Origin: a virus
Reading direction: 5' to 3' (one strand)
DNA length: 30,166 nucleotides
Virus record (IMG/VR): IMGVR_UViG_3300045999_011062
Coordinates: 1 to 30,166 of that record
Shown here: positions 1 through 30,166 of the stretch, piece by piece
How positions within the stretch are numbered: the first letter of the stretch is position 1
Layout of the letters: the number at the start of each line of letters is the position of its first letter
Position numbers and translations under genes: made by a program
Notes under the pieces: generated by a model
What the model saw: the letters and a program-made list of their open reading frames with translations, nothing else
What the model was told of the DNA's origin: nothing
The model's database searches: none

Positions 1-1
1 T

Positions 2-220
2 GGCATGTTGCCGGGCTATGATGCCAACAGCCTGCTGAAATATACGGTGAATGATCAAGATCAATTGAACTTGACTCGCAACATCAACAATCATGTGGTC
101 GAGCTCTGGGTCAACAAAGAAGCTGATCTAGTGGTAGATATCAAACAAGACGGCATTCCCGTATGGCAGCGTGTGAACCGCGGTGGCAGCACTACTATAA
201 CTATTATACAGCGTCAATAA
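2..220 (+). CDS. C-terminal part of a gene cut by the window edge, probable phage structural protein
   Basis: The frame is open to the left edge, so this is most likely the end of a longer protein; the ATG at 5 is probably internal. The visible ~72 residues are polar and look beta-rich (VVELWVNKEADLVVDIKQDG, then a Thr/Ile-rich tail ending IIQRQ), with no membrane segment or catalytic motif. It lies just upstream of holin-like genes on the same strand, where phages often end a structural block. The family is not recognised. Its TAA stop (218-220) is also the first half of a TAAATA promoter-like box. Confidence 0.55.
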   Translation, partial: GMLPGYDANSLLKYTVNDQDQLNLTRNINNHVVELWVNKEADLVVDIKQDGIPVWQRVNRGGSTTITIIQRQ

Positions 221-247
221 ATAACTGTGTAGATTATAGGAGGCCCC
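218..247 (+). promoter_or_regulatory. TAAATA late-promoter-like box and strong RBS for the holin-like genes
   Basis: TAAATA at 218-223 overlaps the TAA stop of the preceding gene. It is followed 24 nt later by the ATG at 248, with an AGGAGG Shine-Dalgarno core at about 238-243. The box resembles the core of the T4 late promoter TATAAATA. This is the member of the box family with a conventional leader on the + strand. Confidence 0.55.
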
Positions 248-529
248 ATGGGCGACATTTTCAAAATCATCGGTGATCTAGGTTTCCCCATTGCAGTGGC
301 CTTGGCCGGTGGATACTTTGTGTATCTAACCATTAAACTGTTGCTGCAAGGTGTGCTGGGATCCATCAACGGCATGAAGGGCATTATCATTGCCTTGGAC
401 AATCGTGTAAAAACCATGAACCATGACGTGGTGCGCATTGACACCATTGTGTCAAATGCTCTGGGACTTAAACCTGATGTGGATCGTATTGCACGAGCCG
501 ACGGTAAGTCAGATGCTAGGAGAGATTGA
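248..529 (+). CDS. Small membrane protein with coiled coil, holin-like (first of a related pair)
   Basis: This 93-residue protein has a short N-terminal amphipathic stretch, one hydrophobic segment (about residues 11-35, GFPIAVALAGGYFVYLTIKL) and a heptad-like, charged C-terminal half. That layout matches BhlA/UviB-type holin-like proteins. It aligns by eye with the protein at 710-1054: both have a GFPI motif before the membrane segment and a conserved IAL-x2-R-x3-M-x2-D-x2-R pattern after it. The start has an excellent AGGAGG. Its stop overlaps the next start (TGATG). A role as holin or antiholin is inferred from topology and from the endolysin and spanin genes about 3 kb away; it could instead be a structural membrane protein. 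Confidence 0.55.
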   Translation: MGDIFKIIGDLGFPIAVALAGGYFVYLTIKLLLQGVLGSINGMKGIIIALDNRVKTMNHDVVRIDTIVSNALGLKPDVDRIARADGKSDARRD

Positions 530-723
530 TGCTGTATGTTGATTATAACTGGGACCTGACTCCCAATACCATAATTCCAGATTCTGAGTTGAACACTGAT
601 CAGTTGAACTGGAAACCCGGAGACTATTTTCAAGTTCAAGAACACAACGGAAAAAAATTCTTACGCAGAGTTGATCCCTCGCTGCAATTTACTCTAGGCG
701 GAAACGATAATGGACGTGGTTGA
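529..723 (+). CDS. Small hypothetical phage protein
   Basis: This 64-residue acidic protein begins MLYVDYNWDLTPNTIIPDSE and contains a WKPGDYFQVQEHNGKKFLRR stretch suggesting a small beta-barrel or SH3-like fold. I chose ATG 529 over TTG 526 because AGGAG lies 7-8 nt upstream and the ATG overlaps the preceding stop as TGATG. It is sandwiched between two related holin-like genes and overlaps the second by 14 bp, so the three are translationally coupled. I do not recognise the family and see no membrane segment. Confidence 0.6.
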   Translation: MLYVDYNWDLTPNTIIPDSELNTDQLNWKPGDYFQVQEHNGKKFLRRVDPSLQFTLGGNDNGRG

Positions 724-1054
724 ACTCATAAACAAATACGGCTTTCCCATTGTGATGGCCGTGGGCATGGGATGGATTATCAAGTATGTGTGGGAGTGGG
801 CCACCAAAGAAGTCAAGCCTGTAATCGGCGAAGCCAACGGTGTGTTGATTGCACTTATTGATCGTATCAGAATGTTGGACAATGATTTGATCCGTTTAAA
901 TCAAAAAGTCAACACTGTGCTGCATCTACGAGGCAAGATTATTGAATCAGATCGTGTGATGGAGCAGGTCAAAGTTGAACGCGAAGCCGCTGATCAGTTC
1001 AAAAAAGCTGTGGCTGATGATCCCCATGCTGAAGACAACACCAAGAAAAAATAA
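710..1054 (+). CDS. Small membrane protein with coiled coil, holin-like (second of a related pair)
   Basis: This 114-residue relative of the protein at 248-529 has a YGFPIVMAVGMGWIIKYVWE membrane segment (about residues 10-30). A long amphipathic helix follows, with the same IAL-x2-R-x3-L/M-x2-D-x2-R pattern, and the tail is Lys/Glu-rich. The gene overlaps its upstream neighbour by 14 bp. Its stop codon abuts the stop of the convergent cyclase gene with no spacer, inside the A/T palindrome AAAAATAATTATTTTT. The pair could be holin and antiholin, or two subunits of one membrane complex; this is inferred from topology only. Confidence 0.55.
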   Translation: MDVVELINKYGFPIVMAVGMGWIIKYVWEWATKEVKPVIGEANGVLIALIDRIRMLDNDLIRLNQKVNTVLHLRGKIIESDRVMEQVKVEREAADQFKKAVADDPHAEDNTKKK

Positions 1055-3118
1055 TTATTTTTCGTGGGCAATAAATTCGCCCTGCCAATTGGCCGGTAAG
1101 TCCTGCTGTTTCATGAACTCACAGCGTTCGGTCCACATGTGATAATACTTGTCCATTTGTCCATCAAATGATCCCGCAAGTTCTTCACACAGTATAGCGG
1201 CAGCATCAAACTGCTGTTCTCGATACAAAGCATGCATCTTGTTGTGTGTTTCTTTGGCGCGGTAGTATTCTTTGTCATCGCCTTTCACCCGCAACACAGT
1301 GTAGATCAAGTCAGCTACTGTTTTGCCCTTGGGCTGTAGGTTGTCCAACAACAGGTAGAAGAAGTCATTGGCAGTTCGGTTGTATGTTTCAGCACCAATG
1401 ATACACAGCACACCATAGGCCTTGCATCGCGCTTCTAGTCGTGCGGCTGTTGATACCATGTCGCCCAAGATGTCATAACCGTGTCGTTGTGTGGAGCCCA
1501 TTTCGCCTATGAAGCCAATGCCGGTGTTGCAACCCCAACCCATGGCAGCTGGAGGCAAACCTTGTGCTTCCATGGCCTTGGTATACTCATCCACAGCATC
1601 CAGCATTTCAAGACCAACTTTGACAATGGTGTGTGCATGATTGGGATCTTCAATGGGTGCGCCGTGTATGTGCATGGACGCATCGCCCACATACTTTATG
1701 ACCATGCCCCGGTTGTCTAACATGGGTTGTGAAATAGCATCCATGTAGCCGTTCATGTATTTTGTGAGTCCTGCTACATCATCGCCGTAGTGTTCACCGA
1801 TGGGTGTGAATCCACGCAGATCTGAAAACATCACTGATACATCTTTGCGCACACCTTTCTTGATTAGGTCTGGATCTTTCTGTAGCATCTCTACCACTTC
1901 TTTGGAGCAGTAACCTGCAAACTGTTTCTTTATGGCTTGCTTTTGGAGGAACTCTGAGACGAACTTGACACCATAGGCATGCAAAGCGACCAAGATTGTG
2001 CCACCTGCAAGGGCAGTAGCGTCGAATAACCATAAAAAGCCATGATAAGCATACCAGCTACCAACCACGGAGCTACCAACCAACACAACAGTCGTACCCA
2101 GCCCAACATAAGTCCACCTCGTTAAAAATAGCAACAGCAATCCGCCCAGTGTTATTGCAAGAATTTCAGCGCCGTTTGCATAGTCGGGACGTTGAATCAT
2201 GCGGCCTGCAGCCACTGTGTCTACTACAGCGGCTTGCACGAAGTGCGGATAGACTTCTCCTCTAGCAGTTGCGACGGGGTTGTTGAGCCCCCTCGCGGTA
2301 AGTCCGACGATAACAATTCCACCTTGGAAGTCCTTTGGCAAATTAGCCAAGGAATGTTGGGTCGGTCGGGATGACCAATCCACCCAGATTCTACCGAGGT
2401 CGTCTGTTGGAATTTTTCCAAACTTCGGAATTCTAACGGCTTCAATGATTCCGTCGTTGACCCTAACCTGGAAAGAGGGGTCGCCGGCAGCGACTCTAAA
2501 GGTTTCGAGACTGATCGAGGGGTAGAGTCTGTCACCGACTCTAGCGACCATGGGGATTCTGCGCACCACCCCGTCGATTTCAGGCAGAGTGTTAGCAATA
2601 CCAATACCAGCGGCTGTTTCATTGATGCTCCTTACATTGGGTTGAATAGCGGCATAGGGTATGCCAGGTTCTCCTGTGCCTATCACGCTCACACCTGGTC
2701 TAAATGGCTCTACAGTGCTTTTGACCTGATCGTTGGTGGCAGTGTGTGGCAACACCACAGGAGATTCACGCAACACACGTGCCAGTGCCGAGTCTTGACC
2801 TGCACGATCCGCATCGGGCATGAACACGTTGAATACCACTAGACCTGCATTGCGTTGATACAGATCCTGTATGATTTTGGCATATTGACCACGTGGAAAA
2901 GGAAACTGTCCCAGACTTTCTAGAGCAGCATCGTCGATATTGACCACATGAACTTGATCACTGGTTTTTACTTCTGTGCTGGTGATTAGAGTATCAAAGT
3001 AGCGCAGTCTCACTGATTCCACAAATGCAGGATCACTGATTCTAATACCTACTACCACAGCCAATGTGATCACGGCTGTCCATGCACTGGTTATTATTTT
3101 TGTAAATTTTTGTGCCAT
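1055..3118 (-). CDS. CHASE2-domain membrane adenylate cyclase (class III)
   Basis: The protein has 687 residues from ATG 3118; a GTG six codons upstream is possible but lies in the promoter-like box. Numbered from that GTG: one membrane segment (17-33), a CHASE2 extracytoplasmic sensor domain (about 40-315), three membrane segments (321-340, 345-361, 367-388) and a class III cyclase domain (about 430-600). The two metal-binding Asp are D439 (FSDLRGFT) and D485 (YVGDAS). Both adenine-specifying positions, K481 (VIKYVGD) and D555 (YDILGD), indicate ATP rather than GTP. R566 of the transition-state pair is present, but the usual Asn before it is Ser (GDMVSTAARLE), as I recall from some bacterial CHASE2 cyclases. 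The expected product is cAMP. The gene follows the spanin genes, an unusual place for a signalling enzyme. Confidence 0.93.
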   Translation of the reverse strand: MAQKFTKIITSAWTAVITLAVVVGIRISDPAFVESVRLRYFDTLITSTEVKTSDQVHVVNIDDAALESLGQFPFPRGQYAKIIQDLYQRNAGLVVFNVFMPDADRAGQDSALARVLRESPVVLPHTATNDQVKSTVEPFRPGVSVIGTGEPGIPYAAIQPNVRSINETAAGIGIANTLPEIDGVVRRIPMVARVGDRLYPSISLETFRVAAGDPSFQVRVNDGIIEAVRIPKFGKIPTDDLGRIWVDWSSRPTQHSLANLPKDFQGGIVIVGLTARGLNNPVATARGEVYPHFVQAAVVDTVAAGRMIQRPDYANGAEILAITLGGLLLLFLTRWTYVGLGTTVVLVGSSVVGSWYAYHGFLWLFDATALAGGTILVALHAYGVKFVSEFLQKQAIKKQFAGYCSKEVVEMLQKDPDLIKKGVRKDVSVMFSDLRGFTPIGEHYGDDVAGLTKYMNGYMDAISQPMLDNRGMVIKYVGDASMHIHGAPIEDPNHAHTIVKVGLEMLDAVDEYTKAMEAQGLPPAAMGWGCNTGIGFIGEMGSTQRHGYDILGDMVSTAARLEARCKAYGVLCIIGAETYNRTANDFFYLLLDNLQPKGKTVADLIYTVLRVKGDDKEYYRAKETHNKMHALYREQQFDAAAILCEELAGSFDGQMDKYYHMWTERCEFMKQQDLPANWQGEFIAHEK

Positions 3119-3131
3119 CAAATATTTATGG
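3119..3131 (-). promoter_or_regulatory. TAAATA box directly upstream of the cyclase start
   Basis: On the minus strand ATAAATATTTG runs straight into the ATG at 3118. TAAATA occupies 3128-3123, four nt from the start codon, and there is no Shine-Dalgarno sequence between. If it works like a T4 late promoter, the message would be leaderless or nearly so. Confidence 0.5.
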
Positions 3132-3146
3132 AACACCAGTGTGCTG

Positions 3147-3413
3147 TTACTTCACATTGTTGTGGATTCGCTTTTGTTGTTGATACCACTCTTGCCAGCC
3201 CTGTGTTTTTTCAGCACATTGATAGTAGAGCGAATAGTTTTGTATCACAGTTTTCAACATGTCTCGAAGACTGTTTTTGCCATCATCCACAACCAACAGT
3301 TCGGGGCAGCGTTCCAACAACACAGCAGGTGCAACAGGAAATTCTTGCTTGACTGGAACCGCAGTGGAACAGCCAGCAAGAACAACTGCTAGAGAAAAAA
3401 TCAACGCTTTCAT
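3147..3413 (-). CDS. Outer-membrane spanin lipoprotein (Rz1-like)
   Basis: This 88-residue protein has a lipoprotein signal, MKALIFSLAVVLAGCSTAV, with lipobox LAGC and the acylated Cys at position 15. The rest is a short Pro- and Gln-containing periplasmic part. Its ATG overlaps the stop of the Rz-like gene as ATGA, the classic Rz/Rz1 arrangement. In spanin systems the outer-membrane lipoprotein binds the inner-membrane partner and fuses the two membranes in the last step of Gram-negative lysis. It is longer than lambda Rz1, but the lipobox and position make the call firm. It also implies a Gram-negative host. Confidence 0.85.
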   Translation of the reverse strand: MKALIFSLAVVLAGCSTAVPVKQEFPVAPAVLLERCPELLVVDDGKNSLRDMLKTVIQNYSLYYQCAEKTQGWQEWYQQQKRIHNNVK

Positions 3414-3895
3414 TTTGCACCCTTTCTCTGTTGTTCAATTGCTTTGTTCATACGTGCAGCTTCGTTGTGAACTTCTAAAACTTCTGCAGGGATCTTGCAA
3501 TTGTCTACTTCTTTGATGACTTCTCGGTCCACGTATTTTATCAGTTCATCGGCTTTTTCTTTGATGACCTTGGTTTGAGTGACCACTTTGGTTTCTACCA
3601 CTGTATTGACCTTGGCACTTTCTTTTTTGGCTTCTTCTAATCGAGCTTCAACTTCTCGAACTTTTTCACGCCACAACATTTCTGTGGAGTAGCCTCCCTT
3701 GAAATACACACCTGACAGCAGCACAATCACCGACACAATCTGTGCTATCTTGATGTGCGGGGCAAATGCAGGCACAAATCTTATAAGGTATTTCAACAAG
3801 AAACAGGTCAGCACAGTGGACACAATGCCCACAACCAAGACCATGTTTACAACAAATGCCAGAAATGCGTCAGGTAAAAAGTGCAGCACCCACAT
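3410..3895 (-). CDS. Inner-membrane spanin (Rz-like)
   Basis: I place the start at ATG 3895 (161 residues), with GGAGG 8 nt upstream; the frame extends further up but overlaps the endolysin. Two hydrophobic segments (about residues 10-35 and 48-65) are followed by a long charged helix (about 75-120, VREVEARLEEAKKESAKVNT) and a Lys/Glu-rich tail, as expected for an i-spanin coiled coil. It sits between endolysin and Rz1-like lipoprotein genes and shares an ATGA overlap with the latter. Two membrane segments rather than one is unusual for Rz, so part of the protein may have another role. Confidence 0.75.
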   Translation of the reverse strand: MWVLHFLPDAFLAFVVNMVLVVGIVSTVLTCFLLKYLIRFVPAFAPHIKIAQIVSVIVLLSGVYFKGGYSTEMLWREKVREVEARLEEAKKESAKVNTVVETKVVTQTKVIKEKADELIKYVDREVIKEVDNCKIPAEVLEVHNEAARMNKAIEQQRKGAK

Positions 3896-3899
3896 GGCA

Positions 3900-4514
3900 T
3901 CAACCTCCGAATACGTGAAGTGCGTGTTCGTAGTGTTTGATTCTGTCTTCCAGGCCAATGTAGCCACCGTTGATCACTCGAGTCATGGTCTTGATGTCAC
4001 CAGCATCGGCCCAACGGTTCAAGCTGTTGGTTTCCCAGAACCAGCAGGCACTTTGCACAGCGCCTTCAAAGGTGCCCAGGTATTCTGTGATTTGTTCCAC
4101 TGGGGTTTCGATTGACTCACCAAAGGCCTTGTAGTTGTTTTTGCCTGTGAGCTGAATCAATCCACGACCACAATAGCGCCAGCCATCGCCCGATGCTTCG
4201 TCGCCGTTGCCCATGCGATTGGCATAGACTCTGTTGGCAATTTTTTCTGGCTTGAGTGCGTATTGTGCTGCCAGTTCATCAGTGGGAAAATACTTGGGAA
4301 ATGTCTTGCGCAGGCTCACAGCTTTGTAACTCAAGTTTTCTCTCAAGAACACAAAATTCATGCTTTCATGAGCACACTGTGCAATGAACGATGCCACTCG
4401 TTGTGGGGTGTCAATGCCATACTCTGGCAGTAGGTCATTCAATGCTGCTACCCAGTAATCCAGGTATGCGTTGTTACCGATACAGCTTTTTAATTGTTCA
4501 CGGGTGATTTGCAT
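3900..4514 (-). CDS. Endolysin, glycoside hydrolase family 19 (chitinase/lysozyme-like)
   Basis: The 204-residue protein has GH19 hallmarks: IAQCAHESMNF carrying the first catalytic Glu (about residue 49), an REN Glu soon after, YANRMGNGD and the GRGLIQLTGKNNY loop (about 136-148). Phage GH19 enzymes cut peptidoglycan glycan strands. There is no signal peptide, so export through a holin is expected. It is the first gene of the endolysin-Rz-Rz1-cyclase run. Its start has an AGGAG Shine-Dalgarno held inside a strong hairpin, and a TAAATA box lies 29 nt upstream, suggesting late, translation-limited expression. Confidence 0.92.
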   Translation of the reverse strand: MQITREQLKSCIGNNAYLDYWVAALNDLLPEYGIDTPQRVASFIAQCAHESMNFVFLRENLSYKAVSLRKTFPKYFPTDELAAQYALKPEKIANRVYANRMGNGDEASGDGWRYCGRGLIQLTGKNNYKAFGESIETPVEQITEYLGTFEGAVQSACWFWETNSLNRWADAGDIKTMTRVINGGYIGLEDRIKHYEHALHVFGG

Positions 4515-4560
4515 GGGGGCTCCTAATAATGCGTGTTATTAGGTATTTAGTGATGCCCCC
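4515..4560 (-). promoter_or_regulatory. Late-promoter-like box and RBS-sequestering hairpin upstream of the endolysin
   Basis: TAAATA (4549-4544) is followed by an 8-bp perfect stem (CCTAATAA at 4522-4529 with TTATTAGG at 4536-4543, 6-nt loop). The AGGAG Shine-Dalgarno overlaps the 3' arm on the minus strand. An outer GGGGGC (4515-4520)/GCCCCC (4555-4560) pair encloses the whole element at DNA level. A transcript starting about 6 nt after the box would begin almost at the hairpin. Confidence 0.6.
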
Positions 4561-4587
4561 AATGAATAAGATTCCAGCTGCAATCTA

Positions 4588-5379
4588 CTATTCTAAGCCC
4601 ATTTCTTTGCGAATTTTTGTAGCTGAAATTGAGTGCACAGCGTCATCAAAGGTTTCTTGCTCGATCTTGTAGCCTACATCACGCCCGTAGGTGATATTCA
4701 CAATGTTGGGCACAACTTGAATTTCATACTGACCTTGATACAAGGGATCTAGATCTCTGCGTATATAATTCTTGACCTGTTCTATGGCAAAGGGGTTGGA
4801 TCCTTGCCAGCCTTGGCAATCACGTATTTGAATCACAACCTGTCCAGTCTTGGCAACGGCACGTTCAAACAACGCACGATGACCAGCATGCCAAGGTTGC
4901 CAACGTCCCAGCATTTGCACCGTTTCTCGCTGCCAATCAAATCTGGGTCTGCGACGATTGTCCACTATGTGTTCAGCAATGAACTCACTCCATTTTTCCC
5001 CATTTTGTTCAGTGATGCGGAAATCATAAACATCAGGCGCCACAAACATTCGGTTTGTGTCTTCATAACGCCCGGCATCAATGGTGTCCATCCATATGCA
5101 CCAATCGGCCTTGTAGTTGTTACGCATTTCCGGCAATGGTGCTACAAAGTCTACAATACAGTAATCAGTATTGCTTTCATCTGCTAGATCGCGCATACGC
5201 AGACTTTGACGTATACGTCCTTCGCGACTGAAATCCCAGTCGTTGAAATGTCTGCGAACTTCGTCGGCATTGAGCCAGCCCACAGTTTTTCCGTGCTGTG
5301 ATATTTGCGATCTCAGTTTCTCAGCCAGGTATGTTTTGCCGGCCCCCGGTAAGCCCATGATTAGAATACGTTGTGTCAT
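4588..5379 (-). CDS. APS-kinase-like P-loop domain fused to an HxGH nucleotidyltransferase domain
   Basis: This is a 263-residue two-domain protein. Residues 1 to about 155 look like adenylylsulfate kinase: Walker A GLPGAGKT at 9-16, then LNADEVRRHFNDWDFSREGR, the region that in APS kinases contacts APS. Residues about 160-263 form a nucleotidyltransferase: GRWQPWHAGH (HxGH motif) and, near the end, ISATKIRKEM (ISxTxxR motif), as in cytidylyl/NMN adenylyltransferases and ATP sulfurylase relatives. One reading is a compact PAPS-forming enzyme that would feed the neighbouring sulfotransferase-like proteins; another is a kinase-plus-adenylyltransferase for a small cofactor. The substrate cannot be read from sequence. 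The start is five nt from a TAAATA box with no Shine-Dalgarno. Confidence 0.75.
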   Translation of the reverse strand: MTQRILIMGLPGAGKTYLAEKLRSQISQHGKTVGWLNADEVRRHFNDWDFSREGRIRQSLRMRDLADESNTDYCIVDFVAPLPEMRNNYKADWCIWMDTIDAGRYEDTNRMFVAPDVYDFRITEQNGEKWSEFIAEHIVDNRRRPRFDWQRETVQMLGRWQPWHAGHRALFERAVAKTGQVVIQIRDCQGWQGSNPFAIEQVKNYIRRDLDPLYQGQYEIQVVPNIVNITYGRDVGYKIEQETFDDAVHSISATKIRKEMGLE

Positions 5380-5402
5380 GCAGATATTTAATAAGTATTT
5401 CT
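5380..5402. promoter_or_regulatory. 23-bp divergent promoter-like spacer
   Basis: Only 23 bp separate the starts of two divergent genes. The minus strand has TAAATA (5390-5385) five nt from ATG 5379. The plus strand has the variant TAAGTA (5392-5397) five nt from ATG 5403. No Shine-Dalgarno exists in either direction. The TAAATA half is well supported by other sites; the TAAGTA half is weaker. Confidence 0.4.
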
Positions 5403-6545
5403 ATGAACGTTTTGATTTTAACGCCAGATGCTGTGGGCAGCACTTTGTTGCAAAGACTGCTGACCATTTACATGCAGTTTCATCAATTTGATCAGCCTGT
5501 GATCAATCTACACGAACTCACAAATGGCCTGTCAAAATTTTACAGTTCAGATTTCAATCGAGAAATTATAACTCGCTGGGGCAAATGGGGATATCATCAG
5601 TCTTTGTCTGAGGTCGTTGATATGTTACAGTCTGTGGATCACTACAAAACTGCCAGGCTTGCACAGTATCACATAGTTCAACGACAAGACAGTCTGGCTG
5701 ACCAACTGCCCTTTTATCAATACATTGACGAAAATTTTTATGTGATTGCGTGTCGTAGACAAAACTTGTTTGAACATGCCATGAGCCATGCCATAAACGC
5801 TGTGTCAAAAAAACTCAATGTTTATACAGCACAAGAAAAATTAAACAGTTTTTACGGGCTATATCGCAGCGGGATAGAAATTCAGTCTGAACAAATTTTT
5901 AGTGCACTTGATCGTTATAGAGATTATTTGCAATGGGCCAGTTGTTATTTCACAGTGGGATCTTATTTTTATTACGAACAACACCTGCCCGAAATAGAAA
6001 AATACATTTTGAATTTGCCAGTGTTTGGCGAGCAAAAACAACGAATAACATGGAAGCAGACGTTTGACATGGATCTCAAAGATTGGAATCTATGTCACTA
6101 CTACAAAAGCGACCTAGGCGCATTGGCACTGTCATCAGAAGACACGCTGCTACGACTAGTAAACACAGCAAACAGTTCTCCGGGGACCACAGCAGTTTCT
6201 TTGCTGCAAGATCTGCTGCCGACCACACACAAATCATTTCTGCAAACTCATGGCGAACAATATGCCAAGGTCAATGACTCCATTTATACCATGCAAAAAC
6301 TAGGAATCTTGCCCAGTTCTGTGCCTATCAAAAAACAAACACTGTCGGAAAAATTGCATATTGTAAAAAATCTACAACACTGCGTTGATGCATTCAACCA
6401 CTGGGTAGAACAAAATCCTGGTATAACTGATCCCATCAGCATTGATCAACTCATGAGCCAAGCTCACACCGAGTATCAAGCCCACTGGGATTCTCGGCTT
6501 ATCGCAACTGAGAAACCACTCGTGCAGCTACCCAATCAGCAGTGA
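5403..6545 (+). CDS. Sulfotransferase-like P-loop protein
   Basis: This 380-residue protein starts at ATG 5403. Its N-terminus, MNVLILTPDAVGSTLLQRLL, has the form of the 5'-phosphosulfate-binding loop of PAPS sulfotransferases (beta strand, then a Gly/Ser/Thr turn and a helix). The rest is alpha-rich and aromatic with no other clear motif, so the call rests on that loop. It is divergent from the APS-kinase-like gene, which would supply the sulfate donor in a sulfation pathway. The coding sequence looks A+T-richer than its neighbours by eye. Its 3' end overlaps the convergent SGNH gene by 47 bp. It could instead be another P-loop family with a degenerate loop. Confidence 0.5.
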   Translation: MNVLILTPDAVGSTLLQRLLTIYMQFHQFDQPVINLHELTNGLSKFYSSDFNREIITRWGKWGYHQSLSEVVDMLQSVDHYKTARLAQYHIVQRQDSLADQLPFYQYIDENFYVIACRRQNLFEHAMSHAINAVSKKLNVYTAQEKLNSFYGLYRSGIEIQSEQIFSALDRYRDYLQWASCYFTVGSYFYYEQHLPEIEKYILNLPVFGEQKQRITWKQTFDMDLKDWNLCHYYKSDLGALALSSEDTLLRLVNTANSSPGTTAVSLLQDLLPTTHKSFLQTHGEQYAKVNDSIYTMQKLGILPSSVPIKKQTLSEKLHIVKNLQHCVDAFNHWVEQNPGITDPISIDQLMSQAHTEYQAHWDSRLIATEKPLVQLPNQQ

Positions 6546-7323
6546 CTCGGTCAAAGTGATGCCCGTCTCTGGCCAGGTCCAGCTGCAACACTTCTATTAG
6601 ATTGTGCAATACCCGATGTTGATGTTGTATCTGCTCCAGCAGCATGGATCGGTCAATGCCGTGCAGGTCAGTTAATTCTTCAATGATGTGCTGATCTGCC
6701 ACAGTCAACTGTTTTGCATGCTGAGGCCATTTGGCATCTCGGATTTTTTGCCAACCCGATTCGGGCAGTGCAGGTTGCCAATCGGGGATCACCAGTTCAA
6801 CAATGTTGGAATTTGTGCAATAATCTTGCACCCTTTGCCTGCACTGCATGAAATTTTCATAGTCTTCCGTTACCGTGGATTTAACATGATATATTCTACG
6901 ATTTATATCAGTATTCCCTGCTGTGCCTTCTCTGCGATGCAGGTAGCTCCACATGATCACAATGTTCTGGGGTTGTAATTCATTATAGATATCAAGACAA
7001 CGTCGCGCAATCCATTCATTGCTGGCCCCATCCATGCTGATGTTGATTGTGCGGCGGCCACTGGTCTGGCTTAATACATATGGCCAAGTGTGTTGAACTG
7101 TGCTGCCCACGCCACTGGTAAAGCTGTCCCCGATACACCATATTGCAGCAGCTGGATTGTCAGGCCATTCTTGATCTCTAAAACCACGACTGTTGTAACA
7201 GTATTCAACTGGCCACGCATAGGAATCAAAGTGTTGCAAGTCACGACATTGTTTGGGATGATCTATTCCTGTGAACTCCAAGGTCAGACCTTGCAGCCCA
7301 GGCAGTAACAGTGTGTCAAGCAT
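6499..7323 (-). CDS. SGNH/GDSL-family hydrolase
   Basis: The start at ATG 7323 gives 274 residues. It overlaps the upstream stop by 8 nt and has GGAG 8-12 nt upstream; a longer frame exists but lacks these signals. Motifs in order: block I IGDSFTSG (nucleophile S67), block II MDGASNEW (G99, N102) and block V RDGHHFD (D253-x2-H256). These form a complete Ser-Asp-His set. SGNH enzymes remove or transfer acyl groups on carbohydrates and lipids. There is no signal peptide. It is the last gene of a coupled run with a 2OG oxygenase and a sulfotransferase-like gene, which suggests a glycan or surface modification role. Confidence 0.8.
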   Translation of the reverse strand: MLDTLLLPGLQGLTLEFTGIDHPKQCRDLQHFDSYAWPVEYCYNSRGFRDQEWPDNPAAAIWCIGDSFTSGVGSTVQHTWPYVLSQTSGRRTINISMDGASNEWIARRCLDIYNELQPQNIVIMWSYLHRREGTAGNTDINRRIYHVKSTVTEDYENFMQCRQRVQDYCTNSNIVELVIPDWQPALPESGWQKIRDAKWPQHAKQLTVADQHIIEELTDLHGIDRSMLLEQIQHQHRVLHNLIEVLQLDLARDGHHFDRVTADWVAARVVSQLR

Positions 7324-7939
7324 GCAGTTGCTCCACTCCGGTGATTTGCAAAGTAACTCTTGGGGTGTGGCCGGCATTGGCAGTTGAATGTGGAACATTG
7401 ATCCAGTCAAAAGTAACACATTCACCTGCAGTCCAACCCTGCCAGGTATAATTACCAAAACTCCAGAAATGTCCGGGTTGCCAGTCAGTCAGCTGTATAA
7501 AATATCTTTTGACTTGTGCAGGATTACTGGGCATCCATTTTTCCAGTTTGTCCATGTGCAGATTCCATACTTGTCCAGGCCACTGAACATGAACACGAGT
7601 CATGACTTGATCTAGATCAAAGCTATCAGCAATTTTTTGTAGTTCTGGTGTGAGATTGTAGTTTAAATTGGTTAATATTGAATCCCGTGCCATGCCTATA
7701 CGGTCTAGATCATATTCTTCTTGATCATACTCCTGCGATTTTCTTTTTAATGGATCATTTTCTCTGCCACGAGTGCGCCAGGTCACAGGATGGCTGGCAT
7801 CTATTGCTATTTGCAATTCTTGTGCCCAGGTGTTGGCAAATTTTCTCACCGGGATCACAGTGTCCCAGCGAGAGTCCATAACTGTGGTATCAAAATGATA
7901 TCGACTGCGTTCACGAGTTACTTCCCAATTTGATTTCAT
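7316..7939 (-). CDS. 2-oxoglutarate/Fe(II)-dependent oxygenase-like protein
   Basis: The protein has 207 residues. The C-terminal half has the double-stranded beta-helix pattern of Asp/Asn beta-hydroxylase-type dioxygenases: H128-x-D130 (WNLHMDK), distal H184 (VPHSTANAG) and R194 (PRVTLQITG) for 2-oxoglutarate. All three iron ligands and the Arg are in the right order and spacing. The N-terminal ~100 residues are helical with no known motif. It is coupled by ATGA to the upstream sulfotransferase-like gene and by an 8-nt overlap to the SGNH gene. The substrate is unknown; hydroxylation of a peptide, nucleotide sugar or lipid is possible. Confidence 0.75.
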   Translation of the reverse strand: MKSNWEVTRERSRYHFDTTVMDSRWDTVIPVRKFANTWAQELQIAIDASHPVTWRTRGRENDPLKRKSQEYDQEEYDLDRIGMARDSILTNLNYNLTPELQKIADSFDLDQVMTRVHVQWPGQVWNLHMDKLEKWMPSNPAQVKRYFIQLTDWQPGHFWSFGNYTWQGWTAGECVTFDWINVPHSTANAGHTPRVTLQITGVEQLHA

Positions 7940-8556
7940 ATTACTGTTACCCGAATGTCTGAGGCCGCATAGTCCTGACGGTATTCTGCGGACGGATCCG
8001 CAAGTCCCAACAGTCTACTGAGTTGTAGATTTGTTTCTACCACTGTGGACGGCCATTCTCTAGCGCCGCGTCTATTGCCTTCATTTTCTCTGCGTATGCA
8101 CTGTGCCATTTGACGCAGATCCTTGTAATAATCCCTATAGGCAGGATAGGAGATGTTGAATTCACCGCATTTGACCCACCATCCCAGGCAAGCATCATCT
8201 GAGCGATCAATCAACACAATGGGACAGTCAGGCCAAGTGCGTTTGATATAATCCAAGTGATAGCCAAATACATGGCTTTTGATTATGCGAACTCCTGTGC
8301 CCGAAAATGGTCGATCAAATTCAGCTTCGTTTTGTTCTCGGCTATACTGATCTAAACGCTCGAACCAATTACCGAATTCCATAGCCGGTCCCCAGTAAAC
8401 ACCCATGTGCATGAGTTGCATTTCCCCTGACGCATCATGATAGTATTCACGATGCGGGGCAGCATCAGATGAATCAACGCTGGGAGAATAATAAATGTTT
8501 TTTACAACTGAGCTCCATTTAGAGCCTGGTGCGCCTGATACAAAGATATATTTCAT
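7936..8556 (-). CDS. Second sulfotransferase-like protein
   Basis: I take ATG 8556 (206 residues), two nt beyond the stop of the upstream gene; the longer frame overlaps the TctC gene. The N-terminus MKYIFVSGAPGSKWSSVVKN forms a PSB-like loop. The stretch KSHVFGYHLDYIKRTWPDCP followed by IVLIDRSDDACLGWW resembles the sulfotransferase 3'-phosphate-binding strand and helix. Related phage proteins are usually annotated as sulfotransferase-like. Together with the protein at 5403-6545 and the APS-kinase-like domain it suggests a sulfation module. A purely structural P-loop relative cannot be excluded. Confidence 0.55.
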   Translation of the reverse strand: MKYIFVSGAPGSKWSSVVKNIYYSPSVDSSDAAPHREYYHDASGEMQLMHMGVYWGPAMEFGNWFERLDQYSREQNEAEFDRPFSGTGVRIIKSHVFGYHLDYIKRTWPDCPIVLIDRSDDACLGWWVKCGEFNISYPAYRDYYKDLRQMAQCIRRENEGNRRGAREWPSTVVETNLQLSRLLGLADPSAEYRQDYAASDIRVTVI

Positions 8557-8557
8557 T

Positions 8558-9526
8558 TTATTTGTTGGGTGTAATTCTACGAGCAATGGGTTGCCAGGTC
8601 TGTTGTAATCGTGCCATGGCAGCTCGAACTCCTGCAGCACTGTGCTCTTCGGGAGTGATATACATCATGTTTTCACGGAATCGAATACCTGCTTCGGCTG
8701 AACGAATTGCAGGCACAAATTGATCATGATACCATGTCTGTATTTCCTGTGGTGTGCCCGGGGGTAGCACAATGTTCCAGCAGCCATGAATACTTAGTCC
8801 TGGCGCTGCCTTGCTCATTAAAGGCACATGCTCAAGACCGGGCAGGCTACGTGTGTCTGCAATGCCGATGAATTTGAGTTTGCCGGCTTGCACATGCGGA
8901 TAGCCCACTGCTACGGGTGTAACACCAAACTCAACATGTCCGCCCATGACATCCAGTAAAGCCTGTGCAGGACCTTTATACATCACTGTTTCCAGTCTGT
9001 CGCCTCCGGGCACACGCAGTTTGTCCACCAGATATTCCACTGCCAGTTTATGGCCGCCGCCACCAATGGCCACTGTGAGTGGGCGCTCTTTGGCGCGAAT
9101 CGCAGCCACAAACTCTTCGGGTGTGTTTATCCGTGAATTGGGATGAGCCCAAAATGCCAAGGGTGATCTGGCAATATTGGCCACAGGTTCCAGATCCATG
9201 GGATTGTAGCGTATCATGTCGCGATACCAAATTTCCGGTGTGACCCAATTTGACTGGCAGGCTGGCACCGAAATAGTGTGTCCATCTCGGGGCACTGTGA
9301 CAAAGTGATTGATGGCAATGTTGCCGTCTGCGCCGGGACGATATTCGGGCACAAACTTTGCGCCGGTCTTTTTCTCCACAATGTCGGCCACAATACGAAA
9401 TGAAATTTCATTTCCTGCACCGGGGCCATTGGGAAATACCACAGTGACTGGTTTGGTGGGCTGCCATGCTGCTGCAATAGCAGGAAGTGTGACAGCAAAG
9501 ACAGCTAATAATTTTTTGATGTTCAT
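8558..9526 (-). CDS. Tripartite tricarboxylate transporter substrate-binding protein (Bug/TctC family)
   Basis: The 322-residue length is typical of the family. A Sec signal peptide (MNIKKLLAVFAVTLPAIAAA) is followed by WQPTKPVTVVFPNGPGAGNE, the family's first strand and ligand loop, then YRPGADGNIAINHF. Such periplasmic proteins bind carboxylates or other small acids for TctAB transporters, or act in signalling. No TctA or TctB membrane gene is in the window, so the phage protein would have to use host components. AAGGGA upstream is a plausible RBS. It heads the coupled run with the sulfotransferase-like, oxygenase and SGNH genes. It is probably acquired from a host; this family is greatly expanded in Betaproteobacteria. 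Confidence 0.9.
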   Translation of the reverse strand: MNIKKLLAVFAVTLPAIAAAWQPTKPVTVVFPNGPGAGNEISFRIVADIVEKKTGAKFVPEYRPGADGNIAINHFVTVPRDGHTISVPACQSNWVTPEIWYRDMIRYNPMDLEPVANIARSPLAFWAHPNSRINTPEEFVAAIRAKERPLTVAIGGGGHKLAVEYLVDKLRVPGGDRLETVMYKGPAQALLDVMGGHVEFGVTPVAVGYPHVQAGKLKFIGIADTRSLPGLEHVPLMSKAAPGLSIHGCWNIVLPPGTPQEIQTWYHDQFVPAIRSAEAGIRFRENMMYITPEEHSAAGVRAAMARLQQTWQPIARRITPNK

Positions 9527-9575
9527 ATAGTCCCTTAAATATTGTAAATTTTCATCAGAGCCATTGTAAAATATT

Positions 9576-9605
9576 TTGACTCAGTGTAAAATTCTACTGT
9601 ATATA
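9576..9605 (+). promoter_or_regulatory. Sigma70-like promoter for the methyltransferase gene
   Basis: TTGACT (9576-9581), an 18-bp spacer and TATATA (9600-9605). The ATG at 9617 is 11 nt beyond the -10, and the short leader has no Shine-Dalgarno sequence. Confidence 0.5.
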
Positions 9606-9616
9606 TCAAAATTTTT

Positions 9617-10336
9617 ATGAATACCAAAATTTTTTCTCTCTTAACAAAAAATTTGCAGACTGCCTTTAATTTACCCAAGTATGCAAATATCACCATAGGC
9701 GCTGAAACTGTGGTGGATCAATTGCCCTGGACCCCAGCACGTTACCGCAAGTTTAAAGATGCTGTGAATGCCGAACTCAGCTTGCCCTGCGATTATGTGG
9801 GCACACTAAAGGACATCACGCACGATCTCAGTGAACGTTATATTCACAGATTTTTTGCTGAAATCTGGAAACCCAGGACCAATGACTATGATTACACGGG
9901 TTGGGAATTGGCCAACGAAGTCAATCAACTAAATCCACGCAGTGTGCTAGACGTAGGCTGTGGGTATCATCCGTTCAAGGGACGTATCAACAACATCGTG
10001 GGCATTGATCCCTACAACAACTGTGCTGACTACATGGTTGATATTCTGGACTATGTGGGTTCACACGACGTGATCATTGCACTGGGATCAATCAATTTTA
10101 ACAGCAGAGATGAAATTCAATCACGTTTTTCTAAATGTGTCAGTATACTAGAGCCAGGTGGGCGATTTTATCTAAGAGCCAATCCTGGAATTGCTCATAA
10201 AACTGGGCCGTATGTTGATATTTTTCCATGGAGTTTTGCTGTGGTAAAAGAATTTGAACAAAAATACAATTTAAAGTTAGAAACCTTTAAGCAAGATGCC
10301 AATGATAGACTGTATTTTGTTTACACTAAATTATAA
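9617..10336 (+). CDS. Class I SAM-dependent methyltransferase
   Basis: This 239-residue protein has a Rossmann methyltransferase core: motif I VLDVGCGYHPF (about residues 115-125), the acidic NIVGIDPYNN strand, HDVIIALGSINF as motif IV, and EPGGRFYLRANPG as the post-motif strand. The N-terminal ~95 residues are a separate helical part. Substrate class cannot be told; small molecules or sugars fit as well as protein. It stands alone on the + strand and overlaps the convergent SGNH gene by 16 bp. There is no clear RBS, so initiation may be leaderless from the sigma70-like promoter. Confidence 0.8.
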   Translation: MNTKIFSLLTKNLQTAFNLPKYANITIGAETVVDQLPWTPARYRKFKDAVNAELSLPCDYVGTLKDITHDLSERYIHRFFAEIWKPRTNDYDYTGWELANEVNQLNPRSVLDVGCGYHPFKGRINNIVGIDPYNNCADYMVDILDYVGSHDVIIALGSINFNSRDEIQSRFSKCVSILEPGGRFYLRANPGIAHKTGPYVDIFPWSFAVVKEFEQKYNLKLETFKQDANDRLYFVYTKL

Positions 10337-10980
10337 CTGTCAATTAATTCAAATGCTGCTCGATGAGCAGCTTCCAGTGGATGCATGGTAGCGCTGATTT
10401 CAAACCCTTGCTGCTTGCTCCAATCCAGTAGATTTTTGTTGTCAAATCTGGTCATGTGAGGCAGGCAATAACCCTGCAGATCGCATATTGCTGGTGTTGT
10501 GTTCCAGCGATCGTCGAACATTAAATCATCCATGTATGTCATAATGAATCGGTGTCCGCGTTGTTTCAATGAATCAATTGCTACTCGTACATTTAATAAT
10601 GTAGTGAGTTTGTCTCGCATTTCACTGTGTATGTCGCGATAATAAATTTCGGCCTTGGCATTGGTGTCTATGGGCATTATGGTATGCCAGGGACTACCAA
10701 ACCATTTATTATGTGTATTGGTATAGCTGAATCTATCAATCCAACTCCACCCAATCACATACACAGCTGGTTCAGTATCACAAAGTTGGCTTAATAAGCG
10801 TTCAGCAATTTCTAAATTGCCTGCACCGGGGCGAGCGTAACATGTATAGTCCCAGCCGTGGCGTTGTGCCAGCAGTGCTGGCCATGTAAAATTGCTGGCT
10901 GTGGCTTTTGGTGCTAGTCGACTATCATCGTGTAAATCAGTGCCAAAGATGAAACTGCACCCAAAACTCTTTAATTTCAT
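10321..10980 (-). CDS. SGNH-hydrolase-like protein (degenerate catalytic set)
   Basis: The protein has 219 residues. GCSFIFGTDL (S9) matches SGNH block I with GCS in place of GDS, as in many phage relatives. ARPGAGNLEIAE (G54, N55) matches block II, and YVIGWSWIDRFSY block III. The terminal TMHPLEAAHRAA supplies the His, but the usual Asp three residues before it is absent. It may still be active with a Ser-His dyad or act as a binding protein. TATAAGTA about 8 nt upstream of the ATG is a possible variant late box. It is one of three SGNH-type genes within 7 kb, too different from one another to be recent duplicates. Confidence 0.6.
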   Translation of the reverse strand: MKLKSFGCSFIFGTDLHDDSRLAPKATASNFTWPALLAQRHGWDYTCYARPGAGNLEIAERLLSQLCDTEPAVYVIGWSWIDRFSYTNTHNKWFGSPWHTIMPIDTNAKAEIYYRDIHSEMRDKLTTLLNVRVAIDSLKQRGHRFIMTYMDDLMFDDRWNTTPAICDLQGYCLPHMTRFDNKNLLDWSKQQGFEISATMHPLEAAHRAAFELIDSYNLV

Positions 10981-11001
10981 AACGAAATTACTTATAGAGT
11001 T

Positions 11002-11448
11002 TTAGTAGCCGTTTTTAAATAACCAGGCGCCTTTGTTGAAACTGGGTGACCATGAAGCAGCATCTCTGCCACCTTTTCGCTGACTCCACTCATAGCCTGC
11101 ACGATGCCCCGAACAGTCTTTGGTGCATTGGCTACCACGGAATGATAATTCATTTAACTGATCTTTGATCCAGTCATCGGGACTAACCCCGTGCTTGGAT
11201 AAGAATTTATCATGCAGCTCTTGGGGAGTGAGTTTATACTTACGTGCAAGAGTCTGCATCATGTGATCAATGGCATCGTAGCTGTGAGGTTCTACTAGAT
11301 CTTTCTCCAGGTCGTCTACTGCATCTTCGTTATGCTTTTTGCGGCCAGCGCAATGGGCACGTTGACTGAATCCCCGGGGATTAGAGCAGTTTATAGAGCG
11401 TTTGTATTTTGCGCTCCATTTTTCAGTTATGAATTCAGTGGCTCTCAT
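11002..11448 (-). CDS. Conserved phage protein with Cys/His motifs
   Basis: The protein has 148 residues. It begins MRATEFITE, an N-terminus I recall as recurring in large marine phage proteins. Two Cys-containing blocks stand out: INCSNPRGFSQRAHCAGRKK near the start and QCTKDCSGHRAGYEWSQRKG near the end. They flank an acidic helical middle (about residues 45-95). The Cys/His spacing could bind metal but matches no zinc finger I know. The C-terminal block resembles a short module repeated in several phage proteins. Function unknown. Confidence 0.65.
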   Translation of the reverse strand: MRATEFITEKWSAKYKRSINCSNPRGFSQRAHCAGRKKHNEDAVDDLEKDLVEPHSYDAIDHMMQTLARKYKLTPQELHDKFLSKHGVSPDDWIKDQLNELSFRGSQCTKDCSGHRAGYEWSQRKGGRDAASWSPSFNKGAWLFKNGY

Positions 11449-11545
11449 TTCGTGTAAGTTCTCTTAATTTGGTCAAGGCAGCTCTCAGCGTAACAGCCAT
11501 GATAACATAAGGAGTGTCGCCTACTACAAAATGATATTCGCGCAT
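11435..11545 (-). CDS. 36-residue conserved-looking small ORF
   Basis: MREYHFVVGDTPYVIMAVTL, then a basic amphipathic helix ending RNESH. Its ATG directly follows the TAA of the upstream gene with no spacer, and its stop lies 14 bp inside the next gene, so it fills the only gap in this operon exactly. The packing and the natural-looking beta-then-helix pattern argue that it is translated. Family unknown. Confidence 0.5.
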   Translation of the reverse strand: MREYHFVVGDTPYVIMAVTLRAALTKLRELTRNESH

Positions 11546-12115
11546 TTAGATAATTCCAGCGGCGCTTTGTATGGCCTTGATAGCATTGTCGCGCTCGTAG
11601 ATTTGTTTGGTGGGTAAGCCAGCAGCCACACGCATTTCGTTCATTTCACTTTCAAACTTTTTGCGATATTCTTTGGGACTCAGTGGAACCACACTGTCAA
11701 ATGTATCACGACTGAACGGATATTCTTGATCATTGTAGTGCATGGTCCAGTCATCTTTGGTGAATTCAGTCAGGGTAGCAAGATCATCCAACAGCATTTC
11801 CACATTGCCACCAGCTGTGCTTCTGCGACGCATTTCCACATACACCAGATAACGATTGGGTTTGATTTCACCTGGGCTCTTGTCAGCGTCCAACACAAAG
11901 TCGTAGCCCTTTTCAAACCAGGCCATGAGATCTTTGGCAGCTTGATTGTCACGCACAAAAAAGCTCAAAGTAATGACGTCGTCATCGTCGCCCATTTTGC
12001 TTGAAAATTCGTCCACGTGAATTGTGGGCTTCATCAAGCCGTCTAGATCTTTGTATTCCAGGCTTTCAAATAGCGGGAAAGGCAGGAGGCTGGGATTGTT
12101 GCTGTTGTTGCTCAT
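11546..12115 (-). CDS. Conserved hypothetical phage protein
   Basis: This 189-residue acidic protein contains PLFESLEYKDLDGLMKPTIH and VITLSFFVRDNQAAKDLMAW near the N-terminus, then YLVYVEMRRRS, a beta-rich core and a helical C-terminus. I kept ATG 12115, although it overlaps the upstream gene by 50 bp, because PLFESLEYKDL looks like part of the fold; ATG 12034 is the alternative. I recall similar proteins in T4-like marine phages without assigned function. It is in an operon with 12066-12644. Confidence 0.65.
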   Translation of the reverse strand: MSNNSNNPSLLPFPLFESLEYKDLDGLMKPTIHVDEFSSKMGDDDDVITLSFFVRDNQAAKDLMAWFEKGYDFVLDADKSPGEIKPNRYLVYVEMRRRSTAGGNVEMLLDDLATLTEFTKDDWTMHYNDQEYPFSRDTFDSVVPLSPKEYRKKFESEMNEMRVAAGLPTKQIYERDNAIKAIQSAAGII

Positions 12116-12644
12116 CTTGCTTGAACTCTTCTTTGTCTAGGTCTTGTTCGTAGGCGTCATCTAGATCGGCCAGGTCAATATCTTGATCTTCCAATTCAAT
12201 GCTGCCTGTGCGAATATCACTCATCAATGCCTTGGGCATGACAATTTCCACTAGCCACACAGGTTTTTCAATGATGCGTGCTGTGTGTGTTCCGGGTGCA
12301 TAGTCCGACGGATCGTTGATCTTGACAGGGATTTTCATCTTTACTTTTTTGTAAAGCACATCGCAATCAAATGGCAGCAGTCGGCGTCCGCCTCTGGGAT
12401 CGGGCATGAGATTTTCAGGCCACATAAATGTGCAGCTGACTTTGTATTTGCCAACATCAGGACCGGCAACTAGCTCACCAATTTCCCAGTTACGAAATGC
12501 ATACAAATCAAGTTCGTCTAGCACACGCTCAAAATCCAGCAGGGTCAGCAAGCTGCCTTCGCTGAGATAAATCCCTTGAATGTTTTTGGCCACCTGCCAG
12601 TAATCGGCGTGGTCTTTGAATAAATCTGCGTCTCTGAGTCCCAT
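12066..12644 (-). CDS. Conserved hypothetical phage protein with acidic, Gln-rich tail
   Basis: The protein has 192 residues: a globular N-terminal part (about 1-145) with MGLRDADLFKDHADYWQVAK and a beta-rich middle (YKVSCTFMWPENLMPDPRGG, then KKVKMKIPVKI). A strongly acidic and then poly-Gln tail (about 150-192) encodes the overlap with the next gene. It has no Shine-Dalgarno. Its ATG is five nt from a TAAATA box, one of the exact leaderless-type spacings. It overlaps its downstream partner by 50 bp. Function unknown. Confidence 0.65.
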   Translation of the reverse strand: MGLRDADLFKDHADYWQVAKNIQGIYLSEGSLLTLLDFERVLDELDLYAFRNWEIGELVAGPDVGKYKVSCTFMWPENLMPDPRGGRRLLPFDCDVLYKKVKMKIPVKINDPSDYAPGTHTARIIEKPVWLVEIVMPKALMSDIRTGSIELEDQDIDLADLDDAYEQDLDKEEFKQDEQQQQQSQPPAFPAI

Positions 12645-12649
12645 GAAAG

Positions 12650-12655
12650 TATTTA
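12650..12655 (-). promoter_or_regulatory. TAAATA box, 5 nt from the start at 12644
   Basis: The minus strand reads TTAACTAAATACTTTC directly before the ATG. There is no Shine-Dalgarno in the gap. A T4-like start site would fall on the A of the ATG. Confidence 0.5.
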
Positions 12656-12662
12656 GTTAAAA

Positions 12663-13349
12663 TTATATTCTGGCCCGAACTTGGGGAATCAGAACCTGTG
12701 CCCAAGCATCATGTGCATCTTGCCCAAAATGCCATCGATTGTCTCTAACGAATCCTTGTTGCTGACTGTGATGACTGAATCCTGTTTCTTGATAAGGATC
12801 GTGTGCCCATGTCCCGGGCAACCAGGGCAATTTACTATCAACGCCTCGGTCCAGCTCTTCTTGTTGAAAAAATGGATATTCACAGCCCAAAAAGAATAAA
12901 AATTTGTAGCCTAAATTGTGCAGCAATGTGTGAAATGTATAAATGGCATGCTCTTGCTCCTTGGCACAGCGCCATATTTCTTGTTCAGCAGTTCGATCAA
13001 CAAAATGACGCTGAAAATATTCATTGTTTTCTTTCCAACGTGGTTGAATAAAATCAGGAATGTTGTATCCAGGATCTCCGACAATTTTATGCCATTGATC
13101 ATTGTAATACCATTCGGTTCTTTCCCAGCTGGACCATCCGATCAAAATAAAAGTATCTTGAGGGTCCAGGTCAGGCAATGCTTCTATAGTGGTTCTAATA
13201 ATGCGTTGATTGCTGCCACCAGGTTCGGCTATATTTGTGTAGCCAAACTCAAAGTAACGGGACACTTGATAGGCAAACGTATTGGATATGTTGTTGGGAG
13301 AATATGATCCTGCTGTGTGACTATCGCCGTTGACCCATAAATGTTTCAT
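12663..13349 (-). CDS. SGNH-hydrolase-like protein
   Basis: The protein has 228 residues. HLWVNGDSHTAG (block I, S10), EPGGSNQRII (block II, G45, N47), FILIGWSSWERTEW (block III) and DNRWHFGQDAHDAW near the C-terminus (candidate His) match the SGNH pattern. The layout resembles the protein at 10321-10980 more than the canonical one at 6499-7323. It has no signal peptide. The start is four nt from a TAAATA box with no Shine-Dalgarno. The substrate is unknown; deacylation of glycans is typical of the family. Confidence 0.65.
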   Translation of the reverse strand: MKHLWVNGDSHTAGSYSPNNISNTFAYQVSRYFEFGYTNIAEPGGSNQRIIRTTIEALPDLDPQDTFILIGWSSWERTEWYYNDQWHKIVGDPGYNIPDFIQPRWKENNEYFQRHFVDRTAEQEIWRCAKEQEHAIYTFHTLLHNLGYKFLFFLGCEYPFFQQEELDRGVDSKLPWLPGTWAHDPYQETGFSHHSQQQGFVRDNRWHFGQDAHDAWAQVLIPQVRARI

Positions 13350-13353
13350 GAAC

Positions 13354-13359
13354 TATTTA
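13354..13359 (-). promoter_or_regulatory. TAAATA box, 4 nt from the start at 13349
   Basis: The minus strand reads GTGTAAATAGTTC directly before the ATG, with no Shine-Dalgarno. It belongs to the close-spaced group of boxes. Confidence 0.45.
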
Positions 13360-13427
13360 CACAGCCTAATACTTAGTCTCTTAGAAATCAATATTCAACA
13401 CGCACAGAATCGAATCGACAAAGTATC

Positions 13428-13433
13428 TAAATA
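13428..13433 (+). promoter_or_regulatory. TAAATA box upstream of the phoH leader ORF
   Basis: TATCTAAATACTC runs directly into an ATG at 13437, three nt after the box, and lies 47 nt upstream of the phoH TTG. It is divergent from the box at 13354-13359. Confidence 0.45.
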
Positions 13434-13436
13434 CTC

Positions 13437-13484
13437 ATGACAGATGGCAACTGTCGTTCTACAAGAAATGGAGCATTAACTTGA
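13437..13484 (+). CDS. 15-residue leader ORF overlapping the phoH start
   Basis: Translates as MTDGNCRSTRNGALT. Its TGA (13482-13484) overlaps the phoH TTG (13481-13483). The ATG is three nt from a TAAATA box and could be initiated without a leader. The phoH Shine-Dalgarno GGAG (13470-13473) lies inside it, so ribosomes finishing the leader would be placed to restart at phoH. Translation is inferred, not shown. Confidence 0.35.
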   Translation: MTDGNCRSTRNGALT

Positions 13485-14230
13485 GTAGAAACCGCGCTTT
13501 AAAAGCACAACAGCAACAACAACAAAATCGCCGTATGCCAGTAGAGTTAGACAACGTTCTCCAATTCCAAACACGCAAGGTGTCTTCAAGACCCGTTGAC
13601 CTGATCCCGCGCACCCGCAATCAGGAAAGTTTGGTATTGGCTCTGCAGGATGCAGCACAACACATAGTTGTCACAGTGGGACCAGCTGGCACAGGTAAAA
13701 CTTATCTGGCCATGCAGGCTGCTGTCAAAGCACTCAAAGAAGGAGTAACAGACCGCATTGTTATGACACGCCCTGCGGTGGGCGTAGAAGACGAGAAGCA
13801 CGGCTTCTTGCCTGGCAACTTGGTTGCCAAAATGGAGCCCTGGACTCGACCCTTGCTAGACGTTTTACGGGAATATTATCGCCCCCAAGAGATTGCAGCA
13901 ATGATCGACGATCAGGTAATAGAGATTGCACCTCTAGCATTCATGCGCGGTCGAACATTTAAAAACGCATGGGTGATTGCTGACGAAATGCAAAATGCCA
14001 CGCCAGCACAGTGCAAAATGTTAATGACTAGAATTGGATCAAACAGCAAGATCATCATCACCGGAGACGTAGAGCAAGCCGATCGCCAGCAAGGCGAAAA
14101 TGGCTTGATGGACCTCTGCGAAAGGTTGAAGAAAGGAGGTGTTGAAGGTATTGCTGTGTGTGAATTGGACAATCGAGATGTCCAACGTCACCGGATCATT
14201 GGATCCGTGTTGCGTCTTTACGCAAGCTGA
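13481..14230 (+). CDS. phoH: PhoH-family ATPase
   Basis: This 249-residue protein has Walker A GPAGTGKT (about residues 67-74), the PhoH signature MTRPAVGVEDEKHGFLPGNL, Walker B WVIADEMQNATPAQ and sensor IIITGDVEQADRQ. Length and motifs match phage-type PhoH, which lacks extra domains. Biochemical role is unsettled; an RNA-related ATPase or helicase role has been suggested for the family. TTG 13481 is chosen because GGAG lies seven nt upstream and the N-terminal RNRALKAQQ plus poly-Gln is typical; ATG 13535 is the alternative. It overlaps the convergent HAD gene by 13 bp. Confidence 0.93.
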   Translation: MSRNRALKAQQQQQQNRRMPVELDNVLQFQTRKVSSRPVDLIPRTRNQESLVLALQDAAQHIVVTVGPAGTGKTYLAMQAAVKALKEGVTDRIVMTRPAVGVEDEKHGFLPGNLVAKMEPWTRPLLDVLREYYRPQEIAAMIDDQVIEIAPLAFMRGRTFKNAWVIADEMQNATPAQCKMLMTRIGSNSKIIITGDVEQADRQQGENGLMDLCERLKKGGVEGIAVCELDNRDVQRHRIIGSVLRLYAS

Positions 14231-14820
14231 CCGGTAATCAGTGTGTAAGTCTCTCGCCAATTCTTAACCACTGGATACGGGCACTCATGATTCATGTTGT
14301 GCCCGTGTTCCATTAATACGCTGCGCAAACCCATGACATGTCCCACATCGGCGTTTTCGGGTTTGTCTTCCACCCACCAGCAGCCGGAATCTTGATATTC
14401 CTCCAAGGCTTCATTTTTGTCTGCTCCGGTGTCCAAGCAAACAATGCGTTCGAAAGCAGTATCACCAAACAGTTTTCGCAGATTCATTTCGCGCAGACGC
14501 TGTGCATTGATGTCTTGGCTAAGGCTGGTGATACAGTGAAACACATAGCCGTGTTCTTCGTGCAGGCGTTTGACATAATACATGGCATCACGCAAGGGCG
14601 GCAAAAAGCCAATGGCAGCCGATTCGTTGAACAGTTTGATCAGCTTTTTGCCCTGCTCTCGTCCAATACCGTAACGCACACCAATGTCGTATTCAAGCTC
14701 TGCACCGGGCTGACGTTCGTGTCCATGCTGTTCCATCCAGATAGCAAAGGCATACTCCCAGTTACAGAGCACGCCATCGCAATCAACTAGGATCACTTGG
14801 TTGGGGTTGTGTTTCTTCAT
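14218..14820 (-). CDS. HAD-superfamily phosphatase, possible 5' nucleotidase
   Basis: This 200-residue protein has HAD motif I VDCDGVLCNW (nucleophile Asp and acid/base Asp), motif II Ser/Thr in FHCITSLSQD, a cap-type helical insertion between, a likely motif III Lys near TGADKNEAL, and motif IV WWVEDKPENA. It resembles 5'(3')-deoxyribonucleotidase-like HAD proteins common in phages, which could recycle nucleotides during replication; substrate is not determinable. It overlaps the upstream 101-residue gene by 38 bp and is the last gene of the replication-linked operon. Confidence 0.75.
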   Translation of the reverse strand: MKKHNPNQVILVDCDGVLCNWEYAFAIWMEQHGHERQPGAELEYDIGVRYGIGREQGKKLIKLFNESAAIGFLPPLRDAMYYVKRLHEEHGYVFHCITSLSQDINAQRLREMNLRKLFGDTAFERIVCLDTGADKNEALEEYQDSGCWWVEDKPENADVGHVMGLRSVLMEHGHNMNHECPYPVVKNWRETYTLITGQLA

Positions 14821-15088
14821 TTTTTTCCACAGTTACTTGATAACCGTTTTCGTTGAACAATCTTGTGATGATGTTTTCGTAGTGTTGCATGTAGTATTGC
14901 ACAATGGTGTCAAAGTTCTTGGGCACCTGTGTGCCGCCCATTGAGGCTTTGACAACTTGTAACTTTTTAAAGTCCAAGATCACACTGGCAGTTTGTATGT
15001 CTGCAGTCTTGAGATTTTTGCTCACAGACATAGCTTCGTCGATTTTGCCATCGGCTTTTTGATAGTAGGTTAAAATTAGATATCTCAT
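14783..15088 (-). CDS. Conserved hypothetical small protein
   Basis: The protein has 101 residues. The core begins MRYLILTYYQKADGKIDEAM and alternates strands and helices (ASVILDFKKLQVVKASMGG), ending in an acidic, Pro/Gln tail. There is no Cys, so it is an unlikely peptide substrate for thioether chemistry by the radical SAM neighbour. I recall similar proteins in T4-like marine phages without function. It sits between the radical SAM gene (5-nt gap) and the HAD gene (38-bp overlap). Confidence 0.6.
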   Translation of the reverse strand: MRYLILTYYQKADGKIDEAMSVSKNLKTADIQTASVILDFKKLQVVKASMGGTQVPKNFDTIVQYYMQHYENIITRLFNENGYQVTVEKNEETQPQPSDPS

Positions 15089-15093
15089 TGGGT

Positions 15094-16212
15094 TTATCTT
15101 TTAAAAAATTTAGTCATAATTTCACGGTATTCTTGCTGTGACTGTGCCTTGGGCGCACACAACCCGCAATAGCATCTATTTTTCTTGCATTGTATAACAG
15201 GCATGGTATCAGTGTCAATCCACTGTCGAGTCTGTTTCAACAGAGATTTAGTGTCGGCAAGATTTCCAATAGGTGCAATTTCTCCGCTGAAATTCATTTT
15301 GCAATCTTTGTTGACAAAAATTTCCCCGTTGATCTGCTTGATGTAAAGAAAATAATGATTTACTGAACAATACCAATCTTTGAATTTATTGGCAACAAAA
15401 AATGTCCTTTGTCGACGATTTTGATTTTCACACAGTTGTCTGCCGCCGCAGCATGCTCTTCCTATACTGGCCAAGTCAGTGACGTCAGATTGTGGTAAAA
15501 TGTTTTGGTGCTGACCCTTGCTGGAATATAGTTTGTTGAACCAAATCACCTGTTGCTGCTGATAGTTGAATTCAACATCCTCTTCTGCATGATCTAGCTG
15601 TCGAGACAAATGTTTAATATTGTGTTGATCTAACCAGTCAATCATCTGCTGGCAATCTGCAAATAATTCAGGCTCGGGATGCATTAGCACAACACATTTT
15701 TGTCGACGGCCTGCTGACTGAATTGCTAACAAATTTTCCTTAAACAGACTTTTGTTTTTGTTAGTGTTTTCTACATGATAGCTCAAAGTGAACTCGTCAA
15801 TTAATGGAATCACCTGGCTTAGAATACGCGGACTCACAATAGCATTGGTAGTTGTAGTCACTGTAAGCAACCAACGATCATGATATTGAACACTGCGCTG
15901 TCGGACCTCTTGTAGAATGGTTACAATATCAGGATGATGTAAACTTTCTCCTCCATAGACATTAAGCACCACATGTTTCAATGCTTGAGGCTTTGTTGAC
16001 ATATACAAGTCTGCATATTCAAACATGAAATCTATAGTTGATAAACATTGTGCCAGATCGGGATGGTTTGTAGAATTGTCTCTGCCGCCATAAACTCCCG
16101 ACTCGCAATAGCTACACTGTAGATTGCATTTCATTGTGAGTTCCCAATCCAACAGAAAGGTAATTCTGTTGTTGGGATCAATTACCGGCTCAAGAGATGT
16201 TACTGAGTTCAA
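15094..16212 (-). CDS. Radical SAM enzyme with C-terminal Cys clusters (SPASM-like)
   Basis: This 372-residue protein has C29-x3-C33-x2-C36 (MKCNLQCSYCESG), the radical SAM [4Fe-4S] motif, preceded by the LLDWELT strand. YGGESLHHPD matches the SAM-contacting GGE motif. Further Cys-rich sections are ACCGGRQLC and, at the end, IQCKKNRCYCGLC, plausible auxiliary cluster ligands as in SPASM proteins. Family members modify peptides, proteins or small molecules. No precursor peptide gene is evident nearby. The start is uncertain: TTG 16212 overlaps the clamp-loader stop by 23 bp and lacks a good RBS, but no ATG lies upstream of the Cys motif. The sequence looks A+T-richer than the clamp-loader gene. 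Confidence 0.85.
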   Translation of the reverse strand: MNSVTSLEPVIDPNNRITFLLDWELTMKCNLQCSYCESGVYGGRDNSTNHPDLAQCLSTIDFMFEYADLYMSTKPQALKHVVLNVYGGESLHHPDIVTILQEVRQRSVQYHDRWLLTVTTTTNAIVSPRILSQVIPLIDEFTLSYHVENTNKNKSLFKENLLAIQSAGRRQKCVVLMHPEPELFADCQQMIDWLDQHNIKHLSRQLDHAEEDVEFNYQQQQVIWFNKLYSSKGQHQNILPQSDVTDLASIGRACCGGRQLCENQNRRQRTFFVANKFKDWYCSVNHYFLYIKQINGEIFVNKDCKMNFSGEIAPIGNLADTKSLLKQTRQWIDTDTMPVIQCKKNRCYCGLCAPKAQSQQEYREIMTKFFKR

Positions 16213-17113
16213 TTAGAGTTGCGCTCAAGTTAATTTCTGGATCAGCAACCATGGTGTTGTTGACTAGCCCGTTGCGTATGATCACAATGGCTTGATCTTG
16301 CTGCTCGGCTGTTCGACCAAACAACTCGACGTTGTCATACATCCAGCGAAACACATCTTCTGCTTCTTCGGGACTGGCACTTTGGCACAGTAATTTGCGA
16401 GCCTCAAGCACACGACCATGTTTGAACAAGTCCACACAATCCAGCTTCCAATCCCTGGTGCTACGGTCACTTTCACTTGGTGCCGCTAGGCGACCCGATT
16501 GTGAGTTGAGTTGCACTAGATTCAAACATTTGCGCAGATCCGGATACGTGGCCTTGACATAGCTGTCTAGTGTGTCTAGATCAAACTCCACACCTTCCGT
16601 GACCAACACAGTGGCAGCTCTAGCAGTGAACTCTGTCGAATCAGTTTTGGTGATGTGAAAGCCCTGGCATCGACTGTGCAAGGGCGGAATAATCTTGTTG
16701 GGATAGTTGCAGGTAAGAATGAACCGCACACTCTGACTGTAGTCTTCCATCAAGTTGCGCATGGCCGGTTGCACAGAATTGGGATTCAAATAGTCTGCTT
16801 CGTCAATCAGCACAACTTTAAACCGGCCAAACGGCATGGTCTGACAGAAACTGATCAGCTTGTCTACCCACTCAATCTTGCGACCTTCTTTAGATCCGTT
16901 AGCAAACATAACATCATATTCGTCCACACCCAGCTCATTGATCAACATTTTGGCCAAGGTGGTTTTGCCTGTGCCAGGTGATCCACTTAGGAGCAGATGT
17001 GGAATGCTGCCATCCCGGATCCATTGCTGCACTTGTTCACGTTGAGCATCATCCACAAACACATAACCGTCCACAGTGGTTGGACGATATTTTTCTACCC
17101 AGAGTTCTTTCAT
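16190..17113 (-). CDS. 44: Sliding-clamp loader ATPase, large subunit (T4 gp44-like)
   Basis: The protein has 307 residues (T4 gp44 has 319). The N-terminal LWVEKYRPTTVDGYV box is typical of RFC/gp44. Walker A is GSPGTGKTT (about 44-52), Walker B VVLIDEADYL, sensor 1 ILTCNYPNKI, and LHSRCQ is the SRC motif with the arginine finger. The AAA+ core is followed by a helical collar domain. It loads the phage sliding clamp for the replicative polymerase and for late transcription in T4-type phages. ATG 17113 overlaps the upstream stop (ATGA). No gp62 small subunit follows; a radical SAM gene does instead. Confidence 0.93.
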   Translation of the reverse strand: MKELWVEKYRPTTVDGYVFVDDAQREQVQQWIRDGSIPHLLLSGSPGTGKTTLAKMLINELGVDEYDVMFANGSKEGRKIEWVDKLISFCQTMPFGRFKVVLIDEADYLNPNSVQPAMRNLMEDYSQSVRFILTCNYPNKIIPPLHSRCQGFHITKTDSTEFTARAATVLVTEGVEFDLDTLDSYVKATYPDLRKCLNLVQLNSQSGRLAAPSESDRSTRDWKLDCVDLFKHGRVLEARKLLCQSASPEEAEDVFRWMYDNVELFGRTAEQQDQAIVIIRNGLVNNTMVADPEINLSATLIELSNIS

Positions 17114-17298
17114 ATGTTTTTCAATCCGATTCGACTGTAACCTAATTCAGTTTTTACATCTCGTTGCGATTGTCGCAGTTCTTCATTGTACGCTTGAATT
17201 ACCAACATTGCAAACTTTTCGGCATTGTCAACGCTTATCCATTTGCCGCTGGTATCAGTGCCAACTCGACACACTAATTCTTGTATGCGTTCATTCAT
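17110..17298 (-). CDS. Small hypothetical protein
   Basis: I choose ATG 17298 (62 residues), which lies after the upstream stop; the longer TTG start at 17343 would overlap the upstream gene. It begins MNERIQELVCRVGTDTSGKW and continues as a charged helix (about residues 25-50). It is coupled to the clamp-loader gene by ATGA. There is no membrane segment and no recognised family. Confidence 0.55.
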   Translation of the reverse strand: MNERIQELVCRVGTDTSGKWISVDNAEKFAMLVIQAYNEELRQSQRDVKTELGYSRIGLKNI

Positions 17299-17305
17299 AT
17301 GATTG

Positions 17306-17554
17306 TTAAACCAGTTCCTCGACAATGCCCAATCCTTCTGCAAGGATTAGCAGTGATCCTGCTACCAGTAAGTTTCCGCCAATAAGGAAAACTCCAGCAA
17401 CAATTCGTAATCCGCTTTTGACAAGGCTCACATAAAAGTGGCCGCGACTGGTGTCTCGGGGTTGTATTTCTATCATAGGTTTCCTGTGGGGACACCGCCC
17501 CTGATTGTAATCACATTCCAGTTTGATTTCATCTTGACAAGTGGTGCACTTCAT
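17306..17554 (-). CDS. Small membrane protein with N-terminal Cys cluster
   Basis: This 82-residue protein begins MKCTTCQDEIKLECDYNQGR. C3, C6, C14, C21 and H23 could form a small zinc-binding knuckle. A long hydrophobic stretch from about residue 48 (LRIVAGVFLIGGNLLVAGSL and on) gives one or two membrane segments. Its ATG overlaps the stop of the cytidylyltransferase gene (ATGA). Function unknown; the combination suggests a membrane-anchored cytoplasmic adapter. Confidence 0.6.
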   Translation of the reverse strand: MKCTTCQDEIKLECDYNQGRCPHRKPMIEIQPRDTSRGHFYVSLVKSGLRIVAGVFLIGGNLLVAGSLLILAEGLGIVEELV

Positions 17555-18033
17555 TGTGATTGATCTTTTAACACCTTGTATGTTTCAGCAGCAACTACAC
17601 GTTTACGTAGACTGCTGGAAGAGAATGAATGATCACGACCATTGAATACCAGTTCGATGCCGCGCATGCCACATTCATATTGACCTGAAAATTCTTTGTC
17701 GGCATATTCTACGCCTAAAATTCTAACGTCAACTGGGAGGATGAGCAAAAGGTCCACAAGATCCTGCTCTGTGGAATATACCACCACTTCATCAACATAA
17801 CGACAAGCCGCAAGTTGTATCTGGCGTTCCACAATGCTTTGAACGGGCTTATTTTTAGTGTCTGGACGATCGATGGTGGGGTCGGTCTGTAGTCCGCAAA
17901 TAAGGTAGTCGCAATGATTTTTTGCCTCCGACAGCATAGCGATGTGACCAGCGTGTAACATGTCAAAAGTCGAGAAGGTGATCCCAACACGTTTGCCTTC
18001 TGCTTTGAGCTTTTTGATGTGATTGAAAATCAT
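17551..18033 (-). CDS. Cytidylyltransferase-family nucleotidyltransferase (TagD-like)
   Basis: This 160-residue protein has GITFSTFDMLHAGHIAML, with the HxGH motif at the first strand-helix junction. LICGLQTDPTIDRP follows, then a C-terminal FSSSSLRKRV corresponding to the ISSTxLR motif. It is a single-domain enzyme of the size of glycerol-3-phosphate cytidylyltransferases, which make CDP-alcohols. Whether the substrate is glycerol phosphate, an ADP-heptose-like sugar or a cofactor is not evident. It is coupled by ATGA on both sides, so it is an integral part of the GroES/clamp-loader operon. It is the second HxGH enzyme in the window and unrelated in architecture to the fusion at 4588. Confidence 0.85.
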   Translation of the reverse strand: MIFNHIKKLKAEGKRVGITFSTFDMLHAGHIAMLSEAKNHCDYLICGLQTDPTIDRPDTKNKPVQSIVERQIQLAACRYVDEVVVYSTEQDLVDLLLILPVDVRILGVEYADKEFSGQYECGMRGIELVFNGRDHSFSSSSLRKRVVAAETYKVLKDQSQ

Positions 18034-18239
18034 AATGAGTAATCGTTTAGTGCGGCTCGGAGATTGTCAAGATCCGACTGATCCAAACAAACATCAAATT
18101 TCACACGCTCGTCGCTGGTGTCTTTGGCGCCTTCGAACGTTGTGGTAATGCGCAGGTAGGTCATTCCAGGAATTGCTTCCACGGGTTTGATTTCCAAGAA
18201 GGTCTGTAGACCACCAGTGTTGCTAATTAGTTTTTTCAT
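18030..18239 (-). CDS. Small hypothetical protein
   Basis: I choose ATG 18239 (69 residues), 17 bp before the end of the upstream gene; the longer frame would overlap that gene more. It begins MKKLISNTGGLQTFLEIKPV, beta-rich in the middle (MTYLRITTTFEGA) with an acidic C-terminal helix (LDQSDLDNLRAALNDYSL). It looks like a compact alpha/beta protein. It is coupled to the cytidylyltransferase by ATGA. No family recognised. Confidence 0.55.
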   Translation of the reverse strand: MKKLISNTGGLQTFLEIKPVEAIPGMTYLRITTTFEGAKDTSDERVKFDVCLDQSDLDNLRAALNDYSL

Positions 18240-18468
18240 TGAGTCGTTTCCAAACAGTGTTTTTATCAAGATCTTCGAGGAATTGTTGTTCTGGGGCAAA
18301 TGTTGGTGCAGATCTCAAGATCTCGTCTAACTGATATTTTAGCACAAGCAAATCTTGTTTGCAAGTCCAGCCAGTGAAACCGTCGTTGTAAGGGCTGTTT
18401 ACTTGTGCCGCGCAGGCGTTGATCTGACGCTGGATATTTCCAACGTCCCATTGTTTAACAAAGCCCAT
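18223..18468 (-). CDS. Small hypothetical protein
   Basis: The protein has 81 residues from ATG 18468, one nt after the GroES-like gene's stop. It begins MGFVKQWDVGNIQRQINACA. A helical protein with two Cys (ACAAQ, WTCKQ) and a basic tail (VWKRLNEKTN). It sits between GroES-like and small hypothetical genes. No motif or family recognised. Confidence 0.55.
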   Translation of the reverse strand: MGFVKQWDVGNIQRQINACAAQVNSPYNDGFTGWTCKQDLLVLKYQLDEILRSAPTFAPEQQFLEDLDKNTVWKRLNEKTN

Positions 18469-18469
18469 G

Positions 18470-18850
18470 TTAGCCTGTGACAGCGTCAGAAATGGTATCG
18501 TCGATGCCTGCAGGTTCTTCGTCTGACACCAACAAGATGTCTTTGTGGTCAATGCGTCGAATAGTATGTTTGCCAGCTTCGTCTTCGATTTCAATGCCCC
18601 GTGTCCAGCGACCGTGCGCTACACAAATCCACTGCCCAGGACTGATTTCTTGTTGTTCGGGGCCCACTGCATAGACTTGTCCCCAGCGCGGACGAATTCC
18701 GCCGGCTTTGCCGTTGTCGTTGAGCAAAATGATGCCTGAACTAAGTTGCCTTCCTGAAAAATTCATGTCTGATACAATGACATGATCCTTCAGTGGTTTG
18801 AATTGATGCTTGTTGAAGCGATGCGGTTCAAATGAAAGTTTCTTTTCCAT
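18470..18850 (-). CDS. GroES-like co-chaperonin (gp31-type role)
   Basis: This 126-residue protein has the Cpn10 pattern FKPLKDHVIVSDMNFSGRQL, then SSGIILLND as the mobile-loop region, GQVYAVGPEQQEISPGQWIC and a terminal HKDILLV strand. It is longer than GroES (97) by an N-terminal basic stretch and a C-terminal acidic tail. T4 gp31 and similar phage proteins replace GroES so that host GroEL can fold the large capsid protein; the same use is likely here. It lies second in the operon starting at 19307, two nt after the previous gene. Confidence 0.82.
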   Translation of the reverse strand: MEKKLSFEPHRFNKHQFKPLKDHVIVSDMNFSGRQLSSGIILLNDNGKAGGIRPRWGQVYAVGPEQQEISPGQWICVAHGRWTRGIEIEDEAGKHTIRRIDHKDILLVSDEEPAGIDDTISDAVTG

Positions 18851-18851
18851 G

Positions 18852-19307
18852 TTAGATTTTTCTTACTCCAGCTGCTTTGGCTGCTTCTCTCGGGGTTGGT
18901 AATTTGGTTTGTTGCACAGTCTTGGCCTTGGCAATAGCAGCAGCAAGACCGCCCTGCGGAACTTTTGTTTCTTGAACTGTGTTTGTTTCAGGCACCGACT
19001 CGGTATCGATTTCTTCGGGCAAGTCTGAAAAATCATCCATGGGATCTACCTTCATCTCTGCAACTTCATTTTTCCGAAGTGCTGCGCTGCTGGTGGCCGG
19101 TTTTAGATTTTCAGGCGCAACATGTTTTTTTTGTTGACGTTTGATCTGTTGATTTTTACGATCAATCACACGATTTGCACTGTCCAGTTTGTCTCCACGT
19201 GCATTGGCATTCATGTTGCCCACTGCTCTGATGTTTTCATTTTGCAGCATCAGAGCTCCCATGTCTACGACCTTGCCCATGGCTGTTCTATATTGTTTGG
19301 TAGTCAC
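18852..19307 (-). CDS. Hypothetical protein, low-complexity and charged
   Basis: This 151-residue protein starts at GTG 19307, with AAGGAG eight nt upstream. It begins MTTKQYRTAMGKVVDMGALM. A basic helix (RVIDRKNQQIKRQQKKH, about 44-60) follows, then an acidic segment (DDFSDLPEEIDTE) and an Ala/Lys-rich tail. It is likely partly disordered. It is first in the operon leading to GroES, clamp loader and radical SAM, and its promoter-like TAAATA lies 23 nt upstream. Function unknown. Confidence 0.6.
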   Translation of the reverse strand: MTTKQYRTAMGKVVDMGALMLQNENIRAVGNMNANARGDKLDSANRVIDRKNQQIKRQQKKHVAPENLKPATSSAALRKNEVAEMKVDPMDDFSDLPEEIDTESVPETNTVQETKVPQGGLAAAIAKAKTVQQTKLPTPREAAKAAGVRKI

Positions 19308-19330
19308 AATAGTTTCTCCTTAGTTTGTGT

Positions 19331-19336
19331 TATTTA
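19331..19336 (-). promoter_or_regulatory. TAAATA box for the GroES/clamp-loader operon, nested in a stop codon
   Basis: The TAA stop of the upstream DnaE-like gene (19336-19334) is the first half of TAAATA. The GTG at 19307 is 23 nt away, with AAGGAG between, so this belongs to the conventional-leader group. Confidence 0.5.
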
Positions 19337-19852
19337 ACGCAGAAACTCGCTGGGGTCTAAATCATAGAACATGCTGTTGATACGGTGCACACCCAGCAAA
19401 TACAACACATAACTGGAAACTGAGCTGCCACGGCCCACTCCCCAAATCACGTTGTTTTGTTTCATGATGTCCACAAGATAATGCAAATATTTCAAAAGAT
19501 CAAATAAATTTCGCTCTTGATACATCATGAGTTCATGACCCACACGTTGCAGTTCTGCATCTGTGCTGCATAGATTCAACACATGTTCGGCAATGTCAAT
19601 ATCTTTGTAATGATCTGGCATGTGCCAGCGGCGTTGTTGTAGGCTGTCCCAGTCCGGCACACTGATATCGCTGTTGTAGGGAAAAGTCCATGTAATCAAA
19701 CTATCAGGATCTTCTAAAATTTGAGAAACAGCCTCGATGTTCACTGTGGGATCCACTGTGAGTTTCATTTGTGTGACGTCCTGCCCCTGCATGACCAAGT
19801 CGCACAGGTCCTGCTCGTCGAAAATCATTTCACCTTTAGTGTTTTGTTTCAT
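19334..19852 (-). CDS. Short DnaE-like protein (fragment of the C-family polymerase core)
   Basis: The protein has 172 residues from ATG 19852; ATG 19828 with AAAGGTG upstream is an alternative. The C-terminal ~70 residues match bacterial DNA polymerase III alpha around the palm entry: KYLHYLVDIMKQNNVIWGVG, then the GRGSSVSSYVLYLLGVHRI loop and PSEFLR. In full-length DnaE the catalytic PDxDxDF motif follows almost at once; here the protein stops just before it. It cannot be a polymerase on its own. The invariant GRGS loop is intact, so it may bind nucleotide, DNA or the clamp, or be a domain that competes with or assists host DnaE. I recall similar short ORFs from marine phages. The N-terminal half is unrecognised. 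Confidence 0.65.
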   Translation of the reverse strand: MKQNTKGEMIFDEQDLCDLVMQGQDVTQMKLTVDPTVNIEAVSQILEDPDSLITWTFPYNSDISVPDWDSLQQRRWHMPDHYKDIDIAEHVLNLCSTDAELQRVGHELMMYQERNLFDLLKYLHYLVDIMKQNNVIWGVGRGSSVSSYVLYLLGVHRINSMFYDLDPSEFLR

Positions 19853-20462
19853 TTTGACTTTGATCAAAATTGGCAAATACTACCTGTGCCAAATCGTTGG
19901 TTACTTCGACTTGATTCCACGCAAGCTCTTGTTGATTCCATTCACTGTTGACAGTTGTTGCCAATGAGATCACATTGTTACTTTGTGTTTCGTCATCGAC
20001 CACTATGTCTGAATGTCTTAGACCTGGTTCGTGCCACCAGCCCTGTTCGGGAAAGAGAGCAGTTTGTTCGTTTTCACTGTGAAAGTATTCAACATTGTCA
20101 CCGATGTCGCTGGAAAACATCAATTCGGTCAGCTTCATACGACCTTCCATGATGGCATTGAGCTTGTAGTATAACGCAATGCCCACAATTTGGTCTACTG
20201 GTTCCTGCGGCAGAGTGGTTACATTGAGGCCAATATCAACAAATGATTCGGCTTGATCAGTGTCGGCTTGGCCTACAAAAATTGTGCTGTGAATTTCGTT
20301 GAACAAAAAATACTTGATTCTGTCCAATGCAATATTTTGATCCACAGGATCCAGTGTTTGAGTCAGCAAGCTCAAGGTCAACGAATAGTTTCCCATCAGC
20401 AAATGCTCTTCAAACCAGGCAGCAGCAGGAAAAGTTATTGAGTATCTTAGTTTAACGTTCAT
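19836..20462 (-). CDS. Hypothetical protein
   Basis: This 208-residue acidic protein begins MNVKLRYSITFPAAAWFEEH. An N-terminal beta strand precedes helices with LDRIKYFLFNEIHSTIFVGQ, a mixed middle region (YYKLNAIMEGRMKLTELMFS) and an Asn/Gln-rich C-terminus. No known motif. Its ATG overlaps the upstream stop (ATGA) and its own stop overlaps the DnaE-like gene by 17 bp, so the three genes 20701-19334 form one unit behind a sigma70 promoter. Being paired with the DnaE-like protein hints at a DNA-linked role, but nothing in the sequence proves it. Confidence 0.55.
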   Translation of the reverse strand: MNVKLRYSITFPAAAWFEEHLLMGNYSLTLSLLTQTLDPVDQNIALDRIKYFLFNEIHSTIFVGQADTDQAESFVDIGLNVTTLPQEPVDQIVGIALYYKLNAIMEGRMKLTELMFSSDIGDNVEYFHSENEQTALFPEQGWWHEPGLRHSDIVVDDETQSNNVISLATTVNSEWNQQELAWNQVEVTNDLAQVVFANFDQSQNETKH

Positions 20463-20701
20463 TGGATGTCAATTTTGTCATCGAGATTTTTACCAAGATC
20501 ACGATTGGCCGCTTGATACGTTTCTTGAAGTCGTTGAGAGTGCTTGGTTTGATAGCTCTCAATTGCCATACGGATTTGATTGCAGAGATGGCCATTGCCC
20601 ATGTTCTGGGCAATTCTTAGCTTTTGATTGAGTTCAGTAATTTTAGCTCCCAACTCGTCGATCTTTAAATCATCTAAGTTGGGAATTAAGGGATGTTCCA
20701 T
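20459..20701 (-). CDS. Small coiled-coil phage protein
   Basis: The protein has 80 residues: MEHPLIPNLDDLKIDELGAK, then a long charged helix with LNQKLRIAQNMGNGHLCNQI and RLQETYQAANRDLGK. The MEHPLIPNLDDL start is one I recall from several T4-like marine phages. The likely fold is a helical hairpin or a coiled-coil oligomer; function unknown. The ATG lies six nt from the -10 of a strong sigma70 promoter, with no Shine-Dalgarno, so it is a good candidate for leaderless translation. Confidence 0.65.
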   Translation of the reverse strand: MEHPLIPNLDDLKIDELGAKITELNQKLRIAQNMGNGHLCNQIRMAIESYQTKHSQRLQETYQAANRDLGKNLDDKIDIQ

Positions 20702-20707
20702 GTATAC

Positions 20708-20736
20708 ATTTTACAGCACAACATGGGTGCTGTCAA
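20708..20736 (-). promoter_or_regulatory. Sigma70 promoter with an inverted repeat in the spacer
   Basis: TTGACA (20736-20731), 17-bp spacer, TAAAAT (20713-20708). A start seven nt past the -10 falls on the A of ATG 20701. The spacer contains CAGCAC (20714-20719) and GTGCTG (20727-20732), a 6-bp inverted repeat with a 7-bp gap; it could be a repressor operator. Confidence 0.65.
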
Positions 20737-20740
20737 TTAA

Positions 20741-21625
20741 TTAGGCAAACACACAACCGTTGTTGCCGATGCAGAACCATTTTGAGTTGATGTATTGCAG
20801 TGTGCAAGCATCACCGATTGCATCAAACGTAATAGTGCCTGTGCCCGAAGTTTTCCAGCCTGCATTGGTAACTGTAATTACCATGTCTCCACTGTCAGCA
20901 TACATCGCAAACGTTTTGATTTGACCATTTACACCTGCTGCCAATGTGGCTGTTTCGGCTGTGGAAGTTGAGAAGTAGCTGGTAGTCAGAGCCAAATTGG
21001 CAGCGGCGCTGGCGGCTAAATCTTCTGCGCTGTTGTTGAACGGTGCAAGTTGTTTGTTGGGATCGACTACGGTAATGGTGCTACCGTTGTCGCTGGTCAC
21101 AAACTGGAAAAGATATGTGCCAATGGCTGCAAATGTAATCACATTGGTGGATGGATTCAGTCCCTGTATGCCTTGTGCATTGATGCTAACAGCAGACGGC
21201 AATGTCAAGGTATGAGCGGTGCTGGCCACAGTGATCTGCACAAACACTATGCCGGTTACACCCACAGCAGGGAAATTGCTGAATGACAAACTAACTGATC
21301 CACCAGTGGTCAGTGTTTGAAAATGTCCAGCAGAAAAATCAATGGTTTGACTGCCACTTAGGGTGCCTTTGGAAACTCTAATCAAACCAAAGTCTGCTGC
21401 TGTGCCATTATAGACCAGACTTCCCAACATGTCGTTGTTGAGAGTGGTTCCAGTCAGCGCAGATTTAAGAATTGCATTGCTTTGCAGATCTGTGATTTCA
21501 TCAGCAGCATACTGAAAGTTTGTTTTGGTATTGGTAAAGTTGTCACGGAAACCTTGAGAGTTGTTGTCCTGGCCAGCAACTGGGTAGGTTCCGTCGATGT
21601 TGTTTGGGTTAATGTTACTTGACAT
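20741..21625 (-). CDS. Tail-fibre-like structural protein
   Basis: This 294-residue protein is low in charge and rich in Ser/Thr/Ala/Gly. The N-terminus INPNNIDGTYPVAGQDNNSQ followed by GFRDNFTNTKTNF is a recurrent start of phage fibre proteins and resembles the N-terminus of the protein at 24504-24770. Beta-rich repeats follow, and the C-terminus ends with a WFCIGNNGCVFA strand. AGGAT upstream of ATG 21625 is a plausible RBS. It follows the large adhesin gene by three nt and ends just before the 20708-20736 promoter. Confidence 0.7.
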   Translation of the reverse strand: MSSNINPNNIDGTYPVAGQDNNSQGFRDNFTNTKTNFQYAADEITDLQSNAILKSALTGTTLNNDMLGSLVYNGTAADFGLIRVSKGTLSGSQTIDFSAGHFQTLTTGGSVSLSFSNFPAVGVTGIVFVQITVASTAHTLTLPSAVSINAQGIQGLNPSTNVITFAAIGTYLFQFVTSDNGSTITVVDPNKQLAPFNNSAEDLAASAAANLALTTSYFSTSTAETATLAAGVNGQIKTFAMYADSGDMVITVTNAGWKTSGTGTITFDAIGDACTLQYINSKWFCIGNNGCVFA

Positions 21626-21628
21626 ATT

Positions 21629-24499
21629 TTATCCTAAAATTGTGCGTTTGGGAAATACAAGATATTTATCGTATTCCTGAGTATTGGAATACATATCTAC
21701 CGGTGCAATAAATCGCATGCTGTTGTGATCAAACGTGGTTGGTGCATCCGAATAAGAACCAGAAGAATCAGTGACACTGATATCTTCGATTTGATAAATC
21801 ACTATGGTTGACCCCACAACAGGAGGTATTGTAAAACTCACATAGTTGGGCAAATGACCATAGTTTACTGTGAAATTGGTATTGTAGCTCTGCAACGTTC
21901 CATTGACTGTCACAGCAATTATTCCAGTGTTTGGCAGCAAAGTCACAGCAAAATTATGTTGGTTACCATCGCCGGAATAAGTTGTGGACGTCAAAACTTG
22001 TCCAGTGGTGTCCAGGCTTGGTGTATCGTATTGATAGCCTTCATACACATCAAATGTTGTTTCTGCTGGGGTAGGCACCCAGGCACCGTAGCTACTGTCG
22101 GCCACTGGGTCCCAGTTTTTGCTCAACAATCTATCTAGTTCGTAACGATCAACTTCAAAGTCAATCAAATTCAATCGCTCGCCAAACTTGGTTCTGATAT
22201 AATAAGCAATCTGATCACCTTTGCCTGGCTTGGCATAGGCCAACACCCACGAAGGAGTAAATCCCAAAACCTGTCCATTGGCTTGTTTCGATGTCATCCA
22301 CAAAGGCAACACGTTATCAACTTCTCCCACTGTGTCAATTACTTGATCCCGCATGTTGATCAAGCTGTTGGGATAAACAGTGCTGACTTCGGTGCTGTCG
22401 TTTTCATTTATGGGATATGGCAACGTTACTTGTTTGCTGACACTTTGTCCTTGATTGTTAAGCAAGTTATCAATTACTCTGCTGTAGACCACTTCGTAAA
22501 TCACTTGATCTGCGCTGTTTCTGGCCTGTGCAACTCGTATCTCGCCCAGTGTTAAATTTTTCCAATAATGATTTTCGTAAAGACTACTGACGTAATCGGC
22601 ATAGGTAGCAGCAGTCAGACCAAAGGCATGATTATACACCACTCCAGTAGCTCGTCCAAAGTTTGGATCGTCAGGACGATACAGCAAATCAGGTTTGAAG
22701 ATGTCAGAGTTTTGTAACAAACTGTCAATGAGTGCACGATCGTTGTCCGGGGGCATGGCCTCAATATACAGATTGTCATAGGGCTCGTTGTAAACACGTT
22801 TTACAGTAATGCTGAATGTTTTGCTAGCATTAATCAATCCATTCACACTGAACACTTGAACCACAAACTCATGCTTCATGTCAAAAGTAGTTTCAGTGTC
22901 TTGACCAGTGATGCCCAGATCGTTCATTGTGACATCAAATGTTGTGGTTCCTGTGTCCAACGCAAAAGTATTGAAACTTGTGCGACCTGCAATTTCGCCC
23001 GATGGCAACAACTGTAGGCCCTGCGGCAATGATGAATTACTGCCACTGAGTAATTGATATTGCAACGGTATTCCTGCTGCATTTTCAGCAGCAACATACA
23101 GTGTGCTGGTTGCACCATTGACAATGGTGCCAAGATTGCTGGGAACCAGCCATACGATTTCAGTGTTGACTGGCCCAGTTATGGTAAGACTGTATCGATA
23201 TTCATTGTAGATCAACGGGTCAATGTCTTTGCTGATTCTCACAGTGAATTCATAGTTCAGTTGATTGGCTCCTAAATTGGGTATATAGCCATACAACCAG
23301 CCAGAATTTTGATCCAATACCAGGCCAGGTATGCCTGCACTGTCACCAGCATCGTAGATTATTTCGTAATCAACTTGATCCCCGTCAAGATCTAGTCCGT
23401 TGAATCGATAAGCAAACCAATTGTTGTCGCGAACTGTGCCAATGCTGCCTTCTGGGTTGGTAATGATCGGCGGTCTAGATGGTGTGACATCAGCAGTAAC
23501 AAAAGTATTGTCAGCAGTGATCAGTGTGGTATCTGCTGTGAGACTGTTTTTGCTATAAATGTAGATGCTGAATGTTCTAAGCTGGCTGTAGACTCCATCA
23601 GTCAATTCCAAAGTGAATTCGTAGTTTGAATTCACACTCATAGTGCTGAAGTCAAAACTGTATTCATCGTAGCCCTGGCCATCTCTACTGAATCCTGCTG
23701 TGACTTCAATGGGACTCAATGGAGTTATAAATCCTGATATCAAACCTGTTCTGGATATAGAAAGTCCCAGTGGGAAATTTCCACCTACCAGTTTCACTGT
23801 TGGATTTGCATTGGGATCTGGATCTGTGTATTGAATCTGCAGGCCAGTGACCAGTGTTCCGTCATAGAACTGAGCAATTTGTCCAGCAGGCGTAATAAAT
23901 TCTGGGGGGTTGGGGCCAGTAACTGTGAGTGTAAATGTTCGATCTCGAATTTTGTCCAACACAAACTGGCCATTGATAAAGTTTGTTGTGTAGGCTCTCA
24001 CAGTGAATTTGCTGGTTACGTCTTGGCCAACTTCGGTGGGCACACCTTGGATACTGGCCACAGCTTTGGGCACACCAAGAATTAAGCCGTTGTCGGCTAT
24101 TTGCACTCCAGCGGGCAACTGACCTGCTTGAAGATTAAATCTTATGTGCTGACTAAATTCAGCAGTCATTGATCCTGTTGCAGTGCTGAGTTGTATTGGC
24201 GTGGTTGTGAATTCGCTTTCAGTCAACGAAAATTCAGTGCTGTTGTGAACTGCCAACACAAAATATCTAACCAAAGGGCTGATGCCTCCAAATACAGTGC
24301 CAGCAAACATAACGTTGAGACCAGCGTATATGCCCTGTGTGCTGTTGCATGTAATTCTGTTGGTAACTCCACTGGTGGCTGTGCACACCACACCAGTGAT
24401 CAGTGGATCAACTGTGGCCAACATGGCCTGCTGATAAAAAATACCTTCGGCAACAGTGCCTAAACTGCCTGCAGGGGTTATCCACTGTGGTTGAGCCAT
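21629..24499 (-). CDS. Large tail-fibre/adhesin protein with repeated Ig-like (He_PIG-type) domains
   Basis: The protein has 956 residues from ATG 24499 (four nt after the upstream stop; the longer frame overlaps that gene). At least four units follow the putative-Ig pattern in which a PxGLxL strand precedes G-x-I/L-x-G: LPAGVQIADNGLILG, FPLGLSISRTGLISG, IPGLVLDQNSGWLYG and LPQGLQLLPSGEIAG. Each is introduced by a TPAGSLGTV-like linker. Unique C-terminal parts include a long polar region and the ending YDKYLVFPKRTILG. No enzymatic motif is visible. It is probably a fibre or baseplate-attached adhesin that contacts the host surface. The repeats make it a good candidate for recombination-driven host-range change. 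Confidence 0.82.
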   Translation of the reverse strand: MAQPQWITPAGSLGTVAEGIFYQQAMLATVDPLITGVVCTATSGVTNRITCNSTQGIYAGLNVMFAGTVFGGISPLVRYFVLAVHNSTEFSLTESEFTTTPIQLSTATGSMTAEFSQHIRFNLQAGQLPAGVQIADNGLILGVPKAVASIQGVPTEVGQDVTSKFTVRAYTTNFINGQFVLDKIRDRTFTLTVTGPNPPEFITPAGQIAQFYDGTLVTGLQIQYTDPDPNANPTVKLVGGNFPLGLSISRTGLISGFITPLSPIEVTAGFSRDGQGYDEYSFDFSTMSVNSNYEFTLELTDGVYSQLRTFSIYIYSKNSLTADTTLITADNTFVTADVTPSRPPIITNPEGSIGTVRDNNWFAYRFNGLDLDGDQVDYEIIYDAGDSAGIPGLVLDQNSGWLYGYIPNLGANQLNYEFTVRISKDIDPLIYNEYRYSLTITGPVNTEIVWLVPSNLGTIVNGATSTLYVAAENAAGIPLQYQLLSGSNSSLPQGLQLLPSGEIAGRTSFNTFALDTGTTTFDVTMNDLGITGQDTETTFDMKHEFVVQVFSVNGLINASKTFSITVKRVYNEPYDNLYIEAMPPDNDRALIDSLLQNSDIFKPDLLYRPDDPNFGRATGVVYNHAFGLTAATYADYVSSLYENHYWKNLTLGEIRVAQARNSADQVIYEVVYSRVIDNLLNNQGQSVSKQVTLPYPINENDSTEVSTVYPNSLINMRDQVIDTVGEVDNVLPLWMTSKQANGQVLGFTPSWVLAYAKPGKGDQIAYYIRTKFGERLNLIDFEVDRYELDRLLSKNWDPVADSSYGAWVPTPAETTFDVYEGYQYDTPSLDTTGQVLTSTTYSGDGNQHNFAVTLLPNTGIIAVTVNGTLQSYNTNFTVNYGHLPNYVSFTIPPVVGSTIVIYQIEDISVTDSSGSYSDAPTTFDHNSMRFIAPVDMYSNTQEYDKYLVFPKRTILG

Positions 24500-24503
24500 A
24501 GTA

Positions 24504-24770
24504 TTACCAAGGTGTGGTGTCAAATGCCACACGTCTCCAAATTTCACTTGATGTATCAAAATCTGCCACGCAGACGTAAAGATATTGATCGTCAAATGCA
24601 ATCATACCAGCAGTGTCTCCAGCAGTGCCATCAGGACTTGCAGGGGGAGTATCTTGAACTCTACTGTAGAGTTCTCCGAAATTATCGTTGCATTTAATGT
24701 AGGCCGTGCGTATTGCATCGCCCGTGCCGTCGTTGGGTGCTGTTCCTACATTGATTACTTGTAATGCCAT
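24504..24770 (-). CDS. Short structural protein with a fibre-type N-terminal motif
   Basis: The protein has 88 residues. INVGTAPNDGTGDAIRTAYI and KCNDNFGELYSR form a small domain I recall at the N-terminus of many phage tail proteins. The rest is a short beta-rich part (MIAFDDQYLYVCVADFDTSS). It may be a free fibre or baseplate adaptor for the large adhesin immediately downstream (gap four nt). It has a GAGGA RBS about nine nt before the ATG and a TAAATA box 18 nt upstream inside an inverted repeat. Confidence 0.7.
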   Translation of the reverse strand: MALQVINVGTAPNDGTGDAIRTAYIKCNDNFGELYSRVQDTPPASPDGTAGDTAGMIAFDDQYLYVCVADFDTSSEIWRRVAFDTTPW

Positions 24771-24778
24771 ATGAAATC

Positions 24779-24800
24779 CTCTGGCTAGTATTTACCAGAG
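24779..24800 (-). promoter_or_regulatory. TAAATA box flanked by an inverted repeat, adhesin operon promoter
   Basis: CTCTGG (24779-24784) and CCAGAG (24795-24800) enclose TAAATA (24794-24789). The repeat has 6-bp arms and a 10-bp gap. ATG 24770 is 18 nt beyond the box with GAGGA between. It could be a binding site or an RNA hairpin. Confidence 0.5.
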
Positions 24801-24821
24801 ATTCAAATGGGCAAAGGTGTG

Positions 24822-25145
24822 TTAGTAAGGGCTAAAACTGCTACCGCAGCCGCACGTGGTCTGTGCTTGCGGGTTGTCAATAGAGAAACTGGAACCCATT
24901 AAATCTTCTTTATAATTGATGGTTGCACCTTGCAGATACTGCATGCTCATGCTATCCACCACCACAGGAATATCGGTCAAAACTTCAAAATCGTCTTCGT
25001 TGCGGTCTTCGTCGAATGTAAATCCGTAACTCATGCCCGAACATCCACCGCCCTGTACAAAAACTCTCAGCAAGACTTTGGGATTGTTTTCTTCAGCCAA
25101 CAAGTCTTTTATTTTGGTAATAGCGGATTCAGTTAATGTAATCAT
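24822..25145 (-). CDS. A-type iron-sulfur carrier (IscA/ErpA/HesB family)
   Basis: The protein has 107 residues from ATG 25145 (ATGA overlap with the SOD stop; the upstream TTG start is less likely). All three family cysteines are present: C35 in [12 protein letters not shown], and C98/C100 in TTCGCGSSF. Such proteins carry [2Fe-2S] or [4Fe-4S] clusters to apo-enzymes; HesB-like genes are known from cyanophages. It is translationally coupled to the superoxide dismutase gene. It may help build Fe-S enzymes such as the phage radical SAM protein. Confidence 0.92.
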
Positions 25146-25702
25146 AGTCGTTCGTTGCAAACATCCCAGTCAATGACCTTCCAGATATTGTCCAGGTAAC
25201 GTTCTTTGTCCCACTGATAATCAGTGGCCCAAACATGCTCCCACCAGTCTACTAGCACACAGATATCGGTGCGCACAGCATGGTTGGCTATGGTTTTAAT
25301 CTCTCCGCCGGTGCTGAGATAGACCCAACCCGAGCCCTGAATCTTCATTGCTGCTTCTTTAAAGGCAATTTTAAAATCTTCGTAGGTTTTAAATTTTTCT
25401 TCTATCAACGCAAGAACTGCACCGCGGGGGCGATTGGCACCCTTAGGAGCCCTAAGCTGAGGGAAGAACTTATTATGTAAAAAACTGCCAGCACGATTAA
25501 AATCCGCATTGCCTTCTCCTGCATTATAACGCTTGGCATAACCTTTGGCCAAATGCCCATAATGATATTCTAAACTTTCTTTGCTCAACACTGGCTCAAG
25601 GTCTCGTTCCCCGTAAGGCAAGGGTGTAGTTTCTAGCTTGGCCGGGCGGGTGCTGGCTTCTACTATGTTTATAAAATCATATATTGATGCGGCGGTGTCC
25701 AT
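25142..25702 (-). CDS. Fe/Mn superoxide dismutase
   Basis: This 186-residue protein starts at ATG 25702; the frame extends upstream without a good start. All four metal ligands are present: H47 (SLEYHYGH), H76 (SFLHNKFF), D152 and H156 ([12 protein letters not shown]). [20 protein letters not shown] matches the family's N-terminal domain and [10 protein letters not shown] the conserved second-domain strand. There is no signal peptide, so it is cytoplasmic. It converts superoxide to peroxide, which would protect Fe-S proteins; the coupled IscA-type gene fits that. Residues deciding Fe versus Mn were not resolved. The start is five nt from a TAAATA box. Confidence 0.93.
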
Positions 25703-25707
25703 GTAGA

Positions 25708-25713
25708 TATTTA
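25708..25713 (-). promoter_or_regulatory. TAAATA box, 5 nt from the SOD start
   Basis: The minus strand reads AAATAAATATCTAC directly before ATG 25702, nearly identical to TTAAATATCTGC before ATG 5379. No Shine-Dalgarno. A start six nt past the box falls on the A of the ATG. The 157-bp gap 25703-25859 shows nothing else firm. Confidence 0.55.
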
Positions 25714-25859
25714 TTTCAATGTCGATAACAGGGCACAAACAATTCTTGATGATTTCTGCACACAGCTTGTCTAAACATTGATTGTATTCTTGACAATTTT
25801 TCTATAGTATCTGATCAAATTTTGCTGTGTTTAGTTGTCTGATTTAGGATACCAGCATG

Positions 25860-26078
25860 TTATCGTCGCCTGGTGATACGTCCTCGACTGAGATCATATG
25901 GACTGAATTCCACTTCCACAGTGTCACCTAGCAAAATCTTGATGTTGTTTTGACGCATACGTCCCGAAATAACACCAGTGATCAAGGCATCGGTTGTGTC
26001 GAGCTTGACTCTAAACATGGCATTAGGCAGAACATCAACCACAACACCTTCCATCGAAATAGCTTCTTCTTTGGCCAT
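25860..26078 (-). CDS. infA: Translation initiation factor IF-1
   Basis: The protein has 72 residues from ATG 26078, exactly the length of E. coli IF-1. The alignment is clear: [20 protein letters not shown] and MFRVKL at the start, [20 protein letters not shown] as the OB-fold core, and [14 protein letters not shown] at the end (E. coli has TPYDLSKGRIVFR). The residues of the basic face that binds the 30S A-site region are largely kept. IF-1 binds the ribosomal A site during initiation and works with IF-2 and IF-3. IF-1 genes in phages are rare. Its own start lies seven nt from a TAAATA box without a Shine-Dalgarno. It precedes the SOD/IscA unit. Confidence 0.95.
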
Positions 26079-26085
26079 AAGCAAA

Positions 26086-26091
26086 TATTTA
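26086..26091 (-). promoter_or_regulatory. TAAATA box for IF-1, nested in the upstream stop codon
   Basis: The TAA stop of the upstream gene (26091-26089) is the first half of TAAATA. The ATG of IF-1 is seven nt beyond, with no Shine-Dalgarno in TTTGCTT. Confidence 0.5.
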
Positions 26092-26460
26092 GTTGAAATT
26101 CAGTTCTGCAATGATCTTCTGAAGTCGATCAAAGCGGAAACTGCGCCACTCCTGCTTTTCAAGATCAAACACCCGGAGGCTGTGTTCGTCAGGTTGCTTG
26201 CGTTTCTTGGTTTCCAAGAGTTTTTCCACTGGCACATCCTGGGGCTGTTTATCGTCGGGAATCAGTGTCCAATCCAGGGTGCATTTCATTTCTCGCTCGG
26301 TGCCATCGGCCTTGACAAAGCTCACAGTGATTGCGCTTTTTTGTAGCAGACTACGAACCCAGTCTCGAATAATTGCTTTTTGACTGTCGTCAGCTTCTTG
26401 ATATTGTGTGCCGGGTGCTCCTTTGAGCAGTCGCACAGTTTCTTGTTTGGACCAATCCAT
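26089..26460 (-). CDS. Phage protein with C-terminal SH3/Sm-like beta-barrel (WYL_2/DUF2693-like)
   Basis: I choose ATG 26460 (123 residues) because GGAAG precedes it and it lies two nt after the upstream stop. The N-terminal helical part contains [15 protein letters not shown]. The rest forms strands [20 protein letters not shown] and, after a linker with [34 protein letters not shown], typical of small barrel proteins encoded by large marine phages. WYL-like barrels bind nucleic acid or ligands; function is unproven. It is last in the 27780 operon. Confidence 0.6.
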
Positions 26461-26462
26461 GG

Positions 26463-26723
26463 TTACTTCCATTTTAAAGTTAATGCTGTGTAAAGTTTTT
26501 CGCTTATGTCAAAACGACTTCCATCGACGTAATATCGTTGATCTATGTGTTCATACCATTCTTCGTTTGGTTGCTGTCGAATCCACTCCTGTGCAGGCAT
26601 GGTTAATTTTACTGTATACCAGAATTTTCCGTCAACTCGAGCACTGCCTATATTTTGGATATCGGGTGGAGTAAGTTGTTTTACCATGTGATTCCACATA
26701 GAATCAGCTTGTTGTGCGGTCAT
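26463..26723 (-). CDS. Small phage protein ending in LKWK (small-protein family member)
   Basis: The protein has 86 residues from ATG 26723 (ATGA overlap); ATG 26729 is also possible. It contains FWYTVKLTMPAQEWIRQQPN and ends EKLYTALTLKWK. The end matches the next two upstream proteins (AFCLKWS and MFQLKWG), suggesting a shared small fold in which a helix leads to a terminal LKW strand. No known function. Confidence 0.6.
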   Translation of the reverse strand: MTAQQADSMWNHMVKQLTPPDIQNIGSARVDGKFWYTVKLTMPAQEWIRQQPNEEWYEHIDQRYYVDGSRFDISEKLYTALTLKWK

Positions 26724-26935
26724 GACCATTTCAAGCAAAACGCCGTTAACGTTTTTTCATCAGGAATACTCACTGTCATACCAGCAGCCGTTGCACCATT
26801 GTCTTGACACCATTGTTGAAGTTCTTCATAATTTTCCGACCAAAATCCAATGTCACTCAACATCAAGATCATATGCTCGCCCAAGGATGTACTCACCAAG
26901 GCATCGGCGATCACAAAGCGAGGCTTCATCCCCAT
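26720..26935 (-). CDS. Small phage protein ending in LKWS (small-protein family member)
   Basis: The protein has 71 residues. MGMKPRFVIADALVSTSLGE is followed by ENYEELQQWCQDNGATAAGM, then TVSIPDEKTLTAFCLKWS. The end is shared with its neighbours. The start may be ATG 26935 or 26929. It is coupled to the downstream gene (ATGA). Function unknown. Confidence 0.6.
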   Translation of the reverse strand: MGMKPRFVIADALVSTSLGEHMILMLSDIGFWSENYEELQQWCQDNGATAAGMTVSIPDEKTLTAFCLKWS

Positions 26936-27165
26936 TTTAGTTGAAACATTGTGGCATCTGCACTGGACTCAAAAGCAAATTGTTGATAAGGAAAACTAGC
27001 AATCCAATAGCCGGTCATTGAGCGTTCGCACCAAATGCAAAGACTCGTCCACGATATCTTTTCTTCATATCCGTTACGAGGCTGCATCACAGTCCAACTT
27101 CTCTTCTTTGCTCCGCGAATGGTGCGTGGATTTGTGGCTTTATAAGGAAGATACAAATTACCCAC
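26926..27165 (-). CDS. Small phage protein ending in LKWG (small-protein family member)
   Basis: I choose GTG 27165 (79 residues), which overlaps the upstream stop by eight nt; ATG 27087 would give 53 residues. Core: WTSLCIWCERSMTGYWIASF, ending SSADATMFQLKWG, the same terminal pattern as the two downstream proteins. The start is uncertain because neither candidate has a strong Shine-Dalgarno. Two Cys three residues apart in CIWC could be redox-active or bind metal. Confidence 0.5.
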   Translation of the reverse strand: MGNLYLPYKATNPRTIRGAKKRSWTVMQPRNGYEEKISWTSLCIWCERSMTGYWIASFPYQQFAFESSADATMFQLKWG

Positions 27166-27553
27166 GGCGCATTTTGGAAATAGCCACAGCCTCTTCGTCA
27201 CTGAAAATGGGCACAGAGTTTGACTTATGCATGGTGCCAATACCCAGCATCTTGGTGCCAGTGTATTGTGGCACTGGTTTGCTGGCAGCAATACCTTCGC
27301 CGGTGTTGAGACTGGGAATATGATTGCTGGTAACGCGGCCAACAGGGGCACTGAGTTTGTAAGTCAAAGGCTCAGCAGCCAAGGCTCGCTTGCGTTTACG
27401 GTCTTCGGCCTCAACACCCCACTTGACCTGCAGTTCTCGCCAAGAGGCATCTAGTTCGCGAGCTTTGCGTGCCTCGTCGGCGCTGCGAAACTTGACTTTG
27501 CCCTTGCGGCGACCGTTGAGACTGAGACTGGGATGATGTAGGTGCATGCTCAT
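27158..27553 (-). CDS. Conserved hypothetical phage protein
   Basis: This 131-residue strongly basic protein begins MSMHLHHPSLSLNGRRKGKV. A helical KFRSADEARKARELDASWRE segment and a C-terminal IGTMHKSNSVPIFSDEEAVA motif ending KMRRG follow. I recall the HLHHPSLSLNG and GTMHKSN pieces from several uncultured marine phages. The charge and the small size would fit nucleic-acid or structural binding. It is coupled by ATGA to the upstream gene. Function unknown. Confidence 0.65.
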   Translation of the reverse strand: MSMHLHHPSLSLNGRRKGKVKFRSADEARKARELDASWRELQVKWGVEAEDRKRKRALAAEPLTYKLSAPVGRVTSNHIPSLNTGEGIAASKPVPQYTGTKMLGIGTMHKSNSVPIFSDEEAVAISKMRRG

Positions 27554-27780
27554 TTTCGCAGTAACTCCATGGTGTATTCAGTATCTCGCATGTGGGCAAC
27601 GGGCTTGATCCAACCGTTGCCCCAGCATTCATACAAAATCTTTTGATATTCTGGCGGACACTTTTCACTGATTTCAAATCCTGCTCGCGGCACTATTTTA
27701 ATGCCATCGGGGGAGAATGAAAAATCTTTATCTTTTGGGCGTAGAGTTTTATGAGATCCACTGGCTGTAATCTTAATCAT
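27550..27780 (-). CDS. Conserved hypothetical small protein, first gene of an operon
   Basis: The protein has 76 residues: MIKITASGSHKTLRPKDKDF, then beta strands with GIKIVPRAGFEISEKCPPEY, a helix with two Cys, and a Lys/Arg tail. The ATG lies five nt from the -10 of a perfect sigma70 promoter and has no Shine-Dalgarno. It leads the run of small proteins to 26089. I recall similar proteins from T4-like phages; function unknown. Confidence 0.65.
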   Translation of the reverse strand: MIKITASGSHKTLRPKDKDFSFSPDGIKIVPRAGFEISEKCPPEYQKILYECWGNGWIKPVAHMRDTEYTMELLRK

Positions 27781-27785
27781 GCTTT

Positions 27786-27814
27786 ATTATAGCAGAAACA
27801 TGATTTTCAGTCAA
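27786..27814 (-). promoter_or_regulatory. Sigma70 promoter for the small-protein operon
   Basis: TTGACT (27814-27809), a 17-bp spacer and a perfect TATAAT (27791-27786). ATG 27780 starts five nt after the -10, so the transcript should begin at or next to the start codon. This is an early-type host promoter. Confidence 0.75.
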
Positions 27815-27854
27815 TGTAATACTAAATTACTAGAATTGATCTGGCCAGTCTTTA

Positions 27855-28283
27855 TCACGGTGTCCCTAGTTGTTCGTAGCCATCAAATTGAGTTTTGTAT
27901 TCGGCTACGTTCCCTAGATACAAATAATGATAACCCAATTGTTTGTAGTAAGCACACTCGTGCTCAATACTGCGTAGTCCTAGTTTTAATTCTGGTTGTT
28001 GATAGTTCCAGGCAAATTGAACACTTTCTACATTGTGTTTGTCATAACGACAGCACAGACTCCAGGCCACTATCTCACTGTTGTAGTAGTAAACATGCAC
28101 ATCACTGTCGGGATTACGCAACTGTCCTTCAAAAATTGGCATCGCACTAACAAACTTTTTGTGCTGACAGTATTGTTGATATATTTGATTTAACTGCGCA
28201 AATTCTATCTGTTCCGACCACAACGTCGATGGTGAATAACACTGATAGTTTGTTTTTGATAAATTAATTCTGCAAAATTTCAT
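27855..28283 (-). CDS. Hypothetical protein, possible GNAT/aminoacyl-transferase fold
   Basis: The protein has 142 residues. The C-terminal half, with VHVYYYNSEIVAWSLCCRYD, LGLRSIEHECAYYKQLGYHY and LYLGNVAEYKTQFDGYE, resembles acyl-CoA N-acyltransferases and arginyl-tRNA-protein transferases (strand, helix, then a Y-K-x-x-F motif). The N-terminal part is short and aromatic. The resemblance is weak and catalytic residues are not obvious. It overlaps the upstream gene by 20 bp. It is A+T-rich by eye. Confidence 0.45.
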   Translation of the reverse strand: MKFCRINLSKTNYQCYSPSTLWSEQIEFAQLNQIYQQYCQHKKFVSAMPIFEGQLRNPDSDVHVYYYNSEIVAWSLCCRYDKHNVESVQFAWNYQQPELKLGLRSIEHECAYYKQLGYHYLYLGNVAEYKTQFDGYEQLGTP

Positions 28284-28776
28284 TTTTGTAGCGCCATGAC
28301 ACTACTTGATCCAAGGCTTTGATATTCCAGGTATCGTAATAGCCTTGTGATTTTAATTTGTCGGCAGCCTTATTTAACTTGCTGAGCTCCTGTATCACAA
28401 GAAGTCCGCAATGACCAAAATTCATTTTGACACCATTGAGATATTCTGGAGCATGTGGGTGATCGTCTAGTATCACATAATCCTGCGGCATAAGCATGTG
28501 ATTCATGGATGCTACCCACTCTTGCAACTCCACTGGATCGATGTTGTTGTGATCAAAACATACCACAACAACATCTTTTGTGCTTAGGGCCAACAGGCTT
28601 TCTTGAACTACTTTGTTAAGGTCTGACACATCAGCAAACACTGTGTCAATCAACCCCGACAGTCTGGCCGCTCGAGCATAAGGGCACGGCGGCCAGTCAT
28701 TGAGCACTGAGTTGTTTTTTTCAACAAACTCAATCATCCAACTATCGAGTTTGGTTTTGATGTCCTGTTGATCCAT
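28264..28776 (-). CDS. Conserved phage protein, possible DUF1415-like
   Basis: The protein has 170 residues. WMIEFVEKNNSVLNDWPPCP followed by YARAARLSG recalls the N-terminal Trp and CPxA motif of DUF1415-type proteins. Later strands include KDVVVVCFDHN and VASMNHMLMPQDYVILDDHP; the C-terminus is helical. The ATG overlaps the preceding stop (TAATG). Family assignment is tentative and function is unknown. Confidence 0.45.
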   Translation of the reverse strand: MDQQDIKTKLDSWMIEFVEKNNSVLNDWPPCPYARAARLSGLIDTVFADVSDLNKVVQESLLALSTKDVVVVCFDHNNIDPVELQEWVASMNHMLMPQDYVILDDHPHAPEYLNGVKMNFGHCGLLVIQELSKLNKAADKLKSQGYYDTWNIKALDQVVSWRYKNEILQN

Positions 28777-29084
28777 TATTTGAACAGAATCATGGCCATT
28801 AACACAGCCTGAATCATGAATCCAAGCCCAATGGTAATGATATTCAAGGTATCCTTGAGCACCACGGCTCGACCAAACAACAGCATCAGACCAGCCCAGG
28901 CAAACAACACAATATCCAAATTGGGAACATTGTCACTGAGTCCAGTCAGCAATGCCAACAAGGTAGGAATGGTGGCACAATGAATAACAATGGTTGCCAA
29001 CCATCCCAGGGTATCTGCAGAAATCTTGTGTAGATTTTCTTTGAAAAAACTATTCAAAGATTCGCTTAGGTTGTTTAAATTCAT
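28776..29084 (-). CDS. Small multi-pass membrane protein
   Basis: The protein has 102 residues from ATG 29084 (TGATG overlap with the SleB gene). Three hydrophobic segments are visible: about residues 26-47 (LGWLATIVIHCATIPTLLAL), 55-72 (DIVLFAWAGLMLLFGRAVVL) and 80-101 (ITIGLGFMIQAVLMAMILF). There is a short charged N-terminus. It could be a holin-type partner for the SleB hydrolase immediately upstream, but it has no family signature. Confidence 0.6.
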   Translation of the reverse strand: MNLNNLSESLNSFFKENLHKISADTLGWLATIVIHCATIPTLLALLTGLSDNVPNLDIVLFAWAGLMLLFGRAVVLKDTLNIITIGLGFMIQAVLMAMILFK

Positions 29085-29665
29085 CAACGCTCTCCGTAAA
29101 AAATATGACGACCGATTTCACCAATTCGAGGTTTGTTCCAATTGGGACTCACATAATCAGCATGATAATACATGGCCTTGGTCATTCCGGGCAACCGGAA
29201 TCCTTCCAGATAGACTTTCTTTGCCACTTCTTCTGATTCACGCCACAGTGGTTTGTGAACAGGCTTGACTTTGTAATTACCTTCGCAATACCAAGAGAAT
29301 TGGCAAATGACTTTTTCATAGATCACATTCTTCTGTGTGACCACGCCGCACACAGAGTTGGCAAAGCGACCAGACTCCACGCGATTCAGCGTAACCTGAG
29401 CCACAGCTACCTTGCCTTCGAACGGCTCTGACGCAGCTTCCCAATAAATGTTGCGTGTCAAACATTCTAGCTCGCGAGTTTTGTCAGCCACAGATACATA
29501 ATTGCCCGAACTCCAGGCAGCATTGGTTTGTTTGAGTTGATCAAATTTGCCGTCCACAATTGAAAACAATATTGCTCCGACAATTGCCAGTGCCAATATT
29601 TTAATACCGACTGAAACAGATTTGCTCAACACTAGTTCTAATTTTGATTTCGATAATGAAGTCAA
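29084..29665 (-). CDS. SleB-type cell wall hydrolase (Hydrolase_2) with N-terminal anchor
   Basis: I choose TTG 29665 (193 residues): AAGGAG lies 6 nt upstream, the same context as the GTG at 19307, while the longer frame to 29776 reads through another small ORF. A membrane anchor lies at about residues 18-36 (IKILALAIVGAILFSIVDG). The SleB domain follows: LECLTRNIYWEAASEPFEGK with the catalytic Glu, then VAVAQVTLNRVESGRFANSV and CQFSWYCEG. SleB enzymes cleave cortex or peptidoglycan glycan strands. A second peptidoglycan enzyme besides the GH19 endolysin suggests a role at entry or as an anchored exolysin. It heads the operon to 27855. Confidence 0.88.
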   Translation of the reverse strand: MTSLSKSKLELVLSKSVSVGIKILALAIVGAILFSIVDGKFDQLKQTNAAWSSGNYVSVADKTRELECLTRNIYWEAASEPFEGKVAVAQVTLNRVESGRFANSVCGVVTQKNVIYEKVICQFSWYCEGNYKVKPVHKPLWRESEEVAKKVYLEGFRLPGMTKAMYYHADYVSPNWNKPRIGEIGRHIFYGER

Positions 29666-29675
29666 AAGTTTCTCC

Positions 29676-29789
29676 TTATGAACCAAACAGGGTTCGTCTG
29701 CGGTGCTCACCATGAGCAACATTGACAAAAAGAATTGGATAGACTTGTGCGTCGAGACCTCGGGCCTTCTTGGCATCTTTGCCTAGCAC
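29676..29789 (-). CDS. 37-residue ORF upstream of the SleB gene
   Basis: Translates as (M)LGKDAKKARGLDAQVYPILF then VNVAHGEHRRRTLFGS, with GTG 29789 as a possible start; the frame is open to 29822. Its TAA (29678-29676) leads straight into the AAGGAG of the SleB gene. The composition looks natural, but the start has no clear RBS and could instead be the remnant of a longer gene. Confidence 0.4.
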   Translation of the reverse strand: MLGKDAKKARGLDAQVYPILFVNVAHGEHRRRTLFGS

Positions 29790-29796
29790 AGAATCA

Positions 29797-29890
29797 TGTT
29801 CTAGAACACAGCTCTGCGCAATTCAAATTGTCAACGAAGAGACGTTCCGACGGTCTCTTGTAAACAGACTGGAGATTTAGAAAAATCTCC
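29797..29890 (-). other. Structured leader region between promoter and SleB genes
   Basis: Three self-complementary elements lie within 94 bp: GGAGATTT/AAATCTCC (29871-29890, 8-bp stem, 4-nt loop), AAGAGAC/GTCTCTT (29837-29843 with 29853-29859, 9-nt loop) and the perfect 12-bp palindrome TGTTCTAGAACA (29797-29808). No riboswitch class I know matches. It lies downstream of the promoter at 30006-30034, so it would be in the transcript. It could regulate SleB expression or be a stable RNA. Confidence 0.45.
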
Positions 29891-29912
29891 TGCCTGCAAC
29901 TTACCTGCTGTT

Positions 29913-29948
29913 TTATCCTGGCACAGGCACCAGTTTGGTGTAGATCAT
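29913..29948 (-). CDS. 11-residue leader ORF
   Basis: Translates as MIYTKLVPVPG. AGAGGA lies seven nt before the ATG and the promoter starts about 50 nt upstream. Translation is plausible because the RBS is good; function would be regulatory. The ORF ends GGA-TAA just before the hairpin region. Confidence 0.35.
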   Translation of the reverse strand: MIYTKLVPVPG

Positions 29949-30005
29949 GGATGTATCCTCTTGCTGTATACTCTGTGATCAGCTAAGTTGTGTTTTCTAC
30001 ACTCT

Positions 30006-30034
30006 ATTATACTTAGTGATTGAACAAAAGTCAA
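30006..30034 (-). promoter_or_regulatory. Strong sigma70 promoter for the SleB operon
   Basis: TTGACT (30034-30029), 17-bp spacer, perfect TATAAT (30011-30006). The transcript would start near 29999. Together with 20708-20736 and 27786-27814 it defines an early-type promoter set. Confidence 0.75.
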
Positions 30035-30078
30035 CAGCAGATCTGCCCAATTTTGATAGATTTTGGCCTTTAACTTAG

Positions 30079-30088
30079 CCGTTAACGG
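30079..30088. repeat. 10-bp perfect palindrome overlapping a stop codon
   Basis: CCGTTAACGG overlaps the stop of the gene at the right edge and lies 45 bp upstream of the promoter. It could be part of a terminator or an operator; there is no T-run. Confidence 0.3.
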
Positions 30089-30166
30089 TTGGTTTGATCT
30101 GATGCCCGCAGTTTGTTCCAGGTTTCCATCTTGTTCTTGATGCGTTGTTCCAAGGCACGATATTGG
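30082..30166 (-). CDS. C-terminal end of a gene cut by the window edge
   Basis: The last 27 residues, QYRALEQRIKNKMETWNKLR then ASDQTNR, are highly charged and helical, consistent with a coiled-coil C-terminus. The remaining part is outside the window. This frame is preferred over the other open one because of its helical, charged composition. Confidence 0.5.
   Translation of the reverse strand, partial: QYRALEQRIKNKMETWNKLRASDQTNR

Follow-up and report, generated by a model that had tools for sequence, protein, structure and literature searches.

A predicted CHASE2-class III adenylate cyclase gene of the phage curli–FecR cassette, next to lysis genes in a T4-like phage fragment

Few studies have addressed the second-messenger enzymes that phages use in the course of infection. 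The pairing of a phage cyclase with curli genes was published in 2022, and alphaproteobacterial origins were found (PMC9599517). In the T8SS/curli modules of Melnitz and HTVC008M, of a kind known from pelagiphages, a gene of the phrog_18771 family opens the cassette, and the gene order is CsgF-CsgG-curlin-FecR-curlin-cyclase, with the cyclase last. In bacteria, the CHASE2 cyclases of S. meliloti raise cAMP once an outer-membrane barrel receptor senses a protein (PMC13001267), and part of the bacterial enzymes have FecR neighbours, as in phage (PMC5498481, PMC9239204). FecR adjoins CHASE2 cyclases in Campylobacterota clusters (PMC9239204), a FecR gene is located near cyaD1 in S. meliloti (PMC5498481), where the FecR neighbour smc02177 is dispensable for signal perception (PMC5498481), and biofilm is under the control of a FecR-CHASE2 kinase operon in Burkholderia (PMC5192318).

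The window analysed here is the whole stretch of 30,166 bases, an IMG/VR fragment of a T4-like phage with clamp loader, PhoH, GroES-like and tail-like genes. Its cyclase shows full-length homology to Melnitz gp104 (45%) and HTVC008M gp019 (34%) and shares with both the CHASE2-cyclase layout and the linkage to FecR and curli genes, whereas in the window, unlike in these two phages, FecR and the cyclase are convergent and the upstream neighbours are lysis genes. The active-site pair is D/S in the window and in Melnitz but S/N in HTVC008M. The protein belongs to the same family as PHROG_35576 (E 2e-197, nearly the whole protein covered) without any noticed difference; that family is listed without a function, and its likely function is that of adenylate cyclase of the phage curli/FecR cassette. 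A search of NCBIfam with the cyclase gave no match, but the family is common, with 483 matches in a single IMG/VR scan. In the tree of viral and bacterial relatives the viral cyclases form one group, with weak support (0.605). With the CyaD1/CyaD2/CyaK-type cyclases of S. meliloti the window cyclase shares domain order and membrane layout, and identity to bacterial CHASE2 cyclases is 25–31% among the matches listed. FecR is present within about 110 bp of the CHASE2 cyclase in 13 of the 80 bacterial relatives among the matches listed, and no curli genes were found beside the cyclases of these 80 listed relatives. Bacterial contamination was ruled out, as the window carries clamp loader, PhoH, endolysin and tail-like genes and the homologues are viral; two Acinetobacter ‘phage’ matches were set aside for their apparently chromosomal surroundings (mfd and hscA beside cyaA).

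The cyclase gene and its curli–FecR neighbourhood

The cyclase ORF spans 1055–3136 on the minus strand. The ATG at 3118 is the likely start, giving a gene at 1055–3118 and a protein of 687 aa, and the GTG at 3136 is a possible upstream start, giving 693 aa; residue numbers are counted from this GTG. A complete membrane CHASE2-class III cyclase had been proposed in the initial annotation, and this was borne out by the catalytic residues, by Pfam matches to CHASE2 (8e-38, aa 24–334) and Guanylate_cyc (3e-15, aa 431–576), and by an AlphaFold2 model that is confident along the whole chain (mean pLDDT 92) and has the class III fold, its cyclase domain matching P. aeruginosa CyaB 3r5g with a TM of 0.89 and an rmsd of 1.7 Å. 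The predicted layout is an inner-membrane helix, a periplasmic CHASE2 domain, three membrane helices, a cytoplasmic cyclase domain and C-terminal helices. The extracytoplasmic CHASE2 domain is thereby flanked by the N-terminal helix and the three membrane helices (helices at 18–34, 320–340, 342–367 and 373–407), the third of which is prolonged in the model into a long helix that enters the cyclase domain. The cyclase is intact, of class III and under purifying selection, and it is probably active as an enzyme.

What the window encodes is the adenylate cyclase of a widespread and previously described set of phage genes for curli fibre secretion, the curli (T8SS)-FecR cassette of HTVC008M, Melnitz and PMC9599517. 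At 2–220 on the plus strand the window edge truncates a phage gene for a FecR-domain protein, of which the last 72 aa remain; they are 75% identical to FecR of the near relative L005, and the FecR family of the cassette matches PF04773. Because of this FecR tail, the curli cassette is taken to continue beyond the left end of the window, and the full cassette is present in the nearest relatives L005–L007. Two small membrane proteins of the phrog_18771 family follow on the plus strand at 248–529 and 710–1054, with homologues in 70 and 72 viral cyclase loci, respectively, the first of them belonging to the conserved block. At least one of CsgF, CsgG, curlin and FecR was located within 7 kb of the cyclase in 72 of the 82 first-set viral loci, and where 5 kb of flank was available to either side of the cyclase, FecR was present in 116 and CsgG in 113 of 117 viral loci. 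FecR is upstream of the cyclase on the same strand in 184 cases and downstream and convergent in seven, the window included; because the two genes are convergent, FecR and the cyclase do not form one operon in the subclade of the window. The N-termini of FecR, curlin and CsgF are signal-peptide-like, and that of CsgG is lipoprotein-like.

Some smaller observations concern the same neighbourhood. The protein encoded at 248–529 (93 aa) also has a weak YvrJ-like match. This phrog_18771 protein shows 92–97% identity in numerous loci where cyclase identity is no higher than about 65–70%, yet 74% in the near relative L005, a pattern of either strong conservation or exchange. Moreover, a D-Ala-D-Ala carboxypeptidase-like (Peptidase S11) gene occurs in 40 of the 82 first-set loci, often directly 3′ of the cyclase (for example L053:10104–10838).

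The junction between the cyclase and Rz1

As annotated at first, endolysin, Rz and Rz1 genes are located directly upstream of the cyclase, all on the same (minus) strand: a GH19-type endolysin at 3900–4514 (phrog_181, 1e-78), an Rz-like inner spanin at 3410–3967, and an Rz1-like outer spanin lipoprotein (LysC/Rz1-like) at 3147–3413, which adjoins the cyclase and is outside the conserved cassette. The functional link to lysis read from this arrangement did not hold up, and the cyclase is instead linked with curli secretion and FecR genes. In comparison with G001, which is the record of L005 and the nearest long relative, window bases 2–3118 correspond to 104.4–108.1 kb and the window from 3147 on corresponds to 51.2–62 kb, so that two regions about 54 kb apart are joined between cyclase and Rz1, and synteny breaks at 3119–3146, separating the cyclase block from that with the lysis and clamp-loader genes. 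Searching for CHASE2 cyclases beside lysis genes had been proposed as a check. Seventeen of the 33 large related records examined encode a close homologue of the window endolysin, and the distance to the cyclase was 47–105 kb in 16 of the 17 and 7 kb, on the opposite strand, in the other one. The window Rz and Rz1 were near the cyclase in none of the 82 first-set viral loci, none of 12 Rz relatives had a cyclase near Rz, and the exact junction sequence was found in no other IMG/VR contig. In L029 and L036 a GH19 endolysin-like gene does precede the cyclase, at a distance of 4 nt, and gene order varies in the lysis cassettes of L354 and L355; overall the cyclase has no conserved place among lysis genes. 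Hence, because the endolysin is distant in relatives and the junction is a synteny breakpoint, the lysis link was rejected, and we take the position of the cyclase beside lysis genes as a one-off product of local rearrangement, an assembly chimera being less likely. A chimera would join two parts of one genome or of two phages and would affect only the adjacency; the break in synteny at the junction and the uniqueness of its sequence in IMG/VR agree with this, but the junction falls exactly in the 28-base gap, leaving both genes and the promoter core intact, and the order of lysis modules also varies between relatives, which makes such an artefact rather doubtful to us. In either case, a lysis link that vanishes on comparison is a warning against reading function from one adjacency.

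The active site and the D555/S562 pair

The cyclase catalytic core (1409–1846, minus strand) contains D439, K481, D485, D555, D559, S562 and R566. Both metal Asp residues (D439 and D485) and both adenine-specifying residues (K481 and D555) are present, as had been noted initially, and loss of the metal Asp in phage homologues, which would have spoken against a cyclase, was not seen: they are kept in all complete viral and all 80 listed bacterial homologues. At the transition-state positions R566 is retained and Ser562 is found where Asn is usual, although Asn is not a strict requirement of class III. We compared these residues in 223 distinct viral relatives and in 80 bacterial relatives among the matches listed, and the metal Asp, K481 and R566 were invariant in all complete sequences. 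D555 occurred with S562 in 144 of the 223 viral sequences and S555 with N562 in 76, while the remaining 3 were gapped at some active-site columns; all 80 bacterial CHASE2 cyclases among the matches listed, unlike the window, had T or S555 with N562, and no mixed state was found among the viral and listed bacterial relatives. In a tree computed leaving out columns 555 and 562, the D/S sequences formed one group of 146 tips (node support 0.317), with L324 (S/N) as its sister and a joint node support of 1.0. A DNA pattern of the D/S state recovered 136 of the 144 D/S phage loci and was found in none of 76 S/N phage loci, 80 listed bacterial loci and 398 genomes of one phylum; the usual T/N motif was present in 152 of these same 398 genomes. 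Because there is no mixed state, one tree group and a phage-only DNA pattern, the changes at 555 and 562 look coupled and of single origin. As far as the sequences compared can tell, D555/S562 is a fixed, phage-only pair of one clade without intermediates, and this pattern is a new result of the present analysis. The Ser at the Asn position, already pointed out in the initial annotation, is a clade-wide state paired with Asp555 and not a quirk of one copy.

With Ser in place of Asn, the enzyme might work more slowly or yield another product. One case for comparison is Ma1120 of Mycobacterium avium, which like the window cyclase has the adenine-type K and D, keeps Arg and lacks the transition-state Asn, but has Ala instead of Ser, and no CHASE2 or curli context is claimed for it; Ma1120 is an active adenylate cyclase making cAMP, and its cAMP output is drastically lowered when Asn is put back (PMC4215837). 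Since Ma1120 is active with Ala, Ser562 need not mean a dead enzyme. The pair might nevertheless mark a changed reaction, so that the protein would be a slow enzyme, act on another nucleotide, be gated by a signal or be an inactive sensor, and not be an ordinary adenylate cyclase. This would agree with the fixation of D555/S562 in 144 viral sequences and its absence from the 76 other viral sequences, the 80 listed bacterial relatives and the 398 genomes, and with the indispensability of Asn in mammalian cyclase, for which PMC4215837 cites Yan et al. 1997, but the constancy of metal Asp, K481 and R566 in every complete sequence and the behaviour of Ma1120 argue against it, and we consider it unlikely. 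Because the D/S switch is clean and cultured members exist (Melnitz and HTVC008M), experiments could address the chemistry of the enzyme as well as its role.

Late-promoter core and proposed role

A T4-type late-promoter core, ATAAATA, is present at 3123–3129 on the minus strand, 4 nt before the cyclase ATG. Among 196 viral homologues of the cyclase, 66 have the same core ahead of the gene (3.4 expected); it also stands before CsgF in 44 of 132 cases (2.3 expected), and it was found before FecR in 0 of 152 and before CsgG in 0 of 138. Thus the head of the cassette and the cyclase seem to be two late units of their own; this distribution is also new here. The core and its enrichment in homologues support the initial suggestion that the cyclase is made late in infection, and it is from the promoter motif alone that we infer late expression. 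Cores of this kind are located in the window at 25708–25714, 217–223 and 21663–21669 in addition to 3123–3129, and in viral loci L002–L083 and L164–L352. They often end 4–5 nt short of an ATG, and 43% of ATAAATA occurrences are within 1–8 nt of an ATG compared with 13–19% for control motifs of similar composition. Given T4 geometry, a core so near the ATG places the mRNA start at about the start codon, and phages with this arrangement would have leaderless late mRNAs.

We regard it as reasonably probable that the gene is a cassette cyclase moved beside the lysis genes by local rearrangement and that it serves envelope-sensing late cAMP synthesis acting on a host receptor. At a late stage of infection the cyclase would be lodged in the inner membrane of the host, with CHASE2 sensing the periplasm, probably via the secreted FecR protein and the export state of CsgG, CsgF and curlin, and the cAMP made would act on a CRP-type receptor of the host; what it would control is the altered cell surface or host physiology, and not lysis timing as such. 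The cAMP receptor is expected from the host because no cNMP-binding domain was found in 33 large phage records. By analogy, this would be a phage cyclase that reads the periplasm or curli export and makes late cAMP, and the abundance of the family and the retention of catalytic residues by each complete member examined argue that phages gain from making it. Domains, residues, cassette linkage, promoter core and the lack of a recognisable phage receptor are read directly from sequence, and to these we add activity, sensing partner, receptor and benefit by inference. More tentatively, a large clade of T4-like phages may have captured a bacterial CHASE2 cyclase, which then underwent a single-origin switch from T/S-N to D-S, acquired its own late promoter and became a sensor of viral curli export that relays cAMP to the infected cell. 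If true, this would be a trans-envelope viral signalling relay, in which the state of a viral secretion apparatus is reported to the cell by cAMP.

If the position beside endolysin, Rz and Rz1 did reflect its role, the cyclase would be a lysis-timing component whose late cAMP adjusts the envelope of the host or the programme of lysis. The GH19 endolysin-like genes next to the cyclase in L029 and L036, the carboxypeptidase-like gene of 40 loci and the proposal by Buchholz et al. that lysis involves the curli pore of phages (PMC9004378) are in line with this. However, 16 of 17 relatives have the same endolysin far from the cyclase and one has it 7 kb away on the opposite strand, the window Rz and Rz1 are near no other first-set cyclase, and the junction is a breakpoint found nowhere else in the junction and Rz searches. 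Moreover, the GH19 and carboxypeptidase-like genes would favour an envelope theme over lysis timing, which we therefore hold to be improbable. That the cyclase counters host defence by flooding or mimicking cyclic-nucleotide immune signals, as had also been suggested, is very improbable: purifying selection on the active site would suit it, and PADLOC gives a weak PycC match (3e-11), but this match is confined to the shared cyclase domain and is expected of any class III cyclase, K481 and D555 specify adenine whereas Pycsar signals are cCMP or cUMP, no Pycsar effector was recognised beside the cyclase, in the window or in conserved neighbourhoods, the late promoter is late for counter-defence, and CHASE2 and the constant curli linkage would be left unexplained.

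The rest of the window has several further genes of note. A second cell-wall hydrolase besides the endolysin is encoded at 29084–29776 (PF07486, 6e-24), and genes for an Fe/Mn superoxide dismutase, an A-type Fe-S carrier and a GroES-like co-chaperonin are located at 24822–25738 and 18470–18850. A TctC-type periplasmic binding protein, encoded at 8558–9526, is an unusual phage gene; 21–23 TctC-type matches each, the best at about 30% identity, were found in three of the four Burkholderiales/betaproteobacterial genomes tested (L142, L143, L151 and L157), which hints at a Burkholderiales/betaproteobacterial host.

Follow-up and report, generated by a model that had tools for sequence, protein, structure and literature searches.

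Why a phage should carry a translation initiation factor of its own, and whether that factor has anything to do with the way phage messages start, is the question raised by the window analysed here, a whole stretch of 30,166 bases taken from a virus record. The window encodes initiation factor IF-1 shortly behind a TAAATA box, and an earlier note on this DNA had proposed that the factor shifts host ribosomes toward phage messages, many of the neighbouring genes looking leaderless. The features referred to below are collected in Table 1.

Table 1. Genes and promoter-like boxes of the window (boxes before start codons; gaps in nucleotides)
Feature	Position	Strand	Remark
infA, translation initiation factor IF-1, 72 aa	25860..26078	-	ATG at 26078, stop ends at 25860; TIGR00008, PF01176, predicted model
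TAAATA box of IF-1	26086..26091	-	7 nt before ATG
WYL_2 Sm-like protein, directly upstream of IF-1	26089..26472	-	PF10902
131-aa protein	27158..27553	-	no Pfam match
Fe/Mn superoxide dismutase (SOD)-like protein, 186 aa	25142..25702	-	PF02777, PF00081
TAAATA box of SOD	25708..25713	-	5 nt before ATG
ErpA-type Fe-S carrier	24822..25145	-	NF010147, 151.6 bits vs cut-off 117
TAAATA box of tail connector-like gene, leadered class	24789..24794	-	ATG 24770; 18-nt leader holding GAGG
gp44-type clamp loader, placement marker	16190..17113	-	phrog_168, E 5.2e-77
TAAATA box of 228-aa protein	13354..13359	-	4 nt before ATG 13349; TAAGTA also 20 nt before
Virion structural protein, putative leaderless-type late gene	12066..12644	-	phrog_12928
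TAAATA box of virion gene	12650..12655	-	5 nt before ATG 12644
TAAGTA box of 219-aa protein	10989..10994	-	8 nt before ATG 10980
TAAGTA box of 380-aa protein	5392..5397	+	5 nt before ATG 5403
TAAATA box of 263-aa kinase/cytidyltransferase-like protein	5385..5390	-	5 nt before ATG 5379
TAAATA box of endolysin gene, leadered class	4544..4549	-	ATG 4514; 29-nt leader holding AGGAG
TAAATA box of CHASE2-guanylate cyclase protein (687 aa)	3123..3128	-	4 nt before ATG 3118

The IF-1 gene and its phage

The IF-1 protein scores 99.5 bits against the NCBIfam infA equivalog TIGR00008 (cut-off 61.15) and 71.4 bits against PF01176 (E 4.7e-20, cut-off 30.2). An AlphaFold model based on a 26-row alignment (pLDDT 89.4, pTM 0.73) predicts strands E7-17, E21-26, E32-37, E53-59 and E62-71 in a single OB fold as in solved IF-1, with E. 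coli IF1 on the 30S subunit as the best PDB match (9fco_I, TM 0.92 by query length) and a TM of 0.91 against 1hr0_W. The full-length factor with an intact OB fold described in the earlier note was thus confirmed, and as judged from profile scores and the predicted model the window encodes a genuine bacterial-type IF-1.

The window probably represents part of the genome of a T4-type phage allied to the Arenbergviridae (Paride/PA5oct): among 2541 phage records matched, the clamp loaders closest to its own are those of Pseudomonas jumbo phages, Paride for example, at 53.8% identity, and the order of a polymerase fragment, the clamp loader, PhoH on the opposite strand and two virion proteins is common with Paride. 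IF-1 was found in 29 of the 52 records searched, several of the other 23 being short or ending near the place where IF-1 is expected, and no IF-1 was found in G069 (72 kb) or G065 (43 kb). In G057 the gene lies about 53 kb from the clamp loader, its position varying in the more distant members.

Two further genes of the fragment deserve mention. A GroES/gp31-like co-chaperonin lies at 18470-18850 on the minus strand (PF00166, E 1e-4; phrog_931, phrog_3188), and a TctC-type tripartite tricarboxylate transporter receptor (PF03401) at 8558-9526, also minus. TctC-type receptors are abundant in Betaproteobacteria, and the finding of one in a phage may be a weak hint to the host.

TAAATA boxes at two distances from start codons

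As the earlier note had it, IF-1 starts exactly 7 nt behind its TAAATA box without a Shine-Dalgarno (SD) sequence; the TAA stop of the WYL_2 gene forms the first half of this box. TAAATA occurs 15 times in the window and ranks first among hexamers at 4-7 nt from ATG starts (6 seen where 0.11 would be expected). At gaps of 4-8 nt the 6 boxes seen compare with 2000 shuffles of the 30 nt in front of every candidate start, which averaged 0.37 and never exceeded 3. Starts were assigned by eye for 38 window genes: TAAATA or TAAGTA lies 4-8 nt ahead of ATG in 8 of them, 7 show an SD-like core and 23 have neither, ErpA being counted with the last from a start other than ATG 25145. The impression of many leaderless-looking neighbours is thus borne out in part.

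Some of these starts are unusual in themselves. The boxes of the 263-aa and 380-aa proteins diverge with 1 nt between them, two opposed and putatively leaderless-type promoters within about 13 bp (5385-5397). The CHASE2 and adenylate/guanylate cyclase gene (1055-3118, minus strand, 687 aa) has a start-adjacent box, as do two further members of this family in the sampled records. At 13428-13484 a plus-strand TAAATA stands 3 nt before the ATG of a 15-codon frame, the TGA stop of which overlaps the TTG start of phoH (ACTTGA); phoH might conceivably be coupled to a leader peptide translated from a leaderless message.

The same hexamer was followed through related phages by scanning 4-7 nt before the ATG starts of length-selected ORFs, an ORF filter rather than a trained gene finder, in which every ATG within the first 40% of a gene with more than one was taken as a candidate start. 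Records were assigned to one group when their IF-1 falls in the viral branch described below (G006, G012, G013, G014, G019) or, alternatively, when their clamp loader is 64-84% identical to that of the window (G029, G052, G062, G067, G073). G006, G012, G013, G014, G067, Paride and T4 were used whole and G019 over 220 of 303 kb; the other records of the panel are 80-kb or 100-kb samples, and several contigs are fragments.

TAAATA proved to be enriched at this gap in all 11 sampled related records with IF-1 (seen/expected: window 6/0.11, G006 6/0.14, G012 18/0.79, G013 15/0.66, G014 24/1.15, G019 18/1.52, G029 8/0.40, G052 7/0.46, G073 8/0.42, G062 9/0.43, G067 5/0.24). It ranks first among hexamers in the window and G006, and third to seventh in the other nine, with SD-like hexamers on top. 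The start regions of the larger sampled records are thus rich in SD hexamers as well as boxes, suggesting that these phages use both modes. No enrichment was seen in Paride (2, with 3.79 expected), T4 (1, 1.71), Phosso (0, 0.22), Atu_ph07 (1, 0.59) or SCTP-2 (1, 1.41), nor did Syn9, Aeh1, KVP40 and phiM12 have any start-adjacent TAAATA; a weak and unexplained enrichment appeared in XacN1 (2 vs 0.22), Vibrio 2.275 (3 vs 0.44) and LR756511 (3 vs 0.48).

Pooled over the eleven records and G036, the gaps number 11 at 0-3 nt, 136 at 4-7, 20 at 8-15 and 186 at 16-35. TAAATA, and less often TAAGTA, thus stands at two preferred distances from start codons in the sampled relatives, 4-7 nt and about 16-35 nt, the commonest short gap being 5 nt (56 of 136). 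These ORF-verified gaps were used because plain pattern counts on both strands, made without ORF checks and set against a backwards-pattern control, were ambiguous (G012 37 vs 19, G013 28 vs 18, G006 9 vs 1, Paride 72 vs 118, T4 29 vs 53, Phosso 16 vs 24).

A possible role of IF-1 on host ribosomes

The reading that we regard as probable is that of a T4-type phage with an IF-1 old in its lineage, a late promoter placed at two distances, and an IF-1 which is made late and enters the host 30S subunit. Host RNA polymerase with a phage sigma factor of the gp55 type would start late mRNAs about 6 nt past the box; messages of the short-gap class would begin at or next to AUG and be leaderless, and those of the long-gap class would carry a leader, often with an SD. 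Lying behind such a box in the window, IF-1 would be produced late and would occupy the A site of the host 30S subunit, adding to or replacing host IF-1, and late messages of both kinds would be translated while it acts there. A preference of the phage factor for leaderless mRNA is possible and is not needed for this reading.

Several observations count against it. The late sigma factor gp55 (phrog_234) was looked for in 18 records other than the window and found in 9, G013 to G019, Paride and Phosso, which include seven IF-1 carriers of the group (G013-G019); it was not found in G006, G012 and seven others, several of them short. When 20 kb around the clamp loader was scanned in 80 relatives, a start-adjacent TAAATA or TAAGTA turned up once or more in 58 and not at all in 22, these 22 including the stretches of G062 and G067, which are enriched in wider samples.

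The start of IF-1 itself is a third such point. A box precedes it in only 15 of 81 rows, and six of these rows hold one and the same protein, that of the window and its five copies; the gaps are 7-9 nt (TAAGTA at 7 nt in L007, L010, L015, L026 and L049; a 9-nt gap in L053, L054, L056 and L057), and in the window the box overlaps the upstream stop. With such gaps the transcription start site could lie 1-2 nt or more before AUG. An SD-like motif precedes IF-1 in 48 of the 81 rows, one of them with a distant box in addition, and 18 have neither.

Lastly, the protein has changed. When 53 viral rows were compared with 72 bacterial rows, the latter being what was left of the best 80 listed once duplicates and unusable reads were removed, the overlap in residue make-up was below 25% at 15 positions, so the activity of viral IF-1 may differ from that of cellular IF-1. 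Examples, from bacterial to viral, are P50 to L, F/Y45 to N/D and Y70 to R. At window position 31 all 72 bacterial rows have His and the overlap with the viral rows is zero, in a loop that varies in length and where the alignment is less sure. The viral rows lack these near-uniform bacterial residues, which are not required for infA equivalog status and whose absence marks a distinct subgroup.

What IF-1 would do at the 30S subunit can be put in two ways. The first, a serious possibility that stops somewhat short of probable, is that IF-1 is a supply gene, replacing host IF-1 after shut-off or evading a defence that targets IF-1; leaderless messages would be unrelated and promoter placement a separate matter, for example of genome compaction. 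The 48 SD-like starts of IF-1 and the many translation genes reported for huge phages in the excerpted text of PMC7162821 agree with this, and so does HTVC008M, which shows the box placement and has no IF-1 match: 8 boxes were seen in 80 kb sampled (0.75 expected), 7 of them at exactly 5 nt, a count that exceeds composition shuffles only moderately (2.2 on average, with 8 reached as the maximum in 1000). The putatively leaderless-type genes of HTVC008M include those at record positions 6280, 7562, 16007, 18916, 18943 and 49760. By itself, supply leaves the uniform change between viral and bacterial IF-1 unexplained.

The second, which we consider unlikely, is a dedicated late programme in which phage IF-1, together with phage bS21, retunes host ribosomes so that leaderless late mRNAs outcompete the SD mRNAs of the host. 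The joint occurrence of IF-1 and boxes in all 11 related records speaks for it, as do the altered residues at bacteria-uniform sites (His at position 31, with the reservation on alignment given above) and bS21 itself, which occurs in 22 of 31 records, namely 16 of 22 related contigs besides the window and 6 of 8 phage records (Paride, Phosso, Atu_ph07, SCTP-2, Vibrio 2.275 and LR756511), with no match in T4, XacN1 or the window, a fragment. Of the six bS21-positive phage records, four lack an IF-1 match, which gives bS21 the wider distribution of the two here. According to an excerpted review, IF1 and IF2 stimulate leaderless translation in vitro and high levels of IF3 are inhibitory with some mRNAs (PMC9031893); the former allows the idea of steering by IF-1 without showing it.

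Against such a programme, the co-occurrence lies within one related phage group and may reflect about one evolutionary event, the starts of the larger records are also rich in SD hexamers, and more than half of the IF-1 genes themselves have SD-like starts. An exclusive link between IF-1 and leaderless-type boxes is broken by Phosso, which has IF-1 and 0 start-adjacent boxes in 100 kb sampled, and by HTVC008M. The weak box signal noted above falls on records without an IF-1 match (XacN1, Vibrio 2.275) and with IF-1 (LR756511); G036 has boxes (12 vs 0.51) and no IF-1 was seen on its contig, which ends about 10 kb past the clamp loader on the IF-1 side. The proposal of the earlier note accordingly finds partial support: a genuine phage IF-1 and relatives with conserved box-abutting genes stand, and the idea that IF-1 exists to steer ribosomes to phage messages is not supported in the form in which it was put.

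A broader version of the preferred reading, to which we give a low probability, would extend it to a widespread T4-type jumbo group, in which one gp55 core at two distances yields leaderless and SD-led late mRNAs and a diverged IF-1, joined by bS21 in many members, governs their proportions on captured host ribosomes. If true, promoter placement and a virus-supplied initiation factor would jointly select the mRNAs that are translated. Promoter placement appears to be the more unusual part than the IF-1 gene, and a functional link between the two is hypothetical. Conserved late promoters predicted to start at AUG give a concrete context for asking whether a viral IF-1 alters the choice between leaderless and SD messages, and two cultured phages offer natural comparisons, the Pelagibacter phage HTVC008M, grown in HTCC1062 (boxes, no IF-1 match), and Phosso (IF-1, no boxes in the sample).

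Conservation of the start-adjacent box

The short distance is kept at particular genes. For the virion gene, TAAATA or TAAGTA lies 4-8 nt ahead of the start in every one of the 80 orthologs identified on viral contigs; in 55 it is TAAATA at exactly 5 nt. Across 68 distinct upstream sequences of 90 nt, the information content is focused on the box and the start. SOD relatives have a box 4-7 nt before an in-frame start in 72 of 75 cases, across 46-100% identity and against a mean of 1.6 and a maximum of 5 in shuffles; L027, L036 and L038 have no start-adjacent box at SOD. Among 2189 reciprocal ortholog pairs from twelve records, 136 are leaderless-type on both sides, compared with a mean of 8.3 and a maximum of 19 when labels were shuffled within genomes 500 times; 77 of these pairs align Met to Met, with residues 2-12 51% identical. 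This number equals that of the leaderless-type genes by coincidence, and 58 such genes have no leaderless-type partner.

Families scanned from the leaderless class include virion proteins, a baseplate wedge protein, a metallophosphoesterase, a radical SAM protein and SOD, four of ten in one scan giving no match; the leadered families include endolysin, tail fibre, baseplate wedge and virion proteins. In Paride, a box at 16-35 nt was found for 4 of 10 families with any leaderless-type gene and 3 of 56 with neither type (Fisher p 0.008); leaderless-type members make up 7/8, 8/9, 1/8 and 2/4 of those four families, a clear majority in two. Leadered families share such a Paride box in 4 of 20 cases. 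The pattern is weakly consistent with a late promoter common to both, in which a leader has been gained or lost.

A downstream start with its own SD was rejected as the true start of the leaderless-type genes, since an SD-led start lies within 20 codons downstream in 2 of 136, compared with 7 of 423 for internal-ATG controls. At the start itself the SD pattern used was found in 0 of 136, a result partly forced because the box fills the space, and in 72 of 166 leadered genes.

It is improbable that the box near ATG is no promoter at all, and instead an A/U-rich translation signal or a by-product of the stop codons of upstream genes. In favour of this, TAA serves as a stop codon, such a codon overlaps the IF-1 box, and A/U-rich initiation regions occur in some bacteria. 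Yet the stop of the upstream gene accounts for only 13 of 136 leaderless-type boxes, so that the box is no mere upstream stop codon, and the commonest gap of 5 nt sets its TAA out of frame with ATG. The same hexamer recurs 16-35 nt before other genes with the interval of 8-15 nt thinly filled, and the Paride boxes in leaderless-holding families, with the qualifications just given, point the same way. A practical consequence of the pattern would be for gene finding, as SD-less start codons in this group could be called from the box.

Comparison with known systems

Leaderless messages occur in phiKZ. What the excerpted text on its late promoters describes (PMC7598289) resembles the group studied here in that a jumbo-phage late promoter lies at the transcription start, with TATG around the start site, and differs in the multisubunit phage RNA polymerase and the motif. 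AR9 transcripts are often leaderless as well, according to excerpts of PMC5312081, so leaderless phage messages as such are already known.

The closer parallel is T4, whose late promoters are recognised by gp55 with gp33 and gp45, as excerpted from PMC1524935 and PMC2988020, the same sources giving CTAAATA as the late promoter of Aeh1. The T4 box, TATAAATA, spans -13 to -6 (PMC1524935), and the same core is found here before leadered genes; a TAAATA/TATAAATA-like core upstream of late genes is in keeping with a late promoter of the T4 type, the box families including virion, baseplate and endolysin proteins. Given the T4 geometry, a gap of 5 nt would put the first mRNA base on the A of AUG, and short-gap late mRNAs would begin at AUG. 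T4 differs in having 35 boxes at 16-35 nt and, as counted above, only chance numbers at 4-7 nt, whereas the window group adds a class directly at ATG. Leaderless T4-type late promoters, or a phage IF-1 tied to leaderless mRNA, were not found among the open-access literature matches listed, from which primary transcriptome papers on PA5oct and phiKZ are absent.

Phage IF-1 genes are already in print, and the gene of the window is a further example. IF1 and IF3 are among the phage genes of huge phages (Al-Shayeb et al. 2020, PMC7162821), where, as here, IF1 lies in a large phage genome and is proposed to redirect host translation, a use that is only proposed there. In contrast to the present case, the excerpted text ties the absence of SD sequences to S1-like proteins, and it makes no link between IF1 and promoter position or leaderless mRNA. 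The Jug phages of gut Bacteroides (2025 preprint, PMC12363816) have a conserved 'translation initiation factor 1A' in their huge-phage gene set; they are a separate phage group.

Phage bS21, reported from Bacteroidetes phages and HTVC008M in excerpts of PMC9723584 and PMC6375957, is likewise an initiation-related ribosome part supplied by the phage and present in many relatives of the window, and differs in being a ribosomal protein rather than an initiation factor. It is transcribed with the late genes (PMC9723584), and the excerpted 2022 bS21 text has no match for leaderless, promoter or initiation factor.

Ancestry and neighbourhood of IF-1

IF-1 has a viral ancestry and a gene neighbourhood that recurs with it. 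A scan of viral contigs returned 175 stretches encoding an IF-1 relative, of which the best 80 were kept; five other contigs encode exactly this protein, and behind them come relatives with 89, 80 and 79% identity across the matched part. The best of the 80 cellular IF-1 loci listed is 65% identical. Some contigs look like one virus assembled twice, as L053 and L054 with their common coordinates do, and the locus numbers should therefore not be read as numbers of lineages.

In an IF-1 tree of 128 unique rows (162 before duplicates and unusable reads were removed) and 72 columns, which are few, all 53 unique viral-contig rows, the window included, lie beyond one branch with support 97/90, recovered in 98% of 200 bootstrap trees. 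The viral rows thus stand apart from the bacterial ones, and this branch together with the kept neighbourhood indicates that IF-1 is an old gene of the virus lineage. The bacterial side of the branch takes in three rows that come from phage records: Phosso, LR756511 and an Acinetobacter contig. The last, L340 (CAKLQH020000005.1), filed as Acinetobacter phage MD-2021a, carries leuB, leuC, leuD, truA and infA and resembles a bacterial chromosome, so its IF-1 is not to be counted as viral. A search of 50,697 phage records gave 36 matches to the window IF-1 at E up to 0.001, some of them short unannotated fragments labelled Listeria phage, which may be host DNA.

The neighbourhood was compared over the fetched stretches of the best 80 of the 175 loci. 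A SOD relative occurs in 75 of the 80, often right after IF-1, the 131-aa protein in 74, an ErpA-like protein in 64 and the WYL_2 protein in 26. That the window region is host DNA misassembled onto a phage contig, as the MD-2021a record with its IF-1 among leuB, leuC and truA shows can occur, is vanishingly improbable given the five contigs with the same protein and the same neighbours, the recurrent SOD and the place of IF-1 in the viral branch, and the claim of a phage-encoded IF-1 survives this test.

The earlier note had placed IF-1 in an operon with SOD and IscA; SOD stands, and the A-type Fe-S carrier scores as ErpA, reaching 73.9 bits against an IscA cut-off of 150.6. Its start overlaps the stop of SOD (ATGA). 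The SOD-like gene has an ortholog in Paride, Paride_0059, annotated as hypothetical, and its retention near IF-1 together with this ortholog suggests that a protein of the SOD fold may belong to the core of these phages.
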